Source of the DNA: Nitrospirota bacterium
GTDB lineage: Bacteria > Nitrospirota > Thermodesulfovibrionia > Thermodesulfovibrionales > Dissulfurispiraceae
Reading direction: 5' to 3'
DNA: 49,271 nucleotides
Assembly: GCA_021847795.1 (NCBI GenBank)
Contig: JAJZPZ010000008.1
Span: 1-49,271, forward strand
The notes beneath the pieces were generated by a model, which had not been told where the DNA came from, did not search any database, and was given only the letters and a program-made list of their open reading frames with translations. Shown in pieces: positions 1-49,271 of this stretch (position 1 is the first letter of the stretch; each line of letters begins with the position of its first letter). The translations under genes and the position numbers were made by a program.

Positions 1-249
1 TGTTTGTATTTCATGGGTATATCTGCAAGACCGCGGTATACCTAAATTGTATCACACGGTTTGGAAATGCACTTGCAGCGCTTTATTTTCCCGTATTCAA
101 TATGTGGGGCGGCAGGGAGGCAGAGCGACAATTTGAATTTAAACGGTCTGTCCCTTGACAGCTGCATAAAATGATGCAACCCTTTTATTAGGAGCAGGGC
201 TTAATTTGAAGCTGAAAATTGAGACACCTTTGAAAAGGAGGACAGGGCT

Positions 250-444
250 ATGTTATGCAATCTTTCACAACTCGACAGCGGGAAACTTGATACCATCAAG
301 TCCGCGGAGCAGAAACTGGGGAAAACGCTTCTGGCGTACAACTGTTACGAAGGCAGACCTGATGAATTGTCTGAAAGCGAGCTGAAGGAATTAAAGAACC
401 TGGAAAACAAGTTGGGCGTTATCCTGGTCGCAGTAAAGAAATAA
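250..444 (+). CDS. small conserved-looking hypothetical protein, 64 aa
   Basis: An open frame of 64 codons starts at an ATG preceded by a near-perfect Shine-Dalgarno sequence (AAAAGGAGG, about 8 bases upstream), so it is very likely translated. The product is soluble and charged, has no signal peptide or membrane segment, and carries two cysteines (positions 3 and 32). Its C-terminal half is a Leu/Glu/Lys-rich amphipathic helix ending in a hydrophobic LGVILVAV strand. I do not assign a function. It converges on the ABC-F gene with only 15 bases between them and no visible terminator. The 249 bases upstream hold no other gene that I can support. Confidence 0.7.
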   Translation: MLCNLSQLDSGKLDTIKSAEQKLGKTLLAYNCYEGRPDELSESELKELKNLENKLGVILVAVKK

Positions 445-459
445 TACATTGCCGCCGGA

Positions 460-2346
460 TTATTGCAGGTTCAGTCCATTGAGCTTTTCTTCGAACTCCC
501 TGGACCTGGCATCAAGCTCGTCTGTCAGGACGGCCAGTTCATCGAAGAGAGTGTCGATTCTTTTTTTTGATTCCTGCAAGGCTTTTGACAGTTCCTTTAT
601 CGCCTGGCCGTCGCTTTTGACCGAGGCATCCAGCAGTGCGTTGTTGTCTTCATCTATCTGCTGCTCCAGGTTCATGATCATGTCTTCAATGCCGGCAATT
701 TTTGCCTGCAGCGCGCCGAGTGCCTTTGAACGGCTGTTGATCAGTTCCGCCCGGGTGCGCTTCACATCTTTTTTGTTGACGTTCCTGCCTGCGCTTTTGT
801 TCCTGTTGTCATTTCCAACTCCTGTTCCATCCGAGCGCTCTCCTGCCGTATCCTCGTCTTTCCAGCCCCCCCGGTCCAGGAAGTCCTGATAGGAGCCTTC
901 AAAGACGCTCACCTTTCCGTCGTCGAATACGACAAGCCGGGTGGCGACTGCATGCAGGATCATCTCACTGTGCGTGACGATTATTACGGCCCCGCTGAAC
1001 GCCCCGATTGCCTCGATCAGTGAATCGATTGATTCCATGTCGAGGTGGTTGGTCGGCTCATCCAGCATGAGCAGGTTGGCCGGACTCACAAGGATTTTGC
1101 CGAGCAGCACGCGGCTCCTCTCTCCGCCTGAAAGTACATCTATTTTTTTCAGGGCCTTGTCCCCCTCGAACATCATGATGCCGCAGATGCTGCGCGCTGC
1201 CGTGCGGTTGTATTCAGGAAGAACATCCAGGATCTCCTCTTCAACCGTGTTTTTAGAATTGAGCCGTTGTATGTTGGTCTGGCCGAAATAGGCGAGTTTC
1301 AATTTCGGGTTGCGGACTACGGAGCCTTTTGTAGGGGCCAGTTCGCCTGCAAGCACATTGAGGAGGGTCGATTTGCCTTTACCGTTCTTCCCGATAACGG
1401 CAATGCGGTCCTCTTTCCCTGCGGCGAGGCTGAATCCGGCGATAAGGGAAGGGGCCTGGGCGGAGAAGGAAAAAGAAACGTCTTCAGCCTCCAACAGCCA
1501 CCTCCCTGAGAACGGCGCAGCATTGAATGAAAAATCAAGGGTCTTTTCCTCCGAGATCTTTTCGAGTTTTTCTTTTTTCTGCAGGGCCTTTACTTTCGAC
1601 TGCACGGCGCGCGCGCGGGTGGCCTGGGCCCTGAAGCGGTTTATGAACTGCTCGACCTCCTTGCGCTTGTTCTCCTCGTTGATCCGGGTCTTTTCGTAGA
1701 CCTCCTCCTCCATGATGATCTGCTGGTAGAGCTTGCCCGTGGGACCGGCTATCTTCCTTATCCTGCAGCGATGGATGCCCATGGTGTGGGTAGTTACACT
1801 GTCCATAAAATCCCTGTCGTGGGTGATCATGATAAGCTCCTGCTTCCAGTTGCGCAGGAATTGTGTGAGCCAGCGTATGGATACTATGTCCAGGTAGTTT
1901 GTCGGTTCATCCAGGAGCAGCAGGTTGGCCCCGGAAACCAGGAGTTTCGCAAGGTTCAGGCGGATCTGGTATCCCCCTGAAAGTTCAAGGGGATTGCGGG
2001 TGAAATCATCAGGGCCGAACCCGAGGCCCATCAGCACGGCCTCTACCCTGTAGGTTTCATCCCTTCCGTCATCGCCCGCTTTGAGCCCGAGGCACCCCTC
2101 TTCCAGGACAGTAGCGCCGGTAAAATGGATGTGCTGCGAGAGGTGGCCTATTGAATAGCCGTTCGGGATGCTGATTATCCCTGAGTCCGGGTGCTCCTCT
2201 CCCAGGATCATCCTGAACAGGGTGGTCTTGCCGTGGCCGTTTCGTCCGACCAACCCTATGCGCTCTCCGGCATTGAGAGTGAAGCCGACAGCATCAAAGA
2301 TGACCTGCTGTCCATATGCTTTTTCTAGATTACTGACCTGGATCAC
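460..2346 (-). CDS. ABC-F family ATP-binding protein (YheS/Uup type)
   Basis: This is a 628-residue duplicated ATPase with no membrane segments. ABC-F proteins act on the ribosome, relieving stalled translation or protecting against antibiotics, rather than in transport. The first ATPase has Walker A GRNGHGKTT (residues 34-42), signature LSGGYQIRL and Walker B followed by DEPTNYLD. The second has GKNGKGKST, LSGGERSR and DEPTNHLD. The linker between them is rich in Arg/Lys/Glu, as in the ABC-F tRNA-contacting arm, and the last 100 residues are a predicted coiled coil, as in YheS/Uup. The start is GTG, giving MIQVSNLEKAYG. It lies about 5 bases after an extended -10 element, so the mRNA may be leaderless. 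Which ABC-F subgroup it belongs to is not decided. Confidence 0.93.
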   Translation of the reverse strand: MIQVSNLEKAYGQQVIFDAVGFTLNAGERIGLVGRNGHGKTTLFRMILGEEHPDSGIISIPNGYSIGHLSQHIHFTGATVLEEGCLGLKAGDDGRDETYRVEAVLMGLGFGPDDFTRNPLELSGGYQIRLNLAKLLVSGANLLLLDEPTNYLDIVSIRWLTQFLRNWKQELIMITHDRDFMDSVTTHTMGIHRCRIRKIAGPTGKLYQQIIMEEEVYEKTRINEENKRKEVEQFINRFRAQATRARAVQSKVKALQKKEKLEKISEEKTLDFSFNAAPFSGRWLLEAEDVSFSFSAQAPSLIAGFSLAAGKEDRIAVIGKNGKGKSTLLNVLAGELAPTKGSVVRNPKLKLAYFGQTNIQRLNSKNTVEEEILDVLPEYNRTAARSICGIMMFEGDKALKKIDVLSGGERSRVLLGKILVSPANLLMLDEPTNHLDMESIDSLIEAIGAFSGAVIIVTHSEMILHAVATRLVVFDDGKVSVFEGSYQDFLDRGGWKDEDTAGERSDGTGVGNDNRNKSAGRNVNKKDVKRTRAELINSRSKALGALQAKIAGIEDMIMNLEQQIDEDNNALLDASVKSDGQAIKELSKALQESKKRIDTLFDELAVLTDELDARSREFEEKLNGLNLQ

Positions 2347-2359
2347 CCTCTATTATAAC
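2344..2359 (-). promoter_or_regulatory. extended -10 promoter abutting the ABC-F start codon
   Basis: On the minus strand TGTTATAAT (TG-N-TATAAT; hexamer at 2352-2357) lies just upstream of AGAGG and then the GTG start codon (2344-2346). The expected transcription start would be at or next to the GTG, leaving no room for a leader. No good -35 hexamer is visible, which an extended -10 can tolerate. Confidence 0.45.
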
Positions 2360-2569
2360 AGGTCAAAAGAGCATAAACGTACCCTGCCGGCGTGGGCTTG
2401 CGCAAACATGGCAAATTTGCCTACGCCTCTGTTTCTTTTTTCCACATTACCCAACAGGCGACGCAGTTTTTTACAAAAGTAGTCCACATCATGTCGATGT
2501 CCTTTACAACCAGCCTGATCACAAGAGCGGCATTGCAGGAAAAGCACATGCAATCAAGGGGTACGGAAC

Positions 2570-2585
2570 TGGCATCTTACTTGCT
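2570..2585 (+). promoter_or_regulatory. sigma-54-type promoter upstream of PEP-CTERM gene
   Basis: TGGCATCTTACTTGCT matches the -24/-12 pattern TGGCAC-N5-TTGC, with GG (2571-2572) and GC (2583-2584) exactly 12 bases apart. The expected start is about 45 bases upstream of the PEP-CTERM ATG. About 20 bases further upstream is an inverted repeat, ATTGCA-N11-TGCAAT (2532-2554), that could bind an activator. PEP-CTERM genes are known to be controlled by a PrsK/PrsR and RpoN system in several bacteria. Confidence 0.55.
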
Positions 2586-2641
2586 TCGGATTTGCTCGTG
2601 CATGGAAACCAAATCTATCTCAACTAAGGAGGAGTAGACAA

Positions 2642-3199
2642 ATGAAGCGCATCATTATGGCAACACTTCTGGTTATGTCTTTTGCAATCTCGGTAGCCCA
2701 TGCCGATGTCGTCACCGTGACGAGCGATCCCCTTTGGCAGAATAGCGGGATCGTTTTGTCCCCCGGCAATTCAGTGAATATTTATGGCGCCGGCGGGGGC
2801 TGGACCTGGGCAACCACATGGGGCGTCGTACCCTTCTGGCCTGAAGGTAACTATCGGCCGGACCTGATCAGTGATGAATGGATACAGAACGGTGAGCACG
2901 GGCAGCTGATCGGCTATATCGGGTCGCTTGATCTGAATGCCTTTCCCCGTCTTATTCCGCAGAATGACCCCGGTCTTTTTGCGATAGGCGCGGACAATAT
3001 CATTGCAAGCAATACCGGCAACGCTACAGGCAATCTCTGGTTTGGCTTTAACGATGATTACAGGACCGATGCAGTCTATGACAACTGGGGAGAAGCGACT
3101 GTTCACGTCGACGCGGTCCCCGAACCGGTCACGATACTTCTCTTCGGCGCCGGCCTTATTGCAAGCGCAGTACTCAGGAGCAGGCACAGTACCCGCTAA
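2642..3199 (+). CDS. PEP-CTERM sorting domain-containing exported protein
   Basis: This 185-residue protein begins with a Sec signal peptide (hydrophobic residues about 5-20, cleavage near VAHA-D). It ends with a PEP-CTERM sorting signal: VPEPVT, a hydrophobic stretch (ILLFGAGLIASAVL) and a basic tail RSRHSTR. Such proteins are cleaved by an exosortase and exported to the surface, often into extracellular polysaccharide. The middle is rich in Trp, Gly, Asn and Asp, with no catalytic motif that I recognise. The start is supported by AAGGAGGAG seven bases upstream, and transcription probably uses the sigma-54-type site at 2570-2585. No exosortase gene is in this window, so the processing enzyme must be elsewhere. 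Confidence 0.9.
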   Translation: MKRIIMATLLVMSFAISVAHADVVTVTSDPLWQNSGIVLSPGNSVNIYGAGGGWTWATTWGVVPFWPEGNYRPDLISDEWIQNGEHGQLIGYIGSLDLNAFPRLIPQNDPGLFAIGADNIIASNTGNATGNLWFGFNDDYRTDAVYDNWGEATVHVDAVPEPVTILLFGAGLIASAVLRSRHSTR

Positions 3200-3312
3200 A
3201 GCAGGGGAGCGGCCCATATGAGAGGCGGTGTCATAAACGGCACTGCCTTTCAGCATGCCCGGCGCACGCACCCCCTGAAGTATTGCCCTCAGATCCGAGA
3301 CCTCCCCCCCTT

Positions 3313-3347
3313 TGTCATTGCGAGGGGCCGTATCCCGAAGCAATCTC
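3313..3347. repeat. dispersed GTCATTGCGAG-type repeat, partial copy
   Basis: The stretch starts TGTCATTGCGAGG and ends GAAGCAATCTC. It matches the two halves of a short dispersed palindrome seen in many bacterial genomes, with a degenerate centre. It lies between the PEP-CTERM gene and the broken HD-GYP gene. Confidence 0.4.
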
Positions 3348-3455
3348 TCTTTTGCCGCTTGACATGTGCCCCCGGAGTTGAGAGGTATTTATTCCCGCTT
3401 AGTGGTAAAATATTCCCGAAATATACGGACGCTGTTTTTTCGTGAGGGGAGAGAG

Positions 3456-4262
3456 ATGGAGATAAAAGAGTGCAGAAGCTGTGATGCCCTCGGGAGAAAG
3501 ATGAAACACCTCGAGGCCTTTATTGATATCACGACGCTGGTCAACTCGACCCTTGATATAGATGAAATAAAAAAGCGCGCTATCGAGTCCGCAATGAAAC
3601 TGACGAATGCCGAAGCCGGAAGCCTGCTTTTTGTCGATGCCGAAGCAAAGGAACTCTATTTTGATGTTGCACGGGGGAACAAGGGGGACAATGTCAAGAC
3701 AGTACGCCTGGGCATGGGACAGGGCATTGCGGGCTGGGTCGCTGAGAACCACCTTCCCCTGGTCATCGAAGATGTGCAGTCGGACCCGAGATTCTACAAA
3801 AAAGCGGATGCCCGGAGCGGCTTTACAACAAAGAGCATGATATGCGTGCCTGTGGAGACCAGGACAAAGCTTATCGGGGTGCTCCAGATCATCAACAAAA
3901 AAGACGGGATGTTTACCACGGAGGACATGGTCATGATGGTGTCCTTCTCCAACCAGGTTGCCATAGCCGTGGAAAACGCGAGACTTCACGATGAGCTGAA
4001 GGAGACCTTTTACAAAACAGTCCATGCCTTTGCAGAGACCATGGAAATGAGAGACCCCTATACCGGCGGGCATACGAAACGTGTCATGGAATACAGCCTT
4101 TCCATAGGGCGAAAGATGGGTGTGCCCGCACAGAGCATGACGAACCTGAGGCTTGCCGCGATCCTGCACGATATCGGGAAGATCGGGGTCAAAGACGAGG
4201 TGCTCCTGAAGCCCGGTAAACTTACCGCTAAAGAATTCTCCCACATGAAAGGGGTAAATTAG
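3456..4262 (+). pseudogene. GAF-HD-GYP c-di-GMP phosphodiesterase, 3' end lost
   Basis: The start is ATG 3456, after GAGGGGAGAG; the frame is open further upstream but without family similarity. Residues about 20-175 are a GAF sensor domain. The HD-GYP domain then begins: MRDPYTGGHTKRV, then the metal-binding LHDIGKIG. The reading frame stops at EFSHMKGVN, about a third of the way into HD-GYP, where a palindromic repeat begins (4253). All later HD-GYP motifs are missing, including the HHE-type motif and the GYP loop. HD-GYP domains hydrolyse cyclic di-GMP, but this remnant lacks part of the metal site and should be inactive. The GAF half could still be made. What follows the repeat is the tail of an unrelated gene, so a deletion or rearrangement took place here. 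Confidence 0.85.
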
Positions 4263-4346
4263 GGACAGCGCCCGTTTTGGTCGCCCACTCTTCCAATATC
4301 GGGCGCTGTCCCTAATTTACCCTAATTTACCGTCCCTAATTTACCC
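4253..4346. repeat. REP-like palindrome with extra half-copies
   Basis: A 22-bp arm (4253-4274, GGTAAATTAGGGACAGCGCC plus CG) is repeated as a perfect inverted copy at 4300-4321 around a 25-base loop. Two further partial copies of CCTAATTTACC follow up to 4346. The structure is typical of palindromes linked to IS200-like RAYT transposases. It sits exactly at the breakpoint between the HD-GYP and Mrr remnants. Confidence 0.75.
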
Positions 4347-4469
4347 AAAGTCATACTCATCGATGGGCGGACCCTCTGCGAATTAATGATCGACTATGGT
4401 CTTGGCACTGCAACTACGGCAAAATACGAAATAAAGAGGATCGATTCGGATTATTTTACCGAAGAATAA
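4347..4469 (+). pseudogene. C-terminal remnant of Mrr-type restriction endonuclease
   Basis: Forty codons from 4347 to the TAA at 4467 read VILIDG, then LCELMIDYGLG, then KRIDSDYF near the end. The tail of Mrr-family Type IV restriction nucleases has this pattern (V-DG-L--LMI-----G, ending with D-DYF). No start codon, nuclease core or binding domain precedes it; the palindromic repeat does. It is a fossil of a restriction gene whose first 85-90 percent is gone. Confidence 0.6.
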
Positions 4470-4541
4470 TCCGACAATACTGTTAGTTGTACCCTTCAAA
4501 ACCGAATGGACAACTTTTTGATAAACCATATATAATTTGAT

Positions 4542-4754
4542 ATGCCTACGGTCAAAAGAATTCCCGGGCCTTATCGTTATTTCTTTTACAGCTTTGATTG
4601 TAATGAGCAAATGCATGTGCATGTTCAAAGGGACAAAATGATTTGTAAATTTTGGATGGAACCTGTTGCATTGAGCCGGAACCATGGTTTTTCATCGAAA
4701 GAACTCAATATCATACGGGCATCAATTATAAACAATAGACGAGCAATAGGGTAG
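4542..4754 (+). CDS. DUF4160 protein with premature stop near the C-terminus
   Basis: Residues 1-60 match the DUF4160 pattern: PGPYRYFFYSFD, HVHVQRD, KFWMEPV and a later FSSKELN. The frame stops at TAG (4752-4754) after NNRRAIG. The codons just after the TAG read AWYEHC, which is how DUF4160 proteins usually continue (a WxEY/F-type ending). The TAG therefore looks like a nonsense change, with a secondary stop at 4797. DUF4160 genes are typically paired with DUF2442 genes in toxin-antitoxin-like modules of unproven mechanism, and the DUF2442 ATG lies 7 bases downstream. No strong Shine-Dalgarno sequence precedes the ATG. Loss of the last few residues may or may not inactivate it. Confidence 0.75.
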   Translation: MPTVKRIPGPYRYFFYSFDCNEQMHVHVQRDKMICKFWMEPVALSRNHGFSSKELNIIRASIINNRRAIG

Positions 4755-4761
4755 GCGTGGT

Positions 4762-5076
4762 ATGAGCACTGCGGTGAAATTACAGGAAGTAAGAATTAAG
4801 GATATAAAAGTTACTGAGGATACAATAACTGCCCAGCTTGTTGACGGGCGTATAATCAGTGTTCCGCTTGCATGGTCATGGAGGTTATCTGAGGCGACTC
4901 CGAAACAACGGGCCAAATACAGAATAATAGGCAATGGCCATGGCGTACACTGGCCGGATATAGATGAAGACATCAGCGCCGAAGGTATGTTGTATGGCAT
5001 CCCCGCTCCCCGTCCTGTCAAACGTGCAATGAAATCAAAACCTGATAAAAGGCCGGCCAACAAACCGCTCCGCTGA
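4762..5076 (+). CDS. DUF2442 domain-containing protein
   Basis: This 104-residue protein has the DUF2442 core: a first half reading DGRIISVPLAWSWRL, followed by RIIGNGHGVHWPDIDEDIS and then GMLYGI. The C-terminal 20 residues are basic and Pro-rich. DUF2442 proteins are the usual partners of DUF4160 proteins. The domain resembles a small DNA-binding or antitoxin fold, but its mechanism is not established. The ATG lies inside the normal C-terminal coding region of the upstream DUF4160 gene, so the two were probably translationally coupled before the upstream TAG arose. Confidence 0.85.
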   Translation: MSTAVKLQEVRIKDIKVTEDTITAQLVDGRIISVPLAWSWRLSEATPKQRAKYRIIGNGHGVHWPDIDEDISAEGMLYGIPAPRPVKRAMKSKPDKRPANKPLR

Positions 5077-5197
5077 CCTCCATCATTAAAATGCTCAGAC
5101 AAGGACAACAGCCGGCCGCAAGCATTGGAGCCTGACAGTCAACTTAAGCCACTCCTCCTGTTTTGCTATTCGCTACTCCCGTTATTTATAATGTTGG

Positions 5198-6511
5198 ATG
5201 GAAGAAGGAGCGCTGCGCAGGCAGGCCTACAGCCTCTATGAGTTGAACACTGCGATAAAAGCCGCGGTCAGCGCCGCATTTCCCGTGGCCTGTTGGGTGG
5301 TGGCCGAGATAGCGGAATGCAAAAGCAACCAGAGGGGCCACTGCTACCTTGACCTTGTCGAGAAAGAGGACGATAAGGTAGTCGCACAGGTAAAAGCGAA
5401 CATCTGGGCCTATGAATACCGGAAGATTGCCGGCGCATTCAAGGCGGCAACCGGCGAACCCCTGAAGCCCGGAATGAAGGTGATGCTCCTTGCCGCCGTG
5501 ACCTTCCATGAGGTATACGGGATGAGCTTCAATGTGAAGGACATAGACCCTGCCTACACCATGGGCGAGATGGCCCGCAAGAGAAAAGAGATCATTGAGC
5601 GGCTGCAGAAAGAAGGCATTATAGGCCTGAATAAAAGCCTGCCGCTGCCCCCTGTGCCCCAGAACATAGCAGTGATTTCCTCTCCCACTGCAGCCGGGTA
5701 CGGGGACTTTTTCGACCAGCTTGACGGCAACCCCTTCGGGTACCGGTTTGTGCATGTCCTCTTCCCGGCGCTGATGCAGGGGCAGGGCGCCGGGAAATCC
5801 ATCATCTCTGCCTTGAACAAGATCGCGAAAAACCGCCGCCTCTTTGATGTCGTGGTCATTATCCGGGGCGGCGGCTCGGCAATTGATCTGGACTGCTTTG
5901 ACAGCTATGACCTTGCTTCCCACATAGCCCGGTTCCCACTGCCGGTCATTACCGGCATCGGTCACGAGAAAGACGACACCGTTTCAGATATCGCCGCCCA
6001 CACCAAGATGAAGACCCCCACCGCAGTTGCGGAGTTCCTGGTCTCGGGCATCAGGGGTTTTGAGGAACGTATTATGGACCTGCAGCACCGGGTTATTAAT
6101 TTCACCGAACGTTTCCTGAAGGACGAGGCGCACAGCCTGGCGGCCATCGCCCAAAGGCTTGCCTTTATTCCCATGCATATGGCCGCCGTGCAGAATTCCC
6201 TGGAACTGCTGCAAAGGGACATCAGAGGGCATATAAAGCGGTTATTCCTGAAAGCGGACAACAGGCTCGCTGGCGTGGAGCAGGCGGTGCGGCTCCTCGA
6301 TCCGGTGAACGTGCTCAGGCGGGGATACAGCATTACGCGGCACAACGGCAAGGTGCTGAAGGATGCCGCGCAGGTTAAAAAAGGCGCGGTTATTGACACC
6401 ATGCTCTGTAAGGGGAGCATTACAAGTGTTGCAGGACAGGCAAAGGAGGTAAAAAAACAGAGTGAGCAAAAACAGGCAGCCGACCTACTCCCAGGCTTTG
6501 ACGGAGCTTGA
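5198..6511 (+). CDS. xseA: exodeoxyribonuclease VII large subunit
   Basis: XseA is the catalytic subunit of exonuclease VII, which degrades single-stranded DNA from both ends and works in repair. The 437-residue length is normal. Residues about 10-110 form the N-terminal OB-fold (YSLYELN near the start, GHCYLDL). The catalytic domain follows, with ISSPTAAGYGDF, VIIRGGGSAIDLDCF, TGIGHEKDDTVSDIAA and KMKTPTAVAEF. The helical C-terminal region that binds XseB subunits ends with VLRRGYSIT. The stop lies 50 bases inside xseB, which implies translational coupling. The ATG at 5198 has only a weak Shine-Dalgarno sequence, but upstream sequence shows no further family similarity. Confidence 0.95.
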   Translation: MEEGALRRQAYSLYELNTAIKAAVSAAFPVACWVVAEIAECKSNQRGHCYLDLVEKEDDKVVAQVKANIWAYEYRKIAGAFKAATGEPLKPGMKVMLLAAVTFHEVYGMSFNVKDIDPAYTMGEMARKRKEIIERLQKEGIIGLNKSLPLPPVPQNIAVISSPTAAGYGDFFDQLDGNPFGYRFVHVLFPALMQGQGAGKSIISALNKIAKNRRLFDVVVIIRGGGSAIDLDCFDSYDLASHIARFPLPVITGIGHEKDDTVSDIAAHTKMKTPTAVAEFLVSGIRGFEERIMDLQHRVINFTERFLKDEAHSLAAIAQRLAFIPMHMAAVQNSLELLQRDIRGHIKRLFLKADNRLAGVEQAVRLLDPVNVLRRGYSITRHNGKVLKDAAQVKKGAVIDTMLCKGSITSVAGQAKEVKKQSEQKQAADLLPGFDGA

Positions 6512-6722
6512 AAAGATAGTCGCGGAAATAGAATCTGAAAACGTCGATGTGGACATTCTCGCGGAAAAAGTGAAGAGGGCCTCCTGGCTGGTCCAGTTCT
6601 GCAAGGGCAGGCTGAGGAGCACCGAAGAAGAGGTAAAGAAGGCCCTGTCTGAAATGGATGACCTGGCAGACAGCGAGGCTGAGGAAGGCCTGGACGGCCC
6701 CGATGAAGTCGAAGCCTTCTAG
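6462..6722 (+). CDS. xseB: exodeoxyribonuclease VII small subunit
   Basis: This 86-residue helical protein has the XseB pattern TYSQALTELEKIVAEIES followed by a second helix ending in QFCKGRLRSTEEEV. Several XseB copies wrap the C-terminal helices of XseA. The start is GTG 6462, preceded by AAAGGAGG 12 bases upstream. The gene overlaps the end of xseA by 50 bases in a different frame. The acidic C-terminal tail is longer than the minimal family domain. Confidence 0.94.
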   Translation: MSKNRQPTYSQALTELEKIVAEIESENVDVDILAEKVKRASWLVQFCKGRLRSTEEEVKKALSEMDDLADSEAEEGLDGPDEVEAF

Positions 6723-6734
6723 TGCAGCGGCATT

Positions 6735-7400
6735 ATGAGGTACATTGTGCGGGCTGCACGAATGCGCCCCACCCTGGAAGGCGCATGGGAAGGAGTCGAA
6801 TGGGAGCAGGCCGGCACGCTTGAGCTTACCCATTTCCGCCCCGAGGGAAGCGCCCATCGTCCCCGGACCTCCGCAAAGCTGCTCTATGACGATCAAGGCC
6901 TCTTCGGCATGTTCCGTGTTGAGGACAGGTACGTGCGCTGTGTCAGGACCGGATACATGGCCCCGGTCTACAAAGACAGTTGCGTGGAATTTTTTGTGCA
7001 GCCGGGGCCTGGTAAGGGGTATTTCAATTTCGAGTTCAACTGCGGCGGCGCTCTTCTCTGCAGCTATATCACCGCCCCTGTTCGTGTGCCCGGCGGTTTC
7101 AGGGAATTCACCGGGCTTTCCGGAGAGGAGTGCAGGCAGGTTGCGGTGTATCACTCGATGCCCGCAATAGTTGATCCTGAAATTGCAGGGCCCGTTGCCT
7201 GGGCGCTGGAATTCTTTGTCCCTTTCCCCTTGCTCGAAAAATATGCGGGACCCTTCGGAAGGGTAAGGGGCCGGGAATGGCGCGCCAATTTCTATAAATG
7301 CGCTGATGAGACTTCCCACCCGCACTGGGCCTCATGGTCCCCTGTGGATGAGTTGAACTTCCACCTCCCCCGCTGCTTCGGCACGCTCGAATTCAGATAA
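6735..7400 (+). CDS. carbohydrate-binding family 9-like protein
   Basis: The 221-residue product resembles the CBM9-like fold found in stand-alone cytoplasmic or exported proteins: W-rich beta-strands, AKLLYDDQGLFGMFRVED, YKDSCVEFFVQPG, YFNFEFNCGG, and a C-terminal part with REWRANFYKC, HPHWASWSPV and NFHLPRCFG. Homologues are usually annotated as carbohydrate-binding family 9-like, but a ligand is rarely known. No signal peptide is evident. It starts 12 bases after the xseB stop and may share its transcript. The following gene converges on it with a 2-base gap. Confidence 0.8.
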   Translation: MRYIVRAARMRPTLEGAWEGVEWEQAGTLELTHFRPEGSAHRPRTSAKLLYDDQGLFGMFRVEDRYVRCVRTGYMAPVYKDSCVEFFVQPGPGKGYFNFEFNCGGALLCSYITAPVRVPGGFREFTGLSGEECRQVAVYHSMPAIVDPEIAGPVAWALEFFVPFPLLEKYAGPFGRVRGREWRANFYKCADETSHPHWASWSPVDELNFHLPRCFGTLEFR

Positions 7401-7402
7401 GC

Positions 7403-7909
7403 CTATTTCCGTTTTTTAAGCAGCTTGCCCAGGCTGACCGTGACCTCGACATCTTCTATGCCGACCCTTTTTCGCGTTATTACTTTGACGATGTCGGAGC
7501 CCCTTATCTGGAACTTTGAGTCCGTGATGGTGCCGACATATTTATCAAGGGAGAACACCCTCTTATGCCGTCTTGAATAGAAATCCACGGGAGAATGCCA
7601 GGGCCGGCGCCCCCCGGAACTATACATGCCGAACACAAAAAACTTCGAGTCAGGGGTCCAGGCCGCGCTGTCAATTACCCACCCATGATTGCCGTCGGAG
7701 GAACTGTAATCTTTTTTATAAACGCGTTTCCCGCTCCTTGTGCGTATTTCTATGCGGCTTTCCGGCATCCCGGAATTTTCCCTGCTCACCGAAATCACGA
7801 ATGCACGGAGCCTCCTATCGGGAGAGACATATCGTATCCGGTCATCCGAATGCCCTTTCACCGGCAGCATGATAACCAGTGAAATCGCCAACAACAACCA
7901 TCTCATCAT
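7403..7909 (-). CDS. exported hypothetical protein
   Basis: The best start is the ATG at 7909, giving MMRWLLLAISLVIMLPVKG, a clear Sec signal peptide, with GGGGTGAG 4-5 bases upstream; a longer frame to 7942 is less likely. The mature part (about 145 residues) is beta-rich: a tract DRIRYVSPDRRLRAFVIS, then SAAWTPDSKFFVFGMYSS, then a basic tail LGKLLKKRK. The strand-turn pattern SPDRRLRAF / TPDSKFFVF resembles two blades of a WD40/TolB-like propeller. That is not enough to name a family. Periplasmic or surface location is inferred. Confidence 0.75.
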   Translation of the reverse strand: MMRWLLLAISLVIMLPVKGHSDDRIRYVSPDRRLRAFVISVSRENSGMPESRIEIRTRSGKRVYKKDYSSSDGNHGWVIDSAAWTPDSKFFVFGMYSSGGRRPWHSPVDFYSRRHKRVFSLDKYVGTITDSKFQIRGSDIVKVITRKRVGIEDVEVTVSLGKLLKKRK

Positions 7910-8011
7910 CTGCTCACCCCGTAGTTGTGCCATAGGCCGCATATCGCCCTTTGCCTACCATTATAGCACCTATTAAGCAGGAAACGGCTTAAGGCGCCGA
8001 TGCAGTATCTC

Positions 8012-9694
8012 TTATCTCGTCAGCTTCCGGTACTTGATGCGGTGCGGCTGGTCTGCCGCTGCGCCGAGCTTTGCTTTCCTGTCAGCCTCGTATTCGGAAT
8101 AGTTCCCGTCAAACCAGTTCACCTTGCTGTCGCCTTCAAAGGCAAGTATATGAGTGGCTATGCGGTCGAGGAACCAGCGGTCATGGCTGATCACTACGGC
8201 GCATCCCGCAAAATTCTCCAGGGCCTCTTCAAGGGCGCGCATGGTATTTACATCGAGGTCATTGGTCGGCTCGTCGAGGAGCAGCACATTGGCGCCTTCC
8301 TTCAGCATCCGCGCAAGATGCACGCGGTTCCGTTCTCCCCCGGAGAGCATAGTGACTTTTTTCTGCTGGTCCGACCCCGAGAAATTGAAACGCGCTACAT
8401 AGGCGCGTGAGGCCACCTGTTTTTTCCCGAGTTGGATGTTGTCCTCTCCGCCGGAGATCACCTCCCATATGGTTTTCTGCGGGTCGAGCGCTTCACGGCT
8501 CTGGTCGACATAGGCCAGCTTTACGGTGTCCCCCATCCTGATAGCGCCTGAATCCGGTTTGTCCTGTCCTGTTATCATCCGGAAGAGGGTCGTTTTTCCC
8601 GCCCCGTTCGGCCCGATGACACCGACGATCCCGCCTGGGGGAAGGGAAAAGGTAATGCCCTCCACAAGGACCTGGTCGCCGAAGGCTTTATTCACATTGT
8701 CGAACTCGATGACCACATCGCCGAGCCTCGGTCCGGGCGGGATGTATATCTCGAGTTCCTTTGCGTTTTTCTCGCTGTCCTGGCTCAGGAGGGTTTCATA
8801 GGATTTGATGCGCGCCTTTGCTTTTGCGTGCCTCCCCTTGGGCGACATGCTTATCCATTCGAGTTCCCGCTTCAGGGTCTTCTGCCGCTCGCTTTCGGTC
8901 TTCTCTTCCTGCTGCAGGCGTTTCTGTTTCTGGTCGAGCCAGGACGAGTAGTTTCCTTTCCAGGGGATTCCCTGCCCCCTGTCCAACTCCAGTATCCAGC
9001 CTGCTACATTATCGAGGAAGTAGCGGTCGTGGGTGACGGCGATAATGGTCCCGTCATAGCCCTGCAGATGGTGTTCGAGCCAGGCCACTGATTCGGCATC
9101 CAGGTGGTTGGTCGGCTCGTCAAGGAGCAGGATGTCGGGTTTCTGCAAAAGCAGCCTGCAGAGCGCCACGCGGCGTTTCTCACCTCCAGACAGCACTGTT
9201 ACCGGCGTGTCCCCTGCAGGGCAGCGCAGGGCATCCATCGCCATTTCGAGGCGGGAATCGAGGTTCCAGGCATCCATTGCCTCGAGCTTCTCCTGTACTA
9301 CGCCCTGGCGCTCGATAAGCTTGTTCATCTCGTCATCGGACATGGGCTCTGCGAATCTTTCGTTGATCTTGTTATATTCATTGAGGGTGTCGACCACTTC
9401 CTGCACCCCTTGTTCAACGACCTCTCTCACGGTTTTCGATTCATCGAGCTGCGGTTCCTGCTCAAGGAGTCCCACGGTAAATCCCGGTGAAAGCACGGTC
9501 TCTCCCTGGAAGTCTTTGTCCACTCCCGCCAGGATGCGCAGCAGGGAGCTTTTGCCTGACCCGTTCAGGCCGAGGACGCCTATCTTGGCGCCGTAAAAAT
9601 AGGAAAGGTAAATATCTTTCAGCACCGGCTTTTTATCGTAGTGCTTGCTTACTCCGACCATGGAGTAGATGACTTTGTTCGGTTCATTGGCCAT
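8012..9694 (-). CDS. ettA: energy-dependent translational throttle protein EttA
   Basis: EttA is an ABC-F ATPase that binds the ribosomal E site and gates the first steps of elongation according to ATP/ADP ratio. The 560-residue length is as in E. coli. The first ATPase has [17 protein letters not shown] and [15 protein letters not shown]; the second has [17 protein letters not shown] and [12 protein letters not shown]. Typical EttA segments are present: [10 protein letters not shown], the arm region with [19 protein letters not shown], the linker with [17 protein letters not shown], and [13 protein letters not shown]. The start is ATG 9694, after AAGGAGGATC. It is the second ABC-F gene here but belongs to a different subgroup from the 460-2346 gene. 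Confidence 0.96.
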
Positions 9695-9800
9695 ATAATG
9701 TACGATCCTCCTTAATTCCTCTCGTAGTCAGGCAACCCTGAAACTGCTTACACGACCTCATATTTTATCTTAAATAGGCGGATTAGTGATAGTTTTTCCG

Positions 9801-9994
9801 GAGGCCGGGCAGCGGGACAGTCCGGCGTAAAGCCTTTCCGACGCGATAAAAGACACATTATATTCTGGCCAGTTATGTTTCCCTGAAATAAGAGGAGCGG
9901 TTTTCAGTTAGGCTATAAAGGTGGTATGAAATACTTTAAAAGGTATCGCGGAGAAAGCCTTCCCGCCGGACAGACCCGCTGCCCGGCAGCCCTC
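9801..9994. repeat. inverted-repeat element, copy A (about 194 bp)
   Basis: The arms 9801-9848 and 9944-9994 are imperfect inverted copies of each other (both contain GCCGGGCAGCGGG and CGCGATA). The inner stem has AAAGCCTTT and GCGAT. The central about 95 bases, read on the minus strand, are homologous to the core of the element at 30175-30347, sharing TAAAGTATTTCATACCA and, later, ACTGGCC and TGTCTTTTATCGC. The outer arms are unrelated to those of that copy. It contains no open frame. It lies between ettA and the PfpI gene. Confidence 0.75.
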
Positions 9995-10103
9995 ACGCCG
10001 GCTCCAAAGTGACACTTTCACGTCCTCAGGTAAGGGTGTAAAATTTAATAAAAGGCAGGTTGTTTTTAATCACCTTACAACATCACCCTGAAAGAGGTGT
10101 ACC

Positions 10104-10673
10104 ATGACAAAAAAACAACTGGATGGAATGAAGGTCGCCATTCTGGTGACCGACTATTTTGAACAGTCCGAGATGACGGAGCCGAAAAAGGCGCTCGAAG
10201 ACGCCGGGGCAAAGACCATGATTATAGCGCCGAAACCCGGAAAGGTCACCGGGTTCAAGCACGATGTGAAAGGCGATACGTTCCCTGTTGACATGACCCT
10301 GGACAAGGCGAATCCCGAAGATTTCGACGCAGTGCTGCTGCCCGGCGGCGCGCTCAATGCGGACAAACTGAGGATGGAGGACAAGGCCAGGGAATTCGTC
10401 AGGAAGATCGACGAAATGGGCAGGCCGATTGCCGTTATCTGCCACGGCCCCTGGCTGCTTGTGTCGGCAGGGCTGGTGAGTGGAAGGACCATGACCAGCT
10501 ATTACACGATCCAGGACGATATCCGCAATGCAGGCGGCCATTGGCTGAATGTAGAAGTGGTCCACGACAGGAACTGGGTGAGCAGCCGTAAGCCCGATGA
10601 TATCCCTGCTTTCAACCAGACCATGATCGGGCTCTTTGCAGAGCATATGAAGCGCTTGCAGCCCGTAGGGTAA
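10104..10673 (+). CDS. PfpI/DJ-1 family type 1 glutamine amidotransferase-like protein
   Basis: The 189-residue protein has the PfpI/YhbO layout: VAILVTDYFEQSEMTEP (family glutamate in the EQSE segment), the oxyanion-region PGGALNADKLR, and the nucleophile elbow AVICHGPWLL with its cysteine near residue 113. Members act as protein or small-molecule deglycases, chaperones or proteases in stress protection; the exact activity cannot be read from sequence. The ATG follows GAAAGAGGTG, 7 bases upstream. The last 38 bases of the gene (10634-10671) are copied exactly, in inverted orientation, at 17140-17177. A 13-bp inverted repeat follows the stop and may end the transcript. Confidence 0.9.
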   Translation: MTKKQLDGMKVAILVTDYFEQSEMTEPKKALEDAGAKTMIIAPKPGKVTGFKHDVKGDTFPVDMTLDKANPEDFDAVLLPGGALNADKLRMEDKAREFVRKIDEMGRPIAVICHGPWLLVSAGLVSGRTMTSYYTIQDDIRNAGGHWLNVEVVHDRNWVSSRKPDDIPAFNQTMIGLFAEHMKRLQPVG

Positions 10674-10686
10674 GTAAAAATGAAGT

Positions 10687-10735
10687 CTGCCGGACCTTGA
10701 TGTCCCTGCTTCTTGTCCGCTTTCAAGGTCCGGCA
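10687..10735. terminator. 13-bp inverted repeat downstream of the PfpI gene
   Basis: TGCCGGACCTTGA (10687-10699) is repeated as a perfect inverted copy at 10723-10735 around a 23-base loop. It follows the PfpI stop by 14 bases. No U-tract follows, so it may act as a processing or mRNA-stability structure rather than an efficient intrinsic terminator. Confidence 0.4.
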
Positions 10736-10840
10736 TCAATCCCCTGCCCCGCTGCCGGGCGTATGGAAAAGGGGAACAATCCCGTAGTATATTTTAAGAA
10801 CGGAGTCTGTTATCCTTATTTTAAGCCGGTAAGGAGGGAT

Positions 10841-11362
10841 ATGAGAAGACGGAGAGGCGTTCTGATATTTACGGTAATGGTTGCGTTTTTCAGTGCAGCA
10901 TGCTCGGAAGAGCCCGGCATTCAGAAGAAAAAGTTTGAAAAACCGGCCCGGGCCGCCCAAGCTGTAAAGGCCTCGCTGGCAGCAGGCGCATCGTGCCGGC
11001 AGTTTGATGAATCCCTGCAGAAACTCTCCTCGGAAATCGCGGCTGTAAAAAATACGCTCACATCAAAGAAGGAAAAGGATTTGCTGGCTGCCTATTCAGA
11101 CCTTTCGGCAATTTACCAGGACAGCCTCCTGCTGTGGAAATACAAAATACGCTTTGCCCGCTTCTCCTTTGTCCCGAAGGGGCGTATTTATGTGGGGCAG
11201 GATGTTGAGCCTATTGTCATGAAATACCACTTTGCTACGGAGTCCCACGTCTATCCTTCAACCCAGCAGTACTGGAAAAGCATAGCAGAAGATTCGATCC
11301 GGATTATCTGGAGCAACGCTGATTCCCAATTCAAGGTTATAGAGAACATTACCAACTACTGA
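10841..11362 (+). CDS. hypothetical lipoprotein
   Basis: The start is ATG 10841, preceded by TAAGGAGGGAT; the frame is open upstream but has no ribosome site. The N-terminus MRRRRGVLIFTVMVAFFSAAC is a lipoprotein signal peptide with lipobox FSAAC, Cys 21 being the lipidated residue. The 150-residue mature part has a coiled-coil-like middle (ESLQKLSSEIAAVKNTL). It ends in a mixed region with HFATESHVYPSTQQYWKS and WSNADSQFKVIENITNY. No known domain is recognised. The protein is probably anchored in the outer or inner membrane facing the periplasm. Confidence 0.8.
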   Translation: MRRRRGVLIFTVMVAFFSAACSEEPGIQKKKFEKPARAAQAVKASLAAGASCRQFDESLQKLSSEIAAVKNTLTSKKEKDLLAAYSDLSAIYQDSLLLWKYKIRFARFSFVPKGRIYVGQDVEPIVMKYHFATESHVYPSTQQYWKSIAEDSIRIIWSNADSQFKVIENITNY

Positions 11363-11752
11363 GGGCCTCAGGAGACGGTGATGAGTGATGGGTCCAAAGG
11401 CAGTGATGCGTAATGGGTGATGAACCAAAGTGTAAAAGCCGGAACTTGATCTATCGGTCATTGTCATAAGAGATGTTGACTCTCTCACCTTTGGAGTAAG
11501 TTTGCGATTGCGTGCTTTTTCTGGAAATCTGCAGTTTTAGCTTGATGCAACTGTGGGCGGAGTACAAACGATAATCCTCAAAATTTACTGTCTCTTGATT
11601 GAAAGGACTTGCAATCAACAAGGGAAAACAAGACCCAATCGTTCACTGCCTGTAAGGTCGGGAAATGCAATTACAGCTAAAGGCAGGAAACCATCTTATC
11701 CTTCAACTCAGCACTCTTCACGCATTACGCATCACGGTCTTAATTTCCCTGT
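11363..11752. other. 390-bp intergenic region bounded by GTGATGCGTAATG inverted repeats
   Basis: No supportable gene lies here. AGTGATGCGTAATGGGTG (11402-11419) recurs as an inverted near-copy at 11719-11736, and a further degenerate GTGATGAGTGATGGG lies just upstream. The roughly 300 bases between them are AT-richer than the neighbours and hold no open frame with a ribosome site. It may be a decayed insertion. Confidence 0.5.
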
Positions 11753-12244
11753 TTATGAAAGCAGACTCCGGAAAATCAGATAGCCTGAAACGCCGCCTGC
11801 AATAAGGACGAAACCGGACAGGGAGAATATTCCCCCGAGCAGCGTTTTCACATCCTGCAAAGAGAGCCTTCCGGCCCATAGCAACTGGGCGGCCAGCCAG
11901 AAAAAAAGGCCCCCCTGCAAAGAGGGCCGCAGGAGTCTTTCCCACGGCAGGGTGACACGGACCGCCGGTTTATTCAGGGTGAAGTGAATTATACGGAAAT
12001 GCCTCAACAGGAAGAGCAGGGCAACCCACCATACAAGCGGGGCAAGGGCTATGAAGACACTGAGCGCCTTGTGCCTGACCCGCGCCGCAGTGCTTCCGAA
12101 GACAATGCTGTTTCCCATCCTCCTGGGCAGGAGGGAAAAGCCTGCGGGTTTCCCGAGGAAGAGCGCGGCGGTAAAATGGGCTAGTTCGTGCAGGAAGGTG
12201 CCGGGAAGAAAGAGAACGGCCTTTATGATGATCGTTGCCTTCAT
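11753..12244 (-). CDS. membrane protein with HELAH motif (M50-like)
   Basis: This 163-residue protein has about four hydrophobic segments. The motif FLHELAHFTAALFLG (about residues 17-31) contains HExxH in the first helix, as in zinc site-2-type membrane peptidases and their relatives. A second zinc ligand of the family (an NxxPxxxxDG-type motif) is not visible, so proteolytic activity is doubtful. It could be a minimal or degenerate M50-like protein. Its ATG is 89 bases after the stop of the UPF0182 gene on the same strand, so the two may be co-transcribed. Confidence 0.7.
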   Translation of the reverse strand: MKATIIIKAVLFLPGTFLHELAHFTAALFLGKPAGFSLLPRRMGNSIVFGSTAARVRHKALSVFIALAPLVWWVALLFLLRHFRIIHFTLNKPAVRVTLPWERLLRPSLQGGLFFWLAAQLLWAGRLSLQDVKTLLGGIFSLSGFVLIAGGVSGYLIFRSLLS

Positions 12245-12333
12245 GCGATCACGCCTTCGCTGTTGTGCCTGCGCCTCTGCGTAACATGGTGCTGTATCCC
12301 CCCTTGCTCCGCCACGCCGTCCGACAGCCGTTG

Positions 12334-15153
12334 TTATTTTATGTCGCCCAGGATGCGGCCCAGTTCCTCGAGGGCTTTTCCTGCCTCCGCGTACTTGCCC
12401 TGCCCCATCAGGCTGCGGTATTGATCATAATACTTCACTGCAGACTTGATTGATGCTTTGCCGGGGGCCTCTGCTTTCATTGTCGTATCTTTGACGGCTT
12501 CCCGTGAATATCCGCCTGAGAAAAATTTACTCAGGGCGCCCTCGAAGGTCGTGCCGTATGCAAGCTGGTCTCCGAATACTACGACCACCCTTCTCAGTTC
12601 AGGCATTTTGCCCACCGCGGCCTGCAGGTAAATCGGCTGTACATACATCAACCGGTAATTCGATAAGGGGATGGCCAGCAGGTTCCCGAAGATCACGGAT
12701 GAGCCCTGCTGGTTCCACAGAGTCAAATCCTTGCTGATGACCTCATCCTGGTTGATCCGGATGCCTATCTGGAGTGGGCCGTAAACGAGTTTGTCCTTCG
12801 GGAACTTATAAAGTACGAGCTTGCCGTATTTATCGCCGTCGCACCGCGCTATAAGCAGGGATACCATATTGTTTCGCGGATTGCCTTTGTCCCCTGAATA
12901 GGGAGAGAACGGCAGGGCGAGCACGAACTCTTCGTTTCGGCTGTCAGGCAGGCGGGATATCATGTAATAAGGTTTAATGTGATGCACTTCCTCCGCCTTT
13001 GCCGCAGCGCGCGATGCCTCCCAGGAATCTTCGCGGTTATAAAAGACCTGCGGGTTGTTCATGTGATACGTCGCATATATCGAACTTTGGACGCTCAACA
13101 GGTCCTCGGGGTATCTCAGGTGCTGCCTGAGGGATGCCGGCATTGCCGCGAGTTCCCGGAACATTCCCGGGAATGCCTTTGCATAGGCCAGCGCAACCGG
13201 GTCTGTTTTGTCCGCAATGTAAAAACGGACTGTCCCGTTGTAGGCATCCACGACCACTTTAACGGAGTTGCGGATATAGTTTATCTGTGTGTCCTCCCCT
13301 GTCGGTTGTGAATACGGATAGGTGCTTGCCGTTGTGTAGGCGTCCCAGATGAAATATATCCTGCCGTCGGCTACTACATGGTACATGTCCGAATCATACC
13401 TGAGGAAAGGCGCGATTTCCTTGACCCTTGACTGTATGTCCCTGCGGAACATTACGCGACTTTCCGGGGTGAGTTCCCGCGTCGTGAACATCCTGATCCC
13501 TTCGAATCTCAAGGCAAAGGCCAGCTTTTTGAGGAACGTATCAAGCTTTATGCCACCCTTGCCGGTATAGGAATACTCGGCGTTCACATCTCCCTTCGGG
13601 TAGTCGAATTCTTTGGCCCTGGTGCCCACATAGACCAGGCCGGAGGTTTCTTCCCCGAAATATATCCTTGGTTGATCGAGCTTCAGTTCAGGATAGGACG
13701 TTGCCGGCGGTATGTCTTTCAGCAGGTAATCAGGAAGGCCTTCCTGCCCGAAACGGTTGACAGGCGCGGCAACGGAACCGTAGCCGTGGGTATAGACCAG
13801 CCGGAGGTTCTGCCATGTTTTTGATTGCGGGGCGAGCCGCCCGGTATTGAGTTCGCGGAGGGACAGCATCAACTGCGTGAGTTTTCCGTCCAGGACATAC
13901 CTGTCGACATCAACGTCTGCAAAATAATAGTAGAGACGCAATGCCTGGTTCTGGTTGTTTGCCGCCTGCAGGATCATGGGGTCCCACAGCCTGATGCTGT
14001 CTACAATTGCTTTATCATCTTTGGTAAGAGGGCCGACCGATGTGTTCACCGGGTAATCTATTTCCGTAATTCCATTCAGGCCATAGGCATCTCTTGTGAA
14101 CGCAATGTTCCTTTCCAGGTACGGGGTTTCGAGGGGGAGTTCGTTGGGGGAAACCCTGAAATGCTGGAGGACCTCCGGAACGATCCCGACCCCGAAGATT
14201 TTCACAACAAGGAACAGCGCTGTCCCGATGCCGAAAGTGGTGATTGTTTTCCTTGTTGATTTCGCAAAAGCCGAAGTCAGAAAGGCAACAGCGCAGATGC
14301 CGAGGACCGCGAGCATTACATTGTACGCGGGCAGTTGCACGTTGATGTCGGTCCATCCGGCCCCATACACGACCCCGCGATGGGAGTAGAGCAGCCCCCA
14401 CCTGTCTACCATGGTGTTCACCATGACAACCAGGGTGCCTAAAACGGACAGGACAGAGAGGTGGGTGACTATCCTGTGAATAAACGGGTCCATCAGGGAG
14501 TTCAGGGAAATTTCCCTCACGTTTCCGTGCTGCTCGTAAAAGCGAGGGGCTTTGAACAGCAGGGCCTCGAAAAAGTACAAGCCGGCAGTCAGGACTACGC
14601 TGTAGAGAAATATGTTTTCCGCCAAACCGGCAAAAACCTTGATGAAAGGCAGGGTGAAAATGTAAAACCCTATATCTTTATTGAAAACAGGATCTGCTTT
14701 GCCGAAGGGGACCGCGTTCAGGGACATCAGGAGTTCGTTCCAGTAACCGGAAGCCCATAACCCGAACACGACAAAAGCAAGGAACTGGGCAGCCAACCCG
14801 GCTTTTAGTATTATGGCCCGGCCCGGGTGGTGGACAAACTCCGGTTTTGCCTTTTTAAAATAATGGTTCCATGTCAGGACTGCAACCAGGCCGAACAGGG
14901 CGGCAAGTAAACCGCCTAAGGAGAATATGGAGGTTTTAAGCATGATCAGCTTCCAGAAGCGTTGCGTGTAGCCGACCTCCTGGAACCAGAGGGAGTCCGT
15001 ATATATGTCCTGCCAGAGATAGATGCCCTTAAAGACAACTATGCCCGCGACGGCAAGCAAACCCGCCTTGACATATTCTCTTCTGCGTACGCTCCGGGAT
15101 GCAGGGAGAAAAAACAGAAGGCACACTACAACAAATATTATGAGGTCCAGCAC
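12334..15153 (-). CDS. UPF0182 family large membrane protein (COG1615)
   Basis: The best start is GTG 15153, preceded by CGGAGGGAATC and giving VLDLIIFVVVCLLFFLPA; the frame is open to 15261 but the extra 36 residues look non-coding. The product (939 residues) has about seven transmembrane helices in the first third, with the family segments DSLWFQEVGYTQRFW and GKADPVFNKDIGFYIFTLPF. A large extracytoplasmic C-terminal region follows, with ITEIDYPVN, TYPYSQPTGEDTQINYIRNS and VDAYNGTVRFYIADKTDP. UPF0182 proteins are widespread in anaerobes, cyanobacteria and actinobacteria. Their biochemical role is unknown. Confidence 0.93.
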   Translation of the reverse strand: MLDLIIFVVVCLLFFLPASRSVRRREYVKAGLLAVAGIVVFKGIYLWQDIYTDSLWFQEVGYTQRFWKLIMLKTSIFSLGGLLAALFGLVAVLTWNHYFKKAKPEFVHHPGRAIILKAGLAAQFLAFVVFGLWASGYWNELLMSLNAVPFGKADPVFNKDIGFYIFTLPFIKVFAGLAENIFLYSVVLTAGLYFFEALLFKAPRFYEQHGNVREISLNSLMDPFIHRIVTHLSVLSVLGTLVVMVNTMVDRWGLLYSHRGVVYGAGWTDINVQLPAYNVMLAVLGICAVAFLTSAFAKSTRKTITTFGIGTALFLVVKIFGVGIVPEVLQHFRVSPNELPLETPYLERNIAFTRDAYGLNGITEIDYPVNTSVGPLTKDDKAIVDSIRLWDPMILQAANNQNQALRLYYYFADVDVDRYVLDGKLTQLMLSLRELNTGRLAPQSKTWQNLRLVYTHGYGSVAAPVNRFGQEGLPDYLLKDIPPATSYPELKLDQPRIYFGEETSGLVYVGTRAKEFDYPKGDVNAEYSYTGKGGIKLDTFLKKLAFALRFEGIRMFTTRELTPESRVMFRRDIQSRVKEIAPFLRYDSDMYHVVADGRIYFIWDAYTTASTYPYSQPTGEDTQINYIRNSVKVVVDAYNGTVRFYIADKTDPVALAYAKAFPGMFRELAAMPASLRQHLRYPEDLLSVQSSIYATYHMNNPQVFYNREDSWEASRAAAKAEEVHHIKPYYMISRLPDSRNEEFVLALPFSPYSGDKGNPRNNMVSLLIARCDGDKYGKLVLYKFPKDKLVYGPLQIGIRINQDEVISKDLTLWNQQGSSVIFGNLLAIPLSNYRLMYVQPIYLQAAVGKMPELRRVVVVFGDQLAYGTTFEGALSKFFSGGYSREAVKDTTMKAEAPGKASIKSAVKYYDQYRSLMGQGKYAEAGKALEELGRILGDIK

Positions 15154-15357
15154 GATTCCCTCCGTATAGTTAGGTTGTGTATGCACAACCTGGATGCTTA
15201 ATGATACAACATAATGGGGAAACGCTGTCGCGCATTGAGAAAAGCGCATGGAGACAGACATGGGGACAGCTGTTCCGGCCCTTCCGAAAATCTGATACTA
15301 TTTAAGAGTAAGGCGCAACGTCCTGACAGCCGGCCTGTTGCCGGAGGAGGTTAATGT

Positions 15358-17064
15358 ATGCGGTATCATGCCCTTGCCTGCGACTATGACGGCACCATTG
15401 CCGAAAACGGGAGCGTAAGTCCGGACTGCATCTCTGCCCTTGAGCGCCTGCGCGCCTCAGGCAGGATGCTGATACTTGTAACGGGCCGCCGGCTCGGCGA
15501 CCTCCTGCAGGTATTCCCTCATATTACGCTCTTTGACAGGGTTGTTGCGGAAAACGGGGCCCTGGTCTACCGCCCGGCAACGTACGAAGAGAAACTCATC
15601 GGCGAGCCGCCGCCGCAGGAGTTCATTGATGAGCTTCGGGCCCGGGGAGTTTCCCCTTCAGTGGGGCGCGTGATTGTTGCCACCTGGGAGCCGCACCAGG
15701 CAACCGTTGTCGAGGTCATCCGCGACCTGGGACTCGAAATGCACGTGGTCTTCAATAAAGGCGCGGTCATGGTGCTCCCTTCAGGGGTGAACAAGGCCGC
15801 GGGCCTCAAATATGCGCTCTATGATCTGGGGTTCTCAGCCCACAATATAGCAGGCGTGGGGGATGCGGAAAATGACCACGCCTTCCTTTCTCTCTGTGAA
15901 TGTTCGGTTGCGGTTGCCAATGCCCTGCCTGCAATAAAAAAGCATGCCGATCTCATCACCGGCGGTGAGCGCGGCGAAGGAGTCATTGAGCTGATCAACA
16001 AGATGATTGCAAACGATCTCCGCGAACTGGAGCCGCGGCTGAAACGGCATGAACTCCTGCTCGGCACGCGCGAGGATGACGGCGAGATATGCATCCAGCC
16101 CTATGGGAGCAATATCCTGGTTTCAGGCACCTCGGGCAGCGGTAAATCCACCTTTGCCACAGGTTTCCTGGAGCACCTGGGAAAAAAGAAGTACCAGTTC
16201 TGCATTATCGATCCCGAAGGAGATTATGACAAGCTTGAGGGCGCCGTGGTTGTGGGCAGCAGCAAGTCCGCGCCTATTGTGGAAGGGGGTATCAGGCTGC
16301 TGGAGCGGTACGACCAGAATGTGGTGCTCAACCTGCTGGGAATACCTCTTGAGGACCGCCCATCGTTTTTCAGGGACTTTCTGCCGAAGCTGCAGGAATT
16401 GAGGACCCGCACGGGCCGCCCCCACTGGATCGTCCTGGATGAAGCGCACCACCTCGTCCCCCTGAATCTGGACATGTCTTCTTTTGCTTTCTGCCAGAAC
16501 CTCTACGGGATTATGATGATCACCGTGCACCCGTCCCATGTTTCTCCCTCCTTCCTCTTTGCAGCCGACCTGATTGTTGCAGTCGGGGAATCTCCTGAAT
16601 ATGTTTTTACCGACTTCAGCAAAACCACTGGGCAGGCCACGCCGCCGGTAACAGTACGCCGCCTTGAGCCCGGCAAGGCGCTTGCCTGGTTCAGGCAAAG
16701 CCATGAAGGGGCTTTTCTTTTCAGGACCAACCCTTCGCACAGCGCGCGCCAGAGGCATCTCCGCAAATATGCCGACGGCTTGCTCGGCCCTGACAAGAGT
16801 TTTTATTTCAGGGGGCCCGAAGGCAAGCTCAACCTGAAAGCTTACAACCTTATGCTCTTTCTCCAGATTGCCGAGGGGGTTGATGATGAGACCTGGCTCT
16901 ATCACCTGAAGCGGGGGGATTTCTCCCGCTGGTTCCGTTTTTCCATAAAAGACGAGAACCTGGCAGCGCATACAGAAAAACTGGAGCGGATGGACATCTC
17001 TCCACGGGAAAGCCGGGCGCTCATGAAAGAAGCTATCGAAGACCGGTATAAAGCCCCTGTGTAA
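15358..17064 (+). CDS. HAD-IIB phosphatase fused to HerA/DUF87-like P-loop ATPase
   Basis: Residues 1-225 form a Cof-type HAD phosphatase: CDYDGTIAENG (nucleophile Asp and acid Asp), LVTGRR (motif II), the NKAAGLKYAL lysine and GVGDAENDHAFL (motif IV). Residues about 240-480 form a P-loop ATPase with Walker A GTSGSGKST, CIIDPEGDYD and Walker B WIVLDEAHHLVP, as in the HerA/DUF87 group. The last 100 residues are a helical domain with WLYHLKRGDFSRWFR. The start has GGAGGAGGT upstream. The fusion implies that ATP-driven work is coupled to hydrolysis of a phosphorylated metabolite, perhaps a sugar phosphate, but no substrate can be assigned. Confidence 0.88.
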   Translation: MRYHALACDYDGTIAENGSVSPDCISALERLRASGRMLILVTGRRLGDLLQVFPHITLFDRVVAENGALVYRPATYEEKLIGEPPPQEFIDELRARGVSPSVGRVIVATWEPHQATVVEVIRDLGLEMHVVFNKGAVMVLPSGVNKAAGLKYALYDLGFSAHNIAGVGDAENDHAFLSLCECSVAVANALPAIKKHADLITGGERGEGVIELINKMIANDLRELEPRLKRHELLLGTREDDGEICIQPYGSNILVSGTSGSGKSTFATGFLEHLGKKKYQFCIIDPEGDYDKLEGAVVVGSSKSAPIVEGGIRLLERYDQNVVLNLLGIPLEDRPSFFRDFLPKLQELRTRTGRPHWIVLDEAHHLVPLNLDMSSFAFCQNLYGIMMITVHPSHVSPSFLFAADLIVAVGESPEYVFTDFSKTTGQATPPVTVRRLEPGKALAWFRQSHEGAFLFRTNPSHSARQRHLRKYADGLLGPDKSFYFRGPEGKLNLKAYNLMLFLQIAEGVDDETWLYHLKRGDFSRWFRFSIKDENLAAHTEKLERMDISPRESRALMKEAIEDRYKAPV

Positions 17065-17087
17065 GCCCGTATCCCTGCCGGCGTTTC

Positions 17088-17115
17088 TTGACAACCTTGC
17101 AGGACCTGCTAGACT
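17088..17115 (+). promoter_or_regulatory. sigma-70-type promoter for the DUF1540 gene
   Basis: TTGACA (17088-17093) and TAGACT (17110-17115) are separated by 16 bases. Transcription from here would start near 17123, run through the 38-bp inserted segment and the second copy of the 35-bp repeat, and reach the ATG at 17229 after a leader of about 105 bases. The second TAGACT (17183) has no -35 partner. Confidence 0.6.
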
Positions 17116-17212
17116 TTTCTTATACGGAAGGGTCATTTCACCCTACGGGCTGCAAGCGCTTCATATGCTCTGCAAAGCCTGCTAGACTTTTCTTATACGG
17201 AAGGGTCATTTC
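17105..17212. repeat. 35-bp direct repeat flanking a 38-bp inverted copy of the pfpI 3' end
   Basis: Bases 17105-17139 and 17178-17212 are identical (CCTGCTAGAC... to ...GGTCATTTC). Between them, 17140-17177 is the exact reverse complement of 10634-10671, which covers the last codons and first stop base of the PfpI gene. This is the structure left by a replication template switch: jump to a distant inverted template, copy 38 bases, and return 35 bases upstream. An assembly error is the alternative. Confidence 0.85.
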
Positions 17213-17228
17213 CGGAGGAGGTGCGCTT

Positions 17229-17525
17229 ATGGCCGCTATCGTCACGATGTCCAAGGTTTCTGCCTGTGAGGCAACGGACTGTTCTTACAATATAAGCAAG
17301 GAATGACATGCAATTGCCATCACTGTAGGTGATGGTTCCTGTGCCTTCTGCGACACCTATCTGAAGTCGGACAAAAAGGGAGGGTCGCCGGAGATTACCG
17401 GCGGAGTAGGGGCATGCAAAGCGGATGACTGCGCATTCAACAGGCTGCTGGAATGCACTGCAGGGAGCATACTGGTCAGCAGACACGAAGAGCACGCGGA
17501 ATGCAAGACATACCGGGAAGCATAA
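17229..17525 (+). CDS. DUF1540 protein with in-frame TGA; candidate selenoprotein
   Basis: The ATG follows GGAGGAGGTG. Codons 1-25 read MAAIV...CEATDCSYNISKE and codon 26 is TGA (17304-17306). The same frame continues as HAIAITVGDG, DTYLKSDKKGG, GGVGACKADDCAFN, LLECTAGSILV and AECKTYREA, to TAA at 17523. This is a complete 98-residue double DUF1540 protein. In DUF1540 each repeat has C-(4)-C-x-(Y/F)N followed by a third Cys in C-x-A, and the TGA replaces exactly that third Cys of the first repeat. The second repeat keeps Cys (LLECTAGSI). A hairpin lies 9 bases after the TGA. The best reading is selenocysteine insertion; a recent TGC/TGT-to-TGA nonsense mutation is the alternative. DUF1540 proteins are small, Cys-rich, presumably metal-binding proteins of unknown role. 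Confidence 0.75.
17316..17336 (+). promoter_or_regulatory. candidate bacterial SECIS hairpin in the DUF1540 gene
   Basis: CCATCAC (17317-17323) pairs perfectly with GTGATGG (17329-17335), and a G-U pair extends the stem, around the loop TGTAG. The loop begins 17 bases after the TGA and has G as its second base, which fits the general bacterial SECIS description. Caution: the encoded ITVGDG motif itself favours ATCAC/GTGAT pairing, so some of this hairpin could arise by coding constraint. Confidence 0.5.
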
Positions 17526-17659
17526 GGCTGTAATTTGCGCGCAGGTAAACTTAAAAAAACACCCCTGCCGCAGTTTGGATTTATTACAGGAATATTGATT
17601 CCATCAGGCATGGGGAAGTCATGGCCGGCCATCCGCACTCCCTTTGCCCGCGCCTGCCC

Positions 17660-18199
17660 TCATGCTGCTTCTTTTTCAGAGACCAGCCTCACATCCAGCG
17701 TGATCCTGACATCCTTCCCAACGAGGGCATTGAAGGCTTCCAGGTCTTTGTCCATGAGCATTCCGTAAGCTTCCCGGTTGATTACGGTCTGTGCACGGAA
17801 GTCCAGGCTCCGTCCCCCTGCGCCGGACCCGCCGGCTGAATAAGAATACGCGAATTCAAAGTCTGCGCTATGCGCAATCCCCCTGATGATGAGATTGCCC
17901 GTGATCCGCGCACGGTTGCTCCCTTTGGCCTCAACATGGAGGCTTTTGAAGGTAATGGCGGGATGCCTTTCCGCATCAAAGAAGGCGGGGCTGCAGAGGT
18001 CGTTGTCCCGCTCCTGGTTGCCTGTATCAATGCTCCTGACGTCTATCTTCATCTCAACCGAGGAATGGCCCAGGTCGGCAGGATCAAAATAAACAACACC
18101 TCCCAACCTTTTAAAACGCCCGTTCACGGTCGCAAACAACAAATACCTGACACTGAACCCGGCAGAGGAATGTTCGGGATCTACAACCCATTTCATCAC
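17660..18199 (-). CDS. YceI family protein
   Basis: This 179-residue YceI-like beta-barrel has the family start MKWVVDPEHSSAGFSVRYL and GRFKRLGGVVYFDPAD, then SSVEMKIDVRSIDTGNQERDNDL, FFDAERHPAITFKS and ITGNLIIRGIAHSADFEF. YceI proteins bind long isoprenoid or amphiphilic molecules in a lipocalin-like barrel. No signal peptide is present, so it is probably cytoplasmic, unlike E. coli YceI. Either GTG 18199 or ATG 18196 can be the start; GAGGGGG lies about 10 bases upstream. Confidence 0.92.
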   Translation of the reverse strand: MMKWVVDPEHSSAGFSVRYLLFATVNGRFKRLGGVVYFDPADLGHSSVEMKIDVRSIDTGNQERDNDLCSPAFFDAERHPAITFKSLHVEAKGSNRARITGNLIIRGIAHSADFEFAYSYSAGGSGAGGRSLDFRAQTVINREAYGMLMDKDLEAFNALVGKDVRITLDVRLVSEKEAA

Positions 18200-18474
18200 A
18201 AATGAGTTCCCCCTCAGTAGCTTTTGCGGTGGTTATGTTTTTGCCGGCTTGGAGGCAGGGGACACTACCTAAATTATAGCATTGCGGGACAGGATGGCAA
18301 ACGCAGCGGCCCCTGCCGGCGCCTCGTGCAGCTATCCTCCTGGTTTCGCATGGTTTTTCCCGTGTTGCTTTCATCATTGGCCTGTATTTTGTTAAGATGA
18401 GGGTACATTATTTCCGGTAAGTTCCTTAATGGAAGCCGCTGAAATATACTTGATGAAAAAGTGAGGAGTGATAC

Positions 18475-20607
18475 ATGAAGCTAAGACGCTCTCTTGTCAT
18501 CCTGCTTGTATGGGCCCTGTGCCTTGGGCTTGTCCCGGTCTATGGGTCCGCAAAAGCGGATGATTTTGATTACAATCGTGCAAAATTGCTGGGATATATA
18601 CTGCAGCGATACCTGAACAGCCACAATTTCAGCCACAAGAAACTTGATGATGGCCTCTCCAGAAACGCCTTTGCCCTCTACCTGAAGCAACTGGATTCCC
18701 AAAAGCGTTTTTTGCTGAAAGAGGATGTGGATAAGCTTAAGGCCTACTCGGACAAGATCGATGATGAAATAAATACGGCGAAGATCGATCTCCCGGAGAT
18801 ATCTTCGGGAATCCTGTCCCGGAGGATAGTCCATATCCGCACTATGGTAAACGATATCCTTTCCGGTGATTTTGATTTTTCTAAGGATGAGTCTTTTGAA
18901 ACCGATCCGGAAAAGCTTGATTTCGGCAAAACGGAAGCAGAGCTGAAAGAGCGCTGGAGAAAGACGATCAAATACCAGGTGCTCGCAAAATATCTGAACC
19001 TGCTGGAAGACAAGGACGCAAAGACAGGCGCTGAAGCCGGGGCCAAAATACAGGAAGACCTGCTGAAAACGGCACGGGAAAAGATCAGGAAGGGCTATGA
19101 GGAATCCTTTGCGAGGATGATGAACGAGAAGAAGTCGGAAATGTATGATCGCCTCTTCAGTGCCGTAGCAAGGGCCTTTGATCCCCACACCAATTATATG
19201 CCCCCTGTCAGCAAGGAAGATTTTGATATCAGCATGAGAGGCTCCCTGGAGGGGATCGGTGCGTTGCTCAGGGATGAGGACGGCTACGTCAAAGTGGAGA
19301 GCGTTATGCCTGGCGGTCCTGCGGCACGCCAGGGCCAGTTGCTTGCAGGGGACACAATCCTGAAAGTAGGGGAGGGCAAGAACGAGCCCGTCGAAATTGT
19401 TGATATGGCGCTGAAAGACGCTGTCCGGTTGATACGCGGGAAAAAGGGTTCCGAGGTAAGGCTTACCATCAAGAGGAAGGGCTCGGCACAACTGGTGATC
19501 CCTATAGTCCGTGGCCTTATCCAGCTTGAGGATACCTTTGCAAAGGGGACCGCTCTCAAAGAGGAGAAAGGCGGCAGGACCTTCGGGTACCTGAAGCTCC
19601 CCAGTTTTTACCGGGACTTCCAGGGATACAAGAGCAACGGGAACGGGCGCAGCAGCACCGAGGACATGAAAAAAGAGCTGAAGAAGCTGGAAGCGGAGAA
19701 TATAAACGGCCTTATCCTTGACCTGAGAAACAACGGCGGAGGGGCGCTTGAAGATGCCGTAAACATTGCCGGCCTGTTTTTGAAGGAAGGGCCTGTTGTG
19801 CAGATCAAAAGCGCCTCAGGGGGCATCAATGTCCTTTCCGACACCAACCCTGCAACTATTTATGACGGGCCGCTGGTGGTCCTTGTCAACGAGTTCAGCG
19901 CTTCGGCTTCGGAAATCCTTGCCGGGGCCCTCCAGGACTACGGACGGGCGGTGATCATCGGGGGAGCGCATACCCACGGGAAAGGCACTGTCCAGATGGT
20001 GGTTGATCTTGATTCGGGCCTGTCTTATGAGGGCATGGACAAGTACAAGCCTTTTGGCGCACTGTTGCTGACTATCCAGAAGTTTTACCGCGTGAACGGC
20101 GGCTCAACTCAATACCGCGGCGTGGTGCCTGATATCATATTGCCGGACCCCCTGAAAGGATTGAAGACCGGAGAACAATACCTTGAATACGCACTCCCCT
20201 GGGATACTGTGGCCCCTGTGCCGTATCAAAAATGGCAACTGTCACATATAGATATCGCAGCGCTTAAAGCAAAAAGCAGTGCGCGGGTCCAGTCAAACCC
20301 GGAGTTCCGGAACCTCGTTAAGGAGGGTGAAAAAATAAGCGAAAAACAGGAAAATACCCTGCAGTCGCTGAATATTACGGTAGTGCGCAAAGAGCGTGAA
20401 GAAGTCCAGAAGCTGTGGGGCAAGGAAGGCAAGATGTCCCATGGATATGTGAAGACCGATGCAAAGAAGCCTTCCGACGCATCGCTCACCGCTGTGGAGA
20501 AGGACAAGCTGTGGGATGACGAGTTGCGGAAAGACCCGTATGTCCGGGAATCAATGGCGGTCCTCACGGATATGCTTATTGCAAAACCGGGGCCCTCTAT
20601 GAACTAG
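18475..20607 (+). CDS. prc: carboxy-terminal (tail-specific) processing protease Prc, S41A
   Basis: This 710-residue periplasmic protease has a signal peptide (MKLRRSLVILLVWALCLGLV, cleavage near AKA-D). A helical Prc N-terminal domain carries SQKRFLLKEDV and FDPHTNYMPP. A PDZ domain (about residues 260-345, GIGALLRDEDGYVKVESV) and the S41 domain follow. The catalytic dyad is Ser477 (middle Ser of FSASASE) and Lys503 (HGKGTVQ), matching E. coli Prc Ser430/Lys455 with a loop one residue longer. A C-terminal DUF3340-like region follows. Prc trims C-termini and degrades periplasmic proteins, including peptidoglycan enzymes. GAGGAGTG precedes the ATG. An intrinsic terminator follows at 20633. Confidence 0.95.
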   Translation: MKLRRSLVILLVWALCLGLVPVYGSAKADDFDYNRAKLLGYILQRYLNSHNFSHKKLDDGLSRNAFALYLKQLDSQKRFLLKEDVDKLKAYSDKIDDEINTAKIDLPEISSGILSRRIVHIRTMVNDILSGDFDFSKDESFETDPEKLDFGKTEAELKERWRKTIKYQVLAKYLNLLEDKDAKTGAEAGAKIQEDLLKTAREKIRKGYEESFARMMNEKKSEMYDRLFSAVARAFDPHTNYMPPVSKEDFDISMRGSLEGIGALLRDEDGYVKVESVMPGGPAARQGQLLAGDTILKVGEGKNEPVEIVDMALKDAVRLIRGKKGSEVRLTIKRKGSAQLVIPIVRGLIQLEDTFAKGTALKEEKGGRTFGYLKLPSFYRDFQGYKSNGNGRSSTEDMKKELKKLEAENINGLILDLRNNGGGALEDAVNIAGLFLKEGPVVQIKSASGGINVLSDTNPATIYDGPLVVLVNEFSASASEILAGALQDYGRAVIIGGAHTHGKGTVQMVVDLDSGLSYEGMDKYKPFGALLLTIQKFYRVNGGSTQYRGVVPDIILPDPLKGLKTGEQYLEYALPWDTVAPVPYQKWQLSHIDIAALKAKSSARVQSNPEFRNLVKEGEKISEKQENTLQSLNITVVRKEREEVQKLWGKEGKMSHGYVKTDAKKPSDASLTAVEKDKLWDDELRKDPYVRESMAVLTDMLIAKPGPSMN

Positions 20608-20632
20608 CCCGCCGGCCATTCATGCATGTAAT

Positions 20633-20674
20633 AAAGAAAAGGCCTGTTCCCCCGAAGGAGCAGGCCTTTTCTTT
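20633..20674. terminator. bidirectional intrinsic terminator
   Basis: AAAGAAAAGGCCTG (20633-20646) pairs with CAGGCCTTTTCTTT (20661-20674), a 14-bp stem with A-tract and T-tract on either side. It ends prc on the plus strand, and ends the structured RNA transcribed from 20786 on the minus strand. Confidence 0.92.
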
Positions 20675-20786
20675 ATGTAAGGCTGCCACCACAGCAACCC
20701 CTCGTTCCTGCTTTCGCAGGATAGGTGGCTTTGTGCCATACGGTTACCCGTACTTTACCTTGGTTGCGGTGGCAGTTCGTGTACCT
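20675..20786 (-). ncRNA. stand-alone structured RNA, resembles c-di-GMP-I (GEMM-I) riboswitch
   Basis: On the minus strand a closing helix pairs CUGCCACC (20768-20775) with GGUGGCAG (20683-20690), and GCAACC (20762-20767) with GGUUGC (20694-20699); a UGU bulge is the only interruption. Inside are two hairpins with GNRA loops: GUACGG-GUAA-CCGUAU (20738-20753) and CCUGC-GAAA-GCAGG (20707-20720). The sequence around them follows the c-di-GMP-I layout: GGUAAA, first hairpin, GGCACAAAGCCACC, second hairpin, AACGAGGGGUUGC. The second hairpin is shorter than usual. A TTGACA promoter lies just upstream and a terminator just downstream, so it forms an independent transcript of about 150 bases. No gene follows on this strand until YceI. 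Read-through would be antisense to prc. The ligand assignment is tentative. Confidence 0.6.
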
Positions 20787-20792
20787 GATTAA

Positions 20793-20821
20793 AAAGTAGC
20801 ACACAAGGTTTGTTCTGTCAA
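20793..20821 (-). promoter_or_regulatory. promoter for the structured RNA
   Basis: On the minus strand TTGACA (20816-20821) and TACTTT (20793-20798) are separated by 17 bases. The 13 bases TTGACAGAACAAA and the -10 region TACTTTTT are shared with the promoter at 28812-28840. Confidence 0.65.
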
Positions 20822-20891
20822 TACCTGTTTTCAGCTGGGCCGTTGTCCATCATGAAAACTGCTGTTCGCCGTCCATGCACCTGCCGGTGCT

Positions 20892-21353
20892 TTATGCCCC
20901 GGCTCCGATTTTGGAACTCTGAACTCTCTTCTGGAATTCGTGCTCGGGCCAGAACCCCTTTTCCGCCAGGGCATTGATAATCTGCTTTCTGCCGATTATC
21001 CCCACCAGTTTCTTGTGCTCAACCACAGGGAGTATGGAGAAATTCAGAGAATACATGATCTCCACGATATCGTCTATCGGGGTTTCAGGCATCACTGTTA
21101 CAGGGGTTTCACAACTGCCATGCTCAGCATGACCGCAGCTCATTACGGCCTCGGCATCGAACTCGGAGAGGGTCCTCCCCTCTCTGATCACGTCCAGAAC
21201 GTCGTATTCGGAAACGATCCCGATAACTTCGGAATCATCGTTCACCACCGGCAGGGCAGGATAGGGGCACATCAATCTTTCTACTATACTCGTTCCCCTG
21301 TCCCGTGCAGGGATACTCATCCTCGGATGCATAATATGTTTTGCGCAGAGCAT
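20892..21353 (-). CDS. protein with two CBS domains
   Basis: The start is ATG 21353, after AAAGGAGGTCTGCA, giving 153 residues from MLCAKHIMHPRM; the frame is open to 21416 but without support. Two CBS motifs form a Bateman module: CBS1 with ALPVVNDDSEVIGIVSEYDVL and CBS2 with ILPVVEHKKLVGIIGRKQII. Such modules bind adenosine nucleotides and act as energy sensors or partners of other proteins. An insert between them, VMSCGHAEHGSCETPVTV, has a C-H-H-C arrangement (MSCGHAEHGSC) that could bind a metal. No effector domain is attached. The ferritin-like gene lies upstream on the same strand. Confidence 0.88.
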   Translation of the reverse strand: MLCAKHIMHPRMSIPARDRGTSIVERLMCPYPALPVVNDDSEVIGIVSEYDVLDVIREGRTLSEFDAEAVMSCGHAEHGSCETPVTVMPETPIDDIVEIMYSLNFSILPVVEHKKLVGIIGRKQIINALAEKGFWPEHEFQKRVQSSKIGAGA

Positions 21354-21412
21354 TGCAGACCTCCTTTGATGATGCTTGTAACATGGTTGAATTATTAATC
21401 GTCCCGTTACGT

Positions 21413-21862
21413 TCAAAACCGTGAACTGACCGATGTCGGAACTGATGCCGCCTTGAGGTCATCGAGCAATTTGTTCATCATGTCGTGGTGCTTTTCTTCA
21501 TCGGCAATGAGATAGGAAAGTATGTAGCGCGTCATGAAGAGCTCGCTTTTTTCAAGGGCCTCATTTGCGAGGGCCATGGACCGCGCTTCCATTTCCATGT
21601 GCTCGTTCAATAAGCCGGCCAGTTGGGCAAGCTCGTCGGGACTGAGGTGCACGGCCTCTTTTGTTACATTGTCTATTATCATCTGCTGCATAACCTTATG
21701 TTTTTCCGAATCGTGACTGGCCATTTCCATTGCCATCTTAATAATCGGATTGTCTGTTTTGTCCATCAACTCCCTGGCGCTTGCGATTGTCTTGTCCTCA
21801 ATAGCTTGCCAGTTCCTGATGACCCTGAGGAGTTCTTTGGAATCCTCCGTATGCTTTTTCAT
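21413..21862 (-). CDS. ferritin-like / rubrerythrin-like four-helix protein
   Basis: This 149-residue all-helical protein follows a strong ribosome site (AAAGGAGG). Helix motifs carry the candidate carboxylate and histidine metal ligands of ferritin-like proteins: NWQAIEDKTIASARE, MASHDSEKHKVM, NEHMEMEARSMALANEAL and IADEEKHHDMMNKL. The paired ExxH segments fit a diiron site. There is no rubredoxin domain. The likely role is in iron or oxidative-stress handling, which is inferred from fold only. The CBS gene follows 59 bases downstream. Confidence 0.75.
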   Translation of the reverse strand: MKKHTEDSKELLRVIRNWQAIEDKTIASARELMDKTDNPIIKMAMEMASHDSEKHKVMQQMIIDNVTKEAVHLSPDELAQLAGLLNEHMEMEARSMALANEALEKSELFMTRYILSYLIADEEKHHDMMNKLLDDLKAASVPTSVSSRF

Positions 21863-21982
21863 CTGTTTGTTTCCTCCTTTCCGGAAAAGATCACACCGGT
21901 TTGAATAAACTTCCTCTTAATTATCTATTATCAGGAAATGTATGTAGGTGCAAGCTATTTTCAACCTGGATTCCCGGAATCC

Positions 21983-22714
21983 TCAGAAATTCATAAGAAC
22001 GACGCGGGACTTCCCGGTGTCTTTTTCGGTTATCTTCAGCCGGAGTTGCTTTGCCGATTTAGCCTCGCCCGGGGAAAAAAGGAACCCATAGGACAGCCCG
22101 TCAGGCTCGATCGGTTTTTTTTGCAGGGATTTCTGCTGAAGGTCCTCGATCACCTTGTGCCGGGCATCGTAAGAATCCTGGTACCCCTGTGCTCCCCCGA
22201 TAAGGCCTCCCCCGGCTGCTCCTATTGCCGCGCTTTTGCCTATCGCCCCTCCTATATCCCTGCCTGACACTATGCCTATTGCCGCGCCGACCAATGCCCC
22301 TGCAGCAGCGCCGAGGAAACCGGTGTAAGCGCCGCCTTTAAAAATCTCTTTTGTCTGGACGTATTTTGTGGCCCGGTCATAGGCGATGTCGCCGGAGAGA
22401 ACCAGCCAGAGATTGCCGTCCTTGTCCTCAAGAAAAGTCTGTGCAGGATCGATCACAAGAGGATGTCGGCCTTTATTGTAGAACGCTACCTGGACCGGCA
22501 GCATGCCGGAACCCCGGACGTCGAAGCCAAATGCCTCTTCAGCCTCTTTTTTATTTACAAACGCTTTTGATCCCACCACGGCGCCGGCGACTTCCTGCGC
22601 ATTCGGGTAGGTCTCAGGCGACTTGAACGGCAGTGGTTGTACTTTGTAAGCAGTGCTGCAGGCAGCGGAAAAGGTGAGGCAAACTACCATTAAAAGAGAT
22701 ATCAGGCTTCTCAT
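21983..22714 (-). CDS. lipoprotein with glycine-zipper region
   Basis: The N-terminus MRSLISLLMVVCLTFSAAC has lipobox FSAAC, with Cys 19 as the likely lipid anchor. Residues about 130-175 form an Ala/Gly-rich glycine-zipper hydrophobic segment (GFLGAAAGALVGAAIGIVSG, then IGKSAAIGAAGGGLIGG), like those in outer-membrane lipoproteins of the OmpA/SlyB-neighbour type. Flanking soluble segments carry VQVAFYNKGRHPLVIDPAQ and a C-terminal LRLKITEKDTGKSRVVL, suggesting a beta-sandwich. It has a strong ribosome site (ACAGGAGGG). The function is unknown. Confidence 0.82.
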   Translation of the reverse strand: MRSLISLLMVVCLTFSAACSTAYKVQPLPFKSPETYPNAQEVAGAVVGSKAFVNKKEAEEAFGFDVRGSGMLPVQVAFYNKGRHPLVIDPAQTFLEDKDGNLWLVLSGDIAYDRATKYVQTKEIFKGGAYTGFLGAAAGALVGAAIGIVSGRDIGGAIGKSAAIGAAGGGLIGGAQGYQDSYDARHKVIEDLQQKSLQKKPIEPDGLSYGFLFSPGEAKSAKQLRLKITEKDTGKSRVVLMNF

Positions 22715-22818
22715 AATATTCCCTCCTGTATATATGCCCCCGGATGCGTGGATTTTACCTATGTATAAAAAATAGTATCACAAAATCATGACAGGGAGAA
22801 GCAGGGAGCAATACAAAG

Positions 22819-22993
22819 GGGGTCAGGTCTTGAAAAATAAGTTCATGCTGGGGTAAAATAACGGCCATAGTGCGACCACTCAGGATAGAGTACGAAGGGG
22901 CGGTGTATCAAGTCACCTCACGGGGCAATGCACGGAAGAAAATAGTCCGCGATGATGGGAGCGGAAAAAACTGATATATCAAGACCTGACCCC
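22819..22993. mobile_element. miniature RAYT-derived element (internally deleted)
   Basis: A perfect 15-bp inverted repeat, GGGGTCAGGTCTTGA (22819-22833) and its complement (22979-22993), bounds 175 bp. Inside is the first part of an IS200-like REP-associated transposase, cut short by deletion. The element ends 93 bases before the rhodanese start codon. Confidence 0.8.
22870..22974 (+). pseudogene. N-terminal fragment of REP-associated tyrosine transposase
   Basis: From GTG 22870 the frame reads RPLRIEYEGAVYQVTSRGNA then RKKIVRDDG, stopping at TGA 22972 after 34 codons. This is the characteristic start of RAYT (Y1_Tnp, IS200-like) transposases. The catalytic HUH histidines and tyrosine lie further on and are absent, so the fragment cannot be active. 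Confidence 0.82.
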
Positions 22994-23028
22994 ATGGTAC
23001 CACTTTTTTGGCATTGCCGGGGGAGTGA

Positions 23029-23034
23029 TATAAT
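23029..23034 (+). promoter_or_regulatory. -10 element upstream of the rhodanese gene
   Basis: A consensus TATAAT lies 52 bases before the rhodanese ATG. The region 18 bases upstream (TTTTTG) is a poor -35. It lies just outside the RAYT-derived element. Confidence 0.4.
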
Positions 23035-23086
23035 TAGGGAGAGAATAAATCCGGAAGCAGGTCTTGTATACCGGGGAGGAGGAAAA

Positions 23087-23428
23087 ATGGATGTCCCTCG
23101 CATTACTATTGATGACCTGAAGGCAAGGATGGACAGGGGCGAGGCTGTTAGTGTTATCGATGTGCGGCAGGCTGGTGGTTATGACAGCAGTCCCGACAAG
23201 ATCAGGGGCGCTGTCCGTATTGATCCCAATGACGAGCAGTCGCTTCTGGATTTCGCCAAGAGGGCGGACAAGAACGGGCTTGTCGCGGCTTATTGAACCT
23301 GAAAAGAGGAGCATACCAGCGCCCGTGTGGCCGGTATACTGATGGAACAGGGGTTCGGAAATGCGGCAGCCCTGAAAGGGGGGTATGATGCGTGGAAAAA
23401 CGCGGGGTATCCGGTGGAGCGGAAATGA
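23087..23428 (+). CDS. rhodanese-like sulfurtransferase with two in-frame TGAs; candidate selenoprotein
   Basis: The start is ATG 23087, after GGGGAGGAGG. Codons 1-69 are a rhodanese N-terminal half (VSVIDVRQAGGYDSSPDKI, GAVRIDPND), ending GLVAAY. Then come TGA (codon 70, 23294), ACC, TGA (codon 72, 23300). The frame continues KEEHTSARVAGILMEQGFG, ALKGGYDAWKNAGYP and VERK to TGA 23426. Close relatives read YCTCxxEHTSARVA here, so both TGAs fall on Cys codons and the first is the catalytic Cys. Everything after them is intact and family-like over 41 codons. A hairpin (23313-23337) lies downstream. Sec at both positions (YUTU) is the best interpretation. Rhodaneses transfer sulfur (or selenium) from donors to nucleophiles. 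The stop is 3 bases from the convergent helicase gene. Confidence 0.82.
23313..23337 (+). promoter_or_regulatory. candidate SECIS hairpin in the rhodanese gene
   Basis: ATACC (23313-23317) pairs with GGTAT (23333-23337), and GCC (23321-23323) with GGC (23329-23331), around the loop CGTGT. The internal loop is AGC opposite C. The apical loop begins 21 bases after the second TGA and 27 after the first, and has G as its second base. The stem is short, and this is a by-eye fold. Confidence 0.4.
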
Positions 23429-23431
23429 GCC

Positions 23432-25306
23432 CTACTTGATGTCGTCCGCGATCTCCTCGATGTACCGTGACTCGGCAGAGAACATCGTGTTCCCGAATTT
23501 CATGCGGGAAGTTGCAGAGGTGAGGTAGAGCCTTTCCTTTGCCCTGGTCACCGCAACATAGAAGAGCCTTCTTTCTTCCTCCATCTGGGACGGGTTCTCC
23601 CTTGCCCTCCCTGAGGGGAATATGTCTTCTTCAAGGGCAACGATGAACACCACGGGGAACTCGAGCCCCTTTGCAGCGTGGATGGTCATGACTTTCACCG
23701 AATCGGAATTCCCTATTTTGTCCTGGTCGCTGGAGAGGATGTTGTCTTCGAGAAATTCCGAGAAGAGCTTGCCTTCCGCCTCCACTGCCTTGAGGACGTT
23801 TGCCAGTTCGGAAATATTGCCCTTCCTGTCTTCGCAGTCGTCCTTGTAATGATCTTCGAGGTATGAGGAATAATCGATTTCATCCAGGAGTTCCATGAGA
23901 ACTGTGTAGGGTTTGTCCTCTATGCTGTCTCCGTACAATTCGATGGTCCTGACCAGCCTGTCGGCCTGGGCCCGCTGCTTCGGCGTGAGTTTCGTGTCCT
24001 TCAGCGCCTGCATCCAGTCTGTTGCGTAGTTCTCCTTTATCCTGAGCAAGGTTTTCTCACCTACCGAACGCGCAGGCACGTTGATGATCCTTTCAAAGCC
24101 GGCCTTGTCCCTCTTGTTCGCAATGACACGGAGATAGGAGAGAATGTCCTTGATCTCGGCCCTGTCGTAGAAAGCGTGGCCGCCGACGACCTCATAGGGT
24201 ATGCCGTATTTGACGAAGGTATGTTCTATCCCCCTGGACACGAAGGACATCCGCATAAGGATGGCCATGTCCGAGTACCTGTAACCCTTATTAGCCAGGT
24301 ATTTGATCTGCCCGGCGATGAAAGCGCATTCCTCGTTGTTGTCCTCATGCCGTACGTACACGACTTCTCCCTCTTCCTCCTTGCTGCTGCTGAGTTCGAG
24401 GATTTTCCCTTCCCATATCCTGTCGGCCCTGGCAATGACCTTGTTCGCGATGTCGAGGATCTTTTTTGTGGAGCGGTAATTAATTTCGAGCTTTGTTTCC
24501 TGTGCGGTGTGATCGCCGGCGAAGTTCAGGATATTCATGGGATGGGCGCCCCGCCATGTGTAGATGCACTGCTGGGGATCTCCCACGACACAGATGTTGC
24601 CTGCCTTGCCCGTGAGCAGGTTGATCAGCGCATACTGGATCTTGTTAGTGTCCTGGTACTCATCCACGAGGATGTAATCAAAACGGTCCTGCCATGCCCT
24701 CCTGACTTCCGGGTTCTTCACGAACATTTCCACCACAAAGTAGATCAGGTCGTCATAATCCATGGCATTGCTCTTTTCGAGGTCTGCCTGGTACTGCCGG
24801 TAAACCGGGGCAAAGGATGAAGCGGGGAAGGGGAGGCGGGATATGTAGTCGAATACGTTCTCCCTGTATTCCTGCTTTGCCTTTGAGATGACTGTCCGGG
24901 CGGTATCTGCCTCTTTTATGTCCCGGTTCATATTGCGCAGTATGTCTTTGATGAGCTTCATGCTGTCGGACTCGTCATAGATGAGGAACTTCCTGTCGAA
25001 TCCCCGCCCGAGCGTCCCGATGCTCTCCCTCAGCACGCGCACGCAGAAGGCATGGAACGTGGAGATCCATGACGGTTTCACCGCAAGGAGATGCTCAACC
25101 CTCTCCTGCATTTCGCGGGCGGCCTTCTTGGTAAAGGTGATGGCAAGTATCCGGTTGGCCTTTATCTTCTTCTCTCTGACAAGCCATGCAATTTTATGGG
25201 TGATGACTTTGGTCTTGCCCGAGCCCGCACCGGCGAGCACCAGGAGGGGAGAACCGAAATGCACTACTGCTTCTTTCTGTTGTGGATTAAGATCATCGAG
25301 TATCAA
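23432..25306 (-). CDS. UvrD/PcrA/Rep-type superfamily 1 DNA helicase
   Basis: This 624-residue 3'-5' helicase contains the SF1A motifs in order: LNPQQKEAV (Q motif), AGAGSGKTKVI (I), AITFTKKAAREM (Ia), ILVDEYQDTN (II), VVGDPQQCIYTWRGA (III), LEINYRST (IV), VMTIHAAKGLEFPVVF (V) and RRLFYVAVTRAKERLYLT (VI). It acts in repair and in removing protein or recombination intermediates. It is about 100 residues shorter than E. coli UvrD, lacking the C-terminal RNA-polymerase-binding tail. The start is TTG 25306 (LILDDLNPQQK, read as Met), with GAGGAACG upstream. Assignment between UvrD, PcrA and Rep is not made. Confidence 0.94.
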   Translation of the reverse strand: MILDDLNPQQKEAVVHFGSPLLVLAGAGSGKTKVITHKIAWLVREKKIKANRILAITFTKKAAREMQERVEHLLAVKPSWISTFHAFCVRVLRESIGTLGRGFDRKFLIYDESDSMKLIKDILRNMNRDIKEADTARTVISKAKQEYRENVFDYISRLPFPASSFAPVYRQYQADLEKSNAMDYDDLIYFVVEMFVKNPEVRRAWQDRFDYILVDEYQDTNKIQYALINLLTGKAGNICVVGDPQQCIYTWRGAHPMNILNFAGDHTAQETKLEINYRSTKKILDIANKVIARADRIWEGKILELSSSKEEEGEVVYVRHEDNNEECAFIAGQIKYLANKGYRYSDMAILMRMSFVSRGIEHTFVKYGIPYEVVGGHAFYDRAEIKDILSYLRVIANKRDKAGFERIINVPARSVGEKTLLRIKENYATDWMQALKDTKLTPKQRAQADRLVRTIELYGDSIEDKPYTVLMELLDEIDYSSYLEDHYKDDCEDRKGNISELANVLKAVEAEGKLFSEFLEDNILSSDQDKIGNSDSVKVMTIHAAKGLEFPVVFIVALEEDIFPSGRARENPSQMEEERRLFYVAVTRAKERLYLTSATSRMKFGNTMFSAESRYIEEIADDIK

Positions 25307-25465
25307 AACACGTTCCTCAGTCTTTTATTATACCAGCAGTGATTTGATTTTATCAGGTTCCGGAAAGGCAGGGAGAGGGAAGGCAAGGCAAGGAAGCAGA
25401 AAGACAAGGACAGGCAGTTGGGAAGTGCGGCCCTTTATTTCGATTGCACAAGGTGAGCTATCGTC

Positions 25466-25649
25466 GGACAGGGGAACAGGGTAGGTTCGTCTCATTCTCG
25501 GAGTCCGTCCAGGACTCCTCCGAGGCGATGGCCTGCTCCTGTTACCCCAGGAATTCTTCGAATTCCTGAGGACCCCTCGCTTTTCTACCATATGGAATGG
25601 GGCTCCGCTTAGGCCATCAAAACCGCTCACCTACCCTATCCCCCTGTCC
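25466..25649. repeat. inverted-repeat element D (184 bp)
   Basis: GGACAGGGGAACAGGGTAGG (from 25466) recurs inverted at 25629-25649 with two mismatches in 21 bases. Smaller palindromes lie inside: GGAGTCC-N5-GGACTCC and CAGGAATTC-TTC-GAATTCCTG. No coding capacity is seen. The surrounding stretch 25307-25942 has no gene; 25337-25430 is a purine-rich low-complexity tract. Confidence 0.65.
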
Positions 25650-25729
25650 TCCTTGGATATACGCTAAAGACACTGCCTTTCATTTATCTTTTCTTTTTCC
25701 TTCTGTAGTGAACAGAGGAGTGGATGAAA

Positions 25730-25871
25730 GAGACCCTGAGGGGAAGGCCTTCGAACGGCTTCGCCAGGCTCTCTTGCGGAGCTATGGATAGCGAAGCGGG
25801 ACTGGCGTAGCCTCGGAGACGGGCTGGATGCCCGGCGAGAATGAGAGAGAAGGTTTTCCCCTCAGGGTCTC
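25730..25871. repeat. inverted-repeat element E (142 bp)
   Basis: GAGACCCTGAGGGGAA (25730-25745) is repeated as a perfect inverted copy at 25856-25871. The interior is GC-rich and itself self-complementary in places. It shows no open frame and no visible target duplication. The 70 bases between it and the gene at 25943 contain CTTTGTCTTT repeats. Confidence 0.65.
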
Positions 25872-25942
25872 CCTACGATAGCTAATAGAATAAGGACAGC
25901 ACTGGAATCTTTGTCTTTTGTCTTTGTCTTTGCGTTGGTTTT

Positions 25943-26146
25943 CTACGCCCGGGCGCTTGCAGCTTTCAATGCGTTGCTCTGAAGTTTGCCTTCCAACACC
26001 ATCCTTGTCGTTTCCTCTATGGTCTGGAAAGTCTGGTCCGCGGAATTCTCATTGGCTTTGCCCGCATCCACGATATCCTGCATGATAATGTGGCGTTTAT
26101 CGCCATGCCTTTCGTCAGGTAGTTTGCAGCCACAATCAAGACACAT
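25943..26146 (-). CDS. small protein with N-terminal CLDCGC motif
   Basis: The 67-residue product begins MCLDCGCKLPDERHGDKRHI, a Cys cluster (C-x-x-C-x-C) with nearby His that could bind a metal, followed by an amphipathic helix ending KAASARA. The ATG follows GGGAGGTGAG. It lies 47 bases after the OsmC gene on the same strand and is probably co-transcribed with it. A role in redox or metal sensing is only a guess. Confidence 0.75.
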   Translation of the reverse strand: MCLDCGCKLPDERHGDKRHIIMQDIVDAGKANENSADQTFQTIEETTRMVLEGKLQSNALKAASARA

Positions 26147-26193
26147 AATCTCTCACCTCCCTTTTTCAGCGGAATTAAATGGCCGGGTCCGGA

Positions 26194-26628
26194 TTAGCGG
26201 GCGGCGTGGCTCAGCAATTTGGCTTTTAGGGTAATGTCCGTACCGGCCAGGGCCCGCGAAACAGGACACCCGTTTTTTGCGGCCTCTGCCTGCTCCAGGA
26301 AATTCTTTTCATCAACCCCGGGCACGCTTGCCTCGGTCTCCAGATCGATGCGCGTGATTCCGAAGCCGCCGTTGATTTTGTCGATGTGCACGCCGGCGTG
26401 TGTCTGAATCCGCTCCGCCTTATATCCTGCCTGCTCCAGCATGAGGGACAGGGCCATGGAGAAGCACCCTGCATGGGCGGCTCCTATAAGTTCTTCAGGA
26501 TTGGCGCCGGACCCGTCTGCAAAGCGTGAGGCGAACGAATAGGGCCCCTCAAACGACCCGAACTTCATTGTTCCCCTGCCTTCTTTTAAGTTTCCTTCCC
26601 ATACCGCTTCTGCCTTGCGTAAAGGCAT
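26194..26628 (-). CDS. OsmC/Ohr family peroxiredoxin
   Basis: The start is ATG 26628 (MPLRKAEAVWEGNLKEGRG), with GAAGGAGGTG upstream; the longer frame to 26709 lacks a ribosome site. The 144-residue protein has both redox cysteines of the family: HAGCFSMAL and NGCPVSRAL. Family segments GSGANPEELIGAAHAG and RIDLETEASVPG are present. OsmC proteins reduce organic hydroperoxides using a Cys pair. The sequence is closer to OsmC (YhfA/OsmC group) than to Ohr. The operon partner is the CLDCGC protein. Confidence 0.93.
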   Translation of the reverse strand: MPLRKAEAVWEGNLKEGRGTMKFGSFEGPYSFASRFADGSGANPEELIGAAHAGCFSMALSLMLEQAGYKAERIQTHAGVHIDKINGGFGITRIDLETEASVPGVDEKNFLEQAEAAKNGCPVSRALAGTDITLKAKLLSHAAR

Positions 26629-26814
26629 GTCGCACCTCCTTCCACATGCAATAGGAATCCCTGCTGTCCTTAAGCACAGTTTAGCGCAACGGGTGAAAAT
26701 GTCAAACACGGCCTCTGCCCTGCTTTGGCCGGATGGGGCAAGGACGGCGTACTTTGTTGACCCTTGTCCGACTTAGTGATACCCTTTAATTAATAAATAT
26801 TCAAGGAGGATACT

Positions 26815-27000
26815 ATGTTCGGTAACGATAATAATTATGGAAGCAGCTTTTTTATTCCCCTGTTCCTGGGCGGGGTGGTTGGCGCCGGGCTGGCATTGCT
26901 CTTTGCTCCTCAATCAGGCAAAAAAATGAGAAGAAAGATAGCTGACATGGCTGACGATGCAAAAGATTACGCATCAACCTATGCCAAAAAGTTAGGATAG
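26815..27000 (+). CDS. YtxH domain-containing small membrane protein
   Basis: The 61-residue protein has one transmembrane segment (FFIPLFLGGVVGAGLALLFA) followed by PQSGKKMRRKIADMADDAKD, the YtxH signature (APxSGxxxR). The ATG follows CAAGGAGG. A TTGACC-N17-TACCCT promoter is plausible upstream (near 26757). YtxH proteins are small stress-associated envelope proteins of unclear function. Confidence 0.9.
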   Translation: MFGNDNNYGSSFFIPLFLGGVVGAGLALLFAPQSGKKMRRKIADMADDAKDYASTYAKKLG

Positions 27001-27061
27001 GGCGCTCAGTGGACCGGCGTAAAGCAAATCCCCTGTCAATCCTTCCCGCACATTGATCTGC

Positions 27062-28048
27062 ATGGGGCTGACCGGCTTTGCCGGAAGGATCTGCGCGATT
27101 GCTCTTTCTGTCCTGGCGGTGCTGGCCGTTCCGTCAACAGGCATTCCGCAATCCTCCTATGACCCCGCGAATTCAGGCGGGAAGGTCAGGGTGGCTGTTT
27201 TCCCTTTTCCCGACCTGTCAAGGTCAGTTGCTGATATGAGGATAACATCCCTGATTGCTGCTGAGCTGGCAACCCGGGATTTTATCAGGATCATCTCTCC
27301 TGAGGTCATCAGGAGAAGGGTGCTCGATCTTGAGCCTGCCTACTTTGAGGCAGGAAAGGATAGCTCCGGGAACCCGGCGGGGATCGTCTACGGGAGAATA
27401 GCGTCCGGTATTGTAGAAGAGGTTGCGCGCAATACGGATGCGAATTTCTCCGTCACCGGGGACATATCGTGGTTCAACACCAAATGGATAATCAGCGCGC
27501 ATGTCGCTGAGGTAAGGGACAGGGATGCCGGGGACTTCCGCGTGTCAGGGGTTGATGAGGAGGAATTGCCCGGCGGGATCGAGGAGATAGCGACTGAAAT
27601 TGCGGTTTTTATCAGGGACGGCGCCATTGTCCCTGATGTGGAAGAAGAGGTCAGGAAGTATTTGGGAGGCATATACAGCCTCTCCACGGTTGTCTCAAAA
27701 GTGGAGACCCTGTCGCTTGCCTACCAGGACTCCCTGCCTCTCCAGGCTGTTCTGCTGGATCTTTACTTGCGCGACCGGGCCGCGTACAGGGGGAAAATAG
27801 CTGCAACGGCAAGCAAGGTCATCGCTCTCTATGATCCTGCACACGGCTCTGACACCCGCTATCTTCTATCCCTCAGTCTTGACCCCTTTGATGTCCTTGC
27901 CAGGCTGTATGAGGAAAACAGGGAGTGGTCGAAGGCGATTGAGGTCAGGAAAAAGTCCCTGGAAGTGTTTTCTTTTTACGCTGAAAAGCACAGGGCGGGG
28001 ATTGCAAGGGACAAGAAAAAGCTGAATGCCCGGAAGGCAAAAAAATAG
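27062..28048 (+). CDS. exported protein with TolB/CsgG/FlgO-like N-terminal domain
   Basis: The start is probably ATG 27062 (MGLTGFAGRICAIALSVLAV), giving a signal peptide; a TTG at 27053 is possible and no strong ribosome site is seen. Residues about 40-190 (GGKVRVAVFPFPDLSRS, ITSLIAAELATRDFIRIISP, NFSVTGDISWFNTKWIISAH) resemble the alpha/beta domain used by FlgO, CsgG and TolB-N to integrate envelope components. The C-terminal 130 residues are helical, end ARKAKK and may include TPR-like pairs (DVLARLYEENREWSKAIEVR). The family is not assigned. Confidence 0.75.
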   Translation: MGLTGFAGRICAIALSVLAVLAVPSTGIPQSSYDPANSGGKVRVAVFPFPDLSRSVADMRITSLIAAELATRDFIRIISPEVIRRRVLDLEPAYFEAGKDSSGNPAGIVYGRIASGIVEEVARNTDANFSVTGDISWFNTKWIISAHVAEVRDRDAGDFRVSGVDEEELPGGIEEIATEIAVFIRDGAIVPDVEEEVRKYLGGIYSLSTVVSKVETLSLAYQDSLPLQAVLLDLYLRDRAAYRGKIAATASKVIALYDPAHGSDTRYLLSLSLDPFDVLARLYEENREWSKAIEVRKKSLEVFSFYAEKHRAGIARDKKKLNARKAKK

Positions 28049-28111
28049 TGCCGGCGCCGGCAAAGGATTCATCGGAACCAATCGCCGGCAGCGGCACGTA
28101 TAACGCGCGTG

Positions 28112-28735
28112 CTACCTGGCCTTCTCGCCGGCTGCCGTGAGCATTTCTTTCGGCGCTCCGATTGCCCCGCCGACGGCCGATGCGATTGCCCCGAGTACAA
28201 CGCCGACAAATGCCCATATAGCGGCCTTTGAAAGGGTGTCCATGGTCTCCTGTGTCACTTGCAGGGCAGAGCCCCGTGTTGCACCTATCCCGCTTCCGAT
28301 CAGGGAAACCCCTTTGCCGACTACGCCGGCCACACCGCTGATAAGCGCTCCTACTGTGGTGGTCATCAGGTAGAACGAAAACAGGGTCACAACTCCCCAT
28401 ACCACGATCCCGTGGAGCACGCCGTTCATCCGGCGTGGAAACCCGGCCAGCCTGGCTGCTACCCAGCCACCCGCAAAGAGCGCTATCAGGGTGCTTATCG
28501 CCAGCCAGATTCCTGCCCCGGCGCCCACCCCTCCGAGGGGGTTCTCCTCGGTTGCGGGATTGATGATCCCCAGCCCCACACCCATTCCCAAAAGGCTCAG
28601 CGCAAGCTCGATGACAAGGGCCACGATGGTCCCTGCAAAGATCGCTCCCCAGGATATGCGTTTCAAAAAGCCCCGCGGGTAGCATTCGACACCGGAAAAT
28701 CCTGCTTGTTCCGGTACTCTATACTCGGTTGCCAT
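28112..28735 (-). CDS. Gly/Ala-rich integral membrane protein
   Basis: The 207-residue protein has four hydrophobic segments: ISWGAIFAGTIVALVIELAL, AGIWLAISTLIALFAGGWVA, VVWGVVTLFSFYLMTTTVG, and a C-terminal AAIWAFVGVVLGAIASAVGG. Between segments 1 and 2 is ATEENPLGGVGAGAG. It resembles the small family often annotated as a PhnA-like or TIGR04086-like membrane protein. No function is known. The ATG follows GAGCAGGAGGTG, and the promoter is at 28812-28840. Confidence 0.82.
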   Translation of the reverse strand: MATEYRVPEQAGFSGVECYPRGFLKRISWGAIFAGTIVALVIELALSLLGMGVGLGIINPATEENPLGGVGAGAGIWLAISTLIALFAGGWVAARLAGFPRRMNGVLHGIVVWGVVTLFSFYLMTTTVGALISGVAGVVGKGVSLIGSGIGATRGSALQVTQETMDTLSKAAIWAFVGVVLGAIASAVGGAIGAPKEMLTAAGEKAR

Positions 28736-28811
28736 AATTCACCTCCTGCTCAGCCTTACTACAAACCTTTGGTTGTAAACTATTTTCCCGGATACCTCTG
28801 TTTCTAATAAA

Positions 28812-28840
28812 AAAGTAGATCAAAACCTTTGTTCTGTCAA
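28812..28840 (-). promoter_or_regulatory. promoter for the 28112-28735 membrane protein gene
   Basis: TTGACA (28835-28840) and TACTTT (28812-28817) are spaced 17 bases apart on the minus strand, about 75 bases upstream of the ATG. The first 13 bases (TTGACAGAACAAA) and the TACTTTTT around the -10 are identical to the promoter at 20793-20821. Confidence 0.65.
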
Positions 28841-28948
28841 AGGGCGCTGCTTTGGGCAAAATACCCGGGGAAATCCGGGATTTAAGAGGCAGCAGCGCTG
28901 CCGATGGAAAACAGGCAAACCCTGGGGAAAGGCAGGGGGAATTCAGAC

Positions 28949-30079
28949 TTATCCGCCCGAAAATTCCCGGAAATCCATGCCGGCCTTCAGCACAATGAGG
29001 CAGCCGTTAACGAGATCCTTGATGGAGATATACTCCTCGGTTGAATGGACCTTCTGCATGCCTGTCGATATGTTTACGGCAGTTATGCCGCGCTGGTTGA
29101 AGATGTTGGCGTCGGATCCCCCGCCGGTTGCGACAAGCACAGGTTCTATACTGCATTTCCTGAAGACCCCGCTCAGGTATTTCAGGAAGGGATTTTCGCT
29201 GCCGATCCTGAAGGCCTTGTATTCCTCGTGCTCCTCTATATTGATGCGTGCATGATTTTTTTCAGCAATGGCCCGGGCAGTTTCAAAGATTTTTTTTCTT
29301 GTGCCCTCGATGGCATCTGTATTGTGTCCTCTGAGCTCGCCGTTGATAAGCACTTCCTTCGGGACTACATTGGTTGCCGTCCCCCCTTTGATCATCCCGA
29401 TGTTTGCGGTGGTCTCGGCATCAATCCTTCCGTCAGGCACTGCGGAGATGATTTCCGCAGCTGCACGTATGGCGCTGATGCCTTTCTCCGGTTCTATCCC
29501 TGCGTGCGCCGGTTTGCCCGTGATCTGCATCCCGTAGGTGATATGGGTGGGGGCCGCGACAACAAGATTCCCCACGCTGCCGCTCGAATCGAGCACAAGT
29601 GCATGCCGCCCCCTGAGCCGGGCAAGGTCGAGGTTCCTCGCGCCGAAGAGCCCTTTTTCCTCGCCTGAAGAAAAGACCACCTCGATATCACCGTGGGCAA
29701 TTCCCTGCTCCTCAAGGACTGTAAGGGCCTCCAGTATCTGGGCGATGGCGCTCTTGTCGTCAGCTCCCAGCACAGTTGCTCCGGTGGTCCGGACCAGGCC
29801 GTTGTCGATGCTGAAGGCGATGCCTTCCGTCGGCTCTATGGTATCCATATGGGCGCTCAGAATGAGGGGAGGCGCTGTGCGGTCTGAACCCTTTTTATAG
29901 GCAAGGAGATTGAATGACCCGTCGTATTCCTGCATCTCCGCCCTGCAGCCGATGGCTTCCAGTTTCCGCGAGAGGACATCCCCTATCTCCCTTTCCCCGA
30001 AGGAGGGGGAGTTTATCCGGATGAGTTCGGTGAAGGTTTCGATAAGGCGCTTCCGGTTGATGTGATCTGCGAGTATCAT
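28949..30079 (-). CDS. M20 family metallopeptidase, PepT-like
   Basis: This 376-residue zinc aminopeptidase of the M20/PepT-like (YxeP/PepT2) group has its metal ligands visible: SAHMDTIEP (His, with catalytic Asp two residues on), GADDKSAIA (bridging Asp), SSGEEKGLFG (catalytic Glu and ligand Glu), VLDSSGSVG (Asp ligand) and KVHSTEEYIS (His ligand). The dimerisation domain has ITGKPAHAGIEPEKGISAI. It probably hydrolyses tripeptides in the cytoplasm. The ATG is preceded by CAAGGAAAGGAC. The transcript would start in the region that the 30168-30355 element now occupies. Confidence 0.93.
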   Translation of the reverse strand: MILADHINRKRLIETFTELIRINSPSFGEREIGDVLSRKLEAIGCRAEMQEYDGSFNLLAYKKGSDRTAPPLILSAHMDTIEPTEGIAFSIDNGLVRTTGATVLGADDKSAIAQILEALTVLEEQGIAHGDIEVVFSSGEEKGLFGARNLDLARLRGRHALVLDSSGSVGNLVVAAPTHITYGMQITGKPAHAGIEPEKGISAIRAAAEIISAVPDGRIDAETTANIGMIKGGTATNVVPKEVLINGELRGHNTDAIEGTRKKIFETARAIAEKNHARINIEEHEEYKAFRIGSENPFLKYLSGVFRKCSIEPVLVATGGGSDANIFNQRGITAVNISTGMQKVHSTEEYISIKDLVNGCLIVLKAGMDFREFSGG

Positions 30080-30167
30080 ATATAGTCCTTTCCTTGTATG
30101 TTATTCCATATAATAATCTAATCCGTAAGGCAGCTCAACAGGAGATACGGGGTGTCAAGCCTACCTA

Positions 30168-30355
30168 ATTATTTGGTAGTGTCTCAGTTCAGCCCAAAGG
30201 CTTTGTGGCGATCCCTTTAAAAGTATTTCATACCAGGCTTATGGCCTGATTTGAAACCACACAGGGGAATTCCGGTACTATACTGGCCGGATATGAATAT
30301 GTCTTTCATCGCATCACAAAGGCTTTGGGGTGAATTGAGACACTACCTATTATTT
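30168..30355. mobile_element. inverted-repeat element copy B with 7-bp target duplication (MITE-like)
   Basis: The element 30175-30347 has arms starting GGTAGTGTCTCAGTTCAGCC, with an inverted near-copy ending GAGACACTACC. The flanks carry ATTATTT on both sides (30168-30174 and 30349-30355). The right copy covers the stop codon of the J-domain gene, so insertion occurred exactly at that gene's end. The inner stem (AAAGGCTTTGTGGCGAT) and central about 95 bases are shared with copy A at 9801-9994, while the outer arms are not. No transposase is encoded. Confidence 0.78.
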
Positions 30356-31189
30356 GTTGAAGAAAGATTTTATCCTTTCCAGGAAAGGGGTGCGGATTTT
30401 GACCTTCAGGTAGAGATCGCCGGGGCCGCCCCCGTGCTTTCCCTCCTCACCGAGGCCCCTGAGTTTTATCTTCTGTCCGCCTCTCATCCCCCGCGGAAGC
30501 GTGATAAGCAGGTCCCTGGGCTTGCCCCGTTTCGCATAGAGGTACCGGACCTTGCCGCCGGCGGAGGCTTCTTCCGGAGTAATCCTGATGACATCGTGCA
30601 AATCTCTTCCGCTTTCCGGCAGCTCAAGCCCCAGCTTTTTCGCCATGGCTTTTTGAAGCAAGGGCGCCACCTTGCCCATAAATGCTGAAAGCAGGGGATG
30701 CCCTCCTGCTGCCATCCGGCCGGGGGACGCCTTCATCCCGTCACGAGGGGCCGCTCTCCCGGGGCCGTAAAAGAAGAAACCCCGGCCGGAACCCCCAGGC
30801 ACTTTGAACTCAAAGGTCCGATAGCGGGGGCCGTAAAAATCGTTGCGGCTGAAAATATCTTCGGGTCTGCTGAAGCCGAACATCCTGCTCAGTTCCTCAA
30901 AGATCTGGCCGATATCGGAATCCCGGAAGATGTCCTGATCAGTATAGGCCTGCCTGAACCGGTCCCGTGCAAAGGAACCATATCTTTGTCTCAGGGCCCC
31001 ATACTCACCCCGCTTCACGGGATCTGACAGGACGGCGTACGCCTCATTGAGTTCCTTCATCATCTCTTCATTCCCGGTGCTCCTGTCGGGATGATAACGG
31101 AAGGCGAGGTTCCGGTAAGCCTTTTTTATCTCATCGGCACTCGCGTTTTCGCTTACTCCCAGAATTTTGTAATAATCCTTTTGGTCCAT
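30350..31189 (-). CDS. J-domain protein (CbpA/DnaJ type II-like)
   Basis: The 279-residue co-chaperone has an N-terminal J domain ([20 protein letters not shown], with the HPD triad in RYHPDRST and [10 protein letters not shown]). A Gly/Phe-containing middle follows ([14 protein letters not shown]), then a shortened C-terminal substrate-binding domain ([46 protein letters not shown]). There is no zinc-finger domain. It should stimulate a DnaK ATPase. The C-terminal domain is short, so it is probably not a canonical DnaJ. The inverted-repeat element is inserted exactly at its stop codon. Confidence 0.9.
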
Positions 31190-31677
31190 ATCTCTTTAGT
31201 ATAACGCGGATCAGCCCGAATAAAACGCTTTGGAGCCCTGCAGTATTACGGGTTTATAGGCAACTCCGTAAAAACCGGCACTCCTCTACAGGAAGGGGTT
31301 AAGCAGGAGTCAATACTTCTTCCGACAATGCCCGATAGATCACGTCCTGGCTTTTACCGATCAATACCGCCCCTCACGTTCTCCATGCCCGCCTTTTGAA
31401 ATCAGATCGCCGTTTCACACCGCGCCATTTGTTGATTTAATTGTATCGCTTTTTCAGCTTCCCTACTACCTGGGGAAGGGAATCGCCCGGGATATCAATT
31501 CTGCTGAAGGGTCATTATTTGCATATCAGGGCTTCTCTGAAATATTGCACAGCCTGCATGCCGGCAAAAGCCCCGCCGGCATGCTGCGCCTGAAGTCTCC
31601 TGCCTCATGGTTGACACCGCTCATTACAGGGAATAACATTTAAGAACAAGCCGCCGGACAGGAAGGAGGCATGTGCA
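31190..31677. other. 488-bp intergenic region
   Basis: No gene is supported in this divergent region. A short GC-rich hairpin, CATGCCGGC-N14-GCCGGCATG-like, is near 31557-31582. A promoter for the next gene is at 31611-31639. I see no riboswitch or coding signature in the remainder. Confidence 0.5.
31611..31639 (+). promoter_or_regulatory. sigma-70-type promoter upstream of the 31678 gene
   Basis: TTGACA (31611-31616) and TAACAT (31634-31639) are separated by 17 bases. The start site would be about 30 bases before the ATG at 31678. Confidence 0.55.
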
Positions 31678-32139
31678 ATGCGGACAAAACCATCACGGCA
31701 GATCACCCTTTCCGACAAAAAAATGGGCCTCGAAAGGGAGAGGCTGCTGGCGCTGATCGGGAGCCGGATCAGGAGAAACGAAACCGATAGCGCCCAAAGC
31801 TATGCAGCAGAGCTGTTCAACGCGGAAATAGAATCCGAACTCCTGAAAAAGACAAGAAAGCTTGCCGCCTGCAGCGCCCTGTTCTTCAAAGGCATCTCTG
31901 TCCTCATCTGCATCACGGTTGTTTTTGCGGGTTTGGCAGTCCTCGATATAGAGCCTTTTTTCAGCCTTGTCTCGGAACTTCTTATCATGTTGTCGATCAT
32001 CTCTCTTATCGTAATACACAGGATCATAACAGGCAGGTTCGAGAAGGCCGTTGAAACTGTCCTGGACAGATACGATAGTGAGAAAAAGCTGTTCATCGAA
32101 CGGGTGGTCGATAGTTTCACGGATTGCAGCAACTCATAG
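31678..32139 (+). CDS. hypothetical protein with two transmembrane helices
   Basis: In this 153-residue protein the N-terminal 60 residues are charged and helical. Two adjacent hydrophobic segments follow (about residues 72-92, GISVLICITVVFAGLAVL, and 97-117, FSLVSELLIMLSIISLIVI), then a C-terminal amphipathic helix (FEKAVETVLDRYDSEKKLF). The ATG follows GGAAGGAGGCATGTGCA. No family is recognised. Both termini are probably cytoplasmic. Confidence 0.72.
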   Translation: MRTKPSRQITLSDKKMGLERERLLALIGSRIRRNETDSAQSYAAELFNAEIESELLKKTRKLAACSALFFKGISVLICITVVFAGLAVLDIEPFFSLVSELLIMLSIISLIVIHRIITGRFEKAVETVLDRYDSEKKLFIERVVDSFTDCSNS

Positions 32140-32289
32140 GCGCCGTCTTTCTTATTTGCAGAAAAGGGCCGGCTGTTTTCTTGCAAGCGCGCAAATTATA
32201 TGCTATGAAATACTTATAAAGACAAACCAGCGGGAAACAGCAGAAAAACAACCTTGCAACAATCCCGGAAAACGGAAAAGGAGAACAGC

Positions 32290-32769
32290 ATGCGAAAAGT
32301 CTATCTGCTTGTTTTTGCACTCATCCTCTCTCTTGTCTCGCTTGGCCTTGCCGCCGGCAAGTCAGCGGGCGGACACTCCTACAAGGCGAAACTTTCGGGA
32401 AGTGAAGTTGTCCCCCCGGTAAAGACCAATGCAAAAGGCGAAGCCACGTTCGGCAAAGGGAAAAACACCCGTGAGATGACGTACCAATTGAATGTGGAAA
32501 ATCTTGAGAATGCCACGGCAGCACACATCCATCAAGGAAAGAAAGGCGAAAACGGCCCTCCTGTGGTGGCATTGTTCAACGGACCCAAGAAAGCAAGCAA
32601 GTTCAGCGGCATGCTTGCTGAGGGCACTATTTCCGCAAAAGATTTTTCAGGCCCTTTGAAAGGGAAATCCCTGAAAGACCTGATTGATATGATCAAGGCC
32701 GGAAACGCCTATGTAAATGTGCATACCGAGAAGCATCCCGACGGGGAGATCCGTGGACAGATAAAGTAG
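32290..32769 (+). CDS. exported CHRD domain protein
   Basis: The start is ATG 32290, after AAAAGGAGAAC, giving a Sec signal peptide (MRKVYLLVFALILSLVSLGL, cleavage near LAA). The rest is one CHRD (chordin-type) domain: SYKAKLSGSEVVPPVKTNAK, EATFGKGKNTREMTYQLNVE, TAAHIHQGKKGENGPPVVAL and AYVNVHTEKHPDGEIRGQIK at the end. Bacterial CHRD proteins are exported beta-sandwich proteins of unknown function, with conserved His residues (HIHQG, NVHTEKHPDGEIRGQ). The adjacent downstream bases contain a 16-base palindrome (32802-32817). Confidence 0.93.
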   Translation: MRKVYLLVFALILSLVSLGLAAGKSAGGHSYKAKLSGSEVVPPVKTNAKGEATFGKGKNTREMTYQLNVENLENATAAHIHQGKKGENGPPVVALFNGPKKASKFSGMLAEGTISAKDFSGPLKGKSLKDLIDMIKAGNAYVNVHTEKHPDGEIRGQIK

Positions 32770-32995
32770 GGATGCCCGGGATTTTATGCGTGCGCTGCAG
32801 CAAGGGGCCGGCCCCTTCTTCCCCGTTATTTCCACTCTGCCCTGAAGGGAAACAGTACGCGCCGACAGGACACTGAAACCACAGAAGACAACTGCCAAGC
32901 CCTCAACTCATAAAAACGGTTTCCCACATGAAGCGGCGCAGCCGGCAATTTCCGCGGTCCGGGATAACAGCACAAATCTCAAGGAGACAACAGGC

Positions 32996-34912
32996 ATGCC
33001 GTTGATATCGTATGCAGGAAAGACAGGGGCCCCTGAGTTCAGGGAGGGGCTGGAGTGGCTCAATGCAGGCCGTCCTTTGTCTCTCAAAGACCTGAGAGGC
33101 AAGATCGTGCTTCTCGATTTCTGGACACACTGCTGCATCAACTGTATACACGCCCTTGTTGATCTGAAGAGGCTTGAAGCCAAATACCCCTCCGAGCTTG
33201 TTGTTATCGGCGTGCATTCGGGCAAGTTCACTGCGGAAAGGGACACCCGCACTATCCGCGAGGCAATCCTGAAATACGATATAGGACATCCGGTAGTGAA
33301 TGACAGGGATTTCGAGATCTGGAACGCATACTCAGTGAGTGCATGGCCGAGCTTTGTCATTATCGATCCTGAAGGAAGGATCGTTGGAAAACATTCGGGT
33401 GAGGATGTATTCGATCTGTTTGACCGGATTATCAGGGGCATGATCAGGGAATTCGATATGCTCGGGAAAATGGACAGGAGTCCTTTGCCCTTTGCGCATG
33501 AAAAAGAGAGGGGCCTGCGCACCCTTCTCTCGTTCCCGGGAAAGATTGCCTCCGATGGCGCAAGGCTTTTCATCTCTGATTCGGACCACAACCGCATTGT
33601 CATAATGTCCCTTGGGAACAGTGCCGTACTCGACGCTATCGGAGAAGGCCGGCCAGGATTGCGGGATGGAAGATATGAATATGCACGGTTCAACAGGCCC
33701 CAGGGGGTTGCGGTTGCGGGGGGAATGCTCTACGTAGCTGATACCGGGAATCACGCTATCCGCAGGGTCGATCTCGCGGCAAGGGAAGTGTTTACCCTTG
33801 CCGGCACAGGAAAGCAGGCCCACCGGTTCAACGTCAGCGGCAAAGGGCGCGGGGCGCCCCTGAATTCACCCTGGGACCTCCTGGTCCATGAGGGGCTGCT
33901 CTATATCGCCATGGCAGGGCCTCATCAACTCTGGACACTGGACCTGGAGACCCTGGAAGTGCAGCCCTATGCCGGGACAGGACGTGAGGACATAGTTGAC
34001 GACTACCTGTCCGATGCAGCCCTTGCACAGCCGAGTGGAATAACCACGGATGGGAAGAGGTTGTATTTTGCCGACAGCGAAACGAGTTCAATACGTTCTG
34101 CGGACCTTTTCCCGGGAGGCAGGGTTGAAACCATTGTCGGGGCAGGGCTGTTCGAATATGGAGACAGAGACGGCGCCGGAGCAGAGGTGCGGCTCCAGCA
34201 TCCCCTCGGTGTTCTCTGGCACGATGGCCTGCTCTATGTTGCCGATACCTACAACAACAAGATAAAGAAGATCGATCCCGGGGCACGGCGCTCTGAAACG
34301 TTCATAGGCACAGGGAAGCCCGGTATGAAAGACGGACCGGCAGGAGAGGCTGAACTGAACGAGCCGGAAGGGCTGGCATATGCAGAAGGCAAGCTGTACA
34401 TTGCTGATACCCATAATCATTCGGTCCGTGTTTTTGATTTCGGGACAGGGCGTGTTGCGACAGTGCAGCTGCAGGATACGGACAAACTTGCTGCTCCGCT
34501 GCAAAGGCCCGGGGACCCGTTCCAGGGCAAGGAAGTTGAGTTCCCGGAAGAGACGATTGCCGCCGGAGAGGGGGCGTTGGATATTTTCGTACGGTTCTTC
34601 AAAGGCTACAAGCTGAACAGGGCCGCGCCTTTATATGCGAGCCTGTTTTCAAAGGACAGTGCCGTGGTACGGGCGGGCACTGGTCCGGTTGGACAGGATA
34701 TCTATGATCCGGTGTTCCCCATACGCCTTCCTGCGGTGTTTGCAGAAGGCAAAACAATGGTGACCGTTGACCTCATTATCTATTACTGCCGGGAGGAACA
34801 GGAGAGCCTCTGCTTTATCAAACACTTCCGTGCTCTTGTGCCGGTACATGTGAGCCGCAGCAGCATTGCGCATACCATAAGCATCGATGTGACAGTGGAT
34901 GAACCGGGATAG
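32996..34912 (+). CDS. thioredoxin-like/NHL-repeat protein (NHLRC2-like)
   Basis: The 638-residue protein is built like NHLRC2. Residues about 28-160 form a thioredoxin-like domain (GKIVLLDFWTHCCINCIHAL, with a Cys-Cys-x-x-Cys motif, and VSAWPSFVIIDPEG with the cis-Pro). Five to six NHL propeller blades follow (FNRPQGVAVAGGMLYVADTG, LNSPWDLLVHEGLLYIA, LQHPLGVLWHDGLLYVADTY, LNEPEGLAYAEGKLYIADTH). A C-terminal beta domain ends VSRSSIAHTISIDVTVDEPG. No signal peptide is evident. A thiol-disulfide role is inferred from CxxC; the propeller probably binds partners. The ATG follows CAAGGAGAC. Confidence 0.92.
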   Translation: MPLISYAGKTGAPEFREGLEWLNAGRPLSLKDLRGKIVLLDFWTHCCINCIHALVDLKRLEAKYPSELVVIGVHSGKFTAERDTRTIREAILKYDIGHPVVNDRDFEIWNAYSVSAWPSFVIIDPEGRIVGKHSGEDVFDLFDRIIRGMIREFDMLGKMDRSPLPFAHEKERGLRTLLSFPGKIASDGARLFISDSDHNRIVIMSLGNSAVLDAIGEGRPGLRDGRYEYARFNRPQGVAVAGGMLYVADTGNHAIRRVDLAAREVFTLAGTGKQAHRFNVSGKGRGAPLNSPWDLLVHEGLLYIAMAGPHQLWTLDLETLEVQPYAGTGREDIVDDYLSDAALAQPSGITTDGKRLYFADSETSSIRSADLFPGGRVETIVGAGLFEYGDRDGAGAEVRLQHPLGVLWHDGLLYVADTYNNKIKKIDPGARRSETFIGTGKPGMKDGPAGEAELNEPEGLAYAEGKLYIADTHNHSVRVFDFGTGRVATVQLQDTDKLAAPLQRPGDPFQGKEVEFPEETIAAGEGALDIFVRFFKGYKLNRAAPLYASLFSKDSAVVRAGTGPVGQDIYDPVFPIRLPAVFAEGKTMVTVDLIIYYCREEQESLCFIKHFRALVPVHVSRSSIAHTISIDVTVDEPG

Positions 34913-35014
34913 CTCCTGATTACAAAACTGAAATTCCAAAACCCAAAAGTAAACAGGTTCCCTCTTGCTATTTGGAGTTCGGCGCTTGGGACTTTGCCTT
35001 GCAAAGAGGAGGCT

Positions 35015-35680
35015 ATGATGAAACCTTTTCAAAAGAGCTTTACCCAGACAGCAGGATATCAATACCTGCTCTTTCTGCCTGAAGGGTATCTGGACGGCAA
35101 AGAAAAGTGGCCGATGATTCTCTTCCTGCACGGCGCAGGAGAACGGGGAAATGATCTGCAGAAGGTGAAGCGGCACGGTATCCCGAAAATTGCGGAGGAA
35201 CAGGAACGCTTCCCTTTTATTGCCGTTTCTCCGCAATGCCCGGCGGACCAGTACTGGCTCACCAATATGCTGCTTTCGCTTCTCGATGAGGTGGCGGATA
35301 ACCAACGGGTCGATACGGACAGCATTTATCTTACCGGCATCAGCATGGGAGGGTATGCGACATGGGAAACGGCAATCGGGTATCCTGACCGTTTTGCTGC
35401 AATAGCCCCGGTTTGCGGGGGGGACAATCCTGATGAAGTATGCAGGATCAAGCATGTCCCTGCATGGGTGTTCCATGGCGCCAAAGACCCTGTCATCCCT
35501 GTTTCAGAATCCGAGGAGATGGTCAATGCCCTCAAGAGGTGCGGAGGGAATGTGCGGTTTACCGTTTACCCGGAAGCAGGCCATGATTCATGGACGGAAA
35601 CATACAACAATCCGCAGCTTTATGAATGGCTTTTGAAATACAAAAGACTTGCCGTCAGTCCCATAAGCGGGGGAATATAA
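35015..35680 (+). CDS. alpha/beta hydrolase (dienelactone/prolyl oligopeptidase-like esterase)
   Basis: The start is ATG 35015 (or 35018), after AAAGAGGAGGC. The 221-residue fold has an oxyanion segment MILFLHGAGERGNDLQ, nucleophile elbow GISMGGYATWE (Ser), acid HGAKDPVIPV (Asp) and histidine EAGHDSWTETY, so a complete catalytic triad is visible. It resembles the PHB-depolymerase/prolyl-oligopeptidase-like carboxylesterases. No signal peptide is present. Non-coding bases on both sides (34930-35000 and 35725-35755) contain TTTGGAG/TTTGGGATT-type low-complexity repeats. Confidence 0.9.
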   Translation: MMKPFQKSFTQTAGYQYLLFLPEGYLDGKEKWPMILFLHGAGERGNDLQKVKRHGIPKIAEEQERFPFIAVSPQCPADQYWLTNMLLSLLDEVADNQRVDTDSIYLTGISMGGYATWETAIGYPDRFAAIAPVCGGDNPDEVCRIKHVPAWVFHGAKDPVIPVSESEEMVNALKRCGGNVRFTVYPEAGHDSWTETYNNPQLYEWLLKYKRLAVSPISGGI

Positions 35681-35756
35681 TGCGCAAGGGATGAAAACTA
35701 TTCGGCAAATCCCCCTTGCCCTTCATCGTTTGAGATTTGGGGTTTGGGATTTGCCT

Positions 35757-35999
35757 CTAGCGCATCATGTCGCGGATTCTTTTTGTCTTGTGGCACTCGA
35801 AACAATCGTACTTCGGCGGGTGATCGGCCTTCATCGGGAATTGTTTGCCCGGGCCGTGGCAGCCCATGCACAGCGCGTAGTCGGTTATCCCTTTGTGCGC
35901 GGCATCATCGGGCACGCGCGGATATTTTTCCCCTGAAATGGAATAGAGCAGGCCGAGTACAACCAGGACAAAAACAACAAAACCGATCGTGCTTTTCAT
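35757..35999 (-). CDS. membrane-anchored diheme c-type cytochrome, small
   Basis: The 80-residue protein has one N-terminal membrane segment (GFVVFVLVVLGLLYSI), followed by two heme-binding motifs: CMGCH and CFECH near the C-terminus. Met and His residues that could be distal ligands lie in between (KQFPMKADHPP). The size and layout suit an electron shuttle on the periplasmic face. No partner oxidoreductase is adjacent. It is probably transcribed divergently from the YgiQ gene. Confidence 0.88.
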   Translation of the reverse strand: MKSTIGFVVFVLVVLGLLYSISGEKYPRVPDDAAHKGITDYALCMGCHGPGKQFPMKADHPPKYDCFECHKTKRIRDMMR

Positions 36000-36165
36000 G
36001 ATATGGATTGTAGCATATCCATGGTTTCCGAGGCTATCCGTCCATGCAGTTCCGTCATGCTGTTCCCCCGTATCCCTTCCACGTTTCGAATACCCCGCGT
36101 CCTGCTGCTTGCAATATCAGGCGCTTCCGCATCACAATAAAAGGGATTGCAGAAGGAGAAAGATT

Positions 36166-37890
36166 ATGTTCTTACCGACAACACAGGGAGAGATACGGAA
36201 GCTTGGCTGGGATGGATTGGATGTTGTCCTTGTGACCGGGGACACCTATATCGACAGCCCTTACATAGGGGTTGCGGTAATCGGCAAGGTCCTTTCCGCA
36301 GCCGGGTACCGCGTGGGAGTCATTGCCCAGCCGGACACTAAAACCGGGGAGGACATCACGAGGCTCGGGGAACCGCGCCTGTTCTGGGGGATTACCGCCG
36401 GCTCGGTGGATTCCATGGTGGCCAACTATACGGCGCTGAAGAAACGGAGGAAAAGTGACGACTTTACCCCGGGAGGAGAGAACACCCGGAGGCCTGATCG
36501 CGCCACGATCGCTTATGCCAACCTGATACGGAGGCATTTCAAAAATACCCGGCCCCTTGTGCTGGGTGGGATTGAGGCAAGCCTGAGGAGAATAGCCCAT
36601 TACGACTATTGGGACAATGCCGTCAGGAAATCGGTGCTCTTTGATGCAAAGGCCGATGTCCTTGTCTACGGCATGGGTGAGAAGGCCATTGTCGAAGTGG
36701 CGGAAGGCTTGGCCCGGGGTAAGGACATAAAGGATGTAAGGGGAATCTGCTATATTGCAAAGGAGCCGAGGGATGGGCGCCTCCTGCTGCCGTCCTATGA
36801 GGAAGTAAAGCAGGACAAGACAAAATTCACCGGGATGTTCCGCCTTTTTTATGTAAATAATGATCCCCTTACCGCCCGGGGGCTTTGCCAGCAGCAGGAT
36901 GCACGGTTCCTCATACAGAACCCGCCTGCAGCGCATCCTTCGGAAAAGGACCTGGATGCGATACACGACATGCCTTTTGCCCGGGACGTGCATCCGCACT
37001 ATAAAAAACAGGGAGCGGTCCGGGCCCTGGACACCATAAAGTTCTCTCTCACCACCCACCGGGGGTGTTACGGCGAATGCAACTTCTGCGCTATTGCAGT
37101 ACACCAGGGCCGGACGATTTGTTCGCGCAGCGCCGGTTCTCTTCTCCGGGAAGCCGCGGTTTTGGCGGGGCTCCCGGGGTTCAAAGGCAACATCGCGGAT
37201 GTGGGCGGCCCCACTGCCAACATGTACGGCATTGAGTGCGACAAGAAACTGGGCAAGGGCGCCTGCAGTAACAAACGCTGCCTCTATCCGGCAAAATGCA
37301 GGCAATTGAAGGTGGACCATACGCGGCAGAGAGAACTCCTGCGGCTGCTCAGGAATGCGCCGGGGATCAGGAAGGTCTTTATCGCATCGGGGATCAGGTA
37401 CGATATGGTCCTGGAAGATGCGGTGTGCGGGGCCGCCTATTTGAGGGACCTTGTGGAGCACCATGTCTCGGGGCAGCTCAAGATAGCGCCGGAGCATGCG
37501 GAGGACGCTGTCCTGAAGAGGATGGGAAAGCCGGGGCGAACGTATGTCCAGGCATTCAAGCAGGCCTTTGACGGGCTGAACAAAAAGATGGGGAAAAAAC
37601 AGTTCCTCACCTACTACCTCATTGCCGCGCATCCGGGGTGCGATGAAAAGGCCATGCGCAGGCTCAGGGAATTCACCTCGCGGGAGCTGAACATCCGTCC
37701 CGAGCAGGTGCAGATATTCACGCCCCTGCCATCCACCTACTCCACGTTGATGTATTACACGGAAAAAGACCCCTTCACCGGGGAGAGGATTTTCGTGGAA
37801 AAAGACAATGGAAAGAAAAAACGCCAGAAGGACCTGGTGGTTGCCGGTCCTCCGCACCGGGGGCGATCAGTGGCGCGGGTGAAGTCCTGA
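36166..37890 (+). CDS. YgiQ family radical SAM protein
   Basis: The start is ATG 36166, after GAAGGAGAAAG; the open frame extends upstream to 35989 but without family similarity. The 574-residue protein has the YgiQ N-terminal domain (DVVLVTGDTYIDSPYIGVAV, PRLFWGITAGSVDSMVANYT, YDYWDN) and a radical SAM core with HRGCYGECNFCAI (Cys 301, 305, 308 binding the 4Fe-4S cluster). DVGGPTANMYG and APEHAEDAVLKRMGKPG are further family segments. The reaction catalysed by YgiQ proteins is not established. Confidence 0.95.
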   Translation: MFLPTTQGEIRKLGWDGLDVVLVTGDTYIDSPYIGVAVIGKVLSAAGYRVGVIAQPDTKTGEDITRLGEPRLFWGITAGSVDSMVANYTALKKRRKSDDFTPGGENTRRPDRATIAYANLIRRHFKNTRPLVLGGIEASLRRIAHYDYWDNAVRKSVLFDAKADVLVYGMGEKAIVEVAEGLARGKDIKDVRGICYIAKEPRDGRLLLPSYEEVKQDKTKFTGMFRLFYVNNDPLTARGLCQQQDARFLIQNPPAAHPSEKDLDAIHDMPFARDVHPHYKKQGAVRALDTIKFSLTTHRGCYGECNFCAIAVHQGRTICSRSAGSLLREAAVLAGLPGFKGNIADVGGPTANMYGIECDKKLGKGACSNKRCLYPAKCRQLKVDHTRQRELLRLLRNAPGIRKVFIASGIRYDMVLEDAVCGAAYLRDLVEHHVSGQLKIAPEHAEDAVLKRMGKPGRTYVQAFKQAFDGLNKKMGKKQFLTYYLIAAHPGCDEKAMRRLREFTSRELNIRPEQVQIFTPLPSTYSTLMYYTEKDPFTGERIFVEKDNGKKKRQKDLVVAGPPHRGRSVARVKS

Positions 37891-37963
37891 GGCCTGTCCG
37901 ACAGGTTGCGTGCCCGGCTTTTATGGTACAGTAACCGTACTATTTTCCAACAAGGAGCACTCT

Positions 37964-38167
37964 ATGGCAAAGTATACAGCGCCTATTGACGAAGATACCC
38001 GTCAGAGGATTCATGCATTACCGGGCAAGGTGAAGTTCGCAGCTTTTATGCGCAAGGCGATCTCCGTCTTTGTCGAGGAGCTTGAGAAAGATCCCGGCCT
38101 GGAGCCCGATAATTTCATCATCACGGTCACAGCCCGGAAAGATGCCTCAGACAAAAAGAGAAAATAA
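37964..38167 (+). CDS. small hypothetical protein, 67 aa
   Basis: The ATG follows CAAGGAGC. The product MAKYTAPIDEDTRQRIHALP... has two predicted helices (FAAFMRKAISVFVEELEKD) and a basic tail. Its arrangement recalls small ribbon-helix-helix-like or regulatory proteins, but no family is recognised. It ends 4 bases before the methyltransferase ATG, so the two are probably one operon. Confidence 0.7.
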   Translation: MAKYTAPIDEDTRQRIHALPGKVKFAAFMRKAISVFVEELEKDPGLEPDNFIITVTARKDASDKKRK

Positions 38168-38171
38168 CGAC

Positions 38172-39335
38172 ATGAAAAAAAGCAGTATATTGATTACCTG
38201 TGCAAAGGGGATAGCGCCTTTTCTGAAGGAGGAGGTCCTTGCCCTGGGCTTCCCTGTGCTTGATGAAACCATTGCAGGCGTAGCGACAGAGGGGACCCTT
38301 GATGATACCCAAAGACTCAATCTCCTGCTCCGCACAGGGCACCGCGTCCTCTTTCTCATCAGGGAATTCACTGCCCCTGATGCCGAAGCCCTTTATCGCG
38401 GGGTGTCGCAGATACCCTGGGAGGATTACATAGCGGAAGATGGATATCTCTCCGTCACTTCGAGCGTGGACAACCCGACGATCAGGGACTCGCGTTTCGC
38501 GAATGTGAAGTGCAAGGACGCCATTGTGGACAGGATAAAGGAAAAGTGCGGGCAGCGCCCTGATTCAGGTCCTGCCCAGGACAGGGTTGTGGTCAACCTC
38601 TACTGGAAGGGCGATAATTGCTCCCTGTATTTTGACACTTCAGGGGAACCCCTCTCCCGGCGCGGATACAGGAAAATCCCCATGAATGCGCCCATGCAGG
38701 AGACCCTTGCCGCGGCCGTCATCATGGCAATGGGATGGACCGGCAGCGGCCATTTCATCAACCCCATGTGCGGCAGCGGCACCCTTGCCGTTGAAGCGGC
38801 ATTGCGGGGACTGAACAGGGCTTCCGGGCTGTTACGGGGCAATTTCGGGTTCATGCATCTCAAGGGATTCAACAACCAGTTGTGGGACAGCCTGCGTGAG
38901 CAGGCAAAGAAAGAGGCAAAAAAGACACTGGATTGCCGCATCATCGCCGGCGACATCAGGAGAGAGGCGGTGGAGGCGGCAAAGAAAAACGCTGCCGCAG
39001 CAGGGGTGGAGGACCTGATCGAATTCGCTGTGTGCGACTATTCCGAAACCCCGGTCCCCGCAGGCGGAGGGGCCGTGATCCTCAACCCGGAATACGGGGA
39101 GCGGATGGGAAAGATCAGGGAACTTGAGGGTGTGTACAAGGGGATCGGCGACTTTTTCAAGCAGAAGTGCAGGGGCTATACGGGGTATCTTTTCACCGGC
39201 AATCTTGACCTTGCAAAAAAAGTCGGACTGAGGCCAAAGCGGAAGATTCCCTTCTTCAACGGCGGGATAGAATGCAGGCTCCTCGAATTCGAGCTGTACG
39301 AGGGCAGCAGGAAGAGCAAATACGCGGGGGGGTAG
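38172..39335 (+). CDS. THUMP-domain class I RNA methyltransferase (RlmL/YpsC-like)
   Basis: The start is ATG 38172; the frame is open upstream but overlaps the preceding gene. Residues 1-160 carry a ferredoxin-like plus THUMP RNA-binding region (ILITCAKGIAPFLKEEVLAL). The Rossmann methyltransferase domain has FINPMCGSGTLAVEAALRG (SAM motif I), IIAGDIRREAVEAAKKN and the target-base motif ILNPEYGERMG, the N-P-E-Y variant of the N2-guanine methyltransferase NPPYG. The family modifies 23S rRNA guanines (RlmL) or tRNA; the substrate here is not proven. At 387 residues it lacks the RlmK half. Confidence 0.9.
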   Translation: MKKSSILITCAKGIAPFLKEEVLALGFPVLDETIAGVATEGTLDDTQRLNLLLRTGHRVLFLIREFTAPDAEALYRGVSQIPWEDYIAEDGYLSVTSSVDNPTIRDSRFANVKCKDAIVDRIKEKCGQRPDSGPAQDRVVVNLYWKGDNCSLYFDTSGEPLSRRGYRKIPMNAPMQETLAAAVIMAMGWTGSGHFINPMCGSGTLAVEAALRGLNRASGLLRGNFGFMHLKGFNNQLWDSLREQAKKEAKKTLDCRIIAGDIRREAVEAAKKNAAAAGVEDLIEFAVCDYSETPVPAGGGAVILNPEYGERMGKIRELEGVYKGIGDFFKQKCRGYTGYLFTGNLDLAKKVGLRPKRKIPFFNGGIECRLLEFELYEGSRKSKYAGG

Positions 39336-39355
39336 TAATATTCCTCACCTGTCTC

Positions 39356-39617
39356 CGGCAGTGGGGCAATTTGCCGGAAAGCCTTTCATTGGATCGTACC
39401 AGGGGAGGGAGGCGTGGATCAGAGTCTTTGGGAAGCGATTCCTTAGAGCCGATCCCTCACGCCATTTGAAGGCAATTACCGCACCACCTCTGTCTTGTAC
39501 AGATGAAACAGGCAATCTAATAATTCTTCTATCGCATTTTCCCAAAGACTCTGAGTCATGCCTTCCTTCCCTGTACCACCTCTATCTTCCAGTATGGGGC
39601 AGACTGCCCCACTACCG
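39356..39617. repeat. inverted-repeat element, copy C (262 bp)
   Basis: AGTGGGGCA (39360-39368) pairs with 39605-39613, and TCAGAGTCTTTGGGA (39419-39433) pairs perfectly with 39540-39554, with imperfect complementarity between (about 75 bases per arm). The inner stem AGTCTTTGGGAAGCGAT resembles that of copies A and B. The roughly 95-base core has a similar length and partial similarity (ACCGC, GAAACA, TTCTATCGC). It fills the gap between the methyltransferase and radical SAM genes. No coding capacity is seen. Confidence 0.65.
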
Positions 39618-39629
39618 TTTCCCCCGCTG

Positions 39630-41072
39630 CTATTTTTTCTGCCGTTTGAAAACGCCGCTTTTCACGAAGAGCCAGAAAAGGCTCCTCATGCTTTTTGCCG
39701 CAACCGCTACATCATGGAGGCTCCTCAGTTCGAGGATCCTCTTCAGGATGAAGGAGGGCCGGGAGTAAAACTTTCTGAATGCGATCTGGCGGAGCGTCAG
39801 GATCTCCTCCCGTGTCATGGTGTGGGGAATGAAGGCCGCGCCCTGGTATGTGAAGTCTGCGAGGTCCTCCGATATGATCCCGTATTTGTCGAGGTTGTCG
39901 TAGAGGTACGTTCCCGGGAAAGGCGTTATGGCATGGAAATTCGCTATGTCGGGATTGAGGTCAACGGCAAAGTCGATGGTCTGCAGCCCCTCTTCGAAGG
40001 TCTCCCCGGGAATGCCGAACATAAAGGGAGTGCTTACGCGGATGCCCACCTCCTGCGCGGCCTTTACCGCCTTCCTGATCTGCTCCGGCGTCGTGCCTTT
40101 CCGTATGGTGTTGAGGTTTTTCTGGACGCCGCTTTCCGCTCCGAAGAGTATTGCCCAGCAGCCTGCATCCCTGAACGCCTGGAGCAGCGGCTTGTCTACC
40201 TGGTTTACGCATGCCGAGGCAAACCAGGTGAAATCGAGGTTCCTTTCCTTTATCCCCCGGGCAATGCGCATGGCACGGTCGTAATCAGCGGCAAGGGTGT
40301 CGTCGATGAATTTTATCTCCCTGTATCCCCGGCTTATGCAGTGCTCTATCTCGTCCAGCACACTCTCAACGCTGCGGTAGCGTATGCCGCTCTTCCGCGT
40401 CTTGTCGATCTGGAAGCAATAAATGCATTGCCTGTTGCATCCCCGGGAGGTCATCAGGACAGCCACGGGCTTTCTTTTGTAGGTAGCGGGAGGCGGGATA
40501 TACAGCATTGCATCTCCCAGGAGATCTCTTGCAGGAAAGGGGAGAGAGTCGAGGTCGGTGATGAGGGGCCGGGGCGGGTTTATTATTATGTCCTTCCCTT
40601 GCCGGTAAGCGATTCCCCGGATCCCGTCGAGGCCTTTTCCTGCCTGCAGTCTTTCAACCATCTCAAGGGCCGGGAACTCCCCCTCGCCGGTGACGACTGC
40701 ATCGATGCATTCCCCTGCATCCTGCAGGCAGCGCTCCCGGACAGCAATGGGATAGGGGCCTCCTGAGCAGATAAAGACATGCCCTTTCAGCGCCTGCCTG
40801 CAATCGGCAGCGGTTTTCTTTGCCTTGCTCCAGCCGAAGGTGGTCGAATAGATGCCGATGAATTCGGGCCTGAAGGCCGTTACCCTGCCGAGCAGTTCCT
40901 CATGGGTAAGGAATGCGCCGTTCAGGAATATGACTTCGTGGCCCGCCTCCCTGAGAACGGCTGCCACATACAATGTGCCCAGCGGCTGCCAGTAGTTGAT
41001 CTGGGAACTTGCGGTTTTCGAGGAGAAGATGTCTTCCGGCACCCACGAAGGAATGAGCAATGCGCATTTCAT
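39630..41072 (-). CDS. B12-binding domain-containing radical SAM protein
   Basis: The 480-residue enzyme has an N-terminal cobalamin-binding-like Rossmann domain (LGTLYVAAVLREAGHEVIFL, FIGIYSTTFGW). A radical SAM domain follows with SRGCNRQCIYCF (4Fe-4S), EIKFIDDTLAAD and SPFM-like FMFGIPGETFEEG (GxPGE-type SAM-binding segment). Such BchE/Elp3-type proteins often methylate or rearrange unreactive carbons on lipids, cofactors or sugars. It begins 19 bases after the FAD oxidoreductase stop, so the two form an operon. The substrate is unknown. Confidence 0.92.
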   Translation of the reverse strand: MKCALLIPSWVPEDIFSSKTASSQINYWQPLGTLYVAAVLREAGHEVIFLNGAFLTHEELLGRVTAFRPEFIGIYSTTFGWSKAKKTAADCRQALKGHVFICSGGPYPIAVRERCLQDAGECIDAVVTGEGEFPALEMVERLQAGKGLDGIRGIAYRQGKDIIINPPRPLITDLDSLPFPARDLLGDAMLYIPPPATYKRKPVAVLMTSRGCNRQCIYCFQIDKTRKSGIRYRSVESVLDEIEHCISRGYREIKFIDDTLAADYDRAMRIARGIKERNLDFTWFASACVNQVDKPLLQAFRDAGCWAILFGAESGVQKNLNTIRKGTTPEQIRKAVKAAQEVGIRVSTPFMFGIPGETFEEGLQTIDFAVDLNPDIANFHAITPFPGTYLYDNLDKYGIISEDLADFTYQGAAFIPHTMTREEILTLRQIAFRKFYSRPSFILKRILELRSLHDVAVAAKSMRSLFWLFVKSGVFKRQKK

Positions 41073-41091
41073 CGGTGGGACTGCCCCTCCA

Positions 41092-42516
41092 CTAGTTCTT
41101 TCTTACCCATGTGAGCGGGACCTTTCCTTTATGCGGTGAATCGTTGCTTCTTTTCATTATCTCTTCTGCCGCGCTCATGCCGGATTCCATCGCATGGTCC
41201 ATATTGTAATAGCGGAATTTGCCGACCCTGCCCGCGATATGCAGGTTGCTGAACTTGTTGAGATAATTGTAGATGCTTTCGCAGATCCCGGCGTATCCGA
41301 TCTCAAAGAGGGGATATGCCTTCGGCGCCCTCACGACACAACTGTCGATCACCTCGCTCTGTTGAATAAACCCGAGTTGTTCAAGGGTTTTTGCCGCAAT
41401 GCCCGCAAGGTCACCATCGCTTTTGTTCCAGATTGCATCACCCACGGTGCTGAAAAATTCCGCTACGATAAGCGTCTTGCCCGGGGGGGCCATTTTGGCG
41501 CTCCAGTTTGTCGGCTCGTGTATTCTTCCCAGGGGGATCTTCTGTTCGGGCAGGTATATCCAGGTCTGGTCAGTGACCCTCTCCCGGTCTATCATAAGTG
41601 TCACCACCACGAGGTCCCTGAATTTAAGGTGCGCCGCCGCTTCCAGGATATGCCTGGGCGGCGCCGGCCTGAGCACGCGGACCAGCTTAGTAATCGGTAT
41701 GCTCGATATGAATTCATCTCCCCCGATGATGCTGCAGCCCGAGGGCCCCTTCACTTCGATGCTGTCGATATGGTATGCGGAGTGGTAGATCCGCTCGACT
41801 TCCGTGCCGGTAAAGACGGCATTATACTTTTCGATCTCTTCCTTGAACCTTTCCGAAATACGCCCGATCCCCAGCTCCGGGTAGTCGAACCTGTCTACAA
41901 GGCTCGGGATGTCCCTGCCGCTGAACTTGAAAAAGGCGTTCTTGACAGCTCCTGCCAGGGAGAGTCCCCGGATGCGCTGGGCCACCCAGTCCACGCTTAT
42001 CCTGCTGCAGTCGATGCCCCATACTTTCTCGCTGTATTCCTTGAAATAGATGTTGAACATCGTCCTCCCGAAATTGCTGACCACCCAGTCTTCAAGGGAA
42101 AGCTGCTCAGGGCTTCCTTTTAACCTCCTGGCCCGCTCTGCGATATAATCGGAAATGATTTTCAGGGTGGTAGGTATACCGAGGCCGAACAGGGCGTTCA
42201 GGGGTTTCAGCGGGTAGTCGAAATACCTGTTCCGCAGGAAGATCTTGCTCTTCCTCGGCACGGAGACCATCTCTCCGTCCATCAGTTCCTTTACAAGCTT
42301 GTTGGTCTCTTCATTCTTGGTGAAAAAGCGGTGTCCTCCCAGGTCAAACCGGAACCCGTTATGGACAACCGTCCTGGAAAGGCCTCCCACAAAGGCGTCC
42401 CGTTCGATTACTTTTACCCTGAACCCGGCTTTTGTAAGGGAGTATCCTGCGGAGAGCCCTGTAAGGCCGCCCCCTGCGACTATGATGGTTTTTTCTCTTT
42501 CAGTTGGATGGTCCAT
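41092..42516 (-). CDS. FAD/NAD(P)-dependent oxidoreductase (protoporphyrinogen oxidase/UDP-galactopyranose mutase-like)
   Basis: The 474-residue flavoprotein has an N-terminal dinucleotide-binding motif IIVAGGGLTGLSAGYSLTKA, then VIERDAFVGGLSRT and FDLGGHRFF, matching the amine-oxidase/UDP-galactopyranose mutase-like group found in polysaccharide gene clusters. The C-terminal FAD segment is LHIAGRVGKFRYYNMDHAME, the R-YYN-D pattern of UGM-like proteins. It probably acts on a sugar nucleotide or lipid-linked substrate. It is in an operon with the downstream radical SAM enzyme. Confidence 0.9.
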   Translation of the reverse strand: MDHPTEREKTIIVAGGGLTGLSAGYSLTKAGFRVKVIERDAFVGGLSRTVVHNGFRFDLGGHRFFTKNEETNKLVKELMDGEMVSVPRKSKIFLRNRYFDYPLKPLNALFGLGIPTTLKIISDYIAERARRLKGSPEQLSLEDWVVSNFGRTMFNIYFKEYSEKVWGIDCSRISVDWVAQRIRGLSLAGAVKNAFFKFSGRDIPSLVDRFDYPELGIGRISERFKEEIEKYNAVFTGTEVERIYHSAYHIDSIEVKGPSGCSIIGGDEFISSIPITKLVRVLRPAPPRHILEAAAHLKFRDLVVVTLMIDRERVTDQTWIYLPEQKIPLGRIHEPTNWSAKMAPPGKTLIVAEFFSTVGDAIWNKSDGDLAGIAAKTLEQLGFIQQSEVIDSCVVRAPKAYPLFEIGYAGICESIYNYLNKFSNLHIAGRVGKFRYYNMDHAMESGMSAAEEIMKRSNDSPHKGKVPLTWVRKN

Positions 42517-42555
42517 AAATATTACCGGGATTATTGCACAGGGGAAAGCTATCAG

Positions 42556-42789
42556 TCAAAAACCGCATTTGCAGGAAGTGCCCGATATCTTTAAAAGACA
42601 AAATCCCTCCTTCTCCTCAATGGCTGCCCTGAGCCCGCACATCGCAACATAGGCCTTTGCCCTTTTTGCATCCCGCCTTGTCCTGAGCAGCACCTCCAGG
42701 GAGACCTCCCTGTTGCAGTGCTGCGCGAATATGTCCCTGAGCTTTATCAAAAGCTCTTTGGCTCCGGTCTCGCGGCCATCAATATTCAT
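42556..42789 (-). CDS. small hypothetical protein with C-terminal CKC motif
   Basis: The start is taken as ATG 42789 (MNIDGRETGAKELLIKLRDI); a TTG at 42813 is possible, and the ribosome site is weak. The 77-residue product is mainly helical (LEVLLRTRRDAKRAKAYVAM, ending in CGL) and ends FCLLKISGTSCKCGF, a C-x-C tail that could be redox active or metal binding. No family is recognised. It lies between the yedE terminator and the FAD oxidoreductase operon, 39 bases from the latter. Confidence 0.65.
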   Translation of the reverse strand: MNIDGRETGAKELLIKLRDIFAQHCNREVSLEVLLRTRRDAKRAKAYVAMCGLRAAIEEKEGFCLLKISGTSCKCGF

Positions 42790-42831
42790 TGTATAATCTT
42801 TTCGGCAGTCCAAAGATTTTTCCCGTGAAGT

Positions 42832-42873
42832 AAAAAAAACGGGAGAATCGTAGAATATCCTCCCGTTTTTTTT
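42832..42873. terminator. bidirectional intrinsic terminator after the yedE-like gene
   Basis: A run of eight A then CGGGAG (42840-42845) pairs with CTCCCG and a run of eight T (42860-42873) around a 14-base loop. It follows the YeeE/YedE stop (42889) on the minus strand and would work in both directions. Confidence 0.9.
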
Positions 42874-42888
42874 ATTGAAAGGAACCCC

Positions 42889-43965
42889 TTAATCCTGCAT
42901 CGGTTTAATGAATCTGAAGTACACCATGGTCCAGTTGCCCAGGATCATGGCTATCAGCGCGCTGATGCTTCCCAGGGAGAGCGTAGACGCCCCGGTGAGG
43001 CCCTGTCCGATATTACATCCGCCTGCCACGACAGCGCTGAACCCCATCAAAAGGCTTCCGAGAAAGATGGGAACCAGTTCCTGCGCTGAGCAGAGCTTCC
43101 AGGTGAACTCCTTTAATATCTTGGCGCTGATGAAAGATCCCAGGGGAACCCCGATAATGAAAAATTCGGCCCAGGTCACTTTAAAGGGTCCGATATCAGC
43201 CATGGGGAAGAATTTAGACTGTGCGTCCCCGGTGAGGATGCTGTAGAAAAGCTCTCCGGTCGGGGTGGTGAAGTTCATCCCCCTTGCAAAGCCGCCGCCC
43301 CAGTATTGGGATGCCCAGAAGGTAAGCACGCCGGCCAGGCCGAGGAAAAGGCCTGTTACGGACCAGTAAAGACCTTTCTGCTTGCCAAGGGAGAACGGTT
43401 TATCTTTCAGTACGGAAATGAATATCACAACGGCTATCACCGCGATCACGGCCCACTTGATGGTCATGCCGTCGCCGATGATCTGCCATAGAGTAGTATT
43501 CGTTTTCCCTGCTATCGGGAATGTAACGCTCCTCATGGCCGCATTGACAGGGGCAAGGACGCCGTGGGTAGTTGCGCCGATGCCGACGAAAAAGCCGAGG
43601 ATGGCGACTCCTGCCGGAAGCTCCCCCTGCCCGAACTTGAAGACGATCCCGCTTCCGCATCCGCTGGCGAGCACCATGCCGAGCCCGAAGAGATAGCCGC
43701 CGACAATATTGGCTATCGGATAGAACGTCTGGCTTTTCAACTCCATAAAGCCCATATCGCCAAGAAGGTTGGCGCCAACGATCATGACCCCGAGGGCGAT
43801 CAGGAAACTACGGAACAGAGTTAAGTCCTGAATGAAAATAGTGTCTCTAAAAGCAGAATTCATGCAGAACCTGCCGCGCTGCAGGACAAGTCCTACAATG
43901 CCCCCACAGATCAAACCGGAAATGATAAACCCGAAGGTCACACTGTTTACTATACTCTCTTCCAT
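42889..43965 (-). CDS. YeeE/YedE family membrane transporter
   Basis: The 358-residue integral membrane protein has about nine helices. Family motifs are LQRGRFCMNSAFRD (Cys-containing motif near the N-terminus), YLFGLGMVLASGCGSGIVFK (first GCGSG motif) and LLMGFSAVVAGGCNIGQGL (second GGCNIGQG motif). Homologues such as TsuA import thiosulfate through the pair of Cys motifs, and other members are linked to selenium metabolism (YedE/FdhT). Either sulfur- or selenium-compound uptake is plausible here, given the sulfur proteins and candidate selenoproteins in the window. The ATG follows GGGGAGGTAAA. It has a TTGACA promoter and its own terminator, so it is monocistronic. Confidence 0.92.
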   Translation of the reverse strand: MEESIVNSVTFGFIISGLICGGIVGLVLQRGRFCMNSAFRDTIFIQDLTLFRSFLIALGVMIVGANLLGDMGFMELKSQTFYPIANIVGGYLFGLGMVLASGCGSGIVFKFGQGELPAGVAILGFFVGIGATTHGVLAPVNAAMRSVTFPIAGKTNTTLWQIIGDGMTIKWAVIAVIAVVIFISVLKDKPFSLGKQKGLYWSVTGLFLGLAGVLTFWASQYWGGGFARGMNFTTPTGELFYSILTGDAQSKFFPMADIGPFKVTWAEFFIIGVPLGSFISAKILKEFTWKLCSAQELVPIFLGSLLMGFSAVVAGGCNIGQGLTGASTLSLGSISALIAMILGNWTMVYFRFIKPMQD

Positions 43966-43998
43966 GCTTTTTACCTCCCCAGTAAGGTTTTTATCGAT

Positions 43999-44028
43999 AG
44001 TATAGGAATATGCCTTTTAATTTGTCAA
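43999..44028 (-). promoter_or_regulatory. promoter of the YeeE/YedE gene
   Basis: TTGACA (44023-44028) and TATACT (43999-44004) are spaced 18 bases apart on the minus strand, just upstream of the strong ribosome site of the gene. Confidence 0.65.
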
Positions 44029-44084
44029 TTAGACGTTAGATGTAATTATAGGCATATATAGCGTTCCGGCTGGTGGAATGTTCA

Positions 44085-45776
44085 CTAATAATAGACAGTA
44101 ACCAGTATCTGGCTTATGAACAGGTCATCGGAAAGGGAGAAGTCCTTTACGGCAGGTAAATTCTTAATTCTCTCCCTGGCGGCAGCAGGAAACCCTCTGC
44201 CGGGCTTATCCGATATGATTACGACTGCCGGGCTATACTTGCCGGCGGGAGCCGGTCTGTAATAGGCAGGATTCCTGTATTCCCAGGTAAAGCGCAGGGG
44301 AGATTTCTCCCGCTCTTCCCTGGTAGGACGAGAGGGCGGATGGTAGTCATAACGAATGGTCTTTTTGGTAAAAATATCGAGAAGGGGCACGGATACGGCT
44401 GAGTTCAGCACGGGGTCTTCCAGGGGAAGGACAAAGACCTCGCAGGTATCTGCTCCCAGGGTGTCCAGGAATTCTCCTGCGGATTTTATGTTTGCGCTGC
44501 TCATTTTCTCCACTAAAGGAAGGTATGCGAACACTGCCACCACCAGCGAGCAGGCCATGGCGCAGAGGGCCGCGAACTGCCCTGTTTTTTTGTCGCCCAG
44601 CTCATTGAACCCGTAGGCCGCCATCAGCGCGAACATCGGGAACACCGGCATGGTATACCGTATCCTCTTGATCTGAAACACTAAGATTAGCAATACCGGC
44701 CAGATTGCGATCGCGTATTTCAGGTCTTTTTTCCGGAAGGCGCGATAGGTGGCGTAGAGTGCTGCAATTGTAATGAACGGGTGTGCCTGGAAAAAGAAGG
44801 TCGACAGGAAACTCTCTCCCCATCGCTTCAGTCCGGGTTTCTGGTAGGTTATCAAAAAGCGTATCTGCTCCGAAAAGACATCGAATTTATACCATAGGAC
44901 TATTCCAATGAACAGTGAGGAAATGAAAGCAACTGCAAACCCCCTGAATAGTATTGTCTTCCGTCTGTTTCCTGACTCCTGAACTATATAAACAAAAAAT
45001 ATGATGACGATACCGGAGAGCATCAGCCAGGCAGAGTACTTGGAGAAAAATGCCAGGAACAGGGAAAAAGATGAAGCAGGGACCCACAGCCTGCCGTGTT
45101 TCAGCGCCATGATCGACGTGTAGACCGAGAGCGTGAGCAGGAACATTGTGGGCACATCAACCAGCATCAGCGGCGCCTGGGACAGAATGTACGGCATGCT
45201 GAGGAGGGAAAGTCCTGCATATATGCCAACCTCCTTGCCCCAGAGTTCTTTTCCGAGAAAATACGTTGCCACAATGGTCAGGGAGAAAAGAGAAGTGGTG
45301 AAAATCTGGATGTATATCCGTGCCTCTCCGAAAAAGGCAAAGATCAGCCCGTAGAGAAAGGGGATAAGCGGCATGTCGGTCCAGGCAGGGATGTCCCTGC
45401 CCCATTCCCTCAGGAAATAGCCGGCCCCATAAACGGCAAGGTGCTTTGCCTGGATGAAATACCGTGAAGCGTCCACTATGGTTTCTGATTCCCTCCAGAA
45501 GAGCGCAGCAACCGCAAAAGACAGGATAAAGAGAAATGCCGCGGGCGACCTTTCCGGGAGTTGGGCCTTTGCCGCCAGGTATGCGAGAATGATCCCGGCT
45601 GCAAGCAGGATGAAAATGCGGGACAAGGCAACACTATCGGCTGCGCCGGAGAATGCCCAGTCCCAGCTGGTAAGGCGGTTGTCGTCGAGCGAGCGGAAGG
45701 TAAGCAGGAGTGCAAAGAATAGGAGCGCCAGGAAAGAAACGAACAGGATATTTTTATTTTCCAGGAGCTTTTTCAG
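44085..45776 (-). CDS. ArnT/PMT-type glycosyltransferase (family 39-like), disturbed 5' end
   Basis: This large membrane protein has about 11-12 helices and the GT39/GT83 layout: an early extracytoplasmic acidic loop (DIPAWTDMPLIPFLYGL) and a periplasmic C-terminal domain. Such enzymes move sugars from polyprenyl phosphate to lipid or protein. The only standard in-frame start is TTG 45626, which would drop a convincing first helix (NILFVSFLALLFFALLLTF) that lies in frame upstream. In-frame coding-like sequence continues to a CTG at 45776. The operon context points to ATG 45835, overlapping the stop of the preceding gene with a GGTGATC ribosome site. That ATG leads into another frame stopping at 45773. 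A -1 shift between 45835 and 45775 would join them. It is either a sequencing indel or a real frameshift. Confidence 0.8.
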   Translation of the reverse strand: MKKLLENKNILFVSFLALLFFALLLTFRSLDDNRLTSWDWAFSGAADSVALSRIFILLAAGIILAYLAAKAQLPERSPAAFLFILSFAVAALFWRESETIVDASRYFIQAKHLAVYGAGYFLREWGRDIPAWTDMPLIPFLYGLIFAFFGEARIYIQIFTTSLFSLTIVATYFLGKELWGKEVGIYAGLSLLSMPYILSQAPLMLVDVPTMFLLTLSVYTSIMALKHGRLWVPASSFSLFLAFFSKYSAWLMLSGIVIIFFVYIVQESGNRRKTILFRGFAVAFISSLFIGIVLWYKFDVFSEQIRFLITYQKPGLKRWGESFLSTFFFQAHPFITIAALYATYRAFRKKDLKYAIAIWPVLLILVFQIKRIRYTMPVFPMFALMAAYGFNELGDKKTGQFAALCAMACSLVVAVFAYLPLVEKMSSANIKSAGEFLDTLGADTCEVFVLPLEDPVLNSAVSVPLLDIFTKKTIRYDYHPPSRPTREEREKSPLRFTWEYRNPAYYRPAPAGKYSPAVVIISDKPGRGFPAAARERIKNLPAVKDFSLSDDLFISQILVTVYY

Positions 45777-45828
45777 TTGTCTGCCTTTTCCGGATGCGCC
45801 CCTTTTGCCGGGCGGTTTTCTGCCCTCT

Positions 45829-45999
45829 TTACCATGAGATCACCCGGTCGCAGAGGAAAACAGCATCGATAATGTCCTCGTAGGAGGAATCCCTTTTGGC
45901 AAGGTCGATGATCCTGATTTCGTTCAGCCCTGCCTGAACGCCTGTTATCTCATCAGATAAGTGCGTCGGCCCGTCGTTCAATATATGGAGGATTTTCAC
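45829..45999 (-). CDS. 56-aa DsrH/TusB-like small protein
   Basis: This gene is too short for usual cut-offs. GTG 45999 follows AAAAAGG. The product reads KILHILNDGPTHLSDEI, then NEIRIIDLAKRDSSYEDIID and ends CDRVISW. The start and the C-terminal I-x-x-(A/S)DRV-I-S-W pattern resemble DsrH/TusB-type or companion DsrE-operon proteins. It lies 15 bases after the DsrE-like gene, and its TAA overlaps the ATG of the following glycosyltransferase. It has one Cys (CDRV). A role in sulfur relay is inferred only from the neighbour. Confidence 0.7.
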   Translation of the reverse strand: MKILHILNDGPTHLSDEITGVQAGLNEIRIIDLAKRDSSYEDIIDAVFLCDRVISW

Positions 46000-46014
46000 C
46001 GGATAACCTTTTTC

Positions 46015-46317
46015 TTACAGCACGATGACCCTGTCCGCTTTATTTACCATGACCGCATTGTCATACTGGCTCCCCCGGGTGATGGTCCGGGGAATTTGAT
46101 CGGCAGGGATGTTCAGGGCTTTTGCATTATAGTCGCAAAAGCTCGCAGTGACGCCCTCCGATGCGCAGAGATCGCAGAAGGAGGAGGCCCCGAGTATTTT
46201 CGTGCCGGCGTCCATAAGGAAAATTATGACCTTGTGCCCCCTGGAGAGGGCCGCCCTGGATAAGCCGATTACTTCATCGGAGTGCCTGTCTGTATTGACA
46301 AGAATGCCGAGTACCAT
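46015..46317 (-). CDS. DsrE/DsrF-like family protein
   Basis: The start is ATG 46317 (MVLGILVNTDRHSDEVIGLS). The frame is open to 46365, but the start fits the DsrE fold: a strand, then VIGLSRAALSRGHKVIIFLMDAGTKIL, then conserved cysteines in SSFCDLCASEGVTASFCDYN. DsrE-type subunits bind or relay persulfide sulfur during sulfur oxidation or reduction and tRNA thiolation. It is the first gene of a tight operon with the 56-residue protein and the glycosyltransferase. The last 20 residues (QYDNAVMVNKADRVIVL) are as in the family. Confidence 0.82.
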   Translation of the reverse strand: MVLGILVNTDRHSDEVIGLSRAALSRGHKVIIFLMDAGTKILGASSFCDLCASEGVTASFCDYNAKALNIPADQIPRTITRGSQYDNAVMVNKADRVIVL

Positions 46318-46621
46318 GGTTTGTGCTCTAGTTTCTCCCGAATAAAGGAGAAATGTCAATTTCACCCCCCCTCTGCACTATGAGTCGCATGGACCTGCGC
46401 CTTTCCGGGGAGGTTGGGAGGGGTTACTACGGAATTCTTTAATTTCATCGTTGACGGACCACTAGTTGGTAACAGTGGGGGTGGTACTGACCCCTCAACA
46501 ATAAGACTTCGCTTGGTATAATGCGAATATAACAGTCCGCTTGCTATTTTGATGCAATTGCCCTGTATTCAGGCCAGTACGCCATTATGGCAACACAGAA
46601 AGGTGTTACAATAGACGAAGT
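46318..46621. other. 304-bp divergent intergenic region
   Basis: No supported gene. GGGGGTGGTACTGACCCC (46481-46498) is a short imperfect palindrome that recalls the GGGGTCAG termini of the RAYT-derived element at 22819 but has no partner. TACAAT (about 46608-46613), just before the rlpA ATG, is a plausible -10. Confidence 0.4.
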
Positions 46622-47320
46622 ATGAGCTCTCTGCATAAACGCCTCTTTTCTTTGGTGGCCTATGCGGCTGCTACAGGGTTTGTGGTGGCCGGTTGCTCCC
46701 TCATTACTGCGCCGTATCATGCCGTTAAAGGCGTGACACAGGGAGGGGTATGGATTGTAAAAACAACCTATAAGGTTACCGCGGGGACCACAAAAACCAT
46801 CTATAAAATTGGTGAATACACATACGAAGTAGTGAAGGCTCCCATCAATTGGGCATTGACACACAAAGAAATTGAGAGCATCGATGGCCTTCCGGTGAAA
46901 GAGGCTATACGGCAGGGTGAAGTCAAAACTGCGCCGTATGTTGTCTCAGGGAAAAGATACGTCCCGATGTCGCCGGAAAATGCCGCGAGTTATAAGGAAG
47001 AGGGGATTGCATCGTGGTATGGATATGAGAGCGGCAGGATGACTGCAAACGGCGAGGCTTTCAATCCGGGCGGCTTGTCGGCAGCGCACAAATATCTGCC
47101 CATTCCCATGTTTGTGAAGGTGACAAACCTTGAAAACAGCAAATTCATTGTCGTGAGGGTAAATGATCGCGGACCTTTTCCGAGCAAGTATAATTCCAGG
47201 TCAGGGGAAAGGATCATTGATCTCAGCATGGGGGCTGCCAAGCAGCTGGATTTTTACGGCAGGGGCGTTGCCTGCGTGCGGGTTGAAGCAATACAGGTTA
47301 AAGATGAATCCCATTTGTAA
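46622..47320 (+). CDS. rlpA: septal ring lytic transglycosylase RlpA-like lipoprotein
   Basis: The 232-residue lipoprotein has the signal sequence LFSLVAYAAATGFVVAGC with lipobox VAGC, Cys 25 being the anchor. Residues about 30-90 are a linker with repeated TTYKVTAGTTKTIYKIG-like strands. The double-psi beta-barrel RlpA domain (about 128-225) has EEGIASWYGYESGRMTANGE, LPIPMFVKVTNLENSKFIVV, VRVNDRGPFPSK and RIIDLSMGAAKQL. These include the His-less DRGPF and D-L-S-xxAA motifs of the active groove. There is no SPOR domain. The enzyme cleaves denuded peptidoglycan strands during division. Confidence 0.93.
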   Translation: MSSLHKRLFSLVAYAAATGFVVAGCSLITAPYHAVKGVTQGGVWIVKTTYKVTAGTTKTIYKIGEYTYEVVKAPINWALTHKEIESIDGLPVKEAIRQGEVKTAPYVVSGKRYVPMSPENAASYKEEGIASWYGYESGRMTANGEAFNPGGLSAAHKYLPIPMFVKVTNLENSKFIVVRVNDRGPFPSKYNSRSGERIIDLSMGAAKQLDFYGRGVACVRVEAIQVKDESHL

Positions 47321-47633
47321 AGCGATAAGGGGACCTTAGTGCGGCAAACGCATCAGAGCGCCCGGCGCATGAGTAACTTCCTGAGATTGCCGCTCGCCAA
47401 TGTTAATCGGCAGTTAAGAATGACCCACAATAAGCGTCTAATTATGACCCATGCTCCCGCAAACAAAAAGATATTCATACAAAAGCTTATCATCATCCGG
47501 ACCGGAGCAAAATTCAGTGCCGATCATGCCCTAAGGCGGGTCAAACGCCCATGCCTGTTAACAAAATGAAGGATTAACGGTAGGAATGGTGCATAATCAC
47601 ACCCTGCTTATACTCAGATATAAAGTAAGAATA
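47321..47633. other. 313-bp region with probable IS21-family end remnant
   Basis: No gene is supported. TGTTAATCGGCAGTTAAGAA followed by TGACCCAC (47401-47428), and the nearby repeat AATTATGACCCATG (47441-47454), match the left-end organisation of IS21-like elements, where TGTTAATCGGC and repeated TGACCCA motifs form the transposase-binding sites. No transposase genes follow, so it would be a solo end. The remainder shows nothing I can identify. Confidence 0.4.
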
Positions 47634-47915
47634 TTATCTTGCTGTGCTATGTAGTTCTTCCTCGATCTTTTCAGCTAAGAGCATCTTCAAAAGTGATTGA
47701 TAGGGTATGTCCTTTTTATTTGCAAGGAGTTTGAGGTGTTCGATAAGAGATTCCGGCAGCCGGATTGAGATAGTTCTTGTGGAAGGTTTCAGATTTGCAA
47801 AGACCACAGGCTTAGCCTTTGAATAGTCCACATACTCAGTAGAATCGTGTGTTGACCAGAATTCCGCTTCCTCCTCTTCGTTCTTAAATTTCGGTATTTT
47901 CTTTAACTTGCTCAT
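47634..47915 (-). CDS. brnA: BrnA family antitoxin
   Basis: The 93-residue protein has the BrnA pattern: KIPKFKNEEEEAEFWSTHDS at the N-terminus and a ribbon-helix-helix DNA-binding C-terminal half (RTISIRLPESLIEHLKLLAN, IPYQSLLKMLLAEKIEEEL). It neutralises BrnT and represses the operon. Its ATG lies 32 bases inside the end of the toxin gene, as is typical of brnTA. The operator is probably the palindrome over the -10 element (48212-48230). Confidence 0.92.
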   Translation of the reverse strand: MSKLKKIPKFKNEEEEAEFWSTHDSTEYVDYSKAKPVVFANLKPSTRTISIRLPESLIEHLKLLANKKDIPYQSLLKMLLAEKIEEELHSTAR

Positions 47916-48207
47916 ATGCTTTCCTCTCTCTTCGGTTCATATCCCGTGCTGAGATCACTCTGATTCTCTTCCCTCGTAAGGTAAAGACAACAAAAAGCAA
48001 CCTGTGAGTATCTGTTTTGCCTAATGCAAAATATCTATTCTCCTGTATCGAATGGAGTTCATCTTTATTGACGATGATCGGTTCGTTGAAAAACACCTCT
48101 TCACATCCGATATGAGAGACTCTATGTTTTTCCCAGTTCTTGCTGACATTCCCTTCGTTCCATTCAAAGCCCTGGGCAAGCGCTAAAATCCTGGTCCAAT
48201 CTTCCAT
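47884..48207 (-). CDS. brnT: BrnT family ribonuclease toxin
   Basis: The 107-residue protein has the BrnT (RelE-like fold) motifs FEWNEGNVSKNWEKHRVSH (the WDxxKxxxNxxKHGVSF-type motif), EVFFNEP, RYFALGKTDTHRLLFVVFTL and RVISARDMNRRERKAYEQ, with the catalytic Arg/Arg residues in the last segment. The toxin cleaves RNA and inhibits translation. At 107 residues it is slightly longer than average. It is first in the operon, with the antitoxin second, as usual for this type. Confidence 0.93.
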   Translation of the reverse strand: MEDWTRILALAQGFEWNEGNVSKNWEKHRVSHIGCEEVFFNEPIIVNKDELHSIQENRYFALGKTDTHRLLFVVFTLRGKRIRVISARDMNRRERKAYEQVKENTEI

Positions 48208-48211
48208 TTCT

Positions 48212-48250
48212 GTATATATCCAATATATACGATAAACGTGCTTTTGTCAA
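48212..48250 (-). promoter_or_regulatory. brnTA promoter with overlapping palindromic operator
   Basis: On the minus strand TTGACA (48245-48250) and TATATT (48222-48227) are spaced 17 bases apart. An 8-bp inverted repeat, GTATATAT-N3-ATATATAC (48212-48230), covers the -10 and start region, where BrnA or the BrnTA complex would be expected to bind. Confidence 0.75.
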
Positions 48251-48411
48251 TTGATTCAAAATTTTAAGATGATTATCGGTGATTGAAACAGTTCGCTCTG
48301 TGAGAGCTCGGGGTCACTGTAAAGCTAATCTACTGCAAAACTTTTTTGTCTTATTCAGTATACAGCTTTATTATCTGAGCATACGATTTTATTCTTTTTG
48401 GACACTGTTGT

Positions 48412-49167
48412 TCACTCCTTGCCCAGCTTTCGGTCGATCTGGCTGCAGATGCCGTGCAGCATTTTCAGCTCCCAGTCGGTGATCCCCGATCTGCCGACAA
48501 AGTGCTTCAGGTTTTCCATGATCTGCCTTTGAATGTCCCTGTCGCCCCGTGGAAGATAATCAAGGAGGATAAGCGTTTCGGCTATTCTTTCAAATAGGAA
48601 CGTCAGTTCCCCATGTCCGATAAGTCGCTCTCTTTTTCTTGTTTTGCCCTGCGCTGCACCCAGCCCCTCTTCGCTGCAGTGTAGTTTTGAAAGCTCGTAG
48701 GCCACCACCATTACCGCATGTGACAGGTTCAGCGACGGATGCGCTTTGTTGGCCGGAATGGTGAGAAGGAGACCGCATTCGCCGACCTCATCATTGTAAA
48801 GCCCCCTGTCCTCTCTTCCGAACAGGAGCGCAATCTTGTTCTCAGGAAGCGCATCGCACAGCTTTTCCACTCCTTTGTCCAGGGGAAGGCTCAACCCGCG
48901 CCTCTTGCCTGCCCTTCGCGCCACTCCCACCACCAGCGTTTTGTCCTCAAGCGCATCGGCAAGGCTGTTGTAAACCTTTGCCCCTTCAAGCACATCTAGG
49001 GAGTTGTGGGCAAAGCGCTGTGCCTCATCCGTAATCACGGGAGGGGGGTTAACCAGGCAAAGATTTTTAAAACCCATGTTTTTCATAGCGCGTGCCGACG
49101 CGCCGATATTGCCCGATTCCTTCGGCTCGACAAGCACAAAATGTATTTTATCTTTCCAGGTTTTCAT
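48412..49167 (-). CDS. trmJ: tRNA (cytidine/uridine-2'-O)-methyltransferase TrmJ
   Basis: The 251-residue SPOUT methyltransferase has the TrmJ motifs VLVEPKESGNIGASARAMKN (motif 1, with catalytic Arg in SARAM), ALLFGREDRGL (motif 2) and IPANKAHPSLNLSHAVMVVA (motif 3, knot). The C-terminal helical extension is typical of TrmJ rather than TrmL (TFLFERIAETLILLDYLPRG, then IMENLKHFVGRSGITDWELK). TrmJ methylates the ribose at position 32 of tRNAs. The 200 bases between it and brnT hold nothing else I can identify. Confidence 0.92.
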   Translation of the reverse strand: MKTWKDKIHFVLVEPKESGNIGASARAMKNMGFKNLCLVNPPPVITDEAQRFAHNSLDVLEGAKVYNSLADALEDKTLVVGVARRAGKRRGLSLPLDKGVEKLCDALPENKIALLFGREDRGLYNDEVGECGLLLTIPANKAHPSLNLSHAVMVVAYELSKLHCSEEGLGAAQGKTRKRERLIGHGELTFLFERIAETLILLDYLPRGDRDIQRQIMENLKHFVGRSGITDWELKMLHGICSQIDRKLGKE

Positions 49168-49213
49168 AGTTAGTTTCTGTTGCTAAAGCCTATTTTCCCG
49201 TTGAATTTGTTTC

Positions 49214-49239
49214 CACTCAAGTATCCTGAGTGCTTTTTT
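49214..49239 (+). terminator. possible intrinsic terminator (weak)
   Basis: CACTCA-N7-TGAGTG followed by C and six T on the plus strand. The stem is only 6 bp and no plus-strand gene lies immediately upstream, so the role is unclear. Confidence 0.3.
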
Positions 49240-49271
49240 CTCTGACCGAGTTGTCTGATCATGAAATTCCC

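Follow-up and report, generated by a model that had tools for sequence, protein, structure and literature searches.

A DUF1540 gene in the window (the whole stretch of 49,271 nucleotides analysed here, from a Nitrospirota bacterium) carries an in-frame TGA at a position where its relatives have cysteine. The reading slightly favoured here is that the gene encodes a selenocysteine (Sec)-containing DUF1540 protein, a plausible candidate that stands as a singleton. The first-pass annotation had called it a probable new selenoprotein, an assessment that is kept only in part. On its side are the sel genes and other selenoproteins of the genome, the invariance of the cysteine, the hairpin after the TGA, the lack of decay beyond it and the absence of the family from the main text of a 2026 catalogue of prokaryotic selenoproteins. 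Against it stand the single copy, cysteine in every relative, the accessory nature of the paralogue, a hairpin that is largely a by-product of the peptide and the occurrence of other genes broken by nonsense codons. In weighing these points, the placement of the TGA at a cysteine was estimated to contribute a factor of ~4 and the hairpin a factor between ~3 and 45, and on the other side were counted the low prior odds of a new family that is a singleton, in an accessory gene and at a probable metal-ligand position.

The reading frame and its cysteine column

The frame that opens at ATG 17229 is interrupted solely by the TGA at codon 26 and then continues for 72 codons to TAA 17523-17525, with coding sequence on either side of the TGA and an otherwise clean reading frame (Table 1). 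The read-through product, with cysteine written for the TGA, matches Pfam DUF1540 (PF07561) in two stretches at 40.8 bits, which is above the curated cut-off of 22.1 bits. It consists of two repeats with four cysteine positions each, C13-x4-C18-x7-U26-x14-C41 and C63-x4-C68-x7-C76-x15-C92. The TGA occupies the third cysteine position of the first repeat, the place held by C76 in the second, and both this alignment and the open frame with DUF1540 motifs beyond the TGA are as the first-pass annotation had described them. By its spacing and invariance, the four-Cys set of the first repeat looks like a metal site, an Fe-S site or a thiol cluster, and the TGA position within it has the look of a metal ligand, not of a CxxU redox motif. 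No NCBIfam model was matched by the protein, a search of solved structures returned nothing significant, and an AlphaFold2 model based on 20 sequences had a mean pLDDT of 37, making it unusable as a fold.

Table 1. Features of the DUF1540 gene and its upstream region, in positions of the window
Feature	Positions	Strand	Basis
Sigma-70-like promoter: TTGACA 17088-17093, 16-nt spacer, TAGACT 17110-17115	17088..17115	+	by eye
Exact 34-bp direct repeat, copy 1, in promoter/leader	17106..17139	+	sequence comparison
Exact 34-bp direct repeat, copy 2	17179..17212	+	sequence comparison
Ribosome-binding site GGAGGAGG, 7 nt before ATG 17229	17214..17221	+	sequence
DUF1540 gene, 98 codons with TGA read through	17229..17525	+	ORF, Pfam match, 24 homologous loci
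In-frame TGA, codon 26, candidate Sec codon on invariant Cys column	17304..17306	+	alignment
SECIS-like hairpin: 8-bp stem plus closing U-G, loop UGUAG 17324-17328	17316..17336	+	predicted fold

The promoter block is similar to one found upstream of the Cys-type homologues L013, L004, L002 and L003, and its presence, like that of the ribosome-binding site, counts in favour of the selenoprotein reading. The 34-bp repeat is a duplicated part of this block, and its second copy lacks the TTGACA box.

Homologues were sought in 100 relatives and in 396 genomes of the phylum, and 24 homologous loci besides the window were recovered. The column of the TGA, whose alignment with cysteine had been proposed as a check, is cysteine in all 24. 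A search of related genomes for other DUF1540 frames read through TGA had also been proposed, and it yielded no second copy. A DNA pattern for the motif with TGA, which is limited to homologues that share the spacing and the AITVG sequence and which divergent ones can escape, found the window copy alone among 230 genomes of the class. Across 84,980 species the same pattern had two matches (L047 and L048), both rejected as TGA homologues on translations that do not contain DUF1540. A Pfam-profile search that reads through stops, and that matched the window gene by its second repeat only, detected DUF1540 in 20 of 229 genomes of the class, none with an internal stop. One further candidate, L012 (G045), was discarded as a chance match outside the motif. 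The TGA form of DUF1540 is a singleton in everything searched. At least two independent TGA-conserved sequences are the criterion for naming a new family, which is not a property of the protein, and all searches together gave the window copy only. On the Cys-type side, a two-repeat DUF1540 gene with 47% identity lies at L104:2001-2282 on the IMG/VR contig IMGVR_UViG_2503754016_000001, which is classed as viral.

The same genome encodes a Cys-type two-repeat DUF1540 protein (L013) that is 60% identical to the window protein. It shares with the window protein the two repeats, the eight cysteine positions, the AITVG and GACK motifs and the promoter block, and differs in having cysteine where the window has TGA. 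L013 is a syntenic orthologue of L004, the Cys-type copy in a same-genus genome, and both are followed by genes that were named by eye from their translations as release-factor-like, CBS-domain, archease-like and RtcB-like. The window copy is preceded by a HAD/ATPase fusion gene and followed by genes for YceI and a Prc-like protease. The same-genus genome has its HAD/ATPase and protease genes next to each other, and no DUF1540 or YceI gene separates them. The window copy is an accessory paralogue, and the syntenic Cys copy that its genome also carries is intact.

The hairpin downstream of the TGA

A hairpin of 8-9 bp is predicted to begin 9 nt past the TGA, with a stem formed by GCCATCAC (17316-17323) and GTGATGGU (17329-17336), a G-U pair at the base, and a U-G-U-A-G loop that begins 17 nt past the TGA. 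This agrees with the earlier description of a hairpin whose loop lies 17 nt on and has G as its second base. The whole element, at -13.2 kcal/mol and with a spacing of 17 or 18, fits the bacterial SECIS model (PMC13188914). The rules applied were 16-37 nt to the loop, G in the first two loop positions, a stem of 4-16 bp and an MFE <= -7.5. The window sequence passes these rules, but so do 48% of synonymous recodings, in which the same residues were recoded with the codon usage of the genome, and 7 of the 24 Cys homologues. More stringent comparisons set the window further apart: 10% of recodings are as stable over the whole element, and ~2% reach the stability of its 27-nt core or form 7 bp or more in register. 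The core has -11.9 kcal/mol, compared with -11.2 kcal/mol for the best Cys homologue. Two Cys relatives, L003 and L005, also have a hairpin in the same register, and a valine codon dictates the GU of the loop. An Rfam search of the region gave nothing above the gathering score.

As evidence for a SECIS element, the hairpin retains its fit to the bacterial model and is otherwise weaker than had been claimed, given the recodings that pass and the similar folds of L003 and L005. The first-pass annotation had itself cautioned that the ITVGDG sequence favours the hairpin, and the recodings and Cys relatives bear this out. The conserved AITVGDG peptide largely accounts for the hairpin, which constitutes modest evidence for Sec.

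If the TGA is decoded as Sec, SelB loaded with Sec-tRNA(Sec) would attach to the hairpin beginning 9 nt past UGA 26, and Sec would be inserted at the third position of the four-Cys set (C-x4-C-x7-U-x14-C). The gene would have originated by one TGC/TGT-to-TGA change in the accessory paralogue. A Cys-to-Sec step of this kind would have been eased by the ability of the conserved AITVGDG codons to fold into a SECIS-like hairpin beforehand. Since Cys relatives already form it, changing one base could turn a gene of this type into a Sec gene at once. Sec insertion, the role of the residue in a metal site and a benefit of selenium over sulfur are what we infer from these data. The fuller reading, a new selenoprotein family with Sec at one place of the DUF1540 four-Cys set (metal, Fe-S or thiol) and a one-step origin from the latent AITVGD hairpin seen in L003 and L005, is put forward tentatively and falls somewhat short of an even chance. 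If it is true, the selenoproteins gain a small Cys-rich member of unknown function, whose Sec probably occupies a metal-ligand position and not a CxxU redox motif, and the hairpins of the Cys relatives provide a test case for a Cys-to-Sec gene change by one mutation.

Selenocysteine decoding in the genome

The genome contains selA (C265), selB (C120), selC (C6:687-780, an ARAGORN tRNA-SeC with anticodon TCA (UCA)) and selD (C270), the last of the Sec type with an in-frame TGA of its own. The absence of these four genes had been named beforehand as grounds for refutation, and all were found. Two FdhA genes have TGA in the context CAR(L/V)-U-HAPTVA. In both, as in the window gene, the TGA is followed by C, the rarest base after terminal TGAs of this genome (14 of 122), and this counts for the Sec reading. 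A double selenoprotein gene, MbdU, lies at L097:1455-2885 (G000:C140) with TGAs at 1497 and 2697, and its product matches NCBIfam NF045648 at 765 bits (cut-off 600). To judge from these genes, for the Sec apparatus as well as for other selenoproteins, the genome makes use of Sec decoding. The counts of selenoprotein genes and of nonsense-bearing genes (see below) come from 645 kb of stretches, partly picked for Sec-related genes, and also rest on a coding-score scan of limited sensitivity. TGA is an ordinary stop in this genome, as was stated at the outset. It ends 122 of the 302 ORFs of at least 300 codons, and reassignment of the codon was rejected since it terminates ~40% of long ORFs.

Both SelD and FdhA resemble the window gene in having an in-frame TGA with a hairpin at the SECIS position, and FdhA has the TGA-CAY-GC context in common with it as well as a small GU-containing loop. 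Unlike the window protein, they are members of selenoprotein families of long standing, in which many species have Sec. MbdU, encoded in this genome too, has Sec in what is annotated as a metal-binding protein, and an 8-bp stem with a loop of 3 nt comes after its second TGA; it differs from the window protein in its unrelated sequence, its two Sec codons and its place in a recognised family. A further parallel is provided by the deep-Sep singletons, such as a DUF523 protein, which combine a single TGA sequence with Cys homologues, a SECIS-like hairpin and a Sec-using host (PMC12013277). These belong to different families, and their authors too ask for verification, but they show that singletons with Cys homologues have been published in recent work. 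None of the papers searched brings up DUF1540 and selenoprotein together, and PF07561 does not appear in the main text of the 2026 catalogue. The statement that a Sec-containing DUF1540 protein had not been described holds to the extent of that main text.

Alternative readings of the TGA

It is nearly as likely that the TGA is a recent nonsense mutation, the main rival to the selenoprotein reading. A redundant accessory paralogue would have been inactivated by a TGC/TGT-to-TGA change, translation would end after 25 residues, and the hairpin would be a by-product of AITVGDG. The unique TGA, cysteine in all relatives and the like hairpin in two of them speak for such an event. So does the genomic arrangement, with a syntenic Cys orthologue elsewhere in the genome and a window copy that is missing from the corresponding place of the same-genus genome. 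Interrupted genes were also met in the 645-kb sample of this assembly: nuoI is broken by TAG at L078:3948 (G000:C15) with domain matches that span the stop, and family matches likewise span a TAG in an ABC-2 transporter gene at L101:6400 (G000:C267) and a TAA in an enolase C-terminal fragment at L086:10139 (G000:C17). The interrupted nuoI is a pseudogene or an assembly error, and single-nonsense genes, or errors resembling them, occur in the assembly. Of the possible nonsense changes in the window gene, ~26% would be TGA at a cysteine.

The sequence beyond the TGA limits how old such a mutation could be. Relaxed selection past codon 26, together with cysteine in all relatives, had been named as a refutation of the selenoprotein reading; the relatives do all have cysteine, but decay was not seen. 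All 23 of the downstream positions conserved at >=90% are intact on a long branch of 0.415 substitutions per site, and the age of a silencing stop is limited to less than ~0.055 neutral substitutions per site (95% bound). Synonymous sites are saturated, and hence dating by dN/dS was set aside and the bound derives from conserved residues only. An old pseudogene is excluded because all 23 residues are intact, whereas a recent one is compatible with the data. A nonsense mutation would also have had to fall by chance on an invariant cysteine, ahead of a hairpin reached by 2% of synonymous codings, in a genome that uses Sec. If the selenoprotein reading is false, the gene serves as a warning that a Cys-rich peptide with hairpin-favouring codons can mimic TGA at cysteine followed by a textbook SECIS.

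A sequencing or assembly error, the true codon being TGC or TGT in an ordinary Cys-type DUF1540 gene, is improbable. The sequence is a single copy from a fragmented assembly of 273 contigs, and the practice of the field, as in the Sargasso Sea selenoproteome study, is to treat single TGA sequences as no more than candidates, in that study for this very reason (PMC1088965). Consensus substitution errors are rare, however, and one would have had to strike precisely this base in a frame that is otherwise clean.

UGA followed by C is generally held to be leaky, and C is the rarest base after terminal TGAs here (14/122), but low-level read-through by a near-cognate tRNA, which would give little full-length protein and need no selenium, is the least probable reading of all, given that both FdhA Sec codons share the TGA-C context and that Sec is the simpler reading in the presence of the full Sec system and the Cys column.
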